From Bifidobacterium asteroides (GTDB taxonomy: Bacteria; Actinomycetota; Actinomycetes; Actinomycetales; Bifidobacteriaceae), in NCBI RefSeq assembly GCF_019469425.1, contig NZ_CP048272.1:1488001-1552000 (forward strand): 64,000 nucleotides of DNA, read 5' to 3'. Both the position numbers and the translations under genes were made by a program. This document shows, piece by piece, positions 1 through 64,000 of the stretch (the stretch's first letter is position 1; each line of letters begins with the position of its first letter). A model generated the notes under the pieces. The model made no database searches, was not told the DNA's origin, and worked only from the letters and a program-made list of their open reading frames with translations.

Positions 1-1043
1 CGCGCCCGCAACCTCAGCACTCCGCGGGCGTTGGCATAGGGCATCATCCCGTCGGCATACTGATAGCTGGCATCGTCCATCAGGGCGAAGAGGGCAGGAC
101 CTTCCACCGGGGCGTACATGGCAGCCCGCAGCCCGATGGCGCAGCGGACCTGACCAGAGGCCAGCGCAAGGTAGGCTCTGTAGCGCTCGGCAGGAGCCAT
201 GCCGCTGTCCAGAATGGCGAAATCACCAGACCAGCCGCGGGCCTCCTGTTGGCCAGGACCTGCAACCACAGAAGGGCCAAAAGGATGCAACCCCAACTGC
301 TGGAGGACTGCCGACAGGTGCGCCACCTGACGGGCGCCCGGCAGCACCATAACCGCCGCCCGTCCGGCCAGCAGGGCTCCTATCAGCACCCTGGCAGCCA
401 GCAGTGCGGCCTGGTCCATACCGGGCAGAATGTCAGTCAGATAGGCAGCGAAAGCATCCTCTTCCAGCGACTGATCCAGTTTCTCCAACCCCTGGTAACC
501 CGGATCAAGCCCCTGCTTCAGCTTCTGCTGCCGCTGGGCCAGCCTAGCCACCCAGGCGGGGTCAGACGCCAAACGAGGCTGACCGGGAACCAGTTGCTGC
601 TCCTTGTCGATGCGGGCTACGCGAGGGGGCAGGGCCAGCCGCAGAATGTTGGCCTCAGTGCCCCCATAGGCTCTGGCGATAGCAGTGATGTCCGCGCGCA
701 GGGAAGATGAAATCAGGCTATGATCCAGCACCACCCGTTCCAGGTAGCGCAAGGAGGCACGGGGAACCTGGCTGTCTGCCACGCGCTCCCAGATGATGCC
801 GTTGACCCTGCGCGCCCCGAACCGGACGCGAACCAGACATCCCAGCTGTGCATGATCGTCCTGGTCGGCATCCACCAAGTAATCGAAGGTCCCGCCCAGG
901 TGAGTCGCCTGCACGTCCAGCACCACCCGTGCCACAGGGAGTTCATCGGCCGGTCGGCGCGGAGGTTTCTTCCGACTGCTGCCCGACCGACGGCGCGGAG
1001 CAAGACCGTCCAGGGCGGGCTGACTGACGTCCTGCGAATCCAT
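1..1043 (-). CDS. priA: Primosomal protein N' (PriA), 3' part missing at the window edge
   Basis: The minus-strand frame is open from an ATG at 1043 to the window edge (347 codons seen). The start follows a strong Shine-Dalgarno run (GGGGAGGAG just upstream). After a basic N-terminal tail rich in R, K and S comes VARVVLDVQATHLGGTFDYL, which matches the start of the PriA DNA-binding domain (dVpl.-.fdYlvp). It continues through RFGARRVNGIIWERV and an adenine-nucleotide-binding-like region without an obvious classical Walker box, as in actinobacterial PriA. PriA restarts collapsed replication forks. It lies 93 bp downstream of metK in the same orientation, the usual actinobacterial arrangement. 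The helicase C-terminus is outside the window, so whether motor motifs are intact cannot be judged. Confidence 0.85.
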   Translation of the reverse strand, partial: MDSQDVSQPALDGLAPRRRSGSSRKKPPRRPADELPVARVVLDVQATHLGGTFDYLVDADQDDHAQLGCLVRVRFGARRVNGIIWERVADSQVPRASLRYLERVVLDHSLISSSLRADITAIARAYGGTEANILRLALPPRVARIDKEQQLVPGQPRLASDPAWVARLAQRQQKLKQGLDPGYQGLEKLDQSLEEDAFAAYLTDILPGMDQAALLAARVLIGALLAGRAAVMVLPGARQVAHLSAVLQQLGLHPFGPSVVAGPGQQEARGWSGDFAILDSGMAPAERYRAYLALASGQVRCAIGLRAAMYAPVEGPALFALMDDASYQYADGMMPYANARGVLRLRA

Positions 1044-1071
1044 GGCTCCTCCCCTCGTTTTCACCATTGAG

Positions 1072-1123
1072 AGAGCCACGGCGGATTCCCCAGTCAATGA
1101 CCCGGGAAACCCGCCGTGGCTCT
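1072..1123 (-). terminator. Stem-loop between metK and priA
   Basis: A perfect 13-bp inverted repeat (1072-1084 with 1111-1123, AGAGCCACGGCGG) encloses a 26-nt loop between metK and priA. No T tract follows on either strand, so it may be an inefficient terminator or an mRNA 3' stabiliser for metK rather than a canonical intrinsic terminator. Confidence 0.55.
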
Positions 1124-1136
1124 TGATGAACAGCTA

Positions 1137-2357
1137 CTACCTGGTCATGCCGATGGCGGCCTTGAGCTCGCCAACCTTGTCCACCTGCTCCCAAGTGAAA
1201 TCGGGATCCTCCCGACCGAAGTGCCCATAGGCCGCGGTCTTGGCGTAAATGGGCCTCAACAGATCCAGCTCATCGATGATAGCTGCAGGCCGCAGATCGA
1301 AGACCACGCGCACAGCCTCCTGGATCTGCTCCCGGCTGACCCCCTGCTCGGTGCCGTAGGTCTCCACGTTGACGCTGACCGGTTCGGCCACGCCAATGGC
1401 GTAAGCCACCTGGACCTCGACCTTGTGTGCCAGTCCGGCGGCCACGATGTTCTTGGCTACCCAGCGCGCAGCGTAAGCCGCGGACCGGTCGACCTTGCTG
1501 GGATCCTTGCCAGAGAAAGCACCGCCTCCATGATGTGCCGCACCTCCGTAGGTGTCCACAATGATCTTGCGACCGGTCAGTCCTGCGTCAGCCGCAGGAC
1601 CGCCAAGGACAAAGGAACCGGTCGGATTGACCAGCACACGGTAGCCCTGGTGCTCCACAGCCTGACCGCAGACACGATCCAGCACGGGCGTGATGACATG
1701 CTCCGTCAACTGCTCCTGCAGCCAGTCATGCCCAACCTCTGGATCGTGCTGGGTGGAGATGAGGACCGTATCCACCCGGCGGGGCCGGTCATCTTGATCG
1801 TATTCGATGGTGACCTGGGTCTTCCCATCGGGCCGCAGGTGGGGGATGATCCCCTCCTTGCGCACCTGAGCCAGCCGGAAGGCCAGCTGGTGGGCCAGAT
1901 AAATGGGCAGGGGCATGAGTGAATCGGTCTCATCGCAGGCGTACCCGAACATGACCCCCTGGTCGCCGGCCCCCTGGGACTGGTAACGCTCCTCGCGGGT
2001 GGCGGCGCTCTCCTGGCTGGCCGACAGCCGTTCCACACCCTGGTTGATTTCCTTGCTCTGCTCGCTCAGGGCCACGGTCACGCCGCAAGAATCCGCGTCC
2101 AGTCCAATTTCAGACGATGTGTAGCCGATCCTCCGCAGCACCGACCGGACCTGGGACTGGATGTCCGTGTAGCCCTGGGACGACACCTCTCCGAAAACGA
2201 AGAAGAGTCCAGTGGCCGCCGAGGTCTCCACAGCCACATGCGAGTGCGGATCCTGGGCGATCAGATCGTCCAGGATGGCATCGGAAATCTGGTCGCAAAC
2301 CTTGTCTGGATGCCCCTCGGTCACCGATTCAGCCGAAATCAGCCGTCGCTCTGTCAT
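1137..2357 (-). CDS. metK: S-adenosylmethionine synthetase
   Basis: This 406-aa enzyme joins ATP and methionine to make S-adenosylmethionine. The N-terminal [20 protein letters not shown] motif (methionine and ATP site), the central [14 protein letters not shown] motif and the glycine-rich [19 protein letters not shown] loop are all present, so the protein is full length. I place the start at the ATG at 2357, eight bases behind AAGG. A GTG at 2366 in the same frame would add three residues but has no better ribosome site. It sits 61 bp after rpoZ and before priA, the conserved actinobacterial order. The gap to rpoZ is too short for a SAM riboswitch. No lesion is visible. Confidence 0.97.
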
Positions 2358-2418
2358 TTCATTCACCTTTGTCTAGAAACCGTCACCGCTCGGGGACCTT
2401 GCACCGGGAGTCGAAGAC

Positions 2419-2703
2419 TCAGTTGCCTTCGCTCAGATCGTCCTCGCCCAGGGTCTCCTCAAGCAGGCCCTCGTTGATTTCACGGAAGGCTATGGACAGA
2501 GGCTTCTCCTGGTTCTGGTACTCGACCAGCGGGCCGACGTTCTGCAACAGACCCTCATTGAGTTGCGTGAAATAGGAATTGATCTGACGGGCCCGCTTGG
2601 CTGCGAATATAGAGAGCGCATACTTCGAATCGGCGTGCTTCATGAGGTCGTCGATGGGAGGATTCGCAAATCCCTGCGGATGGGGCTCGGTACCGAATGC
2701 CAT
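2419..2703 (-). CDS. rpoZ: RNA polymerase omega subunit
   Basis: This 94-aa protein is the small omega subunit that helps assemble and stabilise RNA polymerase. It shows the family core: [32 protein letters not shown], where the conserved D..L......KY.L....AKRAR pattern is clear. The tail EVTL-like acidic end ([15 protein letters not shown]) is typical of actinobacteria. The ATG at 2703 is chosen because GGAGAAA lies upstream. An in-frame ATG at 2736 would add 11 residues but lacks a ribosome site. It is the first gene of the leftward rpoZ-metK-priA run and is divergent from ilvD. In most actinobacteria gmk lies directly upstream, but here about 9.8 kb separates them. Confidence 0.93.
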
Positions 2704-2881
2704 AAGATGTTTCTCCAATTCAACTGGATGAACCATTCATTCAATCTGTATAATTTTACCGCCCGGGCTCGATTTTATCCTGGGATGCTTCTCTGCCGGG
2801 AAAAGCAGTGCAAACAAGCCGGAAATTCCAACATGTGGTCATGTTCAAACCGTTGATGCCCGTGATCACTTGAATAAAACT

Positions 2882-4744
2882 ATGCAGATGCGATCAGCCA
2901 AGTTGATGAAGGAACGAGAGTTCGCAGGCGCCCGTGCTCTCTATCGTGCCGCCGGCGTCAAGGGCGAAGACTTCGGTAAGCCCATCGTGGCCATCGCCAA
3001 TTCCTTCTCTGAATTCGTACCCGGCCACGTCCATCTGAATAAGGTGGGGCGCCTGGTCTCCAAGGCTGTCAAGGAAGCGGGCGGCATCCCCCGCGAGTTC
3101 AACACCATCGCCGTAGACGACGGCATCGCCATGGGCCATACGGGCATGCTCTATTCCCTGCCCAGCCGTGACCTGATAGCGGACGCTGTGGAGTACTCGG
3201 TCAACGCCCACTGCGCTGATGCCCTGATCTGCATTTCCAACTGTGACAAGATCACCCCCGGCATGCTCATGGCAGCCCTGCGTCTGAACATTCCCACGGT
3301 CTTCGTCTCCGGCGGCCCCATGGAGGCTGGGCGTACAGTCATGCCCGATGGAACAGTCCATGAAAGCACCGATCTGATCGACGTCATGTATGCTTCGGCG
3401 GACGACAACATCGACGATGCAAGTCTGCTGGCACTGGAGAAGACGGTCTGCCCCACCTGCGGATCCTGCGCCGGCATGTTCACCGCCAACTCCATGAACT
3501 GCCTGACTGAGGCCATGGGGCTGGCCCTGCCCGGCAACGGCACCACCCTGGCCTCGCACACAGCTCGAAAGATGCTCTTCGAGCGAGCCGGCAAGCTGGT
3601 CGTCGAGATTGCCAACCGGTACTACCGGGATGACGACGACTCGGTCCTGCCACGGTCCATCGCCACCAAGAAGGCCTTCGAAAACGCCATGACCATGGAT
3701 GTGGCCATGGGCGGGTCAACCAACACCGTCCTGCATATCCTTGCTGCCGCGCAGTCGGCGGATGTGGGTTTCACCCTGGACGACATCGAGCGCATCTCCC
3801 ACACGGTTCCCTGCATCTGCAAGGCCTCTCCCTCCGGAGACTGGGAGATATCCGACGTCCACCGGGCCGGTGGCATCTGCGGCATCCTGGGCGAGCTGGA
3901 CCGCGGCGGGGTCCTTCACCAGGATACGCATTCCATCGATTACCCGGACCTTGAGTCCAAGCTCAACGACTGGGACATCATGCGTCCCACCTGCTTGGAC
4001 CAGGCCAAGGAGCTCTACCACGCAGCGCCCGGGCGCATCACCTCCCCCGAGCCCTTCAACCAGTCCAAGGAGTGGGAGGACCTGGACACCGACCGTGTCA
4101 ACGGCGCCATCCACGACCTGGATCATCCTGCTGTCTCCGAAGGCGGCCTGGCCATACTTCGCGGCAATCTGGCCCCCGATGGCTGCGTTGTCAAGACCGC
4201 AGGCGTGCCCAAGGAAATCTGGAACTTCCGCGGACCGGCCCTGGTGGTCGAATCGCAGGAGCAGGCCGTGGAGGTCATCCTCAACGGCACTCTGCACAAG
4301 GGTCAGGCCCTGGTCATCCGTTACGAGGGACCCAAGGGTGGCCCTGGCATGCAGGAGATGCTCTACCCTACTTCATTCGTCAAGGGCAAGGGCATCGGCA
4401 AGGACGTGGCCCTGCTGACCGACGGCCGCTATTCAGGCGGCTCATCGGGCCTGGCAATCGGCCATATCGCTCCTGAAGCAGCCAACAAGGGCCCCATCGC
4501 TCTGATACGCAACGGCGACATGATCTGCATCGACATCCCCAACCGGCGTGTAGACGTTGAACTGAGCGATCAGGAACTCGCCCGGCGACGCGCAGAACTG
4601 GAGGCCGGCGAGGGATACATGGCTCACAGGGACCGCAAGGTCTCTCTGGCGCTGAAGGCCTACGCCGCCTTCGCCCGCTCGGCAGACAAGGGCGCCACCC
4701 GCGACCCGGATCTAATCAACCGACTGTCGGGTCTGGACCGATAG
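2882..4744 (+). CDS. ilvD: Dihydroxy-acid dehydratase
   Basis: This 620-aa enzyme converts 2,3-dihydroxy-isovalerate and its methyl-valerate homologue to the 2-keto acids of valine and isoleucine synthesis. It belongs to the IlvD/Edd iron-sulfur dehydratases. Cluster ligands appear in [13 protein letters not shown] and [18 protein letters not shown]; the C-terminal [19 protein letters not shown] motif is intact. The ATG at 2882 is preferred over a TTG at 2870. The ribosome site is weak for either. It is transcribed alone, divergent from rpoZ, and ends at a strong bidirectional terminator. No other ilv gene is nearby, so its presence between rpoZ and gmk looks like an independent insertion. 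Confidence 0.96.
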
Positions 4745-4773
4745 AGGCTGAGCCCAGCAGCAAGACTGACCAT

Positions 4774-4813
4774 AATGCCCGGTCATCGAATCACCAATCG
4801 ATGCCCGGGCATT
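4774..4813. terminator. Bidirectional terminator between ilvD and the PTS IIC gene
   Basis: The inverted repeat AATGCCCGG (4774-4782) pairs with CCGGGCATT (4805-4813), one mismatch follows, and then CATCGA (4784-4789) pairs with TCGATG (4798-4803). AT-rich sequence flanks both sides. It lies between convergent genes, so it can serve both. Confidence 0.8.
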
Positions 4814-4834
4814 CATTATAAAGAGATGCATCAC

Positions 4835-5989
4835 TCAGACGAGTACGGTCGTCTTGGCAGGCACAGTTTCCGAAACTTCGGATGAAGACGGTTCCGCCTC
4901 CACAGTTTCTTCTAGATTGTCGACTCGGAATTTAAGCACCATAGTCAGGAGGAAGGCCACGAGCATACCTGCCAGGCAGGCGCCCAAGTAGACAACGAAC
5001 CCATGACCGAAGAATATGGGCAAGGCAGCCAGACTGGGAAAGGCGAAAGCCGTGGCCTGTACGCCGGAAAGTCCTGCGATGACGCCGCCTATGCCCCCGC
5101 CGACGCAGACGGCCAAGAGTGGCCTCTTTCTGGGCAGATTGACTCCAAACATAGACGGTTCCGTGATACCGAATAGGGCCGAAACCGTAGCTGACAGACA
5201 GGTTGATTTGAATGCCTTGTCATGGCTCTTGAACATCACGGCCAGCGCAGCTCCTGCCTGCGCGAAGACCGCCGGACCCATCATGGCTAGAACGGTATCA
5301 TGACCGCTGACGGCAATGTTGTTCATGGCTATGAGAATCAGACTCCAGTGGAATCCGAAAATGACCATGGGCTGGACAGTGGCCCCCAGCAAAAGTCCAG
5401 CAATGACCGGTGAGAGTGCGTACACCCATTCATAGCCAGCTGCCAGTCCGTCACCAATGATCTTGCCTATGGGACCAAAGGCAAAGAGGGTGAGGAGCCC
5501 TATGACCAAGATGCAGACCAGAGGCGTCAGGAATCCCCTAATCACTTCGGGCAACACCCTATCCAGCCATCGTTCCAAATAGACCAAGACGCCAACGGCC
5601 AGAATGATGGGTATCACGCTGGAGGCATACTTGACACCCAGGATCGGAATGCCGAGAAACCTGATGGTCTTGCCGACCTCCTGTACCGCAACCAGATTGG
5701 GATAGAGCAGCATGCCGGCGATAACCACAGCGATGAATGGATCAGCACCGAACTTCTTGGCTGACGTGTAGGCCAAGAGCATGGGCAGGAAGGTAAACAA
5801 ACTGGAGGCCATGGCATCCAGCACAAGATAGGTCTGGTCGCTGGTGCTCAGCACATGGGTCGTCGTCAGAATGACGAGGACACCTTTCATGATGCCGACG
5901 GTCGACAGCAGATTGACTATTGGAAGAAAGATGCCCGATATTCCATCAATGACGATATCAAAAAGTTCTTTGGCGGACCGCCCTTTCAT
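4835..5989 (-). CDS. PTS glucose/beta-glucoside-type IIC permease, IIC domain only
   Basis: This 384-aa multi-pass membrane protein corresponds to the EIIC domain of the glucose/beta-glucoside PTS superfamily. Recognisable features are the N-terminal DGISGIFLPIVNLLSTVGIMKG segment, the GFHWSLILIAMNNI stretch and the ITEPSMFGVNLPRKRPL motif, which corresponds to the substrate-binding GITEP.iyGv loop. About ten hydrophobic segments can be drawn. There is no EIIB cysteine domain or EIIA histidine domain fused, and none is encoded nearby. The gene starts inside the stop codon of the ROK kinase gene (ATGA overlap at 5986-5989), so the two are translationally coupled. The likely role is to import a sugar or anhydrohexitol that the kinase then phosphorylates. 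A shared EIIB elsewhere in the genome cannot be ruled out. Confidence 0.85.
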   Translation of the reverse strand: MKGRSAKELFDIVIDGISGIFLPIVNLLSTVGIMKGVLVILTTTHVLSTSDQTYLVLDAMASSLFTFLPMLLAYTSAKKFGADPFIAVVIAGMLLYPNLVAVQEVGKTIRFLGIPILGVKYASSVIPIILAVGVLVYLERWLDRVLPEVIRGFLTPLVCILVIGLLTLFAFGPIGKIIGDGLAAGYEWVYALSPVIAGLLLGATVQPMVIFGFHWSLILIAMNNIAVSGHDTVLAMMGPAVFAQAGAALAVMFKSHDKAFKSTCLSATVSALFGITEPSMFGVNLPRKRPLLAVCVGGGIGGVIAGLSGVQATAFAFPSLAALPIFFGHGFVVYLGACLAGMLVAFLLTMVLKFRVDNLEETVEAEPSSSEVSETVPAKTTVLV

Positions 5990-6975
5990 AATACGCCGCC
6001 GAAATCGTTGACCAGAGCCGGCTCAGTGCTCTCCATCACTTCTCCGTTGGCACTCATCTGGGGATTCTTTCCGAAGTACTCCACTTCGTCGGCATCCTCC
6101 AGATAGCATTGGAGCGCTCCTACCAGATTCGCATCATTCTGGAATTTGCAGGCTGCCACCTCGGCACGTGAGACGTGATAGGGACAGGTGGCATAGAGTC
6201 GGTCCAGATTGCTTCGGATGGCTTCTATTAGAGCCGGCTGGGCCGATATACCACCGCCAATGGCAAAACGTTGAGGATCGCAAATGTTCTGAATGTTGTA
6301 TATCTGTACCGCCACATCGTGCGCATAGGAATCAAGGCATTCCAAGGCCGTCTGGTCTTGCTCGTCGACCGCCTTGAAGAAGGCGACACCGTCTACATCC
6401 GAAAGATCAAGGTTCTTGCGCTCGGCATAGGTCTTGCACAAACCGGTGGCACTGCATTGGTTTCCCCACACGCCATCCTGGGTCGGTGGATCCTGGGAAG
6501 AAGTCATAATATAGCTGACCTCCCCGGCGGAAAAATGGCGTCCGGGGTAGAGCTGGTGATTGACGATGAAGCCACCACCGATCATTGTGCCGAGAATAAT
6601 GACGAAGCCATCCTGCACATCCTGCAGGCTGCCGACTCGGGATTCGGCCATGGCTGCGCATTTGGCATCGTTCTGAATGACGATGCGCACAGGACAATTG
6701 CGGAAGAGAGCGTGCCTTATATAGAAGTCGTCGTTGTATCTCAAGGCACCGCCCATGGCGCAGTAGCCTTTTTTGCTGTCGATAATTCCGGGCATGGATA
6801 TGGCGATCCCCTGCACACCCGGCTCTTGTTCGAACAACTGGGTCAGAGCCCCAATCAGTTCGTCACGCCCACGCTGAGGCGTAGGCATGGAGTTACGAGA
6901 AACGATTGAGGTGTCTTCCAGCATGTAGGCATATTTGATGGTGGTGCCACCAATGTCTACGGTAAGAATTTTCAT
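5986..6975 (-). CDS. ROK-family sugar kinase, divergent zinc motif
   Basis: This 329-aa protein has the ROK/ASKHA ATP-binding start MKILTVDIGGTTIKYAY, a SMPGIID segment, the catalytic-base motif QNDAKCAAMAE (Asp103), GTMIGGGFIVN and the C-terminal GGGISAQP. ROK kinases phosphorylate hexoses or glycosides with ATP. The usual zinc signature (GHxxxxxxGxxCxCGxxGCxE) is not conserved: GEVSYI replaces GE.GH and only two cysteines remain (QCSATGLC). This resembles beta-glucoside kinase types rather than glucokinase. The ATG at 6975 is preceded by AAGGA. The last 35 residues form an acidic tail. It overlaps the IIC gene by four bases. By context I infer it phosphorylates the substrate brought in by the IIC carrier, possibly 1,5-anhydroglucitol at C6. 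Confidence 0.82.
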   Translation of the reverse strand: MKILTVDIGGTTIKYAYMLEDTSIVSRNSMPTPQRGRDELIGALTQLFEQEPGVQGIAISMPGIIDSKKGYCAMGGALRYNDDFYIRHALFRNCPVRIVIQNDAKCAAMAESRVGSLQDVQDGFVIILGTMIGGGFIVNHQLYPGRHFSAGEVSYIMTSSQDPPTQDGVWGNQCSATGLCKTYAERKNLDLSDVDGVAFFKAVDEQDQTALECLDSYAHDVAVQIYNIQNICDPQRFAIGGGISAQPALIEAIRSNLDRLYATCPYHVSRAEVAACKFQNDANLVGALQCYLEDADEVEYFGKNPQMSANGEVMESTEPALVNDFGGVL

Positions 6976-7072
6976 GATGCATCCTTGCATAACGAACTTC
7001 GCATATCAGACAAGTACTTCGTATCATCCTCGCCCCGGTTATCCAACCATTCAGGAGGAGAATACGCAGACG

Positions 7073-7102
7073 GGGGCATGAATACCGCTAATGCCATGCC
7101 CC
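7073..7102. other. Second hairpin in the aldolase-ROK intergenic region
   Basis: GGGGCATG (7073-7080) pairs with CATGCCCC (7095-7102) around a 14-nt loop. It directly follows the terminator hairpin at 7103-7131 on the minus strand. It may be a processing or attenuation element controlling kinase/IIC expression. Confidence 0.5.
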
Positions 7103-7131
7103 AGAAGAAAATGACCGCTCCACTCGGTCAT
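7103..7131 (-). terminator. Intrinsic terminator after the aldolase gene
   Basis: On the minus strand ATGACCG / CGGTCAT (7125-7131 with 7111-7117, seven-base loop) is followed by the T-rich run TTTTCTTCT (7110-7102). It starts three bases after the aldolase stop. It should reduce read-through into the ROK-IIC pair, which may therefore have its own promoter in 6976-7072. Confidence 0.75.
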
Positions 7132-7133
7132 CG

Positions 7134-7811
7134 CTAGCAGTCGGCCATGGTCCTTCCGGCACCAACCAAGCCTTGGAAGTCAGCGTTGAAGACTTCTACT
7201 GCAGCTGAGATCGCTTGGTTCTTCACGAGGCCATCGATTATGGACGAGCTAAGCGTAGCCGCTCCGATGCCGTACTGGGCCAGCTCCAGAACCTGCTGCG
7301 AATTCTTGAAGCTGGCGGCTAGGACCTCACAGTCAAGATCATTAGTACGGAAAATGTCATGAATGGTCTTGGCGGCCTGAACGCCGTTGTAGCCCATGTT
7401 GTCAATCCTGTTGATGTATGGGGCTGCATAGGAGGCTCCGGCCTTGGCGGCCAGAAAACCTTGCAGAGGCGTGTAAATAGCCGTCGCAGTCACCTTCACA
7501 CCTTCGGCTACAAGGGTCTTCATAGCTTTGAATCCCTGGGGTACGCTGGGAACCTTGGGGAAGGTGTTGGGCCCGAGCTCTTCGACGATCCTGTGCGCAT
7601 CAGCCACCATGCCGGCACTGTCGGTAGCGACCACCTGTGCATGCAGTTCCAAATCCGAACCAATGATGGAGCGTATCTCTTTCAGAACCTCGAAGGGAAG
7701 TCTGCCCGCTTTGGCCAGAATGCTGGGATTGGTGGTGACCCCGTCAATAGGGTAGATGTCAATCAGCCTTCTGATGGCTTGCGTATCGGCATCATCGATG
7801 ATCAGTTTCAT
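7134..7811 (-). CDS. fsa: Fructose-6-phosphate-aldolase/TalC-type aldolase
   Basis: This 225-aa protein belongs to the short transaldolase subfamily that includes FsaA and FsaB. The GVTTNPSIL motif, Gln59 in HAQVVATD, the Schiff-base lysine (Lys86 in FPKVP) and Tyr132 in APYINRID all line up with the FSA catalytic set, whereas true transaldolases are about 100 residues longer. The ATG at 7811 lies behind GAAGGA. FSA enzymes cleave fructose-6-phosphate poorly; in Escherichia coli they are now known to cleave 1-deoxyfructose-6-phosphate, the product of the YbiW/PflD glycyl radical enzymes. Here the gene lies just downstream of such an enzyme, which supports that role. Bifidobacteria lack phosphofructokinase, so a G3P-yielding cleavage route would bypass the phosphoketolase shunt. 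Confidence 0.88.
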   Translation of the reverse strand: MKLIIDDADTQAIRRLIDIYPIDGVTTNPSILAKAGRLPFEVLKEIRSIIGSDLELHAQVVATDSAGMVADAHRIVEELGPNTFPKVPSVPQGFKAMKTLVAEGVKVTATAIYTPLQGFLAAKAGASYAAPYINRIDNMGYNGVQAAKTIHDIFRTNDLDCEVLAASFKNSQQVLELAQYGIGAATLSSSIIDGLVKNQAISAAVEVFNADFQGLVGAGRTMADC

Positions 7812-7854
7812 ACTAGTGTCCTTCACTTATCTAGATGGACTTTGTTTATGTAGG

Positions 7855-7882
7855 GCCTGCCGGGAATGACTTCCCGGCAGGC
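7855..7882 (-). terminator. GC-rich hairpin between the glycyl radical enzyme and aldolase genes
   Basis: A perfect 12-bp stem GCCTGCCGGGAA / TTCCCGGCAGGC with a four-base loop begins ten bases after the enzyme's stop codon on the minus strand. No T tract follows, so a stabiliser or partial terminator that sets the enzyme-to-aldolase ratio is as likely as full termination. Confidence 0.6.
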
Positions 7883-7892
7883 TAAATGGTGT

Positions 7893-10319
7893 TCAGAACG
7901 TCTGCTCAGTCCGCTCGATGATGTCGTCCTGTGTAGCCTTGGATAGCACCGTAAAGAAGGCGCTGTATCCGGCTACCCTGACAATCAAGTCCCTGTGCTT
8001 GTCAGGGTGAGCCTGAGCATCCAGCAGGGTGTCGCGGGAGACCACGTTGTACTGCACGTGGTAACCGTGCAACTGGTCGAAGAAGGCGCGGGTGACCTGG
8101 GAGAGCTTTACCCGGTTCTCCGGCTTGGCCAGCACCTGCGGCGTCATCTTCTGGTTGAGCAGGACCCCGCCAGTAATGTCCTCAGTCGGCAGCTTGGACA
8201 CTGATTTAAAGACAGCCGTAGGACCATGCTTGTCTGCCAAGTGAGAGGGACTGCAGCCTTCGGCCAATGGCTCGCCGTTCTTGCGGCCATCGGGGGTGGC
8301 CAGAGTCCCTGCACCCTGGGGAACGTTGGCTGAGATGGAGCTTGTGCCGGCGCTGTAGGTGCCGCCGATGGGACCACGGCCGTACCGTGTGTTGTGGTAC
8401 TTCTTCATTTCGTCGATATACACGTCGTAGGCCTTGCGGATCAGGCTGTCGACGTAGTCGTCGTCGTTGCCGTACTTGGGAGCCCTCTGCATGAGTCGGC
8501 GAATACGCTCATTCTCCTCGCCTTCCCAGTTCTCCTGCATGGCCTGCCAAAGCCTGGCAGGTGTGACCTTGTGCTCCTCGAAGACCATCTTCTTCACGGC
8601 AGCCAAGGAATCGGCCAGGTTGGCTATACCCACCTGCAGGTCGGAGATGAAGTCATAGTGCGCTCCGCCCTCCTTCATATTCAGTCCACGCTCGATGCAA
8701 TCATCGGTCAACGCGGAGCAGAGAATATCAGCGGTGTCATGTTCGAGAACCATGTCGCATGTGGCGTCAATGATGACACACTGCCTGCACATCTCGCGAA
8801 TGACCTTGTCCCAGCAGGCTTCGACCTGATCGAAACTGGTGAAGTTTGTAAAGTGACCGACCCCTTCGACTAGCTTGGTACCGCTAGCCGGGTCCACGCC
8901 GTCATTCATGGCGATCAGCAGAGCCTTGGGGAAGTTGAGGAAGCTCATACCCGTGCATCGGTATCCCCACTTACCAGGAACAGCGGTCTCTACGCATCCT
9001 ATGGCCGAATACTCGTAAGCATCCTCGCGGCTAACACCCTTGTCGATGAAGCTAGGGATGATGATCTCATCATCGTTGAAGGCCGGCATGCCGAAACCGC
9101 AACGAACCACCTCAATGCACTCTGACATGAAGTCATCGGGCAGGTTCTCGTGATAACGAACCGTGAGGTTGGGCTGTGTCAGATGGCTCTGAGCAACGGA
9201 CTTGAGAATGAGCCAGCTCATGGGATTGGTGGCATCCTGGGGCTGACCGTTCACCAGCTTCTGGCCGCCCACTGTTACATTCTGATACAGGGGTGAACCA
9301 GCAGAGAATTGCGTGTGGCTCCATGGACGGATCTTGTTGATGGTGTAGGTCTTCAGCCAAAGGTTGGTCATCAGTTCGACAGCCTGGGGCTCATCAATGA
9401 GCCCGGCCTTCAGATCCTTCTCATAGAAGGGATCCAGGTATTGATCCATGCGCCCATAGGAGAGCGAGTGACCGTTGGATTCGATCTGCAGGGCCAGATG
9501 CACCAGCCAGACCGACTGAACGGCTTCACGCAGATTCCTGGCGGGCTCATAGGGCACGTGCTCCAAGGCTTCCGCCATTCCACGCAGCTCCTCGGCACGC
9601 TTGTCATTGCCCTCGTCAGCTGCCTGCCTGGCCTGCTTCAGCGCCAGCTCAGCGTAGCGGTGAGCAAAAGTCTTCATGGCGTCAATCACGATGATGATGG
9701 CCCTGTAGAAGTAGCTCTTGTGAATGTTCCGGTAATCGGTCAGATCGAGCTCATCCAGCTTTTCCTGAGCCCGACGGCTGAAGTCCTTGAGGCCATGGCT
9801 GAGAACGACAGCGTAGTTGACGGCGCAGTGTGCATCGCCAGAGGTGATGTTGCCCTCAGACTTGATGATTCCCAAATCATAAAAGAGCTTGGAGTGAGGA
9901 GGGAAGGCTGCCAGTCCACGATCCTGAAGCGTGTTATGCTCCCAGAAGGGTGCAATGGAACGCAGCCTCTCCTTGTTTTCTTCGGTGATGGTGAAGACGT
10001 CGCCGTCACGCTTGTCGAATTGGTCCAGCTCATCAATGACCCAGCCCATAGCATATTCGGGATAGATGGGTGCAGCTCGGTTGGCCGAGGCCTGATTGCC
10101 AACAATGAGAGTTTCCGGCTCGATGTAAATAGACATCGATTCCAAAACCCGCTTGAGCATGATGGCTCTCTTTATGGCCAGCGGCTGATCCTGACATTTT
10201 TTATATACCTCAGTGGTGATCATCGCACGCTCGACGTCGACCTTCGGGGTCACCGAGAGGAGCTGATCACGGAAGGACTCCATCCGGGGTGTCAGCTTGC
10301 CGAAATGTTCTTCGTTCAT
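7893..10319 (-). CDS. Glycyl radical enzyme of the YbiW/PflD type (probable anhydrohexitol-phosphate lyase)
   Basis: This 808-aa protein has the glycyl radical loop near the C-terminus (RVAGYSAFF; Gly about residue 783) and the active-site motif AIGCVETAVPGKWGYRC, with one catalytic Cys followed two residues later by Glu. Pyruvate formate-lyase has adjacent cysteines instead, so a C-O cleaving enzyme is expected. As I remember the E. coli YbiW sequence, it shares long blocks with this protein: GNQAS..RAAPI.PEY, EGN.TSGDAH.AVN, QIESNGHS.S.GRMDQYL, APKYGNDDD and GGVLLNQK. YbiW and PflD open 1,5-anhydroglucitol- or 1,5-anhydromannitol-6-phosphate to 1-deoxyfructose-6-phosphate. The ATG at 10319 follows GGAAGGAAG. 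It works only anaerobically and needs the activase at 11508-12413. The exact anhydrohexitol isomer cannot be read from sequence. Confidence 0.88.
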   Translation of the reverse strand: MNEEHFGKLTPRMESFRDQLLSVTPKVDVERAMITTEVYKKCQDQPLAIKRAIMLKRVLESMSIYIEPETLIVGNQASANRAAPIYPEYAMGWVIDELDQFDKRDGDVFTITEENKERLRSIAPFWEHNTLQDRGLAAFPPHSKLFYDLGIIKSEGNITSGDAHCAVNYAVVLSHGLKDFSRRAQEKLDELDLTDYRNIHKSYFYRAIIIVIDAMKTFAHRYAELALKQARQAADEGNDKRAEELRGMAEALEHVPYEPARNLREAVQSVWLVHLALQIESNGHSLSYGRMDQYLDPFYEKDLKAGLIDEPQAVELMTNLWLKTYTINKIRPWSHTQFSAGSPLYQNVTVGGQKLVNGQPQDATNPMSWLILKSVAQSHLTQPNLTVRYHENLPDDFMSECIEVVRCGFGMPAFNDDEIIIPSFIDKGVSREDAYEYSAIGCVETAVPGKWGYRCTGMSFLNFPKALLIAMNDGVDPASGTKLVEGVGHFTNFTSFDQVEACWDKVIREMCRQCVIIDATCDMVLEHDTADILCSALTDDCIERGLNMKEGGAHYDFISDLQVGIANLADSLAAVKKMVFEEHKVTPARLWQAMQENWEGEENERIRRLMQRAPKYGNDDDYVDSLIRKAYDVYIDEMKKYHNTRYGRGPIGGTYSAGTSSISANVPQGAGTLATPDGRKNGEPLAEGCSPSHLADKHGPTAVFKSVSKLPTEDITGGVLLNQKMTPQVLAKPENRVKLSQVTRAFFDQLHGYHVQYNVVSRDTLLDAQAHPDKHRDLIVRVAGYSAFFTVLSKATQDDIIERTEQTF

Positions 10320-10412
10320 TTTTCTTCCTTCCAGAACACCGCGATTCGGGTCTTTCTGTAAACCGCTAGATCCACACCACAGTGTGCTCCAAATCACATT
10401 TCACTAGAAAAC

Positions 10413-10424
10413 TATCATACGTTA
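10413..10424 (-). promoter_or_regulatory. Candidate -10/operator motif upstream of the glycyl radical enzyme
   Basis: On the minus strand this reads TAACGTATGATA and contains TATGAT, a good -10 hexamer. The same 11-base pattern TAAYGTATGAT recurs at 12464-12474 ahead of the activase gene. A shared motif at both ends of the cluster suggests common control, plausibly by the DeoR protein. Confidence 0.45.
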
Positions 10425-10536
10425 GCAATAAATGCAATTTTGAAACGTATATTTCTTTTATTCGTAAGAGACAAATAGATCATATGATACACAGGTATGG
10501 TTTGCACATTGATAATGGACACTGATGAATCTCATT

Positions 10537-10569
10537 CGGTCTTCGCTGCGCGACTCACAGCGAAGACCG
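10537..10569 (-). terminator. Hairpin after the DeoR gene
   Basis: CGGTCTTCGCTG (10537-10548) pairs perfectly with CAGCGAAGACCG (10558-10569), nine-base loop. It begins about 105 bases after the DeoR stop. No T tract follows. Confidence 0.6.
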
Positions 10570-10675
10570 TCAATCAGCCACTCGCGCAGGAAAGAAAGAA
10601 AAAGGCGAGCGGTGCAGTAGATGCCCAAGAAGGGCACTCAATACATGGTTTATACCGTCTCAGTAGATTCTCGTG

Positions 10676-11422
10676 TCAGACTGTCTCCAGATCGATGCCA
10701 TGATCCAACAGCTGTTTCGATGCTTCTGCGGTAATGTTGTTATCGGTGATAACCATGGTGCTTTTTTGAGGAAGATTCAGCGAGACCGTGCTGCCATGGC
10801 CAAACTTCTCGCTCTCCGTAAGAATCACAATGCGCATGGCGTGCATGGCCATGTCACGGACAGCCTGAGCCCGCATCTGATCACGGTTGGCGAACCCGGT
10901 ATCAGGGTCAAACCCATCAGCCCCGATGAACATCACATCCACCTGTATGCCAGTAAGACACAAGGGAACCATGGGACCCACCAGAACTTGGGCGCTGTGC
11001 TGATAGATACCGCCAATCAGAATAATCTGGCAGTTGCCGGCATCACCGGTATAGTGAGCCACGAAGGCACTGTTAGTGATGATGGTCAGGTCCTTTTTGG
11101 TACGCGCCAGCTCAACCGCCAGCAGAGCGCAGCAGCTGCCATTCTCCACGATGACCGTGCCGCCGTCAGGCACACAGGCGACAGCCCTACGCGCAATCCT
11201 CAGCTTCTGCTCATAGTGACGAGCCAAGCGACCTTCGACATTGTCTGTGCTTTTGATGGCAGCATACCCATGCTCTCTGGTGATGAGACCACGACTCTCC
11301 AGCTCGTTCAAATATTTACGTACGGTCACCTGAGAGACGCCCATACCCTTGGCGATCTCGCTGACCTCCATTCGCTCTCTGTCGATGAGCATCTCAAGGA
11401 TGCCGTTGGCACGATTGTCCAC
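10676..11422 (-). CDS. DeoR-family transcriptional regulator
   Basis: This 248-aa protein has an N-terminal winged helix-turn-helix (about residues 5-57, VSEIAKGMGVSQVTVRKYLNEL) and a DeoR C-terminal sensor domain with GGTVIVENGSCCALLA, ITNSAFVAHY, LIGGIYQ and MFIGADGFDPDTGFAN, which is the sugar-phosphate-binding fold. DeoR proteins usually repress carbohydrate operons until a phosphorylated sugar binds. The start is a GTG at 11422 with AAGGA upstream at a somewhat long spacing. It sits between the activase and the glycyl radical enzyme genes, all leftward, so it is the natural local regulator. I infer that a phosphorylated anhydrohexitol or 1-deoxyfructose-6-phosphate is the inducer; the ligand cannot be read from sequence. 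Confidence 0.88.
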   Translation of the reverse strand: MDNRANGILEMLIDRERMEVSEIAKGMGVSQVTVRKYLNELESRGLITREHGYAAIKSTDNVEGRLARHYEQKLRIARRAVACVPDGGTVIVENGSCCALLAVELARTKKDLTIITNSAFVAHYTGDAGNCQIILIGGIYQHSAQVLVGPMVPLCLTGIQVDVMFIGADGFDPDTGFANRDQMRAQAVRDMAMHAMRIVILTESEKFGHGSTVSLNLPQKSTMVITDNNITAEASKQLLDHGIDLETV

Positions 11423-11507
11423 CTGAACCCGTCCTTAGTCGAGAGGTCACCCGCCCCGTCATGAACATTCTAGAATGCCGAAAGCCGTCGTGAAAGTCAA
11501 GCGAGCT

Positions 11508-12413
11508 TCAGAAGAAGGCGTGCACACCTTCCTGCTCATAGACCTGTCGGTAGTCTTCCAGATCTTCCTGATGAGTGTTGGGTACATTACTGTACTTGTA
11601 ATCGTCGCGCTGCAGAAGATCATATTTGGACTCACCGAAATTATGGAAAGGCAGAAGCTGAACCCTATCCGCGCCCAGCTTCAGCAGGCGCAACGCCATC
11701 TGCCGGGCATCATTCATCTTATCGTTATAGTCAGGAATCACCGGGGTTCGAACCAGGACATCCTTGCCGCTATGCAGGGCGTAACTGGTGTTGCGCTCAA
11801 TCAGACTCAGACCAACCCCAGTCCCCTCCTTATGAACCTGTTCGTCCCAATGTTTCATATCGATGAAGACGTGATCCAGGTGATCCAGGGCGCTTCTGAA
11901 GACTGATTCCGGTACATGTCCTGTGGTTTCGATGTTGGTGTCAATGCCCCGATCCTGCAAGGCCGACAGCAGGGCCACACAGAAGTGCCCCCACACCAAG
12001 GGTTCGCCGCCTGAAAGCGTTACCCCTCCACCGCTCTGACGATAGAAAGGCAGATCTTTCATACACTGATCGACAACTTCATCCAGATCGCGCGTCCTCC
12101 CAACCAGACTCAGTCCCTTGCACTCGCGTGTGGCCTCCAGAGCAGCGGAATCGTCATATCGCAGTGCATGCACGTCCACAGCTCTGCTCCGGTCGGTCTT
12201 GACGAATCCCGGGGACGCAGGCAGAGCATTGCAAGCAAAACACCCCGAACACGATTTGGGATCCCACTCGAATTGAGGCGTGCGGATCTGGCTCTCCGGG
12301 TTGGAGCACCAGCCGCACCTCATAGGACAACCCTTGAGGAAGACCACCGTACGGATGCCGGGCCCGTCATTCAAACTAAACTGCTGGATGTTAAATACAG
12401 TGGCGGATACCAT
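11508..12413 (-). CDS. Glycyl radical enzyme activating enzyme (radical SAM)
   Basis: This 301-aa protein installs the glycyl radical on its partner enzyme using S-adenosylmethionine and a 4Fe-4S cluster. The radical-SAM motif CPMRCGWC gives Cys29, Cys33 and Cys36. A ferredoxin-like insert follows with CSGCFAC (Cys55, 58, 61), found in activases of non-PFL glycyl radical enzymes. GGGVTLSGGEP is the SAM-binding GGE motif. The start is set at the ATG at 12413 because GGAGG is six bases upstream; an ATG at 12425 or the in-frame codon at 12443 have no such site. The insert has fewer cysteines than the usual eight of a double ferredoxin insert, so only one auxiliary cluster may be complete. It opens the catabolic cluster. 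Confidence 0.93.
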   Translation of the reverse strand: MVSATVFNIQQFSLNDGPGIRTVVFLKGCPMRCGWCSNPESQIRTPQFEWDPKSCSGCFACNALPASPGFVKTDRSRAVDVHALRYDDSAALEATRECKGLSLVGRTRDLDEVVDQCMKDLPFYRQSGGGVTLSGGEPLVWGHFCVALLSALQDRGIDTNIETTGHVPESVFRSALDHLDHVFIDMKHWDEQVHKEGTGVGLSLIERNTSYALHSGKDVLVRTPVIPDYNDKMNDARQMALRLLKLGADRVQLLPFHNFGESKYDLLQRDDYKYSNVPNTHQEDLEDYRQVYEQEGVHAFF

Positions 12414-12462
12414 GGTCGCCTCCATTGCGCAAGACCCGAACAACTATTCTTTCTTCTGAAGC

Positions 12463-12491
12463 AATCATACATTACATATGAAAGCAATACA
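12463..12491 (-). promoter_or_regulatory. Probable promoter of the activase-deoR unit
   Basis: On the minus strand a TTGTAT hexamer, a 17-base spacer and TATGAT (12469-12464) form a plausible sigma-70 promoter about 50 bases ahead of the activase start. The -10 is embedded in TAATGTATGAT, the motif shared with 10413-10424. Confidence 0.5.
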
Positions 12492-12523
12492 AGTCATATT
12501 GATTCGCGGAAGAGACCTAATAT

Positions 12524-13171
12524 TTAAAATTCGTATTCCTTGGCGATTACCTCCCAGAGCGCCTGGGCTGCTTTATCCACGCTGTCGTTGACTATGACCT
12601 GGTCGAACTGATCCTCGGAGGCCAGCTCCACCTTGGCGGTCTCCAGCCTGCGGGCACGCTGCTCTTCATTTTCGGTTCCCCTCATGTTCAGCCTGGTGAC
12701 CAGGTCATGAAATGAGGGCGGCGCCAAGAAGACGTAGAACACTTCCAGGCCCAGCTCCCCCGCCCGTTGGCGGACACGGTGCGCCCCCTGCAGGTCGATC
12801 TCCAGAATCGTGGGCACCCCTGCTGCCAGATGGTCCAGGACCGGCTGCAACGGGGTGCCATAGTGGGACATGCCATGGACCAGGGCGGTTTCCAGAAAGT
12901 CCCCGGCGGCCTCCCTGCGGGCAAATTCCTGCTCATCCATGAACCAGTAAGTGACGCCGTCCTTCTCGCCCGGACGCGGCGCCCGGGTGGTGGCCGAGAC
13001 GGAGACCCAGACCTCTGGGTGGGCATGACGCAGGGCCGCCTCCACAGTGCCCTTGCCTACGGCCGTGGGCCCTGTGAGCACGATCAGCCGGCCGCCAGTC
13101 TTCCCCGCCCCTCCGGTCTGCGCTTCCGAAGAGTCCTGTATCGACATGTCGGCACCGTTGATTGCTGACAC
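12524..13171 (-). CDS. gmk: Guanylate kinase
   Basis: This 215-aa enzyme phosphorylates GMP to GDP. The P-loop LTGPTAVGKGT, the GMP-binding SVSATTRAPRPGEKDGVTYWF and ILEIDLQGA are all present; the C-terminal lid and R-rich ENEEQRARRLETAKVEL segment are normal. I choose the GTG at 13171 with GGAAAGGAAG upstream; a GTG at 13177 and an ATG at 13147 are alternatives, which only changes a non-conserved N-terminal tail. It follows carB on the same strand, as is common in bifidobacteria. In related genomes rpoZ would follow directly; here the anhydrohexitol cluster and ilvD intervene. Confidence 0.95.
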   Translation of the reverse strand: MSAINGADMSIQDSSEAQTGGAGKTGGRLIVLTGPTAVGKGTVEAALRHAHPEVWVSVSATTRAPRPGEKDGVTYWFMDEQEFARREAAGDFLETALVHGMSHYGTPLQPVLDHLAAGVPTILEIDLQGAHRVRQRAGELGLEVFYVFLAPPSFHDLVTRLNMRGTENEEQRARRLETAKVELASEDQFDQVIVNDSVDKAAQALWEVIAKEYEF

Positions 13172-13244
13172 GGCCACTTCCTTTCCTAAAGATCATCCTC
13201 CGGCATATCTGGACCGGAACATGGGTTAATCATATAGCCAGTAC

Positions 13245-16611
<3,367 letters not shown>

Positions 16612-16619
<8 letters not shown>

Positions 16620-17823
16620 GTGCCTTCCCCTCCTTGGCGTCCTGCATCAAAGTGACGAACCTGTCAAACAGATAGGAGGCATCGTGCGGACCAGCCGCCG
16701 CCTCCGGATGGTATTGAACGGAGAAGGCCGGAATATCCAGACACTCCAGACCCTCGACCACTTCGTCGTTGAGATCGACATGAGAGACCCGGACACGACC
16801 ATATCGGCCCTCACCATAGGGCGAGGGCACAGGGTCCCCCTTGGGAGCCTTGACTGCGAATCCGTGATTGTGGGCGGTGATCTCAACCTTGCCAGTGCTT
16901 AAATCCATTACCGGCTGATTGATGCCACGATGGCCGAATTTGAGTTTGTAGGTTTCGAAGCCCAGGGCACGGCCCAGAAGCTGGTTGCCCAGGCAGATGC
17001 CAAAGAAGGGCAGCCTTGCATCAAGCACCTGGCGCAGGAGGGCCACCTCCTGGTCGGCCGTAGAGGGGTCGCCGGGACCGTTGGAGAAAAAAACACCATC
17101 TGGATTGAGCAAGCGAATAGACTCCAAAGTGGTGCCCACGGGCAGCAGGTGGACCCGGCATCCGCGCTCGGCCAGCCGATGAGGAGTCATGGCCTTGATG
17201 CCCAAATCGACAGCAGCCACCGTGCAAAGCGGCTCTCTATCCAGGTATTTGCCACAGGGCTCCACCGTGTAAGCATGGTTGGTGCTAACCTCGCCGGTCA
17301 GGTGGGAGCCACCCATGGTCGGCGCCTGTCTGACTTGATCCAAGAGACCTTGAATGCTGGCATCGTCCAGGGCCGATCCAGAAAAAACACCGGCCCGCAT
17401 GACGCCCGCTGAACGCAGGTGCCGCACGAGCCGGCGAGTGTCTATGCCGCTGATCCCGACGATGCCTTGATCTATCATCTCCCCTTGGAGACCGCCTGTA
17501 GCCCGCCAATTGCTAAAAGCAGGACTGGGTTCCCGGACCACATATCCGGACACCCATATGCGTGACGACTCGCCGTCCTCCCCGTTGACACCGGTATTGC
17601 CGATGTGCGGAAATGTCTGGACCACAATCTGTCTATCATAGCTGGGATCGGTCAGGGTCTCCTGGTATCCGGTCATCCCTGTGGCGAATACGACCTCACC
17701 GATAGTGCTGCCCAGTGCCCCGAAGGCCTTTCCCTCATACACCTGGCCGTCCTCCAGCAGAAGGATGGCGGAATCGGAGAAACGACGATTGGAGATGGTG
17801 GCGTTGGTGTCCTTCAGGTTCAC
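16612..17823 (-). CDS. carA: Carbamoyl-phosphate synthase small (glutaminase) subunit
   Basis: This class I glutamine amidotransferase supplies ammonia to CarB. The N-terminal CarA domain ([33 protein letters not shown]) and the GATase triad are present: Cys in [13 protein letters not shown], His in [12 protein letters not shown] and the following Glu. I favour the GTG at 17823 (403 aa) because AAGGGGG lies just upstream; ATG codons at 17859 and 17874 would extend the protein by 12 or 17 residues without a clear ribosome site. It is separated from nusB by a strong terminator, so the carAB-gmk unit probably has its own promoter in 17824-17957. Confidence 0.94.
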
Positions 17824-17957
17824 CGAACCCCCTTGTTTGCTGTGAATATTCGCACCCATATTAATGACCCCCATGGATCATGCCGAACGGATTGTTCAGA
17901 GAATGGTTGAGCAAAGCTTGCCGCAAGCCCAGCTGATCTCCCGGCTTGAATATGGCA

Positions 17958-18005
17958 AAAGGCCGACCCGATGCCCTTACAGCCAGCTGACATCGTTCGG
18001 CCTTT
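17958..18005 (-). terminator. Intrinsic terminator after nusB
   Basis: AAAGGCCGA (17958-17966) pairs with TCGGCCTTT (17997-18005) and CGATG (17969-17973) with CATCG (17991-17995). On the minus strand the stem ends in TTTTGCC. It closes the efp-nusB unit. Confidence 0.8.
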
Positions 18006-18019
18006 ATCCGGATCATTGC

Positions 18020-18724
18020 TCAGTCGCCTGACGGGCGATCCGCATCCGGTGTCAGTTCTTCTGGCAGGGTCAGTTTGAGCTGGTCCAAGCTGGGGGCCGA
18101 CTGGCCGACCGCATGGTCAAGAACCTGGTTGGAATCCCCTCTTTCCGGTGTAGCTGTTGCCGATTCCGACTCGTTGTCAGCATGGTCATCCTCAGAGGAG
18201 ACCGGCTCGGTGGATGCGACCCCTGCTTTTGCCTTACCAGATTCATCATCCGAAAAATCCGCATCAGCCTCGGCATCTGCCAGGGCAGCGATCCGATCGG
18301 CTTGATCACGACGAGACTGATGCTCATCCTTCTCCTGCTCCAGGGCGCTCAGAAGCCCATGGATGAAGGAAGGGGCGTCAGCATCCGAGAGGGTCTTGGC
18401 CAGGGACAGGGCCTCATCGATGGCCACCTTGTCGGGAACGTCAGGGTTGTAGAGTATCTCCCAGGCGGCAATACGCAGAATGTTGCGGTCGATGGCGTGC
18501 ATGCGGCTCAGCGGCCACCGGGTGGAATGGGTTTGCAGGGCCTCATCAATATCCCGACGATGCCCTGCCACACCCTCAACGAGGGTCACAGCATAGGCAG
18601 GCAGAGGTGTCTGCGCCCCCGGCCGAACCTTGCGCTCCTCCAGCAGGGAGAGGAAATCCTGGCTCTTCTCATCGGCCTCATACAGAGTGTTCAAGGCCCG
18701 CTTGCGGGCTGTGGAACGTGCCAT
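18020..18724 (-). CDS. nusB: Transcription antitermination factor NusB with acidic C-terminal extension
   Basis: Residues 1-135 form the NusB domain (MARSTARKRALNTLYEAD, VEGVAGHRRDIDEAL, DRNILRIAAWEIL, VAIDEALSLAKTLSDADAPSFIHGLLSAL), which binds boxA RNA and S10 during rRNA transcription. The remaining 100 residues are low-complexity and acidic, rich in D, E, S and A, and probably disordered. A typical NusB is about 140 aa. Such tails occur in some bifidobacterial NusB proteins; a function is not known to me. It follows efp by 23 bp in the same orientation and is ended by a strong hairpin. Confidence 0.94.
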   Translation of the reverse strand: MARSTARKRALNTLYEADEKSQDFLSLLEERKVRPGAQTPLPAYAVTLVEGVAGHRRDIDEALQTHSTRWPLSRMHAIDRNILRIAAWEILYNPDVPDKVAIDEALSLAKTLSDADAPSFIHGLLSALEQEKDEHQSRRDQADRIAALADAEADADFSDDESGKAKAGVASTEPVSSEDDHADNESESATATPERGDSNQVLDHAVGQSAPSLDQLKLTLPEELTPDADRPSGD

Positions 18725-18747
18725 GGATACGTGGTTTCCAGACTTGC

Positions 18748-19311
18748 TCAGTTCTCGCGGCCCAGGTAGGAACCGTCGCGGGTGTCCACCTTGACCTTCT
18801 CGCCCTCACCCACGAAGAGGGGCACCTGAATCTCTGCTCCGGTCTCCACAGTGGCGGGCTTGGTGCCGGCGTTGGAGCGGTTGCCCTGGACGCCAGGCTC
18901 AGTTGCGGTCACAGTCAGCACCACGGATGCAGGCAGTTCTACGGACAGCGGGTTGCCGTCATGGAAGCTGATGATGCAGTCGGTGCCCTCAAGCAGGAAG
19001 CGCTCCTGATCGCCGACCAGGGTTTCGGGGATGTTGACCTGTTCGTAGGTGTTCATATCCATGAAGACGAATGAGTCGCCATCCCGGTAGGAGTACTGCA
19101 TGGTCCTATTGTCGACGGTCTCGAAGTCCATCTTCATGCCCGCGTTGAAGGTGCGGTCCACGATCTTGCCCGAAAGGACGTCCTTGATGGTCGTGCGCAC
19201 AAAGGCCGGCCCTTTGCCTGGCTTGACATGCTGGAACTTGATGACGGTCCAAAGCTTGCCGTCCAGGTTGATGACCGATCCGTTCTTGATGTCGTTGGAA
19301 GTCTGTGCCAT
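18748..19311 (-). CDS. efp: Elongation factor P
   Basis: This 187-aa three-domain factor relieves ribosome stalling at polyproline stretches. The N-terminal KOW-like domain ([36 protein letters not shown]) holds the tip loop KPGKGPA, the form used unmodified in actinobacteria. The OB domains follow and the C-terminal [11 protein letters not shown] is conserved. Its start has AGGTGG-like sequence upstream. No EpmA/EpmB-type modification genes are nearby. It heads a leftward unit with nusB. Confidence 0.96.
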
Positions 19312-19478
19312 CTTGATACCACCTCATTCTTATGAACGTTCCTTCGGAGGGCTCCTGGCCATCTGCCGAAAGCACCGGGCCACACAGGATCCAGCCCGCT
19401 CACGATAAATCCTCGCCTATTATGCCACGGCGCATGAACACCGGGGCTGGCCCGACGGCGAGGCCTGCCGGATATGGG

Positions 19479-19514
19479 CGGGGCCCGGAATCACAGAAAG
19501 GATTCCGGGCCCCG
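19479..19514 (-). terminator. Terminator after tuf
   Basis: A perfect 14-bp GC-rich stem (CGGGGCCCGGAATC, 19479-19492, with 19501-19514) and an eight-base loop lie 33 bases behind the tuf stop. No T tract is seen, but stem strength and placement support an end-of-operon signal. Confidence 0.8.
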
Positions 19515-19547
19515 TCATCGGATTGTGTCGATAAGCGACAGGCAATC

Positions 19548-20747
19548 CTACTCGATGACCTTGGTGACTCGGCCTGAGCCAACCGTGTGGCCGCCTTCAC
19601 GAACAGCGAAGGTCAGGCCCTCTTCCATGGCGACGGGCTGGATCAGTTCGACAGAGAAGGTGGCGTGATCGCCGGGCTGAACCATCTCCACGCCTTCGGG
19701 CAGGGTGATGACGCCGGTGACGTCGGTGGTCCGGAAGTAGAACTGCGGACGGTAGTTGGAGAAGAACGGCGAGTGGCGTCCACCCTCGTCCTTGGTCAGC
19801 ACGTAGACCTCGCCCTCGAACTTGTGGTGAGGGGTGACGGTGCCGGGAGCAGCCACAACCTGGCCGCGCTCAACGTCCTCACGGCCGATGCCGCGCAGCA
19901 GCAGGCCGGTGTTGTCGCCAGCCTCAGCCTCGTCCATCTGCTTGTGGAAGGTCTCAATGGAGGTGACGGTGGTGGACTGGGTCTCACGCAGACCGACGAT
20001 CTCCACGTTGGTGTTCACGGGCAGCTTGCCACGCTCGACACGGCCGGTCACCACGGTGCCACGGCCGGAGATGGTGAAGACATCCTCGATGGGCATCAGG
20101 AAGGGCTTGTCCAGGTCGTGGACCGGAGTGGGGATGTAGTCGTCGACGGCATCCATGAGGTCCTTGATGGTCTGAACCCACTTGTCGTGGTCAGGGGCAT
20201 CGTCATGCAGGGCGCCATAGGCGGAGGTGCGGATGACAGGGCAGTCGCGATCGAAGCCGTTCTCGTCCAGCAGATCGCGGACTTCTTCCTCGACCAGCTC
20301 GATCAGCTCTTCGTCGTCGACCATGTCGCACTTGTTCAGGGCGACCAGGATCTTCGGCACGCCGACCTGGCGGGCCAGCAGCACGTGCTCGCGAGTCTGG
20401 GCCATGGGGCCGTCAGTGGCGGCGACCACCAGGATGGCGCCATCCATCTGAGCAGCGCCGGTGATCATGTTCTTGACGAAGTCGGCGTGTCCGGGGCAGT
20501 CCACGTGGGCGTAATGGCGCTTGGCAGTCTGGTACTCGATGTGTGCGATGTTGATGGTGATGCCGCGCTCCTTCTCCTCAGGAGCAGCATCAATCTGAGC
20601 GAAATCGTACTCGGGGTTGACGTCCGGGTACTCCTCGTGCAGCACCTTGGAGATGGCCGCGGTCAGGGTGGTCTTGCCGTGATCGACGTGGCCGATGGTG
20701 CCAATGTTAACGTGCGGCTTGTTCCGCTCGTACTTTTCCTTTGCCAT
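19548..20747 (-). CDS. tuf: Elongation factor Tu
   Basis: This 399-aa GTPase delivers aminoacyl-tRNA to the ribosome. [11 protein letters not shown] (P-loop), [12 protein letters not shown], and NKCDMVD are the G1, G3 and G4 boxes; the C-terminus ends RVTKVIE. The ATG at 20747 follows GGAGGACA; upstream in-frame codons have no ribosome site. It is the last gene of the rpsL-rpsG-fusA-tuf str operon, 195 bp behind fusA. The larger gap may hold an additional promoter, as is common for tuf. Confidence 0.98.
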
Positions 20748-20942
20748 TGTGTTTTGTCCTCCTGGACGTCTCGTAGGTTGCCTGCACGAACCACGCACAG
20801 AGCACTCGCTACATATTACTGGGTTATCGGGTTCTTTGCCACTTTTGCCCTCCGCCCAGTCAGCGCTACAAGAGTGTAGCGCCGACTTGTGACAGAAGAG
20901 CCTTTTTGCGGCGGCCCGCAGTAGCGGCGGACCGGACCGGCA

Positions 20943-23069
20943 TTACTCGCCCCGCTGGGCCTTGATGATCTCGTCGCTGACGGCCTTGGGGACCTCAGCG
21001 TAGGAGTCCATCTGCATGGTGAACATGGCGCGCCCCTGGGTCTTGGACCTGAGGTCGCCAATATAGCCGAACATCTCCGACAGGGGCACCTTGGCGTCGA
21101 TGACCTTGACACCGGTGGCGTCGGTCATGGACTGGATGGAGCCACGCCGGGAGTTGATGTCGCCCATGACGTCGCCCATGTACTCCTCGGGAGTACGGAC
21201 CTCCACAGCCATAATAGGCTCGAGGATGACGGGCTTGGCCTTGGGAGCAGCCTCCTTGAAGCACATGGAGCCTGCAATCTTGAAGGCCATCTCCGAAGAG
21301 TCGACCTCGTGGATCTGGCCGTCGGTCAGGGTCGCCTTAACGCCCACGACCGGGAAGCCTGCCAGCACGCCGGACTCCATGGCCTCCTGCACACCAGCAT
21401 CGACCGAGGGGATGAACTCCTTGGTGATGTGGCCGCCGGTGACCTTGTTCTCGAAGATGTAGGATTCGCCCTCAGAAGTATCCAAGGGCTCGAAGTTCAT
21501 GAGCACCTTGGCGAACTGGCCGGAACCGCCGGTCTGCTTCTTGTGGGTGTATTCCTGGTTCATGACGGGCTTGCGGATGGTCTCGCGGTAGGCCACCTGG
21601 GGCTTGCCCACGTTGCACTCCACATGGAACTCGCGACGCATGCGGTCCACCAGGATGTCCAGCTGGAGCTCGCCCATGCCGGAGATCAGGGTCTGGCCGG
21701 ACTCTTCGTCGGTCTTGACCTGGAAGGTGGGATCCTCCTCGGAGAGCTTCTGCAGGGCGATGCCCATCTTCTCCTGGTCGGCCTTGGTCTTAGGCTCCAC
21801 GGCCACCTCGATCACAGGATCGGGGAAGGTCATGGATTCCAGCACCAGCGGCGCCTTTTCGTCGCACAGGGTATCACCAGTGGTGACGTTCTTGAGCCCG
21901 ACGAAAGCGTAGATGTTGCCGGCGATGGCCTCATCGACCGGATTCTCCTTGTTGGAGTGCATCTGGAAGAGCTTGCCGACGCGCTCCTTCTTGTCCTTGG
22001 TGGAGTCCAGGACCGTTTCGCCCTGAGCCACCTTGCCGGAGTAGACGCGCACGTAGATCAGCTTGCCGTAGAAGGGGTGGGTGGCCACCTTGAATGCAAG
22101 GGCTGAGAAAGGTTCGTCCACGGTGGGCTTGCGATCGATCTCGACGGACTCGTCGCCGATCTTGTAGCCCTTGATGGCCGGCACGTCCTCGGGGCTGGGC
22201 AGGTAGTCCACGACCGCGTCCAACATGGGCTGCACGCCCTTGTCCTTGAAAGCGGATCCGCAGAAGACCGGGAAGGCTGACTGCTCGATGGTCATCTTGC
22301 GCACAGCGGTGCGGATCTCCTGCTGGGAGATCTCTTCGCCGCCCAGGTACTTCTCAAGCAGGTCCTCGTCCGACTCGGCCACGGCCTCGAGCAGCTCGGT
22401 GTGGTACTGCTCGGCCTTGTCCTTGAGATCATCGGGGATGTCGATGGTCTCATACTTGGCGCCTAGGTCGGCCTCGTCCTTCCAGTAGTAGGCCACCATG
22501 CGAACCAGGTCGACCACGCCGTGGAAGTCGCTCTCAGCGCCGATGGGCAGCTGCATGACCAGCGGCTTGACGCCCAACTTGTCCTTGATGGTGTCCACCG
22601 AGTAGTAGAAGTCGGCGCCCAGCTTGTCCATCTTGTTGATGAAGCAGATGCGGGGCACGCCATACTTGTCAGCCTGACGCCAGACGGTCTCGGACTGGGG
22701 TTCCACGCCCTCCTTGCCGTCGAACACCGCCACAGCTCCATCGAGCACGCGCAGGGAGCGCTCCACCTCGGCGGTGAAGTCCACGTGGCCGGGAGTGTCG
22801 ATGATGTTGATCTGGTAGCGGTCCTCAGGATCGTGAGACTGACGGTTCCAGAAGGCCGTGATGGCGGCGGAGGTAATCGTGATGCCACGTTCCTTCTCCT
22901 GATCCATCCAGTCCATAGTGGAGGCGCCATCGTGGGTCTCGCCGATCTTGTAATTGACGCCGGTGTAGTAGAGGATACGCTCGGTCGTCGTTGTCTTGCC
23001 GGCATCAATGTGGGCCATGATGCCGATGTTGCGGACCTTGGTCAGGTCCGTGAGCACGTCTTGTGCCAT
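20943..23069 (-). CDS. fusA: Elongation factor G
   Basis: This 708-aa translocase GTPase moves tRNA and mRNA through the ribosome. [15 protein letters not shown] (P-loop), [21 protein letters not shown] and [10 protein letters not shown] mark the G domain; domains II to V follow with the domain IV segment GGSGQFAKV and C-terminal [22 protein letters not shown]. No lesion is visible. It lies 26 bp after rpsG and precedes tuf. Confidence 0.98.
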
Positions 23070-23095
23070 AATTCCTTGTTCTCGCTCTCTTGGGA

Positions 23096-23566
23096 TTACC
23101 AGCGATAGTGGGCGAACGCCTTGTTGGCCTCGGCCATCTTGTGGGTGTCCTCGCGGCGCTTGACCGCAGCACCCAGGCCGTTGGAGGCATCAAGAATCTC
23201 GTTGGCCAGCCGCTCCGACATGGTCTTCTCACGACGGGCGCGGCTGTAATCGGTCAGCCACCGCAACGAGAGCGTATTGGCGCGGTTCGGCTTGACCTCG
23301 ACGGGGACCTGGTAGGTGGCGCCGCCGACACGACGGCTGCGGACCTCCAGGCTGGGACGAATGTTGTCCAAGGCGCGCTTGAGCACGGCCACAGGCTCCT
23401 GGTCGGTCTTCTCCTTGACCTGCTCCAGAGCGGTGTAGACGATGTTCTCGGCGATGGACTTTTTGCCGTCCAGCAGGATCTTGTTGATCAGCTGGGCCAC
23501 CACGGTGGAACCGTAGATGGGATCGGGCAGGAGCTGGTGCTTTTTAGCTGGTCCTTTGCGTGACAT
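23096..23566 (-). CDS. rpsG: 30S ribosomal protein S7
   Basis: This 156-aa protein is the primary 16S rRNA 3'-domain binder of the small subunit head. The start [20 protein letters not shown] and the segments [45 protein letters not shown] and [13 protein letters not shown] are standard. Only three bases separate it from rpsL. Confidence 0.97.
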
Positions 23567-23569
23567 GTG

Positions 23570-23941
23570 TTACTTGGCCTTCTTTGCTCCGTACAGGGAA
23601 CGGCCCTGCTTGCGATCCTTGACTCCCTGGGTATCCAACGCACCGCGCACGATGTGGTAGCGCACGCCGGGCAGATCCTTGACACGTCCGCCGCGCACCA
23701 ACACGATGGAGTGCTCCTGCAGGTTGTGGCCCTCGCCGGGGATGTAGGCGGAAACCTCAATGCCGGAGCTCAGACGGACACGGGCAACCTTCCGCAGAGC
23801 CGAATTCGGCTTCTTGGGGGTGGTGGTGTAAACACGGGTGCATACGCCGCGACGCAACGGGCTGCCCTTAAGCGCCAAAGTCTTCGACTTGCGAGGCTTG
23901 GCCTTACGCCCTTTGCGGACGAGCTGTTCAATTGTTGGCAA
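23570..23941 (-). CDS. rpsL: 30S ribosomal protein S12, TTG start
   Basis: This 123-aa protein controls decoding accuracy. Family alignment fixes the start at [11 protein letters not shown], and the only codon available before it is TTG at 23941, with GGAGAGAG upstream; a longer in-frame extension to 24022 (27 residues) has no match to S12 and is rejected. The streptomycin-relevant lysines are wild type ([12 protein letters not shown] and [13 protein letters not shown]). It heads the str operon. Confidence 0.96.
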
Positions 23942-24163
23942 CTGACTCTCTCCGATTCCTTCGATGAACTTGTCTTCGTTTGCACTGCGAGACCGCCGCA
24001 CCGCAGCCGCAGTCGCTCCCAAAAGGAGAGATCAGCCACTGTCCACCGGCCCGATGGCCCCTGATCCTCCTGCTGGGCATTGCTGTCCGCACTCTTCGGA
24101 TCCGGGGATACCCCGACGAGCCCACCTGTAACATAAGGCATGCTGTCGGCACACACGTTGAAA

Positions 24164-24190
24164 AGTATATCATCGGGGCAGACATGTCCA
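24164..24190 (-). promoter_or_regulatory. Candidate sigma-70 promoter for the str operon
   Basis: On the minus strand TGGACA (24190-24185), a 15-base spacer and TATACT (24169-24164) resemble -35 and -10 elements. The spacer is two bases short of the optimum, so the call is tentative. Confidence 0.35.
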
Positions 24191-24285
24191 TGTCTCGCAC
24201 TTGGAAGTATGCTCTAGGCTGTGCTCGCTGCAATGCCGCACTGAAACCGTTAATGGGAGATCCTTGCACATGCCTTATATTTACA

Positions 24286-24359
24286 GATACCTATAATGAG
24301 GTACCCGTCTATGGCAGATTCCTACTATACACATATATAGGTATCCATATATAGGTATC
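24286..24359. repeat. Tandem and inverted TATAGGTATC repeats
   Basis: CATATATAGGTATC occurs twice in exact tandem (24332-24345 and 24346-24359), and the reverse complement GATACCTATA lies at 24286-24295. The block is far more AT-rich than the surroundings. It may bind a regulator or curve the DNA upstream of the str operon, or end the DUF488 transcript. Confidence 0.6.
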
Positions 24360-24449
24360 GGAAAAACATATCTGGATCGGTAAATATAGTCACCAGAAAC
24401 ATCAATGCCAGCGTCTGGAAATGCTCTGACATTTGTGAATGGTCAGCGT

Positions 24450-24818
24450 CTACTTATCTTCCTTGTCAAGAGCCTGGCGGACGTAGTCACGCAGGATCAG
24501 GGCATGGTTGACGGCTGGGTCCTTGGCTGCATAAACCAGTGTTGTCCGATCATGTTCACGCGCGATGCTCAGCAGATCCTCTAGGGCGGGATTGTCATCC
24601 AGCTCAATGCAGTAGCGGCGTGCAAAGTCCTCGAAGCGGTCCGGATCATGGTGCCACCAGCGCCGCAGATCCGGACTGGGCGCAACATCCTTGAGCCAGC
24701 CGGACAGGGCTGCCCGCTCCTTGCTGACGCCGCGCGGCCAGAGCCTGTCGACCAGGATGCGGACCCCGTCCTCGTCAGCGGCCTGCTCGTATATGCGTTT
24801 AATATCCACCTGACCCAT
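24450..24818 (-). CDS. DUF488 family protein
   Basis: This 122-aa protein shows the DUF488 signature RILVDRLWPRGVSKERAALSGWLKDVAPSPDLRRWW, then DPDRFEDFARRYCIEL and a C-terminal TLVYAAKDPAVNHALIL. The family is widespread; a biochemical role is not established. AGGAGG lies just ahead of two adjacent ATGs at 24821 and 24818; I take the second, with better spacing. Longer in-frame starts up to 24872 are unlikely. It stands alone, divergent from the YwiC-like gene. Confidence 0.85.
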   Translation of the reverse strand: MGQVDIKRIYEQAADEDGVRILVDRLWPRGVSKERAALSGWLKDVAPSPDLRRWWHHDPDRFEDFARRYCIELDDNPALEDLLSIAREHDRTTLVYAAKDPAVNHALILRDYVRQALDKEDK

Positions 24819-24932
24819 CATCCGCCTCCTGAAACCAGGGACCCGTATGATCCCCATGACTCCTTCGACCATGATATTGACTGAGTCTGCATTACGGAAG
24901 AGGCGGCGACAGCCATACCGGGGCGTAGGCTG

Positions 24933-25931
24933 ATGAGTATGCTTACAGACGCAGAAAGGGTCAAGGCAGCCGGATCAAACGGCAGCAGACCGAGCCCTCG
25001 AGCCTGCAAATCAGCAAAACCGACCGGATCAGGGTCCAAGGGTCGACAGTGGCGTCGTTTATGGATACCCGACCAGATAGGCGGCTGGGCCATGGCCTTG
25101 ATGCCGGGCCTGGCTGGGCTGCTGGTCGGAGGCCCAACCTGGAGGAGCCTGCTGCTCATGGTCGCTTGGGCTTTCTGCTACTGCTTTGAGTTCACGGGCT
25201 CGCGGTGGATGGTTTCGCACCGAGCTGCCAGATTCGCGCCACCGGCTTTGGGATACGCTCTGCTCACGGCTGTGACCGGGCTGATCCTGTTGGTCGGCAC
25301 CCCTGGGCTCCTGCGATGGGCCCCGCTCTACCTGGTGCTGGGCGTGCTGAACTTTGCCGCCGCCTGGATGCGCACGGAGCGCTCTTGGTGGAACGATGCC
25401 GTAGCCGTGATTGCAGCCTGCATGCTCTGTCTGATCGTCGTTTCCTTAGGGTCACGATTCCAGAAGCCGGAATCGGGTCTGACAGGTGCCAACGCCGGCT
25501 ACTCTGGATGCCAACCGAATCCTGCAGTGGACTGCTTTGCCAGCGGATTCCTGCCAAGCGCCTCCCTGCCATCGATCGGAGTGGTCAGTGCAGCGGTCTT
25601 CGCTGTGACCCAGTTCGGGTCGGTCATCTTCGTCAAAACCATGATCCGCGAGCGCGGCAAGACCTGGTGCTACCTGCTTTCGCTGACTTGGAACCTGTTC
25701 CTCTGCCTGATCGGGGTCGCCATGGTGCACACCGCAGGATGGTGGCCTCTGCTGACCGGCCTGGTTTTGCTGGTGCGTGCGGCCCTGCTGCCTGCCATCT
25801 CCCGTCGGCGCCGCATTCCCATCTTGTATGTGGGCCTGGTTGAATGTGCAGCCAGTCTGCTGGTCTTCATTCTGGTGGTCGCTCAGGCTGATGTGATGAC
25901 CGCGTCTCTGACTAGTCTGCTCGGCGCATGA
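24933..25931 (+). CDS. YwiC-like multi-pass membrane protein
   Basis: This 332-aa protein has a basic, probably cytoplasmic N-terminus (about 45 residues) and about nine hydrophobic segments. WIPDQIGGWAMALMPGLAGL and the following GGPTWRSLLLMVAWAFCYCFEF match the start of the YwiC-like family (W.P.QHGAW-type motif, here with IGGW in place of HGAW). The loss of the conserved histidine is notable. Function of the family is unknown. It overlaps the next gene by four bases (ATGA at 25928-25931), so a three-gene unit with the glycosylase and ASCH genes is likely. Confidence 0.75.
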   Translation: MSMLTDAERVKAAGSNGSRPSPRACKSAKPTGSGSKGRQWRRLWIPDQIGGWAMALMPGLAGLLVGGPTWRSLLLMVAWAFCYCFEFTGSRWMVSHRAARFAPPALGYALLTAVTGLILLVGTPGLLRWAPLYLVLGVLNFAAAWMRTERSWWNDAVAVIAACMLCLIVVSLGSRFQKPESGLTGANAGYSGCQPNPAVDCFASGFLPSASLPSIGVVSAAVFAVTQFGSVIFVKTMIRERGKTWCYLLSLTWNLFLCLIGVAMVHTAGWWPLLTGLVLLVRAALLPAISRRRRIPILYVGLVECAASLLVFILVVAQADVMTASLTSLLGA

Positions 25932-26506
25932 CCGCAGGTTCATCCACACATGTCACCCACGTCACCCACGGGTTCGGGCCTGTCTGGAATGACCAGTCCC
26001 GTGTGCTGATCCTTGGATCCATACCCAGCCCAAGTTCTCGCGAGGCTGGCTTCTACTACATGTTTCCGCGCAACCGCTTCTGGCCTGTACTGGCCGCACT
26101 CTTCGACCAGCCTGTTCCGGAGCCCGATCCAGCTGTCCGCGCTCGGTTCGCCCTCAATCACCGCATAGCGCTCTGGGATGTCGTTCAGGAATGCGACATC
26201 TGCGGCGCCTCCGATGCCTCCATCACCGGGGTGGTGCCGACCGACATCGCCGATCTGCTGGATGGTGCGCCGATCGGCACCATTTTCACTACAGGACGCA
26301 AGGCCGGTCAGCTTTACCGTCGCTACTGCCTGCCGGATCTGGAAGAGAAAGGGCATCGACCGACGATGATCAATCTGCCGTCCACCAGCCCTGCCAACGC
26401 CGCTATGAGTCTGGCTGATCTGATCAAGGCCTACCAGCCCGTAAGAAAAGCGCTCGACAACGAAGAGCCTAAAAGGCAAGACAATCGCATCGACTATGTC
26501 AAATAA
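25928..26506 (+). CDS. Hypoxanthine-DNA glycosylase (uracil-DNA glycosylase superfamily, family 6)
   Basis: This 192-aa protein carries the UDG-superfamily motifs in HDG form: LILGSIPSPSSREAGFYYMFPRNRFWPVLAALF, IALWDVVQECDICGASDASI and a late NLPSTSPANA, where the SPANA block is the motif II equivalent. Enzymes of this group remove hypoxanthine (deaminated adenine) from DNA. It is coupled to the YwiC-like gene by ATGA and overlaps the ASCH gene by 11 bases. The C-terminal 20 residues are charged and variable. Confidence 0.85.
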   Translation: MTAGSSTHVTHVTHGFGPVWNDQSRVLILGSIPSPSSREAGFYYMFPRNRFWPVLAALFDQPVPEPDPAVRARFALNHRIALWDVVQECDICGASDASITGVVPTDIADLLDGAPIGTIFTTGRKAGQLYRRYCLPDLEEKGHRPTMINLPSTSPANAAMSLADLIKAYQPVRKALDNEEPKRQDNRIDYVK

Positions 26507-26954
26507 ACAAGTACCGACTATAGAAGCCCAAGATGTTAGGAATCTACCCAAGGATGAATTCGTCTTCCCTGGTCCAGAACGTGACCGCCTGGTGGAGGCT
26601 ATTCTGGACGGGCGCAAAACTGCTACGACCAGTCTTATGGCAGAGTTCATCCATGATCATGAACCACTTCCCTCCTCCGGCCGACGAACAGTTTTAGTGG
26701 ACTCAGATGAGCAACCGGTTGCCGTCCTCAGATATGCCTCGGTGAGCGTGACCCGACTGGGCGTGGTCGCGCTGCAGCATGTTCTGAACGAAGGAGAAGG
26801 CCATAAAAGTCTGGCGGAGTGGCGAGAGTCTCATGAGTCCTTCTGGACCTCAGAGAACATGCGACAGGCACTGGATGATCCCGACTTCGCCGCCGACGAC
26901 AAGACCCTGGTGGTGCTGGAAACTGTTTATGTAGAGGCCGTGGTCGTGAATTGA
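26496..26954 (+). CDS. ASCH domain protein
   Basis: This 152-aa protein contains the ASCH (PUA-like) core: FPGPERDRLVEAILDGRKTATTSL, then RRTVLVDSDEQPVAVLRYASVSVTRLG, and EWRESHESFW, the family's conserved EW....H..FW block. ASCH proteins bind RNA or modified nucleosides; close relatives are amidohydrolases acting on N4-acetylcytidine or of unknown role. It overlaps the glycosylase gene by 11 bases, which suggests joint expression and a shared link to damaged or modified bases; that link is inference. Confidence 0.85.
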   Translation: MSNKQVPTIEAQDVRNLPKDEFVFPGPERDRLVEAILDGRKTATTSLMAEFIHDHEPLPSSGRRTVLVDSDEQPVAVLRYASVSVTRLGVVALQHVLNEGEGHKSLAEWRESHESFWTSENMRQALDDPDFAADDKTLVVLETVYVEAVVVN

Positions 26955-27085
26955 GCATGCATGCAATATACCAAGACAAAACCTGGCTTTTATCGCATGG
27001 GTCACACCTCACCGGCGTGCCATGTCGCGCCATCGTGTATAGTTTCATCTGTTGCATTGATCCGCATCGCGGGTCGATTCACCAT

Positions 27086-27162
27086 GGTGGCTATAGCTCA
27101 GTTGGTAGAGCACCTGATTGTGGTTCAGGAGGTCGCGCGTTCGAGCCGCGTTAGCCACCCCA
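27086..27162 (+). tRNA. tRNA-His (anticodon GTG)
   Basis: The cloverleaf is complete. The extra 5' G at 27086 faces discriminator C at 27159. The acceptor GTGGCTA pairs with TAGCCAC, the anticodon stem CCTGA / TCAGG carries the loop TTGTGGT with anticodon GTG, and the T loop is TTCGAGC. CCA is encoded at 27160-27162. It borders a phage-derived island, so it may have served as an integration site. Confidence 0.95.
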
Positions 27163-27262
27163 CCACAAACCATTACTCCCAGTTAGCAAATCACAGGTTT
27201 TATACACTCTCAGAATTCATTCCGAAACCAAATGTGTGACCCATAATTGGCAAAAACAAGAA

Positions 27263-27619
27263 TCAGCGGCGAGTCTTATATCTGCGCTCCAGGTCCCTTA
27301 CTGTCTTCTCTGTGGCTCCATACCTGATGGCGGCCATGTCGGTCCTGATCTGCTGATGGAGTCCTGCGAGCCTCTGTTTCTCCTGCGGGCTGATGCCCGG
27401 CTGCTGCTCCTGGTCGATGACCTGGTCGAGCCTCTTATGCACGAGGATGGTGAGGCGCTCACGACGGTCTTCCGGTACGGGGATGTAGCTCGGGTGGTTG
27501 TCGGGTATCTGGCTGATGTCATCGGGGATATAGGGCATAAGTGGGTGATAGGACACTCTATACCGGTTATCCGGCCGTGAAACATCATATGCCCTATGTC
27601 GTGTACCAAAAGTAAACAA
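27263..27619 (-). CDS. Hypothetical protein, 118 aa
   Basis: I do not recognise this protein. The frame would start with a TTG at 27619; an ATG at 27538 (91 aa) is the better conventional start but has no clear ribosome site either. The product is charged and rich in Q and R; VPEDRRERLTILVHKRLDQVI and ISPQEKQRLAGLHQQIRTDM look helical. It lies immediately behind tRNA-His at the edge of the phage-remnant island and points towards the tRNA. It could be a fragment of a mobile-element gene. Confidence 0.4.
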   Translation of the reverse strand: MFTFGTRHRAYDVSRPDNRYRVSYHPLMPYIPDDISQIPDNHPSYIPVPEDRRERLTILVHKRLDQVIDQEQQPGISPQEKQRLAGLHQQIRTDMAAIRYGATEKTVRDLERRYKTRR

Positions 27620-27640
27620 ACAGATTGTACGCTGATTCCC

Positions 27641-28330
27641 ATGAACAATCTACGCAAATATAAAATACTAATAACAAACAAAGGGATAAGCCTGAACATC
27701 ATAGAGATTGTATGTATCTCTGCCCTCTTAGGTGCCATAGCATGGGGTGGATGCTGGGTCTTATTTTGTTTGTTTCAATCGATAAATGACCGTGCGTTTG
27801 TCTTTCCTCGTATACCTGGTTGGACTATAATTTTCTTTATTATTTTTGGTGGAGTTTATTTTGCATGGTTTGCTCTTGCACTTAGTGAGCCCCATAAGCT
27901 GAAATCTAAAACTGATGTCTTGTCGGCCTCTCTTGCAGCAGTACCAAATTCTATGTACCTTATCCTTGCTCTTATCGCTGTTTTCGGGATAAAAGGGAAA
28001 CTAGATTACTATGCTTTCCCACTATGGTTAATGATAATTGCGACTGCTATCGTCATTATAGTTTCCTTTTATGATACTGCTAACGGACGTGATCTCCATT
28101 GGTTTGTGCGTACTAGTCTGTACTCAATAACCGGTTCTGTCTTCATGGCTTTTTTGTTGCGAAATGGATTTGCTATAGATGAACTCCCCAAAAATCCTGT
28201 TCTGGATTCCTTCATTACGAGTCTATTTTCTTTGTTAACCTATGAATACATGAAGCAAGTCATCAACGAGAGGATCTGCCCGGCAACACCTACAACTTTG
28301 AATGAAGAACAAGTTCCCGATAAGCAATAG
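27641..28330 (+). CDS. Hypothetical multi-pass membrane protein
   Basis: This 229-aa protein has about six hydrophobic segments, including the first at about residues 20-45 (IIEIVCISALLGAIAWGGCW), then WTIIFFIIFGGVYFAWFAL, MYLILALIAVFGI, LWLMIIATAIVIIVSFY and SITGSVFMAFLL. The coding sequence is distinctly AT-rich with A/T-ending codons, unlike the window's housekeeping genes, which suggests recent transfer. The start at 27641 is a guess; an ATG at 27596 is in frame. I see no family match. It lies alone in the island. Confidence 0.6.
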   Translation: MNNLRKYKILITNKGISLNIIEIVCISALLGAIAWGGCWVLFCLFQSINDRAFVFPRIPGWTIIFFIIFGGVYFAWFALALSEPHKLKSKTDVLSASLAAVPNSMYLILALIAVFGIKGKLDYYAFPLWLMIIATAIVIIVSFYDTANGRDLHWFVRTSLYSITGSVFMAFLLRNGFAIDELPKNPVLDSFITSLFSLLTYEYMKQVINERICPATPTTLNEEQVPDKQ

Positions 28331-28480
28331 ATGGGTTATGGTTTTTATTCAATATAGAACCAGATGTTGCTAGAAATCTACACGCGCCTCCCAACTACAT
28401 GGGTATCCTAAATCGGACTCAAATCAAGAGGCTCCGCCGAGAGGGCTTCCATGAAGTTAATATCTTATCATTTTTAAGCG

Positions 28481-28525
28481 CAAAAAATCGCCCCCATCCC
28501 GGTCTCCCGGAACAGGGGCGAAATG
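28481..28525 (-). terminator. Terminator, copy 1 of a duplicated lysis-module element
   Basis: On the minus strand CGCCCC..TTCCGG / CCGGGA..GGGGCG forms a stem followed by ATTTTTTG. The 37-bp block 28489-28525 matches 30334-30370 at 34 positions in the same orientation. Confidence 0.75.
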
Positions 28526-28546
28526 ATATACAGCTTACTTTCTTAA

Positions 28547-28604
28547 CTATCGTACTGGGTTACAGACAACTCCGAAGCCAACGGCGAAGAACACAACTGA
28601 CGGG
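28547..28604 (-). pseudogene. Holin remnant, C-terminal end only
   Basis: The minus-strand frame encodes AVGFGVVCNPVR and a stop, which aligns with the C-terminus AGFGVAYNPVR of the intact holin at 30388-30624. The spacing to the downstream terminator is also alike (about 20 bases). Upstream of 28605 the similarity stops at the large hairpin. Only the last 15 to 20 codons survive, so the call rests on this local alignment and on the duplicated terminator. Confidence 0.5.
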
Positions 28605-28651
28605 GTCCCTCGTGCCGCCCTGTCAGGAGTCAACAGGGCGGCACGAGGGAC
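28605..28651. repeat. Perfect 19-bp inverted repeat
   Basis: GTCCCTCGTGCCGCCCTGT (28605-28623) is followed by a nine-base loop and its exact complement (28633-28651). It abuts the break point of the holin remnant. No T tract follows on either strand. It could be a terminator, a MITE-like end or a recombination site. Confidence 0.7.
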
Positions 28652-28809
28652 AGAAGCACACACCGGACCTACAGATGCGAATGGCACTACCCCGACGACT
28701 GATTACGCTGGGAGGTGTCATGCCGTGTCAGATCAGTCCGGCAGGAAACGAGGCTTAAAACTTATCGACCTGTTAGACGGCACAAGTCTGGTGCGCATAT
28801 GCGTATCTT

Positions 28810-29808
28810 TCAAATGTCGACTGCACCTTGTACAAGCTCATTTTCTGGTTGTGGGTGGATTTGCTGCAACGTCCGCTTCGTGCTCAACACATCTCCCATG
28901 TCATTGGTCTTTTCCTCTTTTGAAACAGATAATCTGAATTTTGTCTGCCCGTCAACTGCATAAGTCGATACCGTCTGTATCAGAGATTCTTCAGTGACTT
29001 TAATCGCGAGAGAATTCCTTGATTTGATTGACTTTCTTATATACAACATTCTATCTGAACGTCGATATCCATCAATAAAACCGGTTATCACCTCATGCTC
29101 AACTGGCTCCGGCTCTGATTTTAGTGTGCCCCCTAGCAGAATCGCACCCTTGTTTGAGAGTCTGATCTTTTTTTTACCACCAGTAAACGTAGAAACATCA
29201 CCGTATATATCCCAATTTGCCTTATCTGCCGTTTCAGCAATCCCCTTCAGGGCTCTCTTGACACCAATCGGCATTTTCCCAAGTTCCGCTTTCACCTGCT
29301 CCCCATCCCCTCCAGAAGCAACGGTCCATATGCTGACAACATCATTCAACGCAGAGAGGTCGGCTGACTCGACAATTCGCATACCTTGTAAAGTCTCATC
29401 CTGTTTATCACTCTTGTCCAACTGAGCAGGAAGCTCGAAAACCACGTCAAGGGATCCCGGTTGGATTGCTGTAACCAACAATCTCGAAGATCTCCTCTGG
29501 TTATTCGACAATGCTCTTGCTTGTGATTTGACCGCTTCCGCGAACCGCTCAATGAACTCAGCAAGAAACAAGGCGTCAGCCGTATGACTACGAAATGCGG
29601 ATTGCTCTGCGATATGGACATGTGCAGTCGCTTCGGCAGGAGATGTCACCTGGACAAAAATCTGCTCCATCTCTTGATCGCCCTGTGCAGACATTTGCAA
29701 TGAGACTAAAAGCGCTTCTCGTATATCGGCATTTTCCTCTTTCATAGCTGATTGTATGGCAGCGATATAAGAAGCTCTTAACTCGTTATCAATCCCGCTC
29801 ATTGCCAT
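28810..29808 (-). CDS. Unrecognised 332-aa partner of the nucleotidyltransferase
   Basis: I do not recognise this family. The first 100 residues look mostly helical and polar, the central part has beta-rich stretches such as RLLVTAIQPGSLDVVFELP, and the C-terminal third (SNKGAILLGGTLKSEPEPVEHEVITGFIDGY, then LAIKVTEESLIQTVSTYAVDGQTKFRLSV) looks like beta strands. There is no signal peptide or membrane segment. GGAGGTGAA precedes the ATG at 29808. The start overlaps the stop of the nucleotidyltransferase gene by ten bases, so the two proteins are made together. Its codon use is less GC-biased than the core genes. A toxin-antitoxin or anti-phage role is possible from context but is not shown by any motif I can name. 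Confidence 0.75.
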   Translation of the reverse strand: MAMSGIDNELRASYIAAIQSAMKEENADIREALLVSLQMSAQGDQEMEQIFVQVTSPAEATAHVHIAEQSAFRSHTADALFLAEFIERFAEAVKSQARALSNNQRRSSRLLVTAIQPGSLDVVFELPAQLDKSDKQDETLQGMRIVESADLSALNDVVSIWTVASGGDGEQVKAELGKMPIGVKRALKGIAETADKANWDIYGDVSTFTGGKKKIRLSNKGAILLGGTLKSEPEPVEHEVITGFIDGYRRSDRMLYIRKSIKSRNSLAIKVTEESLIQTVSTYAVDGQTKFRLSVSKEEKTNDMGDVLSTKRTLQQIHPQPENELVQGAVDI

Positions 29809-30302
29809 TTCACCTCCAGATAGCGCTTCTTATGGATGCTTTCAGACACATACTGCTTTTTTGTGTTCACGCTCGACCAAAAGTTGTCCCAATACTCTAA
29901 CAACTCAAGGCTATCCTCTGTCACCATGTATGCGTCCACCAACCCGTCACAAGGTCTATAAAAGCCTCCAGGAACTTTATGGCCGAAAAGCGGCTGAATC
30001 GCGTCGGCCGCCGTACATCTTGCTTGCTCATAGACATCTGGTGCCACAACCACTACGACATCAATGTCGTGAGGATTCTCCTTGGCAGTGATGAAACTAC
30101 CATCAAGCCAGAATCTAACAGGGTGCAATTGGCTAGTTACTGCAGACCGCCAAGTCAAGTAACTCTCCCATATAATCCTGCGCCGTTGCGAGAACAGGAA
30201 GACACTCTCAATCTCCTGCTCTGTACAAACTAAAGGATTCCTCTTACCAGCATACTGCAGAACTTCCTGTTCTTTGAGTTCCTTCGTTGTCAGTAGACTC
30301 AT
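29799..30302 (-). CDS. Minimal nucleotidyltransferase-like protein (DUF6932-like)
   Basis: This 167-aa protein has the polymerase-beta-type nucleotidyltransferase signature: FWLDGSFITAKENPHDIDVVV, that is GS followed by about ten residues and DID, the two metal-binding aspartates. A later Asp in GLVDAYMV can act as the third carboxylate. The fold and size resemble DUF6932-type proteins found next to accessory genes. Possible reactions are nucleotide transfer onto a protein or tRNA, as in MNT/MenA-type modules. The ATG at 30302 has no clear ribosome site; a TTG at 30320 is the alternative. It lies just behind a phage-type terminator and overlaps its partner gene by ten bases. Confidence 0.75.
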   Translation of the reverse strand: MSLLTTKELKEQEVLQYAGKRNPLVCTEQEIESVFLFSQRRRIIWESYLTWRSAVTSQLHPVRFWLDGSFITAKENPHDIDVVVVVAPDVYEQARCTAADAIQPLFGHKVPGGFYRPCDGLVDAYMVTEDSLELLEYWDNFWSSVNTKKQYVSESIHKKRYLEVKWQ

Positions 30303-30330
30303 AGCAATGAGTTTACACAAGATTAGAGAA

Positions 30331-30370
30331 AGACGCCCCCGCTCCGGTCTCCCGGAACAGGGGCGAAATG
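30331..30370 (-). terminator. Terminator, copy 2, behind the holin gene
   Basis: This is the second copy of the 37-bp element (30334-30370), here with TCTTTCTCT following on the minus strand. It ends the endolysin-holin transcript and sits within 70 bases of the nucleotidyltransferase start. Confidence 0.75.
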
Positions 30371-30387
30371 CTACATGTGAATGCTGT

Positions 30388-30624
30388 CTACTTGCCTGCC
30401 AGTCGTACGGGGTTGTAGGCGACGCCGAACCCGGCTGTGACGGCTCCCGCAGCCGTACTGATGAACCCGCCGATCCCGGGACGGCCGAAGCACATGAAAC
30501 CCAGCCCCACCACCGAGGCAAGAAGGCCAAGCACATAGACGGCCGTGCGCACCGCGTCAGAAAAGACCGGCGTGTAGCCAGGCCGGCCCGACGCATGCTC
30601 CGGCATAGGATCGCTGCCTGTCAT
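30388..30624 (-). CDS. Phage holin
   Basis: This 78-aa protein has two hydrophobic segments (about residues 26-46, VRTAVYVLGLLASVVGLGFM, and 50-66, GIGGFISTAAGAVTAGF) and a short polar tail, the layout of small actinophage holins that open the membrane for endolysin. AAGGAGA precedes the ATG. It overlaps the endolysin stop by four bases (ATGA at 30621-30624), the usual lysis-cassette coupling. The gene looks intact although the endolysin is broken. Confidence 0.75.
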   Translation of the reverse strand: MTGSDPMPEHASGRPGYTPVFSDAVRTAVYVLGLLASVVGLGFMCFGRPGIGGFISTAAGAVTAGFGVAYNPVRLAGK

Positions 30625-31200
30625 GGTCGTCTCCTTTCAGAAGGTCCTTGGTTGAGCCGGGCCTGAAGGGCCCTGACGGTCGCAGGGCCGAAACTGCCGT
30701 CCTGCGCCACCCCCAGATGCGCCTGGATGGCACGGATGGTGGCAGGCCCGAGCAGCCCGTCCCGGGCCAGCCCCAGCCTGGCCTGCACCGCCTTGATGAG
30801 CAGACTGCCGCCCTTGCCGTAGCTGCAGGACTTGAGCACAGGCCTCGCATAGGACTTGCCGTCAGGCATGACCCGCCCCGAGACCACCCCATCCACCCGG
30901 GTGCCCATGACCTGCTGCCACCACCTGACCGTCGCCGGCCGCAGGAGCCGTCCACCGTTATCTGGGGGACCGCGGGCTTCACGTCATGCGCAGGCCTGCC
31001 GGCAGGCAGACCCTTGGCTATGCGGTCGATGCGGGCCAGGTCGTACGTGCCCGGACAGGCGGTGTTGAACCAGTGCTTGTGCGGGTAGAGGGGCAGATCG
31101 CCGTAAACCGCGCGCAGATTACTGACCAGCTCCGCGACCGTCTGATAGTCGCCGTCACTCTGACGGGGGTTGCACTCGATCGAGATTGACTTGTCGTTGC
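30621..31200 (-). pseudogene. Phage endolysin (N-acetylmuramoyl-L-alanine amidase) remnant
   Basis: One minus-strand frame (from about 31195 to 30955) encodes DKSISIECNPRQSDGDYQTV, AELVSNLRAVYG and HKHWFNTACPGTYDLARID, the C-terminal half of an Ami_2-type amidase with its conserved W.NT.CPG motif. Near 30948-30955 the frame shifts and continues as RLLRPATVRWWQQVMGTRVDG, then two peptidoglycan-binding repeats ARLGLARDGLLGPATIRAIQ and AHLGVAQDGSFGPATVRALQ. The amidase N-terminus with its zinc histidine is missing beyond 31200. The gene is therefore broken at both ends of the catalytic domain. The intact C-terminal frame alone (95 codons) should not be read as a separate gene. Confidence 0.75.
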
Positions 31201-31510
31201 CGCCTTCGCCCTCGCCCCCGGATACTGCACCCCCCTCACACCCGTCCAGCTCGCACCGGACAAGCCAGGCAGCACAGACATTGAAAGCAAGGCCGCCGAC
31301 AGCCAGCACCAGACGCGGGCATCCTACACCGTAACCTTTAAAAGTGACGGCAAAACAATCTTCAGCCAACAAACCCTCACCATACGGATCAACTCCCGCC
31401 TGATGCGGGAATCCCTGGGGCATGAGGACGACGGCATCCTGGTCCGGGACGAATACGCTGCCTTGCGCTCAGGCCACATAAACAACCCTAACGAGCAAGC
31501 ATTCGTCTAA
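31190..31510 (+). pseudogene. Orphan 3' coding fragment, unknown protein
   Basis: A plus-strand frame without a usable start is open for 106 codons up to TAA at 31508-31510. It reads like real protein: RASYTVTFKSDGKTIFSQ, TLTIRINSRLMRESLG, HEDDGILVRDEYAALRSG. I do not recognise it. It begins where the endolysin homology ends and runs the other way, which marks a deletion or recombination joint. Confidence 0.5.
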
Positions 31511-31644
31511 GGTTGTGACCGTCTAGTATGGCACTTTCCTATGTATTGATACAGCAGCAACAATCCCTGATATTAAGACAAGGGCGCTCACACTGGAGTC
31601 TTCAGGTGCAGGCGCCCTTGCCGTATCGGCTCAGCGGACCTCAG

Positions 31645-32504
31645 TCACTGTGTATAAGATTTCCCATGCAAACGTGTGGCCTCCTCAGGCGTATCCACAT
31701 CAAGAATGAGCGGCCCTCCCATATCCATGGCCCTGATGTCATGCATATCGTCATCATCAAGACTGAAATCTGCAATATTGTGGTTCTCGCGAATCCGTTC
31801 CTCATGCACGGACTTCGGGATGGCGCATATCCCCTGCTGGGTCAGCCAGCGCAATACCACCTGGGCCGGGGTCTTGCCATAACGCTGGCCAATACGCCTG
31901 AGGACAGGATTGTCGAAAATGTCCTGACGGCCTTCAGCCAGAGGCGCCCAGGCCATTGGGGCAACCCCTTGCTCAGCCATGACCTTTCGGAGTGCAATCT
32001 GCTGGGTGAAAGGATGCAGCTCAATCTGGTTGACCATGGGCGCAATTCGGCTGGAAAGAATCAAATCAATCAGCCGGTCAGGCAGGAAATTGCAGACCCC
32101 GATGGCACGGACCCGGCCTTGCTCGTACAGGTCTTCCATAGCCCTCCAAGACCCCTGATAATCGCCATAGGGCATATGGATGAGGACAGATCCAGGTAGT
32201 CGGTCTGCATCAACGTCTTTTCAAAGGACTGCATCGTCCCCTCGTAACCATTTTGCTGAATCCAGACCTTTGAGGAGAGGCTCACTTCCTCTCGAGGAAT
32301 GGCTGCTTCACTCAGAGCATCCCCTACTGCTCTCCCGTTGCCATAGCAAGCGGCAGTATCGATAAGGCGGTAGCCGTCATCGAGGGCCGACGCCACCCCA
32401 CGTTTGCATTCACTCAAATCATCTATCTGGTAGACTCCGTATCCTAATATGGGCAGTTCGAAGCCATTGCTCAACTGCAGTTTTGCATACTCTATCCCCT
32501 CCAT
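31645..32504 (-). pseudogene. Aldo/keto reductase with a frameshift
   Basis: The N-terminal part shows LSNGFELPILGYGVYQ, GYRLIDTAACYGNGRAVGDAL (catalytic Asp and Tyr) and SSKVWIQQNGY (catalytic Lys). Near 32181-32192 the frame slips by one base. The downstream frame continues with HMPYGDYQGSWRAMEDLYEQG, AIGVCNFLPDRL, NQIELHPF and the NADPH-binding AIPKSVHEERIREN. One missing base explains the break, after which the expected DLFLIHMP-type segment would be restored. GGAGG precedes the ATG at 32504. As read it would give a truncated, inactive protein; a sequencing error is the alternative. Confidence 0.85.
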
Positions 32505-32717
32505 GGTGATGTCCTCCTGCAATCTAACAAAGCATGGGAAGACAGTACAATACCTGCTGCATATGGCTACCGATTCATCTTCTGCATGAGTAGCGCACCA
32601 AACCTTCAGCCCCCCTGCCAGTGGTGCTACAGTATCTTGCGGAAGCTTCCCTTCCCCGGACGAGACGCGCCGTACCCGGATTGACGACGACGCTCATCAG
32701 GTCACTCGCGGAAGGAT

Positions 32718-33373
32718 GTGGTTGGTTTGCTCACACTGGTTCAACTTATTGGATTTTTGCTGCTACTCATGGCCTTTGCTTCGAGGCAACTGCTAAGCCT
32801 GTCCAGCAGCAGTCGAGTCAACCTTGCTCTAAACCTTGTCGGCGCAAGCTTGCTGGCCGTCGATGCCCTGGCTAACCGGCAGTGGGCCTTTTTTGCCCTC
32901 GAATGCGGATGGGCCCTGGTTGCGCTATACGCCATCATTCGTTCCCACTTAAAAAGCAAGTCACTCACAACCAAGGATTGCAGCTCAGCGACAAGGCAGG
33001 GGCGGGGCATCTGCATCCAGCCCATAGAGGCGAACCTGGCCGTTTGCAAGGTTGCTGATTATACAGAGGTAGATCTGAACTCACCTTACGTTTTTACAGG
33101 ACGAACCGACCAAGAGGCTTCATTGGTCTGTCCAGCCGAGATGGTTCACAGCCAGACTCTGGAACGCAGCGACGGATGGCGGGCCTTACGCATTCAAGGC
33201 ATTCTTGATTTTTCGCTAATCGGCATCCTGGCGCCGATTGCCACCATCCTGGCAGACAGGGGCATAGGCATTTCGCTGTCTCGACCTACAACACGGACTA
33301 TGTCCTTACCAAGGCCGAGGACTTCCCTGCCGCCCTGGATGCCCTTGACAAGTCAGGATATACAATCATCTGA
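32718..33373 (+). pseudogene. CBU_0592-like membrane domain fused to an ACT-domain protein, frameshifted near the end
   Basis: Residues 1-80 form a small three-segment membrane domain (LTLVQLIGFLLLLMAFASRQ, LALNLVGASLLAVDALANRQ, FALECGWALVALYAII) of the CBU_0592 kind. The same frame runs on into an ACT_7-type domain: LAVCKVADYTEVDL, FTGRTDQEASLVCPAE, GWRALRIQGILDFSLIGILAPI and GIGI. At about 33270-33274 one base is missing; the shifted frame then gives FAVSTYNTDYVLTKAEDFPA and ends at 33373, the expected ACT_7 ending. The ACT part has no own start codon, so the fusion may result from a lost stop and start or may be real. The start (GTG at 32718) is uncertain. Confidence 0.65.
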
Positions 33374-33695
33374 CTGATCACAGCAATAGCAGCGCTGTCC
33401 AAGAGTCAAAAGTTCAGATCATGACCGCCGATGCAGACCATGAATAAACAAACACCCTCCGTCGTTGAATATATTGCAACGAATTCAGCGCTTTTGCAGG
33501 CCCCCTTCGTCTAACTCTCTGTGCTTCACCTGCACTTGGTCAATATCGAAATGATGCCGATCTAGCGCCGGTCAATGTCACTTTTACGAGAAAAGGACAC
33601 ATACACTGGCCTCAACGGAGGTTGCTTCCTGAAAATAGGTAGGCTGCCAGATGACCTGCCACAAGTGACGCGGAAGCACAAGCCTGGAGGATCAG
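33374..33695. other. Gene-free stretch
   Basis: I see no gene, strong hairpin or repeat in these 322 bp. Short AT-rich patches around 33430-33480 and 33540-33600 could hold the promoter of the following gene. Confidence 0.4.
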
Positions 33696-34568
33696 ATGAG
33701 CAACAATCGAAACGAACATGCAAATAAGAACCAAGGCAGGTATGAGGGCAAATCCTCACGGAGCGACAGCACACGTGAAAGTTCTCAGCAAACATCCATG
33801 AACGACAAGAACCGCATGCCAAAACCATTGGAAACTGCTAATGCCGGAAAAGAAAGCCAAACAGCAAATGCACCCGAGGCGAAGCATGCATCAGAGCAAA
33901 CAGGCGAGAAGGAAGGCAGGAATCCGTCCAACAAGGATTCTGATCATGGCGGACCTAAAGCACTAAATAAGCAGGAACGGGCCCTAGCCCCCGAGCGCGC
34001 ACAGTCCGGACACGTAGACAGAGAGCATGATGGCCCCTCTCATGACAACGAGCCGAGCCAAACCAATAAGACTGCCGAGAAGCCATCTCAGCTGACTAAG
34101 GAAAGCAAGCCAGCCAAACCGCCCAAGGCGAAAAACCATGATTCCTTCTATCTAGGCCTGGCCTCGGCAGTCTTGGTCGCAGCTCTGGGCCTCAGCCTGA
34201 GCACCATGCCGATCTTCTTCTCGTTGCCTCTTGCTGCCGTCTTATTCGGAATCGGCATCTGGCTCCTCTCCTATGCCAGCTTCAAGTCTCCCGGCAAGCC
34301 AGAGGAAGAGGGAACGGAGGCTGACAGGCATACCAGGACGGTCGTTGTGGCGACGGTCCTTCTGGTTCTACAAACCTTCATCATGGATGTGTTCATCTTC
34401 ACCCGCATGGGAACGATCAACAAGCATCAGAACGCCATCGTCATAGCTTGGATCATCGCCAGCATGATTGAAACTCTGGCTGCCTTCGCCCTTATCTACC
34501 ATCACGATCCATTGCATTCCAAATCCAAGGAACCGATTGCCGATGGGAACCACGACAAAGGGGCATGA
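33696..34568 (+). CDS. Hypothetical protein: disordered N-terminus and four membrane segments
   Basis: This 290-aa protein is unusual in layout. Residues 1-145 are hydrophilic and rich in N, K, E, S and P with no predicted fold. Then come four hydrophobic segments at about 148-168 (FYLGLASAVLVAALGLSLS), 172-192 (FFSLPLAAVLFGIGIWLLSY), 214-236 (VVVATVLLVLQTFIMDVFIF) and 246-267 (AIVIAWIIASMIETLAAFAL). The start is supported by GGAGGATCAG. I do not recognise a family. Downstream is the transhydrogenase leader, with no sign of co-transcription. Confidence 0.7.
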   Translation: MSNNRNEHANKNQGRYEGKSSRSDSTRESSQQTSMNDKNRMPKPLETANAGKESQTANAPEAKHASEQTGEKEGRNPSNKDSDHGGPKALNKQERALAPERAQSGHVDREHDGPSHDNEPSQTNKTAEKPSQLTKESKPAKPPKAKNHDSFYLGLASAVLVAALGLSLSTMPIFFSLPLAAVLFGIGIWLLSYASFKSPGKPEEEGTEADRHTRTVVVATVLLVLQTFIMDVFIFTRMGTINKHQNAIVIAWIIASMIETLAAFALIYHHDPLHSKSKEPIADGNHDKGA

Positions 34569-34990
34569 GACAATAACGGAATTACTACAGTATCCACCTG
34601 AGTCCTATCCTCAACTTGGATACTGTGAACAATCGAAATGTGAGAGAATCTCAGAACAAGAGCCTATAAAGAAAACTGTCCGATAAAGGCAATCGAATCA
34701 AATCAGATCAACCATTCTAAAGAAGGGAATATCAGCCTTGGAGCAGGGCGCAGAACGAGACTGCTCCGCGGCTGATGTTCCCGCAGTCTGCTCCCTGATA
34801 CGCCTAATTTCAGCATATGATGTCAAAGGTGACAAGATGGCCGGTTGTAGGCTCCAGTCGGGCAATCTGCCATATTCGATCGTCTGGAAATCGACTAGAA
34901 TAAAGACGGATAGTTGTCCAAAAGTAACGGACGAAACCTATATTCTATATCGAAATTATTCACACATCGTTGTGGAAGAAAAGGAAGGGT
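34569..34990. promoter_or_regulatory. Upstream region of the transhydrogenase operon
   Basis: These 422 bp carry no credible gene. A structured block at 34725-34800 is described separately. A short plus-strand frame at 34738-35037 runs into pntA1 and has no protein-like features. Confidence 0.5.
34725..34800 (+). promoter_or_regulatory. Leader with two mutually exclusive hairpins upstream of pntA1
   Basis: GGGAATATCAGCC (34725-34737) pairs with GGCTGATGTTCCC (34770-34782), and inside it GGAGCAG (34740-34746) pairs with CTGCTCC (34761-34767). Alternatively TATCAG (34730-34735) and GGAGCAG pair with CTGCTCC and CTGATA in 34788-34800. Both structures use the same left arm. This is the pattern of an attenuator or riboswitch-like switch, about 190 bases ahead of the pntA1 start. 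Confidence 0.5.
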
Positions 34991-36172
34991 ATGAGCGGAC
35001 CAGAACAATCTCAGATAACTTTCGGGGTCCTGAATGAAACCAGCCATGATGAGTCGCGCGTGGCCTTGACGCCAGACATCGTGACCCGTCTGGCGAGGCA
35101 GGGCATCACCTGTCTGATGGAGTCATGCGCTGGAATCCGAGCCGGCTTCAGGGACGAGGATTATCAGCGAGCAGGAGCTGCAGTCACCGACAGGAATACA
35201 GTCCTGTCCAAATCCCAAGTCCTGGGATTTGTCAATAGGCCAGACACATCCTTGCTGAGCCGGATACAAAACAAGACCTGGATCATCGGCATGCTGGGAT
35301 CTTTCTCAGATCAGGATTACATCAAAGCCCTGGACGAGGCCGGACTGACGGGTATCGCCATGGAACGACTCCCCCGTCAGCTCAGCTCTGCTCAGTCCAT
35401 GGATGAAATGACCTCGCAGAACTCAGTCATGGGATACAAGGCAGCTCTGGTGGCTGCCGATGCCTACGGATCCTTCTTCCCCATGATGACCACTGCCGCA
35501 GGAACCATCCGGCCAGCCAAGGTTCTGGTTCTGGGCGCCGGCATTGCAGGACTGCAAGCCATCGGAACCGCCAAACGTCTGGGAGCCGTAGTCACCGCCT
35601 ACGATGTCAGACCCGCCTCCAGGCAGGAGGTGGAATCCCTGGGAGCCAAGTTCCTTGACCTGGGACTGGATTTCTCCAAAGGTCAGGGCGAGGGCGGCTA
35701 TGCGCGCCAGCTGAACAGCCAGGAGCAGGCTCAGCAGCAGGCAGCGGTGGATGCCAAGGCGGCAGGTTTCGATGTGGTCATCACCACAGCCAAGGTCCCA
35801 GGAGGGAAGCCGCCCAGGCTCCTGAGTGCCAAGGGAGTGGCCAATCTACACCCCGGAGCCGTGGTGGTGGACTGCGCAGCCAGCGATCTTGGCGGCAACG
35901 TTGAGGGGTCGCAGGTAGGAACCACGACCACGCATGAGGGAGTCATCATGATAGGTGCGCCATACTTGGCCAGCGGTGTGGCCACGACGGCCTCCAGCCT
36001 GCTGGCCAGGAATGTGGCGGACGTGTTGGTTCATTTTGTCCGCAATGGAGCGCTGAGCATCAAGGCAGATGATGGAATAGATCAGGCGCTGGTCGTAACA
36101 GGAACAGCAGAGTCTGGCGCGCGCGGAAGCACAGACGCGGCAAGCAGTGAGAAGAAAGGCCACCAGCAATGA
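34991..36172 (+). CDS. pntA1: NAD(P) transhydrogenase alpha subunit, NAD-binding part
   Basis: This 393-aa protein is the soluble dI component of proton-translocating transhydrogenase, which passes hydride from NADH to NADP+ using the proton gradient. It shows GVLNETSHDESRVALTPDIV at the start, the conserved RLPRQLSSAQSMDEMTSQNSVMGYKA block and the NAD site VLVLGAGIAGLQAIGTAKRLGA. The ATG at 34991 follows AAGGAAGG; a TTG at 34970 is in frame but less likely. Its stop overlaps the next gene's ATG (36169-36172). Confidence 0.95.
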   Translation: MSGPEQSQITFGVLNETSHDESRVALTPDIVTRLARQGITCLMESCAGIRAGFRDEDYQRAGAAVTDRNTVLSKSQVLGFVNRPDTSLLSRIQNKTWIIGMLGSFSDQDYIKALDEAGLTGIAMERLPRQLSSAQSMDEMTSQNSVMGYKAALVAADAYGSFFPMMTTAAGTIRPAKVLVLGAGIAGLQAIGTAKRLGAVVTAYDVRPASRQEVESLGAKFLDLGLDFSKGQGEGGYARQLNSQEQAQQQAAVDAKAAGFDVVITTAKVPGGKPPRLLSAKGVANLHPGAVVVDCAASDLGGNVEGSQVGTTTTHEGVIMIGAPYLASGVATTASSLLARNVADVLVHFVRNGALSIKADDGIDQALVVTGTAESGARGSTDAASSEKKGHQQ

Positions 36173-36537
36173 ATTCCTTGGTCATAGCAATTACACTCTT
36201 TATCTTGGCTCTGCTGATCGGCGTTGAAGTGATCGGCAAGGTTCCGGCCACCCTTCATACGCCTCTGATGTCCGGAGCAAACTCAATCCATGGCATTGTG
36301 ATCGTCGGCGTGGTCATCATTGCAGCGGAGGCGCACTCCCCGCTTTCCTACGTCCTCATTTTCCTGGCGGCCATACTTGGTGCCATGAATGTGGTGGGCG
36401 GCTATGTAGTGACGGACAGAATGCTGGAGATGTTCAAATCATCGAAATCCGGCAGGAAAAAGAACAAAGACGACCAGAACCACCAGGCTTCGGCCGTCCC
36501 GGTAGCGAATGCTGAGGACGGGGGAGCCGACAAGTGA
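36169..36537 (+). CDS. pntA2: NAD(P) transhydrogenase alpha subunit, membrane part
   Basis: This 122-aa protein supplies the short membrane part of dII. Three hydrophobic segments are visible (VIAITLFILALLIGVEVIG, GIVIVGVVIIAAEA, VLIFLAAILGAMNVVGGYVV), with the conserved VPATLHTPLMSGANSIHGI loop. The C-terminal 35 residues are charged. It overlaps pntA1 and pntB by four bases each, so the three are translationally coupled. Confidence 0.94.
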   Translation: MNSLVIAITLFILALLIGVEVIGKVPATLHTPLMSGANSIHGIVIVGVVIIAAEAHSPLSYVLIFLAAILGAMNVVGGYVVTDRMLEMFKSSKSGRKKNKDDQNHQASAVPVANAEDGGADK

Positions 36538-37943
36538 ACACCCTCGACATCATCACCTGGTTCGTCTACCTCCTCTCCTCGGTCATGTTCGTCATGGGTC
36601 TGCACTGCATGAACTCCCCCAAAACGGCCCGCACAGGCAATAGGATTTCTGCAGCAGGCATGATCATCGCCGTAGCCATGGCCTTCATCCACCTGTTCGC
36701 CACCGGTTTCGCCTCCTCCCTGGCCATCGTTCTGCTCGTGCTCGGCATCCTGATCGGATCCGCAGCAGGGGTCTACTCGGCCAGGAAGGTCAAAATGACG
36801 GACATGCCTCAGCTGGTTTCCGTCTTCAACACGGTCGGCGGCGGCGCAGCAGCCCTGGTCGCCTTGAATGACATACTCACTTCCGAAGGTACCCCGACTC
36901 TGGTGGTGCTGATCACCGCCGGGCTCGGTGTGGTCATCGGTTCCGTCACCTTCACCGGTTCCCTGATAGCTGCCGGCAAGCTTCAGGGCGTCAGCCTGAT
37001 CAAAAACCTGAAGCTGCCGGCCAAGGCTGTCTGGAATCTGCTCTTCGCCCTGCTGACGGTGCTCTGCCTGGTCATGCTCTGCCTGAATCCAGACACTCGG
37101 ACCCCATGGGCCCTCCTCACGGCCATATTCGCCCTAGGCTACGGACTGGTCTTCGTCATCCCCATCGGCGGCGCTGACATGCCCGTGGTCATTTCTGTTC
37201 TGAACGCCTGCACTGGCACAGCTGTGGCCATGAACGGCCTGGCCATCGACAACGTCGCCTTGATCGTGGCTGGCGCACTGGTCGGTGCCGCTGGAGCGAC
37301 CCTGTCCGTCCTGATGGCACAGGCCATGAACAGGCCTCTCCTGAGCGTTCTAGCTGGAGGGTTTGGCGGTTCCTCTGTCAGCGCCAGCCAGGATCAGGGT
37401 GCCCAGGGGACTATGAAGGAGACCACACCCGACGATGTGGCTGTCCAGCTGGTCTACGCAGACAAGGTCATCTTTGTCCCCGGCTTTGGTCTGGCTCAGG
37501 CTCAAGCCCAGCGCGAACTGGCCGACTTGGGCGAGCTGCTCAAGGGTCGTGGCGTTGAGGTCTCTTACGCCATCCATCCGGTGGCTGGCCGCATGCCCGG
37601 ACATATGAATGTCCTCTTGGCCGAGGCCAACGTCCCCTATGAGGAATTGATCGACCTCGACGACATCAATCCCCAGTTCCCATCAGCCAACGTCGCCTTG
37701 GTGGTTGGCGCCAATGACGTGACCAACCCCGCGGCCCGCCGACCAGGGACCGCAGTATCCGGCATGCCCATCCTGGACGTTGACAAGGCCCAGCATGTTG
37801 TCGTTCTCAAACGAGGTCGCGGCAAGGGCTATGCAGGCATCGAAAACGAGCTCTACTTCAATCCGAATACGCAGATGCTCTTCAACGATGCCAAGGTCAG
37901 CCTTCAGGCGATCATTGCATCGGTCAAGGAACTTATCGCCTGA
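36534..37943 (+). CDS. pntB: NAD(P) transhydrogenase beta subunit
   Basis: This 469-aa subunit has about nine membrane helices followed by the NADP(H)-binding dIII domain (from about residue 295: VIFVPGFGLAQAQAQRELADL, YAIHPVAGRMPGHMNVLLAEA, GANDVTNPAARRPGT, and KRGRGKGYAGIENELYF). MPQLVSVFNTVGGGAAALVAL and GADMPVVISVLNACTGTAVAMNG are family hallmarks. The start is a GTG overlapping the pntA2 stop (GTGA). With PntA1/A2 it forms the complete pump. The operon supplies NADPH and is an unusual asset for a fermentative bifidobacterium. Confidence 0.96.
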   Translation: MNTLDIITWFVYLLSSVMFVMGLHCMNSPKTARTGNRISAAGMIIAVAMAFIHLFATGFASSLAIVLLVLGILIGSAAGVYSARKVKMTDMPQLVSVFNTVGGGAAALVALNDILTSEGTPTLVVLITAGLGVVIGSVTFTGSLIAAGKLQGVSLIKNLKLPAKAVWNLLFALLTVLCLVMLCLNPDTRTPWALLTAIFALGYGLVFVIPIGGADMPVVISVLNACTGTAVAMNGLAIDNVALIVAGALVGAAGATLSVLMAQAMNRPLLSVLAGGFGGSSVSASQDQGAQGTMKETTPDDVAVQLVYADKVIFVPGFGLAQAQAQRELADLGELLKGRGVEVSYAIHPVAGRMPGHMNVLLAEANVPYEELIDLDDINPQFPSANVALVVGANDVTNPAARRPGTAVSGMPILDVDKAQHVVVLKRGRGKGYAGIENELYFNPNTQMLFNDAKVSLQAIIASVKELIA

Positions 37944-38045
37944 GCATCTGCTGGACGACCTGTCGCATATGCTGTAGTCAGAACCATGGCTCCAGATCGG
38001 TTTGGCTGATCCGGGGCCGATTATCGTCGAACAGGAAGGACCCGC

Positions 38046-39071
38046 ATGCTGTCATTCGTCAACGACTATTCCGAGGGCGCCCACCCCGCAGTCCTGCAAC
38101 GGCTAATCGACACCAACATGGAGCACCTTCCCGGCTACGGCAAGGATCGGTACAGCTTTTCCGCCGCACAGAAGATCGCTCAAGCCTGTGACTGTCCCCA
38201 GGCCCAGGTTTATTTCATGGCCGGAGGGACTCAGACCAATCAGGTCGTCACCTCCTGCCTGCTGAAGTCCTACCAGGGGGTGGTCGCTGCGGATACTGGC
38301 CATGTCAACGTCCACGAGGCCGGTGCCATTGAAGCCATAGGCCACAAAGTCCTCACCATCCCCAGCAAATAGGGCAAAATTCGCGCAGGAGATCTTAACG
38401 CCTTCCTTGATGGCTTCTACGCCGACGGAAACCATGAGCAGATGGTCTTCCCCGGCATGGTTTACATCTCCCATCCCACCGAGTATGGGACCCTCTACAG
38501 CCGCCAGGAGCTGGAAGATCTCTCGCAGACCTGTCGGAAATACAAGATCCCGCTCTACCTGGACGGGGCCAGGCTGGGATATGGACTAGTGGCCCCAGGA
38601 ATCGATGTCGATCTGGCGGACATAGCCCGTCTCTGCGATATCTTCTACATCGGAGGAACCAAGGTGGGCGCGCTCTGCGGCGAAGCGGTGATCTTCCCCA
38701 GGGGGAATGCTCCCGAACATTTCAGCACCATGATCAAAAGAAGGGGGGCCCTTCTGGCCAAGGGAAGGCTCTTGGGAGTGCAGTTCGACGCTCTTTTCAC
38801 CGATGACCTCTACCTGCGCATCAGTCGAAGCGCCATCCAGACAGCAGCGATGATCAAAGAGGCCCTGCGTGAGAAGGGGTATCAGATTGTTATGGATTCC
38901 CCAACCAACCAAACCTTCATCTGTCTGGACAATGAGCGCATGGAGGAGCTGTCCAAGCAGGTCGCCTTCGACTTCTGGGAACGCAGCGATGCAACCCACA
39001 CCGTGATCCGACTGGCCACCTCCTGGGCGACGACAGTCGAGGACACCCAGGCTCTGACCAATCTGCTGTAA
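38046..39071 (+). pseudogene. Threonine aldolase-family PLP enzyme with an in-frame amber codon
   Basis: The frame from 38046 to 39071 (341 codons) is continuous except for one TAG at 38370-38372. The start MLSFVNDYSEGAHPAVLQRL, GYGKDRYSFSAAQKIA and FMAGGTQTNQVV match low-specificity L-threonine aldolase / beta-eliminating lyases. After the stop come VYISHPTEYGTLYSRQEL, YLDGARLGYGL and the PLP-lysine segment FYIGGTKVGALCGEAVIF. The stop lies in AGC AAA TAG GGC AAA, so CAG to TAG (Gln to amber) is the simplest explanation. As read, only a 108-aa fragment is made, unless suppressed. RBS GGAAGGA precedes the start. Confidence 0.88.
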
Positions 39072-39338
39072 AAGCCGCTCAAGCTAAATCAGAGCAAACC
39101 AAGGCCATCCCGCCACCCCTTCCCTGCCGGTCATCCTCAGGGGAGGGATACTCATATATACGTGAACTTTTTCATCCGCTCTGTAGACACGAACAATCCC
39201 ACATTGTTGGACATATCACACTCTTTCGGGATGAGTGAAAGCTGGCGTTCAGCAGGATTTTTATTGCAACGATGCTGATGCGCACACTCCCCGCCCTGAG
39301 CATAGGAACGGAAATGCTTCAATGATGAAAGGGAGCTT

Positions 39339-40039
39339 ATGAAAGCCATTGTTTTCGAACAATTCAACACCTTCCCCACCCGCAAGGAAGTGCCGGAGCC
39401 GACCCCTGGGAGCGGCGGGGTTCTGCTCAAGGTTGCTGGGGCAGGTTGCTGCCATTCCGATGTATCCGTCGTCCAGGACTGCACGCCGGAAACCTGGAGC
39501 CGCACCAAACCGCCGATTATTCTGTGGCATGAGACCACCGGCTGGGTCGAAAAGGCGGTCCCCCGATGTCACGGGCTTTAAGAAGGGTGATCCGGATGCG
39601 GCCACTACCCTGACTGCTTGGCCGGCCAAGAGAGCTAATGCTCCAGCTCCGTAACCAATAAATCCCAGGCCTTGGGTCTGGGTCGCGACGGCGGCATGGC
39701 AGAATACATGACCGTCCTGGCCCGCAACCTGGCGCCGCTGGGCAATACGGATCTAATTGGCCCCCCCTCCTAGCTGACGCTGCCCTGACCCCCTACCACG
39801 ATCCGGGCTGCCATGCCTCATCTGAACGACGGCGGAAAGCACGCTCTGGTCATTGGCCTGGGCGGACCGGTCCAGAGCGCCATTCAGATTCTTCACGCCC
39901 TGCCAACATGTATCGCAACAGCCAGATCGAGGCTGAGATCGAAACCTATGCGCTGGACAACGCCCTCAATGCCCGCCACAAGCTGGTCGACAACAAGCTC
40001 TCTGCCAGGGCTGTTGTAGTCCCGCACACCAACACCTGA
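39339..40039 (+). pseudogene. Zinc-type alcohol dehydrogenase remnant with several lesions
   Basis: The N-terminus MKAIVFEQFNTFPTRKEVPEP, GAGCCHSDVSVVQ (zinc Cys) and WHETTGWVEKA fits medium-chain alcohol dehydrogenases. An extra C in the run near 39560 shifts the frame, after which PDVTGFKKGDP appears in another frame. Further pieces are GLGRDGGMAEYMTVLARNL, DGGKHALVIGLGG and, at the end, ETYALDNALNARHKLVDNKL and ARAVVVPHTNT before TGA at 40037-40039. Segments are missing in between, since a normal enzyme needs about 1,040 bp. The gene is beyond simple repair. GAAAGGGAG precedes the old start. Confidence 0.85.
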
Positions 40040-40214
40040 TCTTCCCTAGCGCGTAGGTGAGAAAGCGGATCGCCTGTCGGTCGGATTCAAGCATGGTCAG
40101 ATTTGTGTCCTGACACCATTTTCCGCCTGCCTGCACTTGATGGCCTGTCATGGTCTTTTCACAAGGACCGTAACAGGGCATAGCATCCAACCGAGGGGAT
40201 CAAACCCGCATTGT

Positions 40215-41120
40215 TTACAGTTCGTTCGATTGCGAAGCATCACTCAACAGCAAGTGGATCGAGAAAATACCGTTGGCGGATTCCAGCCTTATTGAACCGC
40301 CGAGCGAATCCACCAGGGAATCAACGATGCTCAGACCCAGACCTGTGCTTCTGATCTTGGTCCGTGATTGGTCCTCGGTCTGGAACCGTTCCATCAGCCT
40401 GTCTACATCGACGGCTCCGTCCCTGGTTTTGTTGCCGAAGTCCAGATGAACCCGCCCATCTTCGCCCTGGTGCAGGTCCACCCAGGCTGATTCCTCCGCA
40501 TACTTGAGCCAGTTGCCAATCAGATTCTGGATTACCCGACTCATCATGGTCTGGTCCGTCGTTATTTCCACACCAGCTTGGATCCTGAGCTCCACCGTGA
40601 CCGACTGTGCGGTCAAAGAATCGAAGGCGTTGAAGAGCTCCTGCTGAACCAGGGCCGACAGGTTCACCCTACTCAAATCCAGACTCACGCTCTTCTCTTG
40701 AATCAGATTGAAATCCATCAGGTAATGCAGATAGTGATCCACTGACTGCAGGTTGTTGAGAATCTTGTCCAGCTGCTCCTGGTCGTCCGATTCCTCTTTG
40801 AGCAGTTGGGCGTATCCCCTAGCCACGATCAGAGGGGTCTTGATGTCATGGGTCAGATTGGTCAGCATCTGTCGGACCTGTTTATTCTGCTCAGCCTGGG
40901 TGATCTGCAGCCGCTTGTTTTTGTTCAGAATGGCGTTGATCCTATTCGCCAGAGTGCGGATGAGTCCGATATTGGCCCCAGTTGTTACTAGGGCATTGGA
41001 GTCCGCATGGTTGATGAAATCCAGATCACTGCTGATTCGTTTGAGGTCGACAATCAGCAGTATCAGTTTAATCGCCAATGCTAGGGCGACAAGACCCAGA
41101 ACAAGTGCAACCACCTTCAC
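40215..41120 (-). CDS. Sensor histidine kinase
   Basis: This 301-aa protein has one N-terminal membrane segment (VVALVLGLVALALAIKLILLIV), a short linker, the HisKA box NLTHDIKTPLIVARGYAQLL (phospho-acceptor His about residue 90), an N box IQNLIGNWLKYAEE and a G box STGLGLSIVDSLV. There is no extracytoplasmic sensor domain, as in kinases that sense through a partner ABC transporter. It lies 60 bp behind a frameshifted response regulator and next to a divergent ABC exporter, the layout of peptide-antibiotic detoxification modules. Confidence 0.92.
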   Translation of the reverse strand: MKVVALVLGLVALALAIKLILLIVDLKRISSDLDFINHADSNALVTTGANIGLIRTLANRINAILNKNKRLQITQAEQNKQVRQMLTNLTHDIKTPLIVARGYAQLLKEESDDQEQLDKILNNLQSVDHYLHYLMDFNLIQEKSVSLDLSRVNLSALVQQELFNAFDSLTAQSVTVELRIQAGVEITTDQTMMSRVIQNLIGNWLKYAEESAWVDLHQGEDGRVHLDFGNKTRDGAVDVDRLMERFQTEDQSRTKIRSTGLGLSIVDSLVDSLGGSIRLESANGIFSIHLLLSDASQSNEL

Positions 41121-41180
41121 GGATTCACCTCCGATGACCCCTTATTCGTCGTCATTCATCGTCCTGATTTCCACCCGAAT

Positions 41181-41872
41181 TCAGACCAGGTGAACGCCGA
41201 TACCCCAGACCGACACGATGTAGCGCTGGCTTCCAGCATATTTGTTAAGACTGGTCCGCAAGGTGCTCAGGTGCACATTGAGAGTATTCTCGGCATTGAT
41301 GTATGGCTGGTTCCAAACCTGCCTGTAGAGGTCCTCCTTCTCGAAAACCCGATGCGGATGGTCCATCAGAAGCTCAAGGATGGCGAATTCTTTGCGAGCC
41401 AGATCGACCCTGTGCCCATCAACGCTGACCGTGTGCTCCATCCGGTCCAGCTCGATCCCCTCGAAACAAATCCTGGCGTCAGATTCACCTGCTGTATCCG
41501 CATCCGCTTTCAGTGCCACGGATTGGCGCAGCTGAACCCGGACGCGAGCGCGAAGCTCGTCGATGTCGAAAGGCTTGGTCACATAATCATTGGCGCCCTG
41601 CTCCAAGAGGCTGACGGTCCTGGTCTTATCCTGGATGGCCGTAAGGATGATGAACGGCACCGAAGACATGCGTCGAATGGCCTTGAGGACGCTGTCCCCG
41701 GTGATTACAGGAAGCATCATATCCAGAAGGATCAGGTCGGGTTCCTCCTGCTGGAAGCGAGCAAAGCCTCGCCGCCTGTGGTCACCTGGATGATCCGATA
41801 GATCTCGCCCAGCACATCCTTGAGCAGGGACTGGATGTCCTCCTGATCCTCCACGACCAGAACCGTAGGCAT
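41181..41872 (-). pseudogene. OmpR-family response regulator with a frameshift in the receiver domain
   Basis: From the ATG at 41872 (GAAAGGAAG upstream) the frame reads MPTVLVVEDQEDIQSLLKDV, EIYRIIQVTTGGEALLA. Near 41755-41772 it slips by one base and the remainder is FQQEEPDLILLDMMLPVITGDS (phospho-acceptor Asp), ILTAIQDKTR, NDYVTKPFDIDELRARV and a winged-helix DNA-binding domain (RKEFAILELLMDHPHRVFEKEDLYRQVW). One missing base restores a standard regulator of about 230 aa. A longer in-frame start at 41888 gives a nonsense N-terminus. If the lesion is real the module has lost its transcription factor. Confidence 0.85.
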
Positions 41873-41952
41873 GCTTTCTTCCTTTCACGGGTCACACTCA
41901 TGTTACTGAAGCCGTCTCACAATGCCAGTCTCGTCCAATCGGATTTATGTAA

Positions 41953-41985
41953 TTCTTAATGATTTCTTTGCCAAGCACTTAAGAA
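41953..41985. promoter_or_regulatory. Inverted repeat in the regulator/ABC intergenic region
   Basis: TTCTTAA (41953-41959) and TTAAGAA (41979-41985) face each other across 19 bases between the divergent regulator and ABC-transporter genes. The spacing is suited to a dimeric OmpR-type regulator. The surrounding sequence is AT-rich. Confidence 0.4.
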
Positions 41986-42028
41986 AGGCATTTTAGATTC
42001 TCTAATAGCGACACAAGAAAGGAACTCC

Positions 42029-42961
42029 ATGGACGATACCATTCTGGATATTAGCCATGTCAGCAAACGGTTCGGCCGCTTCCAGGCACTAGAGGATCTC
42101 AGCCTTTCCATAAACAGGGGTGAGATCTACGGGTTGATCGGCGAGAACGGTGCTGGCAAAACCACCCTGATGCGTCTGATAACTGGACTCTCCCCCATGC
42201 AGAAGGGAACCATAAGGCTGATGGGGCGCACAATTGGCAAGAACAGGCGCATTCTGAGCAGAATAGGCTCAATCATTGAGGCTCCGGCCGCCTTCAAAAA
42301 ACTGACCGTCAGCCAGAACAAGAAACTGACAGCCATCCAGCACGGGCTGGCCGACGACAAGGCCATCTCCCAGGCCATCGACTTCGTTGGTCTGGGCGAG
42401 AAGGCCAAGACTCGGGCCGCTCACCTCTCTCTTGGTCAGCGTCAGCGCCTTGGGTTGGCCATGGCCATCCCCACCCGGCCCGATTTCCTGATCCTGGACG
42501 AGCCCATCAACGGCCTGGACCCGGCAGGAATCATCGAATTCAGGACACTTCTGGGAAAGCTCAATAAGGAGCGCCAGACGACCATTCTCATCTCCAGCCA
42601 CATTCTGAGCGAACTCTACCTGGTCTCCTCCCGGTTCGGGTTCATCAGCCACGGCCGCCTGATCAAGGAGGCAGACAAGGACGAACTGGATCGGATCAAT
42701 CAGAATGGACTGTTGATCGACGTGGACCAGAGCTCCAAAACCGCCACGATCATGGATCGCCAGGGAATCGGCTCCCTTCAAGTCCTTGATGACCATCAGA
42801 TTCTGATCAGGCAAGGGAATCTGGAACCGGGCCCCATCAACAGTCTTCTGGTTCAGAAAGGCATCCTGGTCAATCAAATCAGCCAGCAGAAGGGATCGTT
42901 AGAGGGATATTTCGCAGATCTGCTGAATAAGGACCCTCAAGAGTCGAGGAGGCAACAATGA
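42029..42961 (+). CDS. ABC transporter ATPase (BcrA/LanF type)
   Basis: This 310-aa ATPase has Walker A GENGAGKTTLMRLI, signature LSLGQRQRLGLAMA (an S-L-G-Q variant of LSGGQ), Walker B FLILDEPINGLDP and the switch His in ISSHILSEL. The first 220 residues form the nucleotide-binding domain; the rest is the accessory domain typical of bacitracin and lantibiotic immunity ATPases. AAGAAAGGAA precedes the ATG. It overlaps the permease start by four bases and is divergent from the two-component genes. Confidence 0.93.
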   Translation: MDDTILDISHVSKRFGRFQALEDLSLSINRGEIYGLIGENGAGKTTLMRLITGLSPMQKGTIRLMGRTIGKNRRILSRIGSIIEAPAAFKKLTVSQNKKLTAIQHGLADDKAISQAIDFVGLGEKAKTRAAHLSLGQRQRLGLAMAIPTRPDFLILDEPINGLDPAGIIEFRTLLGKLNKERQTTILISSHILSELYLVSSRFGFISHGRLIKEADKDELDRINQNGLLIDVDQSSKTATIMDRQGIGSLQVLDDHQILIRQGNLEPGPINSLLVQKGILVNQISQQKGSLEGYFADLLNKDPQESRRQQ

Positions 42962-43704
42962 TTAACCAGATCAGGGCCGACTTTTATAGGCAGCGACACT
43001 CCATCGGCATGCTGCTTCTGCTGATTGCCACTGTGGCCCTCGGCATCGGGACCACCTGGAGCAAGAACACTGTGGGCATCAGCACGGGCGGGGAAGAATA
43101 CGCTCATAAACTTTCGGAAATCCAAGGCCAGAGCTGGACCATCAGGACAGGCCTGCAAGCTGGTGTCGCCTCCGCCACGTCCCTGATCTACTTTTATATC
43201 GCAGTCTTCGTTATCGTCATTGGTTCGGAGTACAGCCAGCACACCCTGAAGAACACATTGACCTCGGGCATCTCGCGCATGCAATTCATCTTAGGCAAGT
43301 ACACGACCATCCTGATTGACATCATCCTGCTGACCGGACTGGCCCTTGGAAGGAAGCCCGGAGTCGGCTGGGGCATCTTGTACAAGGATGTGGCCGTCAT
43401 GACCCTATCGGTCAGCTTCTGCATCTCCGTCATCATCAGCCTGGGCATCGTCCTGTTCATCCTTACCCAATCCATAGTCATTCCAGCGGTGGTGATCGTG
43501 ATATGGCCCGTGCTAATCGGCCTCATAGAGTTCACGGCGAAATGGAAATGGCTGCGATACTTCGACTTCGTCGGGTTCGGCCAACAGATTGTTCTGGACA
43601 CTCTGAAGGCAGATCAGGTTTGGATCTATGTCGGCGTATCCGTGGGCGTGGTCCTGGTGGCCATCATCGGGTCGGCTCTGATCATATCCAAGAAGGAGAT
43701 CTAA
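42958..43704 (+). CDS. ABC-2-type permease of the peptide exporter
   Basis: This 248-aa membrane protein has about six hydrophobic segments: SIGMLLLLIATVALGIG, SLIYFYIAVFVIVIGSEY, TTILIDIILLTGLAL, AVMTLSVSFCISVIISLGIVL, IVIPAVVIVIWPVLIGLIE and VGVSVGVVLVAIIGSALI. YSQHTLKNTLTSGISRMQFILGK is the conserved ABC-2 cytoplasmic turn. The segment around LLTGLALGRKPG is shorter than I would expect for the third helix pair, so a small in-frame deletion is possible. It converges on the glycosyltransferase gene; their stop codons overlap (43701-43704). Confidence 0.85.
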   Translation: MINQIRADFYRQRHSIGMLLLLIATVALGIGTTWSKNTVGISTGGEEYAHKLSEIQGQSWTIRTGLQAGVASATSLIYFYIAVFVIVIGSEYSQHTLKNTLTSGISRMQFILGKYTTILIDIILLTGLALGRKPGVGWGILYKDVAVMTLSVSFCISVIISLGIVLFILTQSIVIPAVVIVIWPVLIGLIEFTAKWKWLRYFDFVGFGQQIVLDTLKADQVWIYVGVSVGVVLVAIIGSALIISKKEI

Positions 43705-44864
43705 GCCAGATCAGGCTTGGCGACCTGCATGACCATCTTGGCAAAGGCTCTGACGGAAGCATCCAGGGAATAATGCTCCTTGGCATGTTCGGCGTAGCGT
43801 CTGGACCAGACCGCAAGTGCATCAGGATGGTCTATCCACCAGTCAACTTGCGCAGCCAGTGCCTGGGCCTTGCCGACCGGGAAGAGCGAGTGCTCAACCA
43901 GAGCGAAATGGCCGGCGGCGCTCAGGTCGGATTGTGCTATTACCGGGACTGCGCCGCAGGCCATCCCCTCTAGGACGCTGACCGATTCCAGGTCCGCGAT
44001 GGAGGGATGGACCAGTAGATCGGCCTGTCTGAGCAGATCAGGCATGGTCGTGTTGTGATGGAATCCAATCGAGACCTGCGTGCCGTTCAGCTGCCTGGCG
44101 GCCTCCGCCTTCAGGCGGCGCTCCATGGGACCTGTGCCAGCTATGGTCAGGCTGATTCTGCGTCTGTTCCTGCACAGGGCCAGAGCACGGATCAGAGTCA
44201 GATGGTCCTTTTCCCGGGCCAGCCTGCCAGAGGCCACGACTTGGATCAGCCGGTCGGGTCGCTGCCGCTCGTATCGGCCCCGCTCATATCGGTCACCGGG
44301 GTTGAACCTGGGCTGGTAGCCGTTGGATATGACATGCAGGTGGGCCTTGTACCCATGCGAGCGCAAGAGGTCAGCCGTCAGCTGGGTAGGAACGTGGATG
44401 TGCCTGACGTGATCGTAGAGCCAGAATCGAAAGAGCCGGTAGATGGCCGCATCCACCCCGGGCAGGTAGCGCAATGGACCAGCTGAATAGGTGATGTTCT
44501 CAGGCTGAATGTGAAACCCGGCAGTCACCGGTATGCCCATGGACCTGGCCTGTGCCAGGGCGGCACGGCCGAAGGCGAAGGGTTCGTAAATATGGACCAG
44601 ATCCACACCGGCAAAGGCCCTTCGGAAAAGTGCCGGATCAGCACGAGCGAAGCTCATCTGCTGTCTGGCCGCCACATGAGAGACTAGAGGAATTCGATGC
44701 ACCCGCGCCGGATAGTCGGTCGAGCCTACCCCCACCAGACGGACCTGGTGCCCCAGCGCTTCCAGACCCTGGGCGTATTGGATGGCGGAGTTGGAGGTCC
44801 CATTGCCCCTGTTGCCGAAGGAATCCAGGACCAGGGCCAGCGTCAGGCGATCATGATCCCTCAT
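43701..44864 (-). CDS. Glycosyltransferase family 4 protein
   Basis: This 387-aa enzyme has a GT-B fold of the GT4 family. The N-terminal half shows TLALVLDSFGNRGNGTSNSA and VDLVHIYEPFAFGRAAL; the donor half shows VVASGRLAREKDHLTLIRAL, ISLTIAGTGPMERRLKAEA, QADLLVHPSIADLESVSVLEGMACG with the E-x7-E type motif. It resembles diacylglycerol alpha-glucosyltransferases and mannosyltransferases; the acceptor is not readable. GGAGGG lies seven bases before the ATG at 44864. Confidence 0.87.
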   Translation of the reverse strand: MRDHDRLTLALVLDSFGNRGNGTSNSAIQYAQGLEALGHQVRLVGVGSTDYPARVHRIPLVSHVAARQQMSFARADPALFRRAFAGVDLVHIYEPFAFGRAALAQARSMGIPVTAGFHIQPENITYSAGPLRYLPGVDAAIYRLFRFWLYDHVRHIHVPTQLTADLLRSHGYKAHLHVISNGYQPRFNPGDRYERGRYERQRPDRLIQVVASGRLAREKDHLTLIRALALCRNRRRISLTIAGTGPMERRLKAEAARQLNGTQVSIGFHHNTTMPDLLRQADLLVHPSIADLESVSVLEGMACGAVPVIAQSDLSAAGHFALVEHSLFPVGKAQALAAQVDWWIDHPDALAVWSRRYAEHAKEHYSLDASVRAFAKMVMQVAKPDLA

Positions 44865-44941
44865 CAACGTTCCCTCCGCTGTTCAACTGTTGCAGACTTG
44901 GGTCGAACCAGGACAGGGCGACCACCCGATTGCACCCACTA

Positions 44942-45805
44942 TTAGTAGGAGAAGGCCGGGACGGCCGCCCCACGGTAGTAGCGGTTGATGGCATCAGCCA
45001 CATAGCGACTATGGTAGGCGGAGACCAGAGCCTTGTAGTCGGGGTCATTTTTGTCAGCCTGTCTGGCCACGATGATGTTGACATAGGGATGATTGGCTGG
45101 CGATTTGAGATCGCCGGGCACCTGGTAGATGGCATCCTGGATCTTCATGCCAGCATCCAGGATGAAATTGGTGTTGGTGATTCCAGCCGCATAGTCGGGC
45201 AGGACCTTGACGATCCCCGGTGGATCGACCTGATCCAGGACCAGCCCACGCGGGTTGTCTACGATATCTTCGGGAACCGGCGTGGTGGCCTTGGGGTCTC
45301 GCAGACCGATCAGCCCGGCGCTGGCAAGCACCTTCAGGGAGCGGCCCAAGTCGATAGGATCGCTGGGTATTGCCAAACGGTCACCATAGCCTATCTGGTC
45401 AACGCTCCGGTACTTCTTTGAGTAGAGGTTGAGGGGTGAGATGTAGGTGTCGCCAATGGCTGCGAACCGGTACCCGTGCTGCTTGGACTCCTGCTCCAGA
45501 AAGGCATAGTGCTGGAAGGCATTCAGGTCAATCTCCCCGTTGGACAGTGCCTGATTGGCGTAACGCCCATATTGGAAGGAGCGGAGCTTGATTTTTATGC
45601 CGACCCGGCGCTGGTCCAGTTGGTGCTGAACGGCCTTCCAGATCTCCTCATCAGCATCGCCCACCAGGCCGATGCTGATCTCCCGCTGGCCGCGATCGGG
45701 CTGGTTGACCCTGACATAGGCCACTCCCATCAGGACGGCGACCACCAGGATGACGACCGAGACAGCTGCCAGCTCTCGCTTGGCCCTGGTTCTTCTGGTG
45801 CTCAT
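44942..45805 (-). CDS. metQ: MetQ-type methionine-binding protein (first copy), no lipobox
   Basis: This 287-aa protein belongs to the NLPA/MetQ family that delivers methionine to the MetNI pump. After a basic start and one hydrophobic segment (LAAVSVVILVVAVLMGVAYV) comes EISIGLVGDADEEIWKAVQ, then LNAFQHYAFLEQE, ISPLNLYSKKY, GDRLAIPSDPIDLGRSLKVL and NYAAGITNTNF-like DYAAGITNTNF. No lipobox cysteine follows the hydrophobic segment, so it is probably an uncleaved membrane-anchored or secreted form. GGAGGACG precedes the ATG. It is last in the metN-metI-metQ-metQ unit. Confidence 0.92.
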   Translation of the reverse strand: MSTRRTRAKRELAAVSVVILVVAVLMGVAYVRVNQPDRGQREISIGLVGDADEEIWKAVQHQLDQRRVGIKIKLRSFQYGRYANQALSNGEIDLNAFQHYAFLEQESKQHGYRFAAIGDTYISPLNLYSKKYRSVDQIGYGDRLAIPSDPIDLGRSLKVLASAGLIGLRDPKATTPVPEDIVDNPRGLVLDQVDPPGIVKVLPDYAAGITNTNFILDAGMKIQDAIYQVPGDLKSPANHPYVNIIVARQADKNDPDYKALVSAYHSRYVADAINRYYRGAAVPAFSY

Positions 45806-45838
45806 ATCCGTCCTCCTTCATTTGTTGAACCTATCGCA

Positions 45839-46720
45839 TCAGGAAACCTTGAAAGCCGGCAGGCAGGCGCCCTTGTAGACATGGACGATGGTGTCGGCCA
45901 CGGGCTTGGAATGGTAGGCTCGCACCACTGCGGCGTAGGTGGGGTTATTCCGCTGATCCTTGGTGGTGACGATGATGTTGACGTAAGGCTTGTTGGCCGG
46001 GTTCTGGAGATCGTAGGGAACCTCGTGGATGGCATCATGCACACTGCGACCTGCATCGACCACGAAGTTGGCGTTGGTGACCCCGCCCGCATAGTCGGGC
46101 AGCAGGTTGAGGATGCCAGCCGGATCCACCTGCTCGATGCGTAGATGCTTGGGGTTGTCCACTACGTCCTCGGGCAACGGGTTGGTGGCCTTGGGGTCGC
46201 GCAGACCGATCAGCTTGGCGTCGGCCAGGACCTTCAAGGCCCGGCCCATATTGGTGGCGTTGTTGGGAATGGCCACCCGGTCGCCGTCTTGGAACTGCGA
46301 AGGCTTGGCATAGCGCTGCGAGTAGAGGTTCATGGGCGAGATGTAGGTATTGCCAAGCACAGCCAGCTGGTAGTGGTTGGTTTTCACATCGTCCTCCAGG
46401 TAGGCGTAATGCTGGGCGGCGTTGAAGTCCACCTCGCGGTTGGCTGTGGCCTGGTTGACATAGATGGCGTCCTGGAAAGGCTTGAGCTCGATCCTGATGC
46501 GTTCACCCCGCCGATCCAGCTCTGCCTGGACAGCCTTCCAAATCTGATCGTCCGAACTGCCAATGACGCCGACCTTGACGACCTTGACATCGGCACCCAC
46601 CTGGTTCAGACGGACATCGGTACCGACCACCAGCGCTAGCAGGAGGACGATGACCAGGCTGAGCGCCGCCAGCTGGACCTTGGCTCGGTTCTTTTTGCCG
46701 ACGCGATTACGACCGACCAC
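45839..46720 (-). CDS. metQ: MetQ-type methionine-binding protein (second copy), no lipobox
   Basis: This 293-aa paralogue of the neighbour has the same layout: basic start, hydrophobic segment (LAALSLVIVLLLALVVGTDV) without a lipobox cysteine, then VVKVGVIGSSDDQIWKAVQ, FNAAQHYAYLEDD, ISPMNLYSQRY, GDRVAIPNNATNMGRALKVL and DYAGGVTNANFVVDAG. The start is a GTG at 46720 behind AAAGGTC. Ligand-site residues differ between the copies (PSDPID against PNNATN), so they may bind different amino acids or derivatives. Confidence 0.92.
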   Translation of the reverse strand: MVGRNRVGKKNRAKVQLAALSLVIVLLLALVVGTDVRLNQVGADVKVVKVGVIGSSDDQIWKAVQAELDRRGERIRIELKPFQDAIYVNQATANREVDFNAAQHYAYLEDDVKTNHYQLAVLGNTYISPMNLYSQRYAKPSQFQDGDRVAIPNNATNMGRALKVLADAKLIGLRDPKATNPLPEDVVDNPKHLRIEQVDPAGILNLLPDYAGGVTNANFVVDAGRSVHDAIHEVPYDLQNPANKPYVNIIVTTKDQRNNPTYAAVVRAYHSKPVADTIVHVYKGACLPAFKVS

Positions 46721-46745
46721 AATAATCTGACCTTTCCCGGGTTGC

Positions 46746-47426
46746 TCAGTGTTCGACGACCTCGGCCAGAAGCCGGCCGAACAGTTCGATCAGGGCGATG
46801 AAGATGACCAGCACAATGATGGTGGCGATGGTCACGTCGTTCATGGACCGCTGGTAGCCCAGACGGATGGCGAAGTCGCCCAACCCGCCACCACCCACAA
46901 TGCCCACGGTGGCGGTCTCGCCCACCAGGCTGACGATGGTAATGGTGGTCACCCGGATGATGGAGGGGATGCCCTCACGCAGGTAGACGTGCCAGATGAT
47001 CTGCCAGGTGGTCATGCCCATGGACTCCGCCGCCTCGACATACCCAGGGTCCAAACCGGCCAGGGCCGACTCGATCTGCCGGGAGAAGAAAGGCGTGATG
47101 CCCACGACCAGCGGGAAAATTGCCCCTTTAGGCCCGATGGCCGTACCCATGAGCATTCTGGTCACCGGCACCAGAGCGGCCGCCAGAATAATGAAGGGAA
47201 TGGAGCGGAAGAGGTCAATCAGCTTGTCCAGAATGGTGAACACCAGGCCGTTGTGACGGATGCCATCACGTCGGCTGATGATCAGCCCCACCCCGATGAC
47301 CAGAGCCAGCAGGAAGGAGATCACCCCTGAGACGCCGACCATGACCAAGGTCTGAACCATGCTGCTGAAGAACTCAGGCAATCGGCTCATGACGTTGGGG
47401 AACCAGGTGGTGAGCAGGGACGTCAT
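46746..47426 (-). CDS. metI: Methionine ABC transporter permease
   Basis: This 226-aa permease has five to six membrane segments and the MetI features SFLLALVIGVGLIISRRDG, RSIPFIILAAALVPVTRMLMG, GIVGGGGLGDFAIRLGYQR and the EAA-type loop YVEAAESMGMTTWQIIWHVYL that contacts MetN. Its ATG overlaps the metN stop (ATGA at 47423-47426). Confidence 0.95.
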   Translation of the reverse strand: MTSLLTTWFPNVMSRLPEFFSSMVQTLVMVGVSGVISFLLALVIGVGLIISRRDGIRHNGLVFTILDKLIDLFRSIPFIILAAALVPVTRMLMGTAIGPKGAIFPLVVGITPFFSRQIESALAGLDPGYVEAAESMGMTTWQIIWHVYLREGIPSIIRVTTITIVSLVGETATVGIVGGGGLGDFAIRLGYQRSMNDVTIATIIVLVIFIALIELFGRLLAEVVEH

Positions 47427-48475
47427 GATTTGAGGACCTCGATTCCGATGTTGCGCGAGCGCAGGTATCCCATGGCCCGACGGATATTTTCCGGTTCGCC
47501 GCCCATCCTGACCACCAGACCCCCCAGGGGTGCTCCCTCCACCACATCGATGTCGCCGAAGATGATGTTGACGTCCAGGTTGTAGCGACGGCTGATGGTG
47601 GAGACCAAAGCCTCGGAGACCTCCTTGGAGACATAGGACATGCGCATGAGGATCTGCCCGGGCTCCAGGGCCACCAGGGGCGAATCGGCGGCCATCAGAT
47701 CCTTGACCTTTTCCAGGTTGGATGTGGTGGCCACGAAAGACTTGGTCAGCTGGGCCTTGGGATCTGCAAAGACGTCGAAGACCCGGCCCTGCTCCACAAT
47801 GACGCCCTGATCGATGACTGCCACCCGGTTGCAGATCTGCCGGATAACCGACATCTCGTGGGTGATCATGACCACGGTGATGCCCAGCTGGTCGTGCAGA
47901 TCACGGAGCAGCTGAAGAATGGAGCGCGTGGTGGTCGGATCCAGTGCGCTGGTGGCCTCATCGCTGAGCAGGATATCCGGCTCGTTGGCCAGTGCTCGGG
48001 CGATGGCCACGCGCTGCTGCTGGCCACCGGAGAGTTCGGCGGGATAGTGGTCGGCCAGCTCAGTCAGCCCTACCAATTCCAGAAGCTCGGATACCCGGGC
48101 CCGTCGAGATGCACGGTCGCGGCTGCTCCCCCGCAGAGGAAGGCCCACATTATCGGCCACCGTCCTGGATGGCATCAGGTTGAAGTGCTGGAAGATCATG
48201 CCCGTACGACGCCTCAAGTCCCTGAGCTCGGCCGGAGCCAGATACTTGACCTCGCGACCCCGGACCTTGACGCTGCCCGAGTCATAATCCTCCAGCCCGT
48301 TGATGCAGCGGACCAGGGTGGACTTGCCAGCCCCGCTCAGTCCGATGATGCCAAAAATATCTCCAGTCTCGACAGTCAGATCGATGTCGGCCAGTGCCGT
48401 CTTGTCTTCGTCGTCGTCGCTGTGATAGGTCTTGGTCAGGTGCTCCATCCGCACCGCCGGTATCCGCTCGCTCAC
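47423..48475 (-). CDS. metN: Methionine ABC transporter ATPase
   Basis: This 350-aa ATPase has Walker A GLSGAGKSTLVRCING, signature LSGGQQQRVAIARAL, Walker B ILLSDEATSALDP and the switch MITHEM. Residues after about 270 form the NIL/ACT-like methionine-sensing domain (MRMSYVSKEVSEALVSTISRRY), which allows inhibition by intracellular methionine. I take the GTG at 48475 behind GGAAGGCGGG; a longer in-frame start at 48535 adds a non-conserved tail. It heads the unit and is divergent from purT. Confidence 0.94.
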   Translation of the reverse strand: MSERIPAVRMEHLTKTYHSDDDEDKTALADIDLTVETGDIFGIIGLSGAGKSTLVRCINGLEDYDSGSVKVRGREVKYLAPAELRDLRRRTGMIFQHFNLMPSRTVADNVGLPLRGSSRDRASRRARVSELLELVGLTELADHYPAELSGGQQQRVAIARALANEPDILLSDEATSALDPTTTRSILQLLRDLHDQLGITVVMITHEMSVIRQICNRVAVIDQGVIVEQGRVFDVFADPKAQLTKSFVATTSNLEKVKDLMAADSPLVALEPGQILMRMSYVSKEVSEALVSTISRRYNLDVNIIFGDIDVVEGAPLGGLVVRMGGEPENIRRAMGYLRSRNIGIEVLKS

Positions 48476-48589
48476 GTTCCCGCCTTCCCTGGTCGACTGC
48501 CTGACATGGTAATCGTCCCGGCGGCCAGTGGACAAGAAGGCCTCTATAGATGTCGTTTATAGGCATGTATCGATAGTCGGTGACAGAAT

Positions 48590-49897
48590 ATGAGTATGCG
48601 CGCATCCGGTCAGCAACGGATTATCAACACTATCGATCCAGGGAAGCGGTCGTTCGGCTCTCCTCTGGGGCCAAGACCCACACGAGTCCTTCTCCTAGGG
48701 GCCGGCGAACTCGGCCGCGAGATCGCCATGAGCCTGATGCGACTGGGGGCCTGGGTAGGTGCGGCGGACTCCTACCCTGGCGCACCGGCCACCCAGGTGG
48801 CCCATGTCGGCTACCAGGTGAGGATGAGTGACCCCCAGGCTCTTGAGGACCTGATCGAAATGGTCAAGCCCGATCTGATCGTGCCAGAAGTCGAGGCCAT
48901 CGCCACTGACCGTCTGGCCGGCGCCGCAGCCCGGGGCATCCAGGTAGTGCCTGCCGCACCCCTGGCGGCCATGTGCATGGACCGCAGGGCCCTGCGCGTC
49001 TTCGCCCACGAGCAGGTAGGTCTGCCCACTACCCCCTATCAGTTCGCCAGCTCCCCCGAAGAGCTGGCCAGGGCGGCGGACCAAGTGGGCTACCCCTGCA
49101 TGGTCAAACCTCTGATGAGCTCCTCCGGACACGGACAGACCCTGGTGCGAAGCAGGGAAGGTTTGTCTCAAGCCTGGAATTCGGCACTGACCCAGGGCCG
49201 GGCAGCCATCAGGCATCAGGGCGAGGCCGAGATCATTGTGGAGGCTCTGGCCCCCCTAGCGCATGAGCTGACCGTTCTGACCGTGGCTTCCTCCGCCGGC
49301 GTGGCCACCTGCACGCCCATCGGCCAGCGGCAGGAGAACGGCGACTACCGGCTCTCCTGGCAACCGGCGGAGCTGAATCCTGACATCTTGCAGCAGGCCC
49401 GGAGCATGGCCACCAGGCTGGTTCATGCCATGACCTCCCTGGCATGTCAAAGCGGGGAGACCGGGTGGGGGGTCTACGGAGTGGAGATTTTCGTTCTGCG
49501 CGATGGCTCGCTGCTCTTCAACGAGGTGGCCCCGCGCCCCCATGACACCGGCATGGTGACTATGATCTCCCAACGCCTGACCGAGTTCGACCTTCACGCC
49601 CGGGCCATCCTGGGCATTCCCGTCCATCAGGAGGATCTGGCCCTGAGTCTGCAGGAGGGCGCCTACGCGGTCAGCCGACCCATCCTGGTCAGGGGCCAGG
49701 GACCTGTCAGTTTCCAAGGTCTGCCGCAGGCCCTGGACCACCCAGGCACCGATCTGCGCATCTTCTCCAAACCAGAAGTGCTTGGTCTGCGCCGCATGGG
49801 CGTGGCCCTGGCCCAGGGTCCTGACCTGCAGACTGCCCAAGAACGGGCCGAAGCCGTGGCCGGCGATCTGAAACCTCAGGTGGGCTCGGAGATGTAA
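48590..49897 (+). CDS. purT: Formate-dependent phosphoribosylglycinamide formyltransferase
   Basis: This 435-aa ATP-grasp enzyme formylates GAR with formate and ATP, bypassing folate. [98 protein letters not shown] and the late RRMGVALA are diagnostic for PurT and separate it from PurK (PurK lacks the VEAIATD block). It opens the purine cluster. The N-terminal 28 residues are an extra tail. Confidence 0.94.
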
Positions 49898-49974
49898 CTC
49901 GGGCTTGCTATGGTGGTCATGTCCCAAGAAGTGCAGATGTTTCCAATTCGCAACAAACTCGAGGAAGGCGAACC

Positions 49975-50727
49975 GTGGAAAAGTTGGGGATGCGCTATCA
50001 AGGCAAGGCCAAAAAACTGTACGAAACGGATGATCCGAACATGCTCTGGGTTGAGTACACCGATCAGGCCACGGCGGGGAACGGAGCCAAGAAGGCCAAT
50101 ATCGAAGGCAAGGCCAGACTGAACAACAGGATCACCACGGTGATATTCTCCCTGCTGGCACGCCGGGGCATCCCCAGCCACTTCGTACGCAGCATCTCGG
50201 ATACCGAACAACTCAATCGCCGGCTGGACATGTTCCCCTTGGAGGTCGTCATGCGCAACCGGGCCGCAGGCTCTTTCGCCCAGCGGTACGGGGTTGCGGA
50301 AGGCACCGCCTTGAAGCAGCCGGTGCTGGAGTTCTTCTACAAGTCCGATCCCCTGGATGATCCATTTATCAACCGGGATGACATTCTGGCCCTGGGGCTG
50401 GCTACCGAGCAGGACCTGGACATCGTCGCCGCAAAGACCAGGGAGATCAACGGGGCGCTGACCGACATCTTCCACGCCATCAACGTAGAGCTGGTGGATT
50501 TCAAGATCGAAATGGGCAAGACCGAATCGGGCATCATCCTTCTCGGCGACGAGATCACCCCCGACACCTGTCGGCTCTGGGCAATCGGCAATAATCAGAA
50601 CGGCCAGGTCACCCACCTGGACAAGGACATCTTCCGCAGGGACCTGGGCAGCATCATTCCTGCTTATCAAACCATTTTGGATGGGCTGACCGAATTGGAG
50701 GAGCGCGAAAGCCAATCGAACGGCTGA
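49975..50727 (+). CDS. purC: SAICAR synthetase
   Basis: This 250-aa enzyme joins CAIR and aspartate. [20 protein letters not shown], the short [54 protein letters not shown] and [14 protein letters not shown] are family motifs. The GTG at 49975 follows GAGGAAGG. It is separated from purL by a terminator-like hairpin. Confidence 0.96.
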
Positions 50728-50735
50728 ATCGATCG

Positions 50736-50768
50736 ACCCGGAAGCGAGCTTATCGCCTCCGGGTTTTT
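50736..50768 (+). terminator. Intrinsic terminator between purC and purL
   Basis: ACCCGGA (50736-50742) pairs with TCCGGGT (50758-50764), with GCGA/TCGC stacked inside, and a run of five T follows. This is a canonical terminator inside the purine cluster, so it may act as an attenuator or separate two transcripts. Confidence 0.85.
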
Positions 50769-50806
50769 CATTGGTCCCTAACCAATCCATCACGAAAGGA
50801 TCCATC

Positions 50807-53800
50807 GTGCTCTTCCGTGTCTATACCGAGAAAAAACGGGGCTTCGACCAGGCCGCCGAGAGGCTTGCCGAACAGCTTCGCACCCTGCCGGGCGTGCAAG
50901 GGCTAACCGGCCTGCGCGTGATCAACCGTTACGATCTGGAGGGAATTGACGAAGACCTCTTCAAGCGCTGCCTGCCCACGGTCTTCGCCCAGCCCCAGAC
51001 CGATCTGGTGACCACCCGGCTGAAGCAGGCCCTGCGCATGAAGGGCTACGCGGACATGCCGCCGCTGGACTCCCCTATGCTCTTTGCCGTGGCTCCCCTG
51101 CCCGGTCAGTTCGATCAGCGAGCCGACTCTGCAGCCCAGTGTGTTCAGCTGGTCGGCCAGGGCGCCCGCCCCCTGGTGGCCACGGCCACCGTCTACCTGC
51201 TCCAGGGCGATTTGAATGCCGAGCAGATCGAGGCCATCCGCAATTACCTGGTCAACCCGGTCGACTCACGGTTGGTAAGTCTGGAGCAGCCCAAGACCCT
51301 GGCCATGCCGGATGAGGATCCGGATCCAGTGCCCGCATTGGACGGGTTCCGCGATCTGGATGATCCTGAACTTGAAGCGCTGATTGACAAGCTGGACCTG
51401 GCCATGGATCTGCCGGACGCCCGTTTCTGCCGGGACCACTACCGCCAAGAAAAGCGCGACCCCACCCTGACCGAGCTCAAGGTGATAGACACCTACTGGT
51501 CGGACCACTGCCGGCACACCACCTTCAATACCAGGCTGGAGCGGATCGAGGCGGACAACCCACGAGTACGGACCACGCTGGAACGATATCGGATAATGCG
51601 AGGAGAGCTGGGCCGTCAGAACCGACCTGAATGCCTGATGGACATGGCCACCATCGGAGCCAAGTACCTGCAGAAGCATGGCATCCTGAGCGACGTGGAC
51701 CAGTCCGAAGAGGTCAACGCCTGCACTATCCGGACCAAGGTCGACGTGGATGGCCAGGATCAAGATTGGCTCTTCCTCTTCAAAAACGAAACCCATAACC
51801 ATCCCACCGAGATCGAGCCCTTCGGCGGTGCCGCCACCTGCATCGGCGGAGCCATCCGTGATCCCCTGTCCGCAAGAGGCTACGTCTATCAGGCCATGAG
51901 AGTCAGTGGGGCGGCGGATCCTCGTCAGCCCCTGAATCAAACCCTGCCGGGCAAGCTGCCTCAGAGCCGGATCGTCCGTCAGGCTGCCGATGGTTACTCC
52001 TCCTATGGCAACCAGATAGGGCTGGCCACCGGGCAGGTTCGAGAAATCTATCACCCAGGCTATGCGGCCAAGCGGATGGAGGTGGGCGCTGTGGTGGCCG
52101 CCACCCCGGCCGACCACGTGATCCGTCGTCGGCCCGCACCCGGTGATCTGATCATTCTGGTGGGCGGCAGGACCGGCCGTGATGGGATCGGCGGCGCCAC
52201 CGGAGCTTCCAAGTCCCAGAATGAAGAGAGCCTGGAACGTTGCGGAGCCGAGGTGCAGAAGGGAGATGCACCTGAGGAACGCAAACTCCAGCGCCTTTTC
52301 CGCCGCCCGGAGGCAGCCAGGCTGATTGAGCGCTGCAACGACTTTGGAGCCGGCGGTGTAGCCGTGGCCGTGGGCGAGCTGGCGGACGGGCTGAATGTGG
52401 ACCTGGACCGGGTGCCGCTCAAGTACCAGGGGTTGGACGGGACCGAAATCGCCATTTCCGAGAGCCAGGAGCGCATGGCCGTGGCCCTGGCTGCAGAAGA
52501 CGCGCCCGCCTTCATCAACTGCGCCCGGCAGGAGGACCTCGAGGCCACTGTCATCGCCGAAGTCACCGAGGAACCCCGGCTGCGGATGACCTGGCGATCA
52601 GAGACCATCGTGGACATCCCCCGGTCCTTCCTGGCCTCCAACGGCGCCCCTCATACGGCCGATGCCCAGGTAGCGGTTCCAGCTCCCTACCATGCCCCCT
52701 TTGAGGTCCAGGGCAGCCTGGACGCGCGCATGAGGTCCCTCCTTGCTGACATCAATGTCTGCTCCCAGCAGGGTTTGGCCGAGCAGTTCGACTCCACAAT
52801 CGGCGCAGGCACCGTTCTCATGCCCTTCGGCGGAGCCCGACAGCTGACACCGGCCCAGGCCATGGTGGCCAAGCTGCCGGTGGATGGGCACACCACCACC
52901 GTCTCGGCCATGGCCTGGGGATTCAACCCCTGGATCAGCAGCCAGGACCCTTACACCGGTGCCTACCTGGCCGTGGTCGAGAGCCTGGGCAAGCTGGTGG
53001 CCTCTGGCTTCAGCCGTTCCCGGTCCCACCTGAGCCTGCAGGAGTACTACCCCAAGCCCGGCGACGACCCCCGGCGCTGGGGTCTGCCGGCAGCCGGCGT
53101 CCTGGGAGCTCTCCAGGCCCAGCTGGATCTTTCCGTGGGTGCCATAGGCGGCAAGGACTCCATGTCCGGCAGCTTCGAGGGCCTGGATGTGCCGCCCACC
53201 CTGATCAGCTTTGCTGTAGCCCTGGGACGAGCCAAGGATGCGGTCTCCCCCGAATTCAAGGCAACGGACCGTCAGGTCTATCTCTTGGCGCCCGACTACC
53301 AGGAGGACGGATTGCTGCCCGATCCGGAGAGCCTGCGGACCGTCATGGACCAGGCGGAGGCGCTGATCAGCCAGGACCTGGTGGATGCCGCAGCCACTCC
53401 GGGCTACGGATGCATCGCCCAGTCCCTGATGGAGATGTGCCTAGGCAACAGAATCGGGCTGGACCTGGCGTCAGGCACTGCTTTATCGGCGCTCTTCCGC
53501 CCCGCCTATGGAAGCTTCATTCTGGAGGCCTCTGGTCCGGAGCCCCTGTTCATTCAGAATTCCCGCCTGCATTTGCACCTGCTAGGGCACACCTGCGAGG
53601 ACTATCGCCTTCGCTGCGGCAGCGAGGATCTGGACCTGTCCAAGCTTGAGGAGATCCGTGCCGAAGGTTTGGAAACCATCTTCCCATACCGCGGCCAAGG
53701 CGATCCGGTGCCAACCATCGGCCGCACCGACCGTGAGCCCGGCAGGCCTGCAGCGCGCAGGACCAAGGGAACTTCCAAGACCGCCCGACCCAGGGTGGTC

Positions 53801-54586
53801 ATGCCCGTCTTCCCCGGCACCAACTGCGAGTTCGACTCTGCGCGGGCCTTCCGGGATGCTGGAGCCCAGGTGGATACCGTGGTCATCCGCAACCTGAACG
53901 CCGAGGACGTAGCCGAGAGCTCCCGCCGCCTGGCCCAGGCCATCCGCAACAGCCAGATACTGATGCTGCCCGGAGGCTTCTCCGGCGGCGACGAACCCGA
54001 CGGTTCGGCCAAACTGGTGGCATGCTTCCTGCGCTCGAACCAGGTTGCCGATGCCCTCCAGGAGCTTTTGCAGGACCGGGACGGGCTGATTCTGGGCGTC
54101 TGCAACGGATTCCAGGCGCTGATCAAGCTGGGCATGGTCCCCTATGGAAAAATCGTCACCGGCTCGCCTGAGGATCCCACCCTGGCTGTCAACGCCATCG
54201 GCCGTCATCAGAGCCGTCTGGTCCACACCCGGATCAGCTCCACACGCTCCCCCTGGCTGAGCGCCTGCCGGGTGGGCGATATCCACACCATGCCCGTCAG
54301 CCACGGCGAAGGGCGATTCGTAGCCGAGCCTGGCCTCCTGCGCGCCCTGATCGACCGAGGACAGGTGGCCGCCCAGTATGTAGATGAGCAGGGCCGCCCC
54401 TCCATGGATCCGCTGGTCAACCCCAATGGATCCGACATGGCCGTCGAGGCCATCACCAGTCCGGACGGCCGGGTGCTAGGCAAGATGGGCCACACGGAAC
54501 GCAGCGGCCCCGACCTGTATCTCAACGTGCCCGAAAACCGCACGCAGCCACTCTTCCAGTCGGGAGTGGACTACTTTGCCGCCTAG
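50807..54586 (+). CDS. purL: Phosphoribosylformylglycinamidine synthase, single-chain (PurL with PurQ-type glutaminase)
   Basis: This 1,259-aa enzyme converts FGAR to FGAM. The N-terminal PurS-like part (MLFRVYTEKKRGFDQAAERL), the TYWSDHCRHTTFNT motif, two AIRS-like halves (NETHNHPTEIEPFGGAATCIGG; AIGGKDSMSG) and the C-terminal class I glutaminase (MPVFPGTNCEFDSARAF, catalytic Cys in LGVCNGFQALIKLG, His in MPVSHGEGRF) are all in one chain. The GTG at 50807 follows AAAGGAT. A region of about 20 basic residues near 985-1005 links the synthase and glutaminase. Confidence 0.96.
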   Translation: MLFRVYTEKKRGFDQAAERLAEQLRTLPGVQGLTGLRVINRYDLEGIDEDLFKRCLPTVFAQPQTDLVTTRLKQALRMKGYADMPPLDSPMLFAVAPLPGQFDQRADSAAQCVQLVGQGARPLVATATVYLLQGDLNAEQIEAIRNYLVNPVDSRLVSLEQPKTLAMPDEDPDPVPALDGFRDLDDPELEALIDKLDLAMDLPDARFCRDHYRQEKRDPTLTELKVIDTYWSDHCRHTTFNTRLERIEADNPRVRTTLERYRIMRGELGRQNRPECLMDMATIGAKYLQKHGILSDVDQSEEVNACTIRTKVDVDGQDQDWLFLFKNETHNHPTEIEPFGGAATCIGGAIRDPLSARGYVYQAMRVSGAADPRQPLNQTLPGKLPQSRIVRQAADGYSSYGNQIGLATGQVREIYHPGYAAKRMEVGAVVAATPADHVIRRRPAPGDLIILVGGRTGRDGIGGATGASKSQNEESLERCGAEVQKGDAPEERKLQRLFRRPEAARLIERCNDFGAGGVAVAVGELADGLNVDLDRVPLKYQGLDGTEIAISESQERMAVALAAEDAPAFINCARQEDLEATVIAEVTEEPRLRMTWRSETIVDIPRSFLASNGAPHTADAQVAVPAPYHAPFEVQGSLDARMRSLLADINVCSQQGLAEQFDSTIGAGTVLMPFGGARQLTPAQAMVAKLPVDGHTTTVSAMAWGFNPWISSQDPYTGAYLAVVESLGKLVASGFSRSRSHLSLQEYYPKPGDDPRRWGLPAAGVLGALQAQLDLSVGAIGGKDSMSGSFEGLDVPPTLISFAVALGRAKDAVSPEFKATDRQVYLLAPDYQEDGLLPDPESLRTVMDQAEALISQDLVDAAATPGYGCIAQSLMEMCLGNRIGLDLASGTALSALFRPAYGSFILEASGPEPLFIQNSRLHLHLLGHTCEDYRLRCGSEDLDLSKLEEIRAEGLETIFPYRGQGDPVPTIGRTDREPGRPAARRTKGTSKTARPRVVMPVFPGTNCEFDSARAFRDAGAQVDTVVIRNLNAEDVAESSRRLAQAIRNSQILMLPGGFSGGDEPDGSAKLVACFLRSNQVADALQELLQDRDGLILGVCNGFQALIKLGMVPYGKIVTGSPEDPTLAVNAIGRHQSRLVHTRISSTRSPWLSACRVGDIHTMPVSHGEGRFVAEPGLLRALIDRGQVAAQYVDEQGRPSMDPLVNPNGSDMAVEAITSPDGRVLGKMGHTERSGPDLYLNVPENRTQPLFQSGVDYFAA

Positions 54587-54603
54587 GGGAAAGGACATGG
54601 ACC

Positions 54604-56109
54604 ATGTCGTTGGAGCTTGAAGGCATCCACGAGGAGTGCGGGATTTTCGGGGTCTGGGGACAACCCGATGCCGCCCGGCTGACCTACTTCGGCCTGCACG
54701 CCCTGCAGCACCGCGGCCAGGAGGGTGCCGGCATCGTTTCCAACGACCAGGGGCACCTGATCGGAAGACGGGGCCTGGGCCTGCTCACTCAGATATTCCC
54801 GGACGACTCCAGCCTGACGCCGCTGACCGGGGACAGGGCCATCGGCCATGTCCGCTACGCCACGACTGGTTCAGGGTCCATCGAGAACATCCAGCCCTTC
54901 GTCTTCCGCTTCCATGACGGGGATATAGCACTGGCTCACAACGGCAACCTGACCAACTGCAACAGCCTCAAGGCGCAACTAGAGGATCAGGGGGCCATCT
55001 TCCACTCCAACTCCGACACCGAGGTGCTCATGCACCTGATCCGCCGCAGCCCCGAAAAGGACTTCATGGCGGCGCTCAAGCAGGCTCTGCGCCAAGTCCA
55101 TGGCGGCTTCGCCTACCTGCTCATGACCGAGGACGCCATGATCGGAGCCATGGATCCCAACGGCTTCCGCCCCCTCTCCCTGGGCCGGCTGCCGGGAGGG
55201 GCCTACGTCCTGGCCTCCGAGACCTGCGCCCTGGACCTGGTCGGCGCCAGGCTGGTGCGGGACATCGGCCCCGGCGAAATTGTCCGTGTGGATGGTTCGG
55301 GCTACAGCATCGAACGCTATACCGATCAGACCTGCCTGTCCATCTGCTCCATGGAGTTCATCTACTTCGCCAGACCTGACTCCAATATTTATGGGGTCAA
55401 CGTCCACTCGGCCCGCAAGAGGATGGGGGCCAGACTGGCCCGCGAGGCCCCGGTGGACGCCGACATGGTCATCGGGGTGCCCAACTCCTCCCTGTCCGCA
55501 GCCTCCGGCTATGCCGAGGCGGCCGGACTGCCCAACGAGATGGGGCTGATCAAGAACCAGTATGTGGCACGCACCTTCATCCAGCCCAGCCAGACCATGC
55601 GCGAACAGGGTGTCAGAATGAAGCTGGCCGCTGTGCGCGGCGTCGTAGCCGGCAAGCGGGTGGTGGTCATCGACGATTCCATCGTCCGGGGCACAACCTC
55701 GCGCAGAATCGTCCGCCTGCTCCGGGAGGCCGGGGCGAGCGAGGTGCATATGCGCATCGCCTCCCCGCCCCTGCGCTACCCCTGCTACTACGGCATTGAC
55801 ATCCAACGGACGTCCGAACTGATCGCCGCCAAGAAGTCCGTGGAGCAAATCAGGGAAGCCATTGAGGCCGATTCCCTGGCCTACCTGAGTCTGGACGGTC
55901 TGGTGGATTCCATCGGCCTGGGGCGTGATGCACCCTACCAGGGGCTCTGCGTGGCCTACTTCAACGGAGACTATCCCACCCGGCTTGACGACTACGAGCA
56001 GGGCTTCCTGGCCTCGTTGACCCAGGAGGACCGGGCCCGGCTGGAAGCGTCTAAGGGATCCTACGGGCTCGACATGCCCGCAAGGTCTAGGCAGGAAGCC
56101 AACCAATGA
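54604..56109 (+). CDS. purF: Amidophosphoribosyltransferase
   Basis: This 501-aa enzyme makes phosphoribosylamine from PRPP and glutamine, the first step of purine synthesis. A propeptide of 11 residues precedes the nucleophile Cys12 (EECGIFGVWG). HALQHRGQEGAGI, GHVRYATTG, NGNLTNC, the PRPP loop VVVIDDSIVRGTTSRRIV and CYYGIDIQ are conserved. It lies 17 bp after purL. Confidence 0.96.
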   Translation: MSLELEGIHEECGIFGVWGQPDAARLTYFGLHALQHRGQEGAGIVSNDQGHLIGRRGLGLLTQIFPDDSSLTPLTGDRAIGHVRYATTGSGSIENIQPFVFRFHDGDIALAHNGNLTNCNSLKAQLEDQGAIFHSNSDTEVLMHLIRRSPEKDFMAALKQALRQVHGGFAYLLMTEDAMIGAMDPNGFRPLSLGRLPGGAYVLASETCALDLVGARLVRDIGPGEIVRVDGSGYSIERYTDQTCLSICSMEFIYFARPDSNIYGVNVHSARKRMGARLAREAPVDADMVIGVPNSSLSAASGYAEAAGLPNEMGLIKNQYVARTFIQPSQTMREQGVRMKLAAVRGVVAGKRVVVIDDSIVRGTTSRRIVRLLREAGASEVHMRIASPPLRYPCYYGIDIQRTSELIAAKKSVEQIREAIEADSLAYLSLDGLVDSIGLGRDAPYQGLCVAYFNGDYPTRLDDYEQGFLASLTQEDRARLEASKGSYGLDMPARSRQEANQ

Positions 56110-56154
56110 ACACCAGCGAAGAGCAGGACAGACCGAGCAGAGAAAGGGGCATGC

Positions 56155-57207
56155 ATGCCGAAGGCATATGAGCAGGCTGGAGTATCGGTAGAGGCCGGAT
56201 ACCAGCTGATTGACAGAATCCGCTCGCACACGGCCAGGACCCATAGGCCGGGCGCCGGTGACATTGGCGGCTTCGGCGGCGACTTCGACCTGTCTGCGCT
56301 CAATTACCGCCACCCGGTCCTGGTCTCAGGCACTGACGGCGTAGGCACCAAGCTGATGGTGGCCCGGGAAGCCGGCCGCCATGACACCATCGGCCAGGAC
56401 TGCGTGGCCATGTGCGTCAATGACATCATCGCCCAGGGGGCCGAGCCTCTGATCTTCCTAGATTACATCGCCTGCGGACACAATGACCCGGCTCTGCTGG
56501 AGCAGGTGGTCAAGGGCGTGGCCGACGGCTGCGTCCAAGCCGGGGCCGCCCTGGTAGGCGGGGAGACCGCTGAGATGCCCGACATGTACCAGCCTGACGA
56601 GTACGACCTGGCCGGATTCACCGTGGGTGTGGTCGAACGGGAGTCCCTGGTTGACGGTTCGACCATCAAAGAGGGCGACCAGCTGATCGGCCTGCCCTCC
56701 TCGGGCGTCCACTCCAACGGATTCTCCCTGATTCGTCAGGTCTTACTGGACCAGGGGGGCATGAAGCTGGAGGATCGTCCCTATCAGCTTGGCGGACGGT
56801 CCCTGGGAGAGGAACTGCTGACGCCCACCCGCATCTATGTCAAGGCCCTACGCCCGCTCTTCGCCTCCGGCCTGCTCAGAGGCGCGGCACACATCACCGG
56901 AGGCGGCTTCGTGGAGAAGGTGCCCCGGATTTTGCCAGAGGGTCTGGCTGCCAGCTTCAACCTTGAGGCCTGGAAGGTGCCGCCCATCTTCACGATGATT
57001 GAAGAAATGGGCAGGGTCGACCATTTGGAGATGTACAACATCTTCAACATGGGCATTGGGATGGTTCTGGTCGTTTCCCCTGATCAGCTGGACCAGGCAC
57101 GCACAATCTTGGACGAGGAGCAGGAGCCCTGCACCCTGATCGGACAGGTGACGGGCGCTCAAGACGGCCAGCAGGTCATCCTTAACGAAAACGGCCGTCA
57201 GCAATAG
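56155..57207 (+). CDS. purM: AIR synthase (phosphoribosylformylglycinamidine cyclo-ligase)
   Basis: This 350-aa enzyme closes the imidazole ring. [74 protein letters not shown] and [15 protein letters not shown] are the expected blocks. AGAAAGGGGC precedes the ATG. It is 45 bp after purF. Confidence 0.96.
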
Positions 57208-57222
57208 CGAGAGGAGCCCATC

Positions 57223-58494
57223 ATGGCGGACAAGGTACTGGTCATCGGGTCAGGAGCCAGGGAACACGTTATCGCCACCACCCTGTTGTCCGGGGCAGGA
57301 GTGGATCGGGTCTGGTGCGCCCCGGGCAATCCGGGCATGGAGCCGGACGGCATCAGCCTGTTGCAAGAGGATTCCTCGCAACCTGAAAAACTGGTCGCTG
57401 CTATACACGAGCTGGGAATCGACTGGGTCTTCATTGGACCCGAGGCTCCTCTGACGGCTGGATTGGTTGACGAACTGCAGGCTGCCGGCATCCCCGCCTT
57501 TGGACCCGGCAAGGCTGCGGCCCGAATCGAAGGATCCAAGGGCTTTGCCAAGGACCTGATGCGCAGGCATGGAATCCCGACCGCTGATTATGCAGTCTTC
57601 CATGACCTTGAGTCGGCCAGGACCTATGTGCGCTCGCACGGCGCACCAGTGGTCATCAAGGCTGACGGGCTGGCATCCGGCAAGGGGGTGACGGTGGCGG
57701 CCGATCTTGACCAGGCCATGCAGGCCCTGGATGCCATCTTCATCGATCATAAGTTCGGGCAGGCCGGAGCCCAGGTGGTCATCGAGAATCAGCTGGTGGG
57801 TCAGGAGTGCTCGCTCATGTGTTTCGTCCGGGGTGATCAGTTCTGGCCCATGCCACTGTCTCAGGACCACAAGCCCGCATATGACGGGGATCGGGGTCCC
57901 AACACCGGCGGCATGGGGGCCTACTCCCCTCTTCCGCAGTTCGGCCCGGAACTGACCCAAAAGGCCCTGGATACCATCGTCGCGCCCACCGTCCGTGCAC
58001 TGGCGCAGGAAGGCAGTCCATTCACCGGTGTTCTGTACACGGGATTGATGGTCACTGACAAGGGCCCTGAAGTCATCGAATTCAATGCGCGACTGGGGGA
58101 CCCGGAAACCGAAGTAGTGCTGCCTGCCTTGACCAGCGACCTGGGCACAGCCATCCGCACACTGCTGGAGGGCGGGGAGCCGCAATTCACCTGGGATGAC
58201 TCCCACAGCCGCTTAGGGGTGGTCCTGGCAGCACAGGGCTATCCCGGCAATCCCAAGACCGGGGTGCCCGTGCCCTTGATCGCTCCGGAGCAGAACCTCA
58301 GAGCCTACTACGCCGGAGTGTCCGGCTCGGCTTCAACCGGTCTGACATCCTCCTCGGGAAGGGCCGCCTTGGTCGTGGCCCAAGGCGACGACTTGGCCCA
58401 GGCAACCCGTCGGGTCTATGAACGTCTGGACGGATTGTCGATGCCAGGCCTCTTCTATCGGCACGACATCGGCCACCGCGGCCTGGAAGCCTAA
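57223..58494 (+). CDS. purD: Phosphoribosylamine-glycine ligase
   Basis: This 423-aa ATP-grasp ligase forms GAR. KVLVIGSGAREHVIATTL, DWVFIGPEAPLTAGLVD, VIKADGLASGKGVTVA, RGPNTGGMGAYSPLP and EFNARLGDPETEVVLPAL are diagnostic. It lies 15 bp after purM and ends the cluster. Its stop codon overlaps that of the convergent LtaS-like gene by four bases, so there is no room for a terminator. Confidence 0.96.
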   Translation: MADKVLVIGSGAREHVIATTLLSGAGVDRVWCAPGNPGMEPDGISLLQEDSSQPEKLVAAIHELGIDWVFIGPEAPLTAGLVDELQAAGIPAFGPGKAAARIEGSKGFAKDLMRRHGIPTADYAVFHDLESARTYVRSHGAPVVIKADGLASGKGVTVAADLDQAMQALDAIFIDHKFGQAGAQVVIENQLVGQECSLMCFVRGDQFWPMPLSQDHKPAYDGDRGPNTGGMGAYSPLPQFGPELTQKALDTIVAPTVRALAQEGSPFTGVLYTGLMVTDKGPEVIEFNARLGDPETEVVLPALTSDLGTAIRTLLEGGEPQFTWDDSHSRLGVVLAAQGYPGNPKTGVPVPLIAPEQNLRAYYAGVSGSASTGLTSSSGRAALVVAQGDDLAQATRRVYERLDGLSMPGLFYRHDIGHRGLEA

Positions 58495-60647
58495 TTGGCC
58501 GAGCTGGTAGAGTTCTCGCTGTCCTTATCCTGGCTTTGCTCCTTGGCCTGCTTGGCCTGACGCTCCATTTCAGCCTTCTGCCGGGCGGCATCCGAACGGC
58601 GGGTGGGAGTGGCGTTGAAGCCGGTTCCCTGCAGGTAGCGTTTGCCTGCCATGATGTCGTACTGGATCAGTTTGTAGTCATTCAGGAGCTGCCGGGTGGC
58701 CCGGTCGAAGTCACGGGCGTTCATGGGCTGGCCCTGGGCATCCAGATAGTTGGTCTGCCCCGCAGGGATCCTGTTCCAGTCCTGGATCTGGTTGGCCACC
58801 GGAGGCTCAATGGCGCTGATCTTTTCGTGGAGCTCGGTCAGGAAGGCCGTGAAGGGCGAGACCTTGGCGCCCATGTGCTCGGCCGCCTGGGCCTGGAAGA
58901 AGTTGGGCGAAGAATAGGCGCTGTTGCTGACCTGCGATCCCGAGGAGTCCGAGGCCTTGTTGGACCAGATGAAGTAGTCGGTCAGATGCAGGGCCAGGGA
59001 GTTGCGCTCGTCCCAGCTGGCCGTGCCATAGATGCCGGGCAGGTGGTCCCCGTAGAAGACCACGGTTACCGGCTTGCTCTGGGAATCCAGGCTGTTCAGG
59101 TAATCAGCAGTGGCCTGATCGGTCAGACTGACCCCCTTGGCATAGGTGCGAATGGATTGCATCTCATCGTCGCCAAGAGGCATGTTGGGGTTGGAGGAGC
59201 TGACCGAGAAGCTGTTGTCGTCATACCAGTCGTTGTAGGGCATATGGTTCTGCATGGTGATGACCTCGACGAACTGGTTGCCCTTCTCGTCGCCCATCTG
59301 CTCTAGGGCGGAGTCGTAAGCGGAGCGATCACTCACATACTGGCTGCGGTCGATGCGGTCCTGGTGGGCTATCTGATCTGGGCCTGTCAGCGAGTAGAAG
59401 TGCGAGAAGCCGAACTTCTTGTAGTTCTCGGCCCTGGAGTACATGGAGGACTCATAGGGGTGGAAGGCCAGGGACTTGGATGGCGACCCCCAGGCCTGAT
59501 TGACCGTGGGTATCCAATTCAGATGAGGGATGACCTGCTGGTAGGGGGAGGTCAGCGAGGGATCAAAGTTGGCCATGGACAGACCGGTCATGGCCTGGAA
59601 CTCCAGATTGGCCGTACCCCCGCCGTAGCCGGAGGAGAGCATGAGCCCGCTGGTGGTACCCTCCTTGATGGATCTGATATGGGGCATGGGATCCTGGTTG
59701 AGCGCGACGCCCGGCACCCGCGTGGGATCCGAGAATGACTCGGAGAGGATGTAGACCAGGCTCGACTCATTCATATAGGATTTGCGGTCACGGTTGATGC
59801 GGTCCGCCGAAAGCTGGTAACGGTGTGCCAGAGACTGCATGGTGGCACGGCTGTAGCCAGCTGGCTGGTCCATGACCTTGGGTCGCAGCTGCCGGGAAAA
59901 GGACACGAAGACTCCGTTGCGCTGGGCATCATAGACCGAGTCCCACATGGAGGGCTTGTCGCCCATGAACTGCGAGAAGCGGTAGGCGAGGCTGCCGTAA
60001 GTGCCCACAGTGGACATGAAGAGCGCCACCACTAGGACGGGGACCAGGACACCTGCCGTACGCAGTCCAGCGCCTAGAGGCTTGTTGCCTGTGGCTATCG
60101 GGCGGCCACGACGGGCATCCATCCGTGTCGCCACCCAGCAGATCAATCCGAGAACAATCAAGGCAACAACCCCCAGCCCGATCATGATCAGGGACCGGGC
60201 CGGCAGGAAGGAGACTAGGTTGGCCGCATCGGCATGAAGGAAATCCAGATCAGAGGGCAGGACGGCCTCGTAGCGGGCGCGCACCTTGAAACGCTCGATG
60301 GTCGCAATGACCGCGCAGATGGCCAGGATCAACCCTGATGCCACCCAGAAGCGATTGGTCAAATAAGCCAGAGCCAGGTAGACCAGGCCTACAGCCAGCA
60401 TATTGAGCAACAGGACGAACCGACGCTGGGTCCACATGGCCGAGATGAAGCCCCAGAAGCCGATCAGCGGGTTGGACAGCTCTACGCGGGAGCTGTTCAG
60501 GGAGACCCCCCACTGCAGGATGCCCACTGACAGGAAGTCAATCAGGATGAAGGCGAGGAGGTAGACCCACCCACGCACCTGAAGACGTCCGGTCATGTTC
60601 TGCATCCAGAATGTCCACCGGCCGGGCTGACGCTTACGATCCTTCAC
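58491..60647 (-). CDS. LTA synthase-family phosphoglycerol transferase
   Basis: This 718-aa protein has about five N-terminal membrane segments (residues about 30-230) and an extracytoplasmic sulfatase-like catalytic domain. The likely nucleophile is the Thr in GYGGGTANLEFQAMTGLS, and VVFYGDHLPGIYG supplies the late metal-binding DH. MQNHMPYNDWYDD fits the family. Such enzymes polymerise glycerol phosphate onto glycolipid or decorate wall glycans. The last 40 residues are charged (KQAKEQSQDKDSENST). Bifidobacteria carry lipoteichoic-acid-like polymers, so a cell-envelope role is likely; the exact product is not readable. Confidence 0.88.
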   Translation of the reverse strand: MKDRKRQPGRWTFWMQNMTGRLQVRGWVYLLAFILIDFLSVGILQWGVSLNSSRVELSNPLIGFWGFISAMWTQRRFVLLLNMLAVGLVYLALAYLTNRFWVASGLILAICAVIATIERFKVRARYEAVLPSDLDFLHADAANLVSFLPARSLIMIGLGVVALIVLGLICWVATRMDARRGRPIATGNKPLGAGLRTAGVLVPVLVVALFMSTVGTYGSLAYRFSQFMGDKPSMWDSVYDAQRNGVFVSFSRQLRPKVMDQPAGYSRATMQSLAHRYQLSADRINRDRKSYMNESSLVYILSESFSDPTRVPGVALNQDPMPHIRSIKEGTTSGLMLSSGYGGGTANLEFQAMTGLSMANFDPSLTSPYQQVIPHLNWIPTVNQAWGSPSKSLAFHPYESSMYSRAENYKKFGFSHFYSLTGPDQIAHQDRIDRSQYVSDRSAYDSALEQMGDEKGNQFVEVITMQNHMPYNDWYDDNSFSVSSSNPNMPLGDDEMQSIRTYAKGVSLTDQATADYLNSLDSQSKPVTVVFYGDHLPGIYGTASWDERNSLALHLTDYFIWSNKASDSSGSQVSNSAYSSPNFFQAQAAEHMGAKVSPFTAFLTELHEKISAIEPPVANQIQDWNRIPAGQTNYLDAQGQPMNARDFDRATRQLLNDYKLIQYDIMAGKRYLQGTGFNATPTRRSDAARQKAEMERQAKQAKEQSQDKDSENSTSSAN

Positions 60648-60772
60648 CGCTTGCTCCTGACTTTGGCGACTGGGCCCTGTGGGCCTTTACCGATACCTGT
60701 GCCATTGTTCCCATCAAGGACGACAAGGCCCGTGAAAACACCCCTTAGCGAACATGAAGAGCGAGCAGGCCA

Positions 60773-61693
60773 TCAGGCCTTGGCGCCCGGCACCTGCTGG
60801 ACCAGAGCGCTGATCCAGTCCTCCAGGTTCCCGTACTTCTCGGGGCGCTGCTCACTGACCTCGAAGACCGGCACATGCGCCTTCCGGGCCTCAGCGGCCA
60901 GCTCCTTGGAGGTTCGATTGACTTCCTGAACGTTGAGCACCAGCATGTCCAACTGCCCGGATGTCAGCAGATGGCGAAAGGCCACCAAGTCCTCGGGCGA
61001 GGGCTCGCTCTCGTTGGCGGCCGCCCGCAGGTACCCCTCGGGTGTCAGATCCTCCATGCCCAGATCATGACAGAGATAGTAGGCAGCCGATTCCGTGGCC
61101 GCATAGTGACGACCTTGGGTCTGCTTGCGCGCATCCGCAATCAGATCGTCCAGCCGGGTCTGCCGACCCTGCCAGTCCTGGTAGGCCTTGTCAAAATTGG
61201 CTTCGCGACCTGGGCGTAACTGCCGGTATGCCTCATGCACGGCCTTGGCGGCTGCTCTCCTGCCCTGGGAGGAGAACCAGAGGTGGGGGTTGTCGCCAGT
61301 CTTGCGCCCCGATGCCTCGGATACGTCGACCAACTTGGCCCGTCCGGTTTCAGCGGCCTTGGCCGCCCAGTCATCGATGCCGGCCCCGTTGACTATGACC
61401 AGATCGGCACGGCTGATTCGGGCGATGTCGGCCGTTGTCGGCTCATAGTCATGGGCATCAGTAGAGGTGTTGCTCAGAATGGTGTCCACCCGGGCCTGGT
61501 CGCCACCCAGATCCTCGGCCAGGGACTGCCACTGATTGATGCTGGCCACCACCTGCAGAGGGCCGGATCCAGAAGCGGATGGGGTCGGTTCGCTTCTTCC
61601 GCAGCCTGTAAGACTGGTCAGCAGGGTCAGTCCGGCCAGGAGGGCGACGACCAGGGTGCGGGTCCGGCGAAGGCGTGGGCTGCTGGCATGCAT
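60773..61693 (-). CDS. Metal ABC transporter substrate-binding lipoprotein (ZnuA/TroA type)
   Basis: This 306-aa protein begins with a lipoprotein signal (RTRTLVVALLAGLTLLTSLTGC; lipobox LTGC). The cluster A-I domain follows: VVASINQWQSLAEDLGGDQ, NTSTDAHDYEPTTADIARI (metal His), DNPHLWFS (metal His) and LVLNVQEVNRTSKELAAEA (acidic ligand in the NxxE position). It binds Zn or Mn outside the cell. The permease and ATPase genes are not nearby. I take the ATG at 61693; the longer frame to 61780 runs through the operator candidate. Confidence 0.88.
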   Translation of the reverse strand: MHASSPRLRRTRTLVVALLAGLTLLTSLTGCGRSEPTPSASGSGPLQVVASINQWQSLAEDLGGDQARVDTILSNTSTDAHDYEPTTADIARISRADLVIVNGAGIDDWAAKAAETGRAKLVDVSEASGRKTGDNPHLWFSSQGRRAAAKAVHEAYRQLRPGREANFDKAYQDWQGRQTRLDDLIADARKQTQGRHYAATESAAYYLCHDLGMEDLTPEGYLRAAANESEPSPEDLVAFRHLLTSGQLDMLVLNVQEVNRTSKELAAEARKAHVPVFEVSEQRPEKYGNLEDWISALVQQVPGAKA

Positions 61694-61756
61694 GGATGAG
61701 GGTTCCTTCCTGGCGACGGTCTGCGGCCTCTTAACGACCCTAGAACCGTTACTGAG

Positions 61757-61769
61757 ATTGATTATCAAT
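61757..61769. promoter_or_regulatory. Palindromic operator candidate ahead of the metal-binding lipoprotein
   Basis: ATTGATTATCAAT is a 13-bp palindrome around one central base, 64 bp ahead of the start. Such AT-rich palindromes are typical of Zur/Fur or DtxR-type sites in metal-uptake promoters. Confidence 0.5.
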
Positions 61770-61882
61770 AAATCTACCATAGAACAACCAATGGCCAGAA
61801 AGGTCGCCTATACAAATGGCAGCCACCCGCCTGGACAATCCCTATACTGAACTGCGGATACGTTTTATCTGGAAGGAATTGC

Positions 61883-63247
61883 ATGGGTACATGGCTGGCA
61901 AAGATCCATCTGACCCAAGGATGGTTGCCCGTGACGCTGTTCACCCTGGCGGCCCTGGCCCTGGTTCTGCTGGTGTTGACCGGACTGACCCATGGACGCT
62001 GGCGGACCCTGTTGAAACAGATCGCCATAGCAGTTGGCATAGGAGCCCTGGGATTGCTGGCCACATGGCTGGTCTCCGACGTCTTCATGCTCTTCGGAGT
62101 TTCCCTGGGCTGGATGGTCATCATCACCGTAGCCTTGGGCTTCCTAGCTGTGGGGTTCGCCGTATGCATCCTCATTACTGCACATGGATGGCGACGGCTT
62201 TTGGCAGCCCTGAGCGTCCTGCTCTGTCTGCTGTCCACCGGGTTGCGGGTGGATATCATCTATGGGGAGTTCACCACACTGGGATCCCTGTTCAGCGTCA
62301 CCCTTTATCCTGACTATGGGAGCCACCAGGCAGCCAGACCGGCCATGAGTGTGGCCCAGTGGCGCGCCCGGGCCTCCCGGGGCGATCTGCCGGCCTATCC
62401 CCGCACCGGCCGCTCCTACAGCGTGCACATTCCCAATGACAGCTCCCGCTTCCTGGCCCGACCGGCCGATATTTACCTGCCGCCCGCTGCGTTGAGCAAA
62501 AAGCCTCCGGCCCTGCCTGTCTTCGTCCTACTGGCCGGCCAGCCTGGCAGCCCCGACCGGCTCTTCACCGCCGGATCCATCCCTGCCATGATGGATGCTT
62601 ACGCCGCCAAACATGATGGACTGGCTCCAGTGGTGGTCTCTCCGGACCAGAACGGTTCCTCCTTCCACAACAGCCTGTGCGTAGATTCACCTGTCTATGG
62701 AAAGGCTGAAACCTATTTGAGCCGTGACGTGCCCGCCTGGATCCGGGCCAACCTGCCGGTCGACAGCAAACCCCAGCTCTGGGCCATCGGAGGATTTTCC
62801 CAGGGCGGAACCTGTTCCACTCAGCTGGGAGCCCGGCATCCCAACATCTACGGGAACATGCTCCCAGCCGACGGGGAGCTGGAGCCGACCCAGGGTCGAC
62901 AGGACCAGATGATCCACGACTACTTCGGCGGCGACCGAAAACGCTTCCTGGCACAGGTTCCTGCCAAAGCCATCATGGAGCGGGCGCCATCGAACCAGCG
63001 GCTATTCACTGCCGCTGGTTCCAACGACAAGGAGTCCCAACACAATATGATGGTCATCGCCAAGGCCGCCGACCAGGCAGGCATGAGTGTGGAGGCCGTC
63101 GTAACCCAAGGGTCGGGCCATGACTGGCACACGGTCAAGACCGCCTGGAAGCCCGGACTGGAATGGCTGGGCGAATCCATGGGTCTTGGACCAATGTCCC
63201 AACCAGTCCAGGACTTTCCGGATATTGTTGAGATGAACATCAGCTGA
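61883..63247 (+). CDS. Membrane-anchored alpha/beta-hydrolase (esterase D/antigen 85-like)
   Basis: This 454-aa protein has four N-terminal membrane segments (about residues 15-130) and an extracytoplasmic esterase domain. The nucleophile elbow is GGFSQGGTCS (Ser), and GSGHDWHTVKTAW near the C-terminus carries the His. PVFVLLAGQPGSPDRLFTAG and APVVVSPDQNGSSF are typical of the esterase family PF00756. GGAAGGAATT precedes the ATG. The next gene starts 55 bp downstream on the same strand, so the pair may act together on membrane lipids or wall components. Confidence 0.87.
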   Translation: MGTWLAKIHLTQGWLPVTLFTLAALALVLLVLTGLTHGRWRTLLKQIAIAVGIGALGLLATWLVSDVFMLFGVSLGWMVIITVALGFLAVGFAVCILITAHGWRRLLAALSVLLCLLSTGLRVDIIYGEFTTLGSLFSVTLYPDYGSHQAARPAMSVAQWRARASRGDLPAYPRTGRSYSVHIPNDSSRFLARPADIYLPPAALSKKPPALPVFVLLAGQPGSPDRLFTAGSIPAMMDAYAAKHDGLAPVVVSPDQNGSSFHNSLCVDSPVYGKAETYLSRDVPAWIRANLPVDSKPQLWAIGGFSQGGTCSTQLGARHPNIYGNMLPADGELEPTQGRQDQMIHDYFGGDRKRFLAQVPAKAIMERAPSNQRLFTAAGSNDKESQHNMMVIAKAADQAGMSVEAVVTQGSGHDWHTVKTAWKPGLEWLGESMGLGPMSQPVQDFPDIVEMNIS

Positions 63248-63301
63248 AGCGCCGATACAGCAGATCAATAAAGATCATCAGCAGAAAGAGCCGCCGCAAT
63301 C

Positions 63302-64000
63302 ATGCAGACAACGAATAAGGGATCCAGACTGATGGAACCTTCAGCCAAGAGCGTCTTGCTGACAGACTTGGCACGATGGGCCAGACGCCACGCCCTTGCG
63401 CTGGCCTTCAGCTTCGGACTGATCCTGCTCAATCTGATCAGCTGGCTGCTGATCTGGCTGCTGCACATCCCTGGCAGAAACCGTCTAGGCATGCCTCTGT
63501 CCGATCTGATCATCCAAGAAGCGCACCGGCCCTTCCATGGACATGGCCAATTCTCTCTCCTGGTCCAGTTCGCACGCCTGTTGGTATCCCTTGTCATCAC
63601 TCCTGGTCCTCTGGAACTCGTGATAGATGTGGCCTTGGTCCTGGTCATGCTGTGCATCGCCGAGACCCGGCTGGGACGCAGACGCACCGTGTTGGCCGCA
63701 GTCATCAGCGCCATAGGCGGCACGACGATCGGGTTGATTATCTGCACACTGATCAATGCTCTCCAGGATCATTGGACCTGGTTCATCCGTGTGCCCATGT
63801 CGCTCAGCCCCATCATCCTGGTGGTCGGTGCCCTGATGGCCTCCATACCCTTCAGCGACTTTCTCTGGCGCCGCAGGATTGCCACCATCGGTTACACCGC
63901 CCTGATCCTGGTCGTGCTCTACACCGGCAACCCTGGCTACTACTGCGCCCTGGCGGCAGCCCTGATCGGGCACTTGACCGGACACCTCTGGCACGGACCG
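63302..64000 (+). CDS. Multi-pass membrane protein, 3' part missing (possibly the N-terminal domain of an MprF/LysX-like enzyme)
   Basis: The frame is open from the ATG at 63302 to the window edge (233 codons). About six hydrophobic segments are visible: LALAFSFGLILLNLISWLLIWLLHI, LLVQFARLLVSLVIT, LVIDVALVLVMLCIAETRLG, VLAAVISAIGGTTIGLIICTLI, LSPIILVVGALMASIPF and IGYTALILVVLYTGNPG, ending YCALAAALIGHLTGHLWHG. The arrangement with an E..LG..R turn and a GHLTGH end recalls the rhomboid-like domain that precedes DUF2156 catalytic domains in actinobacterial lysyl-phosphatidylglycerol synthases. The diagnostic C-terminal domain is outside the window, so this is a hypothesis. Confidence 0.55.
   Translation, partial: MQTTNKGSRLMEPSAKSVLLTDLARWARRHALALAFSFGLILLNLISWLLIWLLHIPGRNRLGMPLSDLIIQEAHRPFHGHGQFSLLVQFARLLVSLVITPGPLELVIDVALVLVMLCIAETRLGRRRTVLAAVISAIGGTTIGLIICTLINALQDHWTWFIRVPMSLSPIILVVGALMASIPFSDFLWRRRIATIGYTALILVVLYTGNPGYYCALAAALIGHLTGHLWHGP

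Follow-up and report, generated by a model that had tools for sequence, protein, structure and literature searches.

The locus described here holds genes for a glycyl radical enzyme (GRE), its activase, an aldolase, a sugar kinase, a carrier and a regulator, which raises the question of which sugar it serves and how that sugar enters the cell. A preliminary description had proposed an anhydrohexitol catabolic cluster in a bifidobacterial background. We examined this proposal in the window, which is the whole 64-kb stretch of DNA analyzed, and in related genomes. From sequence comparison, we think that the cassette is quite probably a horizontally gained, regulated module that degrades 1,5-anhydroglucitol (AG) anaerobically through "anhydroglycolysis" and has a front end that does not use a phosphotransferase system (PTS). 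The background is as had been proposed: the genome falls in the same family as Bifidobacterium sp. ESL0784, in a different genus group (g1 versus g5).

The cassette is intact and inserted between ilvD and gmk

All six components were found as open, intact minus-strand reading frames at 4835..12413, as previously claimed, and their Pfam families agree (PTS_EIIC, ROK, TAL_FSA, PFL-like plus Gly_radical, DeoRC plus HTH_DeoR, and Radical_SAM). The order of transcription is activase, DeoR, GRE, fructose-6-phosphate aldolase (FSA) type protein, ROK kinase, and IIC carrier, and the last two genes overlap by four bases (ATGA at 5989-5986). GRE residues are numbered from ATG 10319, which agrees with homologues; the frame is open from GTG 10397. 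The activase passes TIGR02494 (275.6 bits; cut-off, 174.35) and, in an alignment with YbiY and PflC, retains its CxxxCxxC motif as CPMRCGWC. The DeoR protein is the likely regulator of the cassette. Promoter-like sites were about as numerous as in shuffled sequences (5 versus 5.8; sd 2.5), as were terminator-like sites (7 versus 5.7; sd 2.2). In a loose alignment of 11 loci (the window and 10 relatives), stretches resembling TTACGAA or TTTCGAA recur upstream and may be DeoR sites.

Table 1. Predicted features of the cassette and its insertion, in window coordinates
Feature	Position	Strand	Basis and remarks
Radical-SAM glycyl-radical-enzyme activase, YbiY-like	11508..12413	-	TIGR02494, CxxxCxxC motif; possible upstream start TTG 12443
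DeoR-family transcriptional regulator	10676..11422	-	PF00455 and PF08220; adjoins GRE in relatives
YbiW-type GRE, predicted 1,5-anhydroglucitol-6-phosphate lyase	7893..10319	-	TIGR01774, PDB matches, tree, motifs
FSA-type aldolase, predicted 1-deoxyfructose-6-phosphate cleavage	7134..7811	-	PF00923, PDB matches, catalytic residues; frame open from GTG 7826
ROK sugar kinase, nearest BglK, predicted ATP-dependent anhydroglucitol 6-kinase	5986..6975	-	PF00480; frame open from ATG 6990
Orphan beta-glucoside-type PTS IIC, predicted to act as an uncoupled carrier	4835..5989	-	PF02378, 115.6 bits
Inserted segment between ilvD and gmk	4746..12531	.	Limits are the points where similarity to relatives stops

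The cassette forms a 7.8-kb insert. In 12 close relatives the site is empty, with the ilvD and gmk matches 86-93 bp apart and the window flanks matching. The insert has a GC content of 0.541; windows of equal size average 0.584, and 11 of 113 of them are lower. Because no exact word of 8-14 bases is common to the two junction regions (4701-4900 and 12381-12560), we claim no mobile-element mechanism.

The same six genes occur in the same order and orientation in six other genomes of the family (L024-L028 and L032), and this recurrence argues against chance. Across the genomes searched, the GRE was found in 1 of 27 from the genus and 12 of 189 from the family; a class-wide search found it in 1 of 394, the window's own, a figure that indicates rarity only. 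Of 80 named loci, 52 extend for 4 kb or more on each side, and at these, which include the family member ESL0784 (L037), we also counted neighbors within 4 kb of the GRE. The activase was present at 44 of these 52 loci, DeoR at 39, the FSA at 27, and the ROK kinase at 17. An orphan IIC is rare there (2/52, one being ESL0784 itself), and man- or chb-type PTS carriers were found at 3/52.

The glycyl radical enzyme is of the YbiW type

The GRE matches PF01228 and PF02901 and has both motifs attributed to it earlier, the CxE active site (C442-V-E444) and the RVAGYSA loop (R781-VAGYSA). It passes TIGR01774 with 894.7 bits (cut-off, 678.2). Its top PDB match is 6xs4 (908.6 bits), labelled formate C-acetyltransferase, followed by two YbiW-named entries (886 and 885.3 bits). 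In a midpoint-rooted tree, it groups with Escherichia coli YbiW (48 rows; support, 99/94), and the PflD-type rows (6 rows; 100/99) and two HypD rows are separate; the E. coli YbiW branch is long in this tree (1.99), and the program issues a long-branch warning. The GRE of the window has in common with E. coli YbiW the segments SGDAH, ESNGHS, SAGSPLYQNVT, GMPAFN, ETAVxGKWGYRCTGMS, RYGRGPxGG, and GTSSISANVP, which are altered or absent in E. coli PflD. The enzyme had been called YbiW/PflD-type. The first half of that label stands (50.7% identity to YbiW, with tree and scores agreeing), and the second does not (36.2% identity to PflD, and a place outside the PflD group). On score, identity, and tree, we ruled out the PflD (anhydromannitol) assignment.

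Because the GRE is of the YbiW type, 1,5-anhydroglucitol-6-phosphate is its likely substrate on sequence grounds. Anhydromannitol-6-phosphate, which had also been named, is an improbable substrate given the much greater distance to PflD. Another anhydrohexitol or 1-deoxy sugar (e.g., 1,5-anhydromannitol or a glucoside-like compound) could be handled by the same GRE-aldolase logic. In favor of such a substrate, the GRE is just 51% identical to the characterized YbiW, and the kinase and carrier, whose substrate here is predicted, come from beta-glucoside families. We nevertheless consider it unlikely, since PflD scores only 448.9 bits against 886 and differs in the YbiW segments; in addition, AG would fit BglK-like and BglF-like partners because it is glucopyranose minus the anomeric oxygen.

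The GRE did not cluster with dehydratases, whether for glycerol, for propanediol, or of another kind. Glycerol dehydratase (561 bits) and diol dehydratase (518 bits) score much lower than the YbiW entries in the PDB comparison, and no equivalog cut-off was reached for HypD, CutC, or others; glycerol, diol, and hydroxyproline dehydratases were ruled out by these results. The lower GC content of the insert and the HypD-type GREs present in two genus members would suit the view that the enzyme is simply a dehydratase for glycerol, propanediol, or hydroxyproline, or that the insert has decayed and is unused. Such a reading is highly improbable given those scores, the six open frames, and a GRE that is 83-85% identical, over its full length, to the enzymes of the six same-order cassettes.

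An FSA-type aldolase would feed lower glycolysis

The top PDB matches of the aldolase are fructose-6-phosphate aldolases. We take these enzymes to use a Schiff-base lysine, with Gln59, Tyr131, and their neighbors as catalytic residues. Aldolase residues Q59, K86, Y132, D6, T26, N28, R135, and S167 align with FsaA Q59, K85, Y131, D6, T26, N28, R134, and S166; thus, the Gln59/Lys86/Tyr132 triad noted previously is kept in full. Because the protein scores below all NCBIfam FSA cut-offs (203.9 versus 306, 193.9 versus 214, and 189 versus 245.95), we describe it as a divergent FSA-type protein.

A hydroxyacetone reductase had been expected outside the cluster, and the genome search finds a GldA-type dehydrogenase gene at genome position 995618-996706. 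The protein passes NF006941 (488.9 bits; cut-off, 336) and misses the GldA equivalog (432.7 versus 700). At E <= 1e-80, such a gene is present in 8 of the 12 family genomes with the GRE and in 44 of the 177 without it; therefore, it does not qualify as a dedicated partner; the four remaining cassette genomes must use something else.

The phosphofructokinase family PF00365 has no match in the host genome and was matched in 9 of 14 control genomes; phosphoketolase is encoded. The earlier argument for a separate entry to lower glycolysis that avoids the phosphoketolase shunt therefore holds.

Uptake appears to be uncoupled from phosphotransfer

The IIC protein is the sole PF02378 match in the host genome and is 41% identical to the IIC part of BglF. 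The ROK kinase carries DIGGT and NDAKCA motifs, and its top PDB match is a beta-glucoside kinase (4htl); at 165.7 bits against NF042998 (BglK), below the equivalog cut-off of 550, it is filed only as a ROK kinase. Neither protein reaches an equivalog cut-off.

A glucose-family PTS IIB (PF00367) was not matched in the single-contig host genome but was matched in 5 of 14 controls. Neither the window nor any of 93 loci had a match to the BglF IIB and IIA parts at E <= 0.01. In the absence of a glucose-type IIB match, uptake seems to be unlike that of E. coli. Alternatively, PTS uptake might be retained, with the IIC working with the IIB and IIA of another family and the ROK kinase having another role. 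HPr is encoded, the IIC aligns with BglF-type carriers over the GFHW/GLHW and GITEP segments, E. coli phosphorylates the sugar by PTS (PMC12441222), and the genome-wide search for PTS components covered PF00367, PF02378, and HPr. Given the unmatched PF00367 and BglF IIB and IIA parts, the ROK/IIC gene overlap, and an Actinomyces israelii locus in which a IIC homologue comes after another ROK protein, glucokinase-like and unrelated to that of the cassette, we regard retained PTS uptake as quite unlikely.

All four g6 genomes carry a RhaT/GlcU-type sugar symporter gene downstream, and three of the four have no IIC in the stretch around the locus. The symporter scanned (L031) matches PF06800 (273 bits versus 26.3) and stays under the TIGR00776 cut-off (222.1 versus 319.6). 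The g6 arrangement is again non-PTS transport.

We infer that an uncoupled IIC and an ATP-dependent kinase would replace the PTS here. More broadly, the balance of evidence leans toward PTS-free anhydroglycolysis in Bifidobacteriaceae and some other Actinomycetota, in which a IIC that lost its phosphotransfer partners would act as a plain AG carrier beside a dedicated ROK kinase, and an organism lacking phosphofructokinase would ferment a hexose derivative via lower glycolysis alone.

Proposed pathway and its significance

In E. coli, FSA yields glyceraldehyde-3-phosphate and hydroxyacetone from 1-deoxyfructose-6-phosphate, and GldA reduces hydroxyacetone to 1,2-propanediol with NADH. The preceding step, ring opening of AG-6-phosphate to 1-deoxyfructose-6-phosphate by E. 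coli YbiW, has been shown in the literature. In the window cassette, the orphan IIC would import AG without phosphorylation, and the ROK kinase would use ATP to form AG-6-phosphate. By orthology, the activase would set the glycyl radical, the GRE would open the ring to give 1-deoxyfructose-6-phosphate, and the aldolase would cleave this to glyceraldehyde-3-phosphate and hydroxyacetone. The GldA-type dehydrogenase may then reduce hydroxyacetone to 1,2-propanediol with NADH, and glyceraldehyde-3-phosphate would join lower glycolysis below the missing phosphofructokinase step, bypassing the phosphoketolase shunt. The calculated balance would be AG + H2O -> 1,2-propanediol + acetate + formate, redox-neutral with about 2 ATP.

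If true, these bacteria would have a route from a hexose derivative to 1,2-propanediol that avoids the phosphoketolase shunt, and the cassette would offer a compact, one-locus system for testing an orphan PTS IIC as an uncoupled transporter. AG is present in human blood, and in GSD-Ib and G6PC3 deficiency its phosphate accumulates to the detriment of neutrophils (PMC12441222); gut bacteria able to remove AG are therefore of practical interest, although this review doubts the benefit of anaerobic AG removal by a probiotic.

Comparison with known systems

Anhydroglycolysis itself is not new: it has reportedly been described in E. coli for ybiW-ybiY-fsaA by Ma et al. in 2024 (JACS), and PMC12441222 also describes the pathway. 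What seems to differ here is the front end. The view that use of the pathway by this genus is undescribed is not contradicted in the open-access literature searched; PMC12507026 contains no more than a citation of Ma et al.

The E. coli ybiW-ybiY-fsaA system likewise has a YbiW-type GRE, an activase, and an FSA aldolase, and its gldA gene lies at a different locus from ybiW. It differs in that the E. coli sugar is phosphorylated by PTS (PMC12441222), and the window cassette adds a kinase of the ROK family together with an orphan IIC and DeoR in a host in which no phosphofructokinase was found. The anhydromannitol branch of E. coli, pflD-pflC-frwBCD-ptsA-fsaB-gldA, resembles the cassette in bringing a GRE, activase, FSA, and PTS-type carrier together at one locus. 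However, its PflD is the more distant enzyme (36% identity), and it has the putative IIB genes frwB and frwD as well as ptsA, none of which has a counterpart in the cassette. BglK and the BglF-type IIC are the nearest families of the kinase and carrier; unlike those systems, the window cassette is without IIB/IIA parts and without a glycosidase and is coupled to a GRE.

Organization of the cassette

The cassette occupies the ilvD-gmk interval of the window, which covers positions 1488001-1552000 of a genome that is one contig of 2,233,706 bases. All six genes are on the minus strand, in the order radical-SAM activase, DeoR, glycyl radical enzyme (GRE), aldolase (FSA), ROK kinase, and orphan PTS carrier (IIC). 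Because the ROK stop overlaps the IIC start by four bases, the two proteins are probably made by coupled translation. Two 12-bp inverted repeats, both perfect, were missed by a terminator scan of the window and are possible mRNA-processing or operator sites.

Features of the cassette, its surroundings, and related loci
Feature	Position	Strand	Remark
ilvD	end at 4744	plus	window; left neighbor of cassette
gmk	13177-12524	minus	window; right neighbor of cassette
12-bp inverted repeat	10537-10569		window; upstream of GRE gene
12-bp inverted repeat	7855-7882		window; GRE-FSA gap
Glycerol dehydrogenase (GldA-type) gene	genome 995618-996706		outside cassette
trans-4-Hydroxy-L-proline dehydratase	L035 6519-10068		NF043068, 1264.1 bits (above cut-off 1100)
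FSA-type aldolase genes	L024 5251-5919, 10872-11540		in and just before cassette; 79% and 78% vs window FSA
Acetolactate decarboxylase gene	L031 6039-6833		adjoins g6 cassette; TIGR01252, above cut-off
Acetolactate decarboxylase gene	L030 14637-15413		adjoins g6 cassette; by eye

The GRE groups with YbiW

The preliminary description had assigned the GRE to the kind of Escherichia coli YbiW, the 1,5-anhydroglucitol (AG) 6-phosphate lyase, and PflD, its anhydromannitol counterpart, and not to the dehydratases, and this assignment held. In a midpoint-rooted tree of 57 GREs, for which the program warned of long branches meeting at E. coli YbiW and which took in 35 of 80 named loci (the best 80 of 545 confirmed), the window GRE and YbiW fell in one group of 48 rows (support 99/94), separate from six PflD-type rows (support 100/99) and two HypD-type rows. 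Among all PDB sequences, the top match was 6xs4 (908.6 bits; labeled formate C-acetyltransferase), followed by two YbiW entries (886 and 885.3 bits), with glycerol dehydratase (561), diol dehydratase (518), and then PflD 8yjo (448.9) scoring lower. A more distant GRE, L104_second (39.7% identity), was placed just outside the YbiW group. YbiW-shared segments were visible in a 15-sequence comparison, including RYGRGP(I/V)GG, which is absent from E. coli PflD.

Uptake and phosphorylation

The IIC is the sole PF02378 protein in the window's genome, in which HPr is encoded and no PF00367 IIB was found anywhere. The IIC part of BglF is 41% identical to the window IIC, and its IIB and IIA parts had no match at E <= 0.01 in 93 loci or the window. 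GFHW and GITEP, which we take to be substrate-side motifs, are conserved in the carrier. In Actinomyces israelii, beside a YbiW-type GRE, a homologous IIC (53%) follows a ROK of a different, glucokinase-like type. In g6, another genus group of the same family, a RhaT/GlcU-type symporter gene lies downstream in 4/4 genomes, and in three of these the fetched stretch yielded no IIC. Taken together, the failure to find a IIB, the sole IIC, the A. israelii pair, and the g6 symporter lead us to favor a predicted carrier plus ATP-dependent kinase over a PTS in the window cassette. Both modes probably exist among relatives, since, of the 52 named loci whose flanks were long enough, 17 have a ROK hit within 4 kb of the GRE and 3 have a PTS carrier of the man or chb type within that distance (loci from the best 80 of 545 confirmed, which are biased to close kin and include the family member Bifidobacterium sp. 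ESL0784).

Entry into central metabolism

Eight FsaA positions, presumably catalytic or substrate binding, are conserved in the window FSA; 2 of 14 compared positions are changed (F57 to H and L107 to T), and the protein scores below the NCBIfam FSA cut-offs. A GldA had been expected elsewhere in the genome, and a GldA-type gene is indeed present there (see table). Such a gene occurs in 52/189 family genomes, 8 of the 12 that carry the GRE and 44 of the 177 that lack it (Fisher p 0.004, kinship ignored). Because it is also common in the window's genus among genomes that lack the cassette (20 of the 26 others have the gene but no cassette), it was probably present in this lineage before the cassette.

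The proposal of a host without phosphofructokinase likewise stood: PF00365 was not found in the window's genome (the same family was present in 9/14 controls), and a phosphoketolase is encoded. Given both results, cassette-derived glyceraldehyde-3-phosphate would enter lower glycolysis while avoiding the shunt. An additional PFL-like protein, encoded outside the cassette, is assumed to be pyruvate formate-lyase. By our own arithmetic, AG + H2O would yield 1,2-propanediol + acetate + formate and ~2 ATP.

Distribution and origin

A YbiW-type GRE was found in 1/27 genus, 12/189 family, and 1/394 class genomes, the last being the window's own. Two other genus members (L035 and L036) carry a GRE of another type, each with an activase, and these GREs pair in the tree. 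The six-gene order is kept in 7 of the 12 GRE-bearing family genomes, namely, the window and six of genus group g5. All six gene kinds occur with another activase in one g6 genome (L029), and three more match it except for the IIC. The family genome G165 is represented by a 7.3-kb contig on which the GRE was the only cassette gene found.

In the g6 loci (L029, L030, L031, and L033), the activase is a different gene, divergently placed beside the cassette. Its identity to the window activase is 40 to 43% (g5, 62 to 63%), while the g6 GRE still reaches 84 to 85%; judged from these identities, the g6 activase seems to have been swapped for another. The L029 activase, the sole g6 one aligned, is without the auxiliary cysteine segment.

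The window GRE clusters with the six g5 genomes (support 98/94), and window, g5, and g6 rows form a single group of eleven (support 100/98). The tree neighbor of this group is Anaerococcus degeneri (support 87/88, long branch), with Oscillospiraceae and Treponema rows (~77% identity) beyond. The G165 row was placed apart from other family rows, and thus the GRE likely entered the family twice; from our reading of its MAG series, G165 is presumably a termite-gut genome.

In the 12 genomes of the genus most similar to the window's (gmk, 93 to 98%), 86 to 93 bp separate the ilvD and gmk matches, and in the window ~7.8 kb. Among the other 14, ilvD is 134 to 936 bp from gmk in 8, metK adjoins gmk in 5, and the remaining genome showed neither gene. 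The empty site in 12 relatives points to gain of the cassette in the window's lineage, loss in every relative being less likely. The insert has a GC content of 0.541 versus a mean of 0.584, with lower values in 11/113 windows.

Comparison with the known pathway

Ma et al. reportedly described the pathway in 2024, together with the enzymes involved and its occurrence in gut bacteria, and their networks may include bifidobacteria. Among the matches listed, at the level of titles and abstract starts, we found no account of this pathway in bifidobacteria. We therefore rate the cassette as a variant of a known pathway and not as a new one. The pathway of Ma et al. is described in PMC12441222, an excerpt of which states that PTS phosphorylation opens both anhydrohexitol routes in E. 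coli, whereas the window cassette, in a genome with no PF00367 IIB found, pairs a ROK kinase with a IIC carrier.
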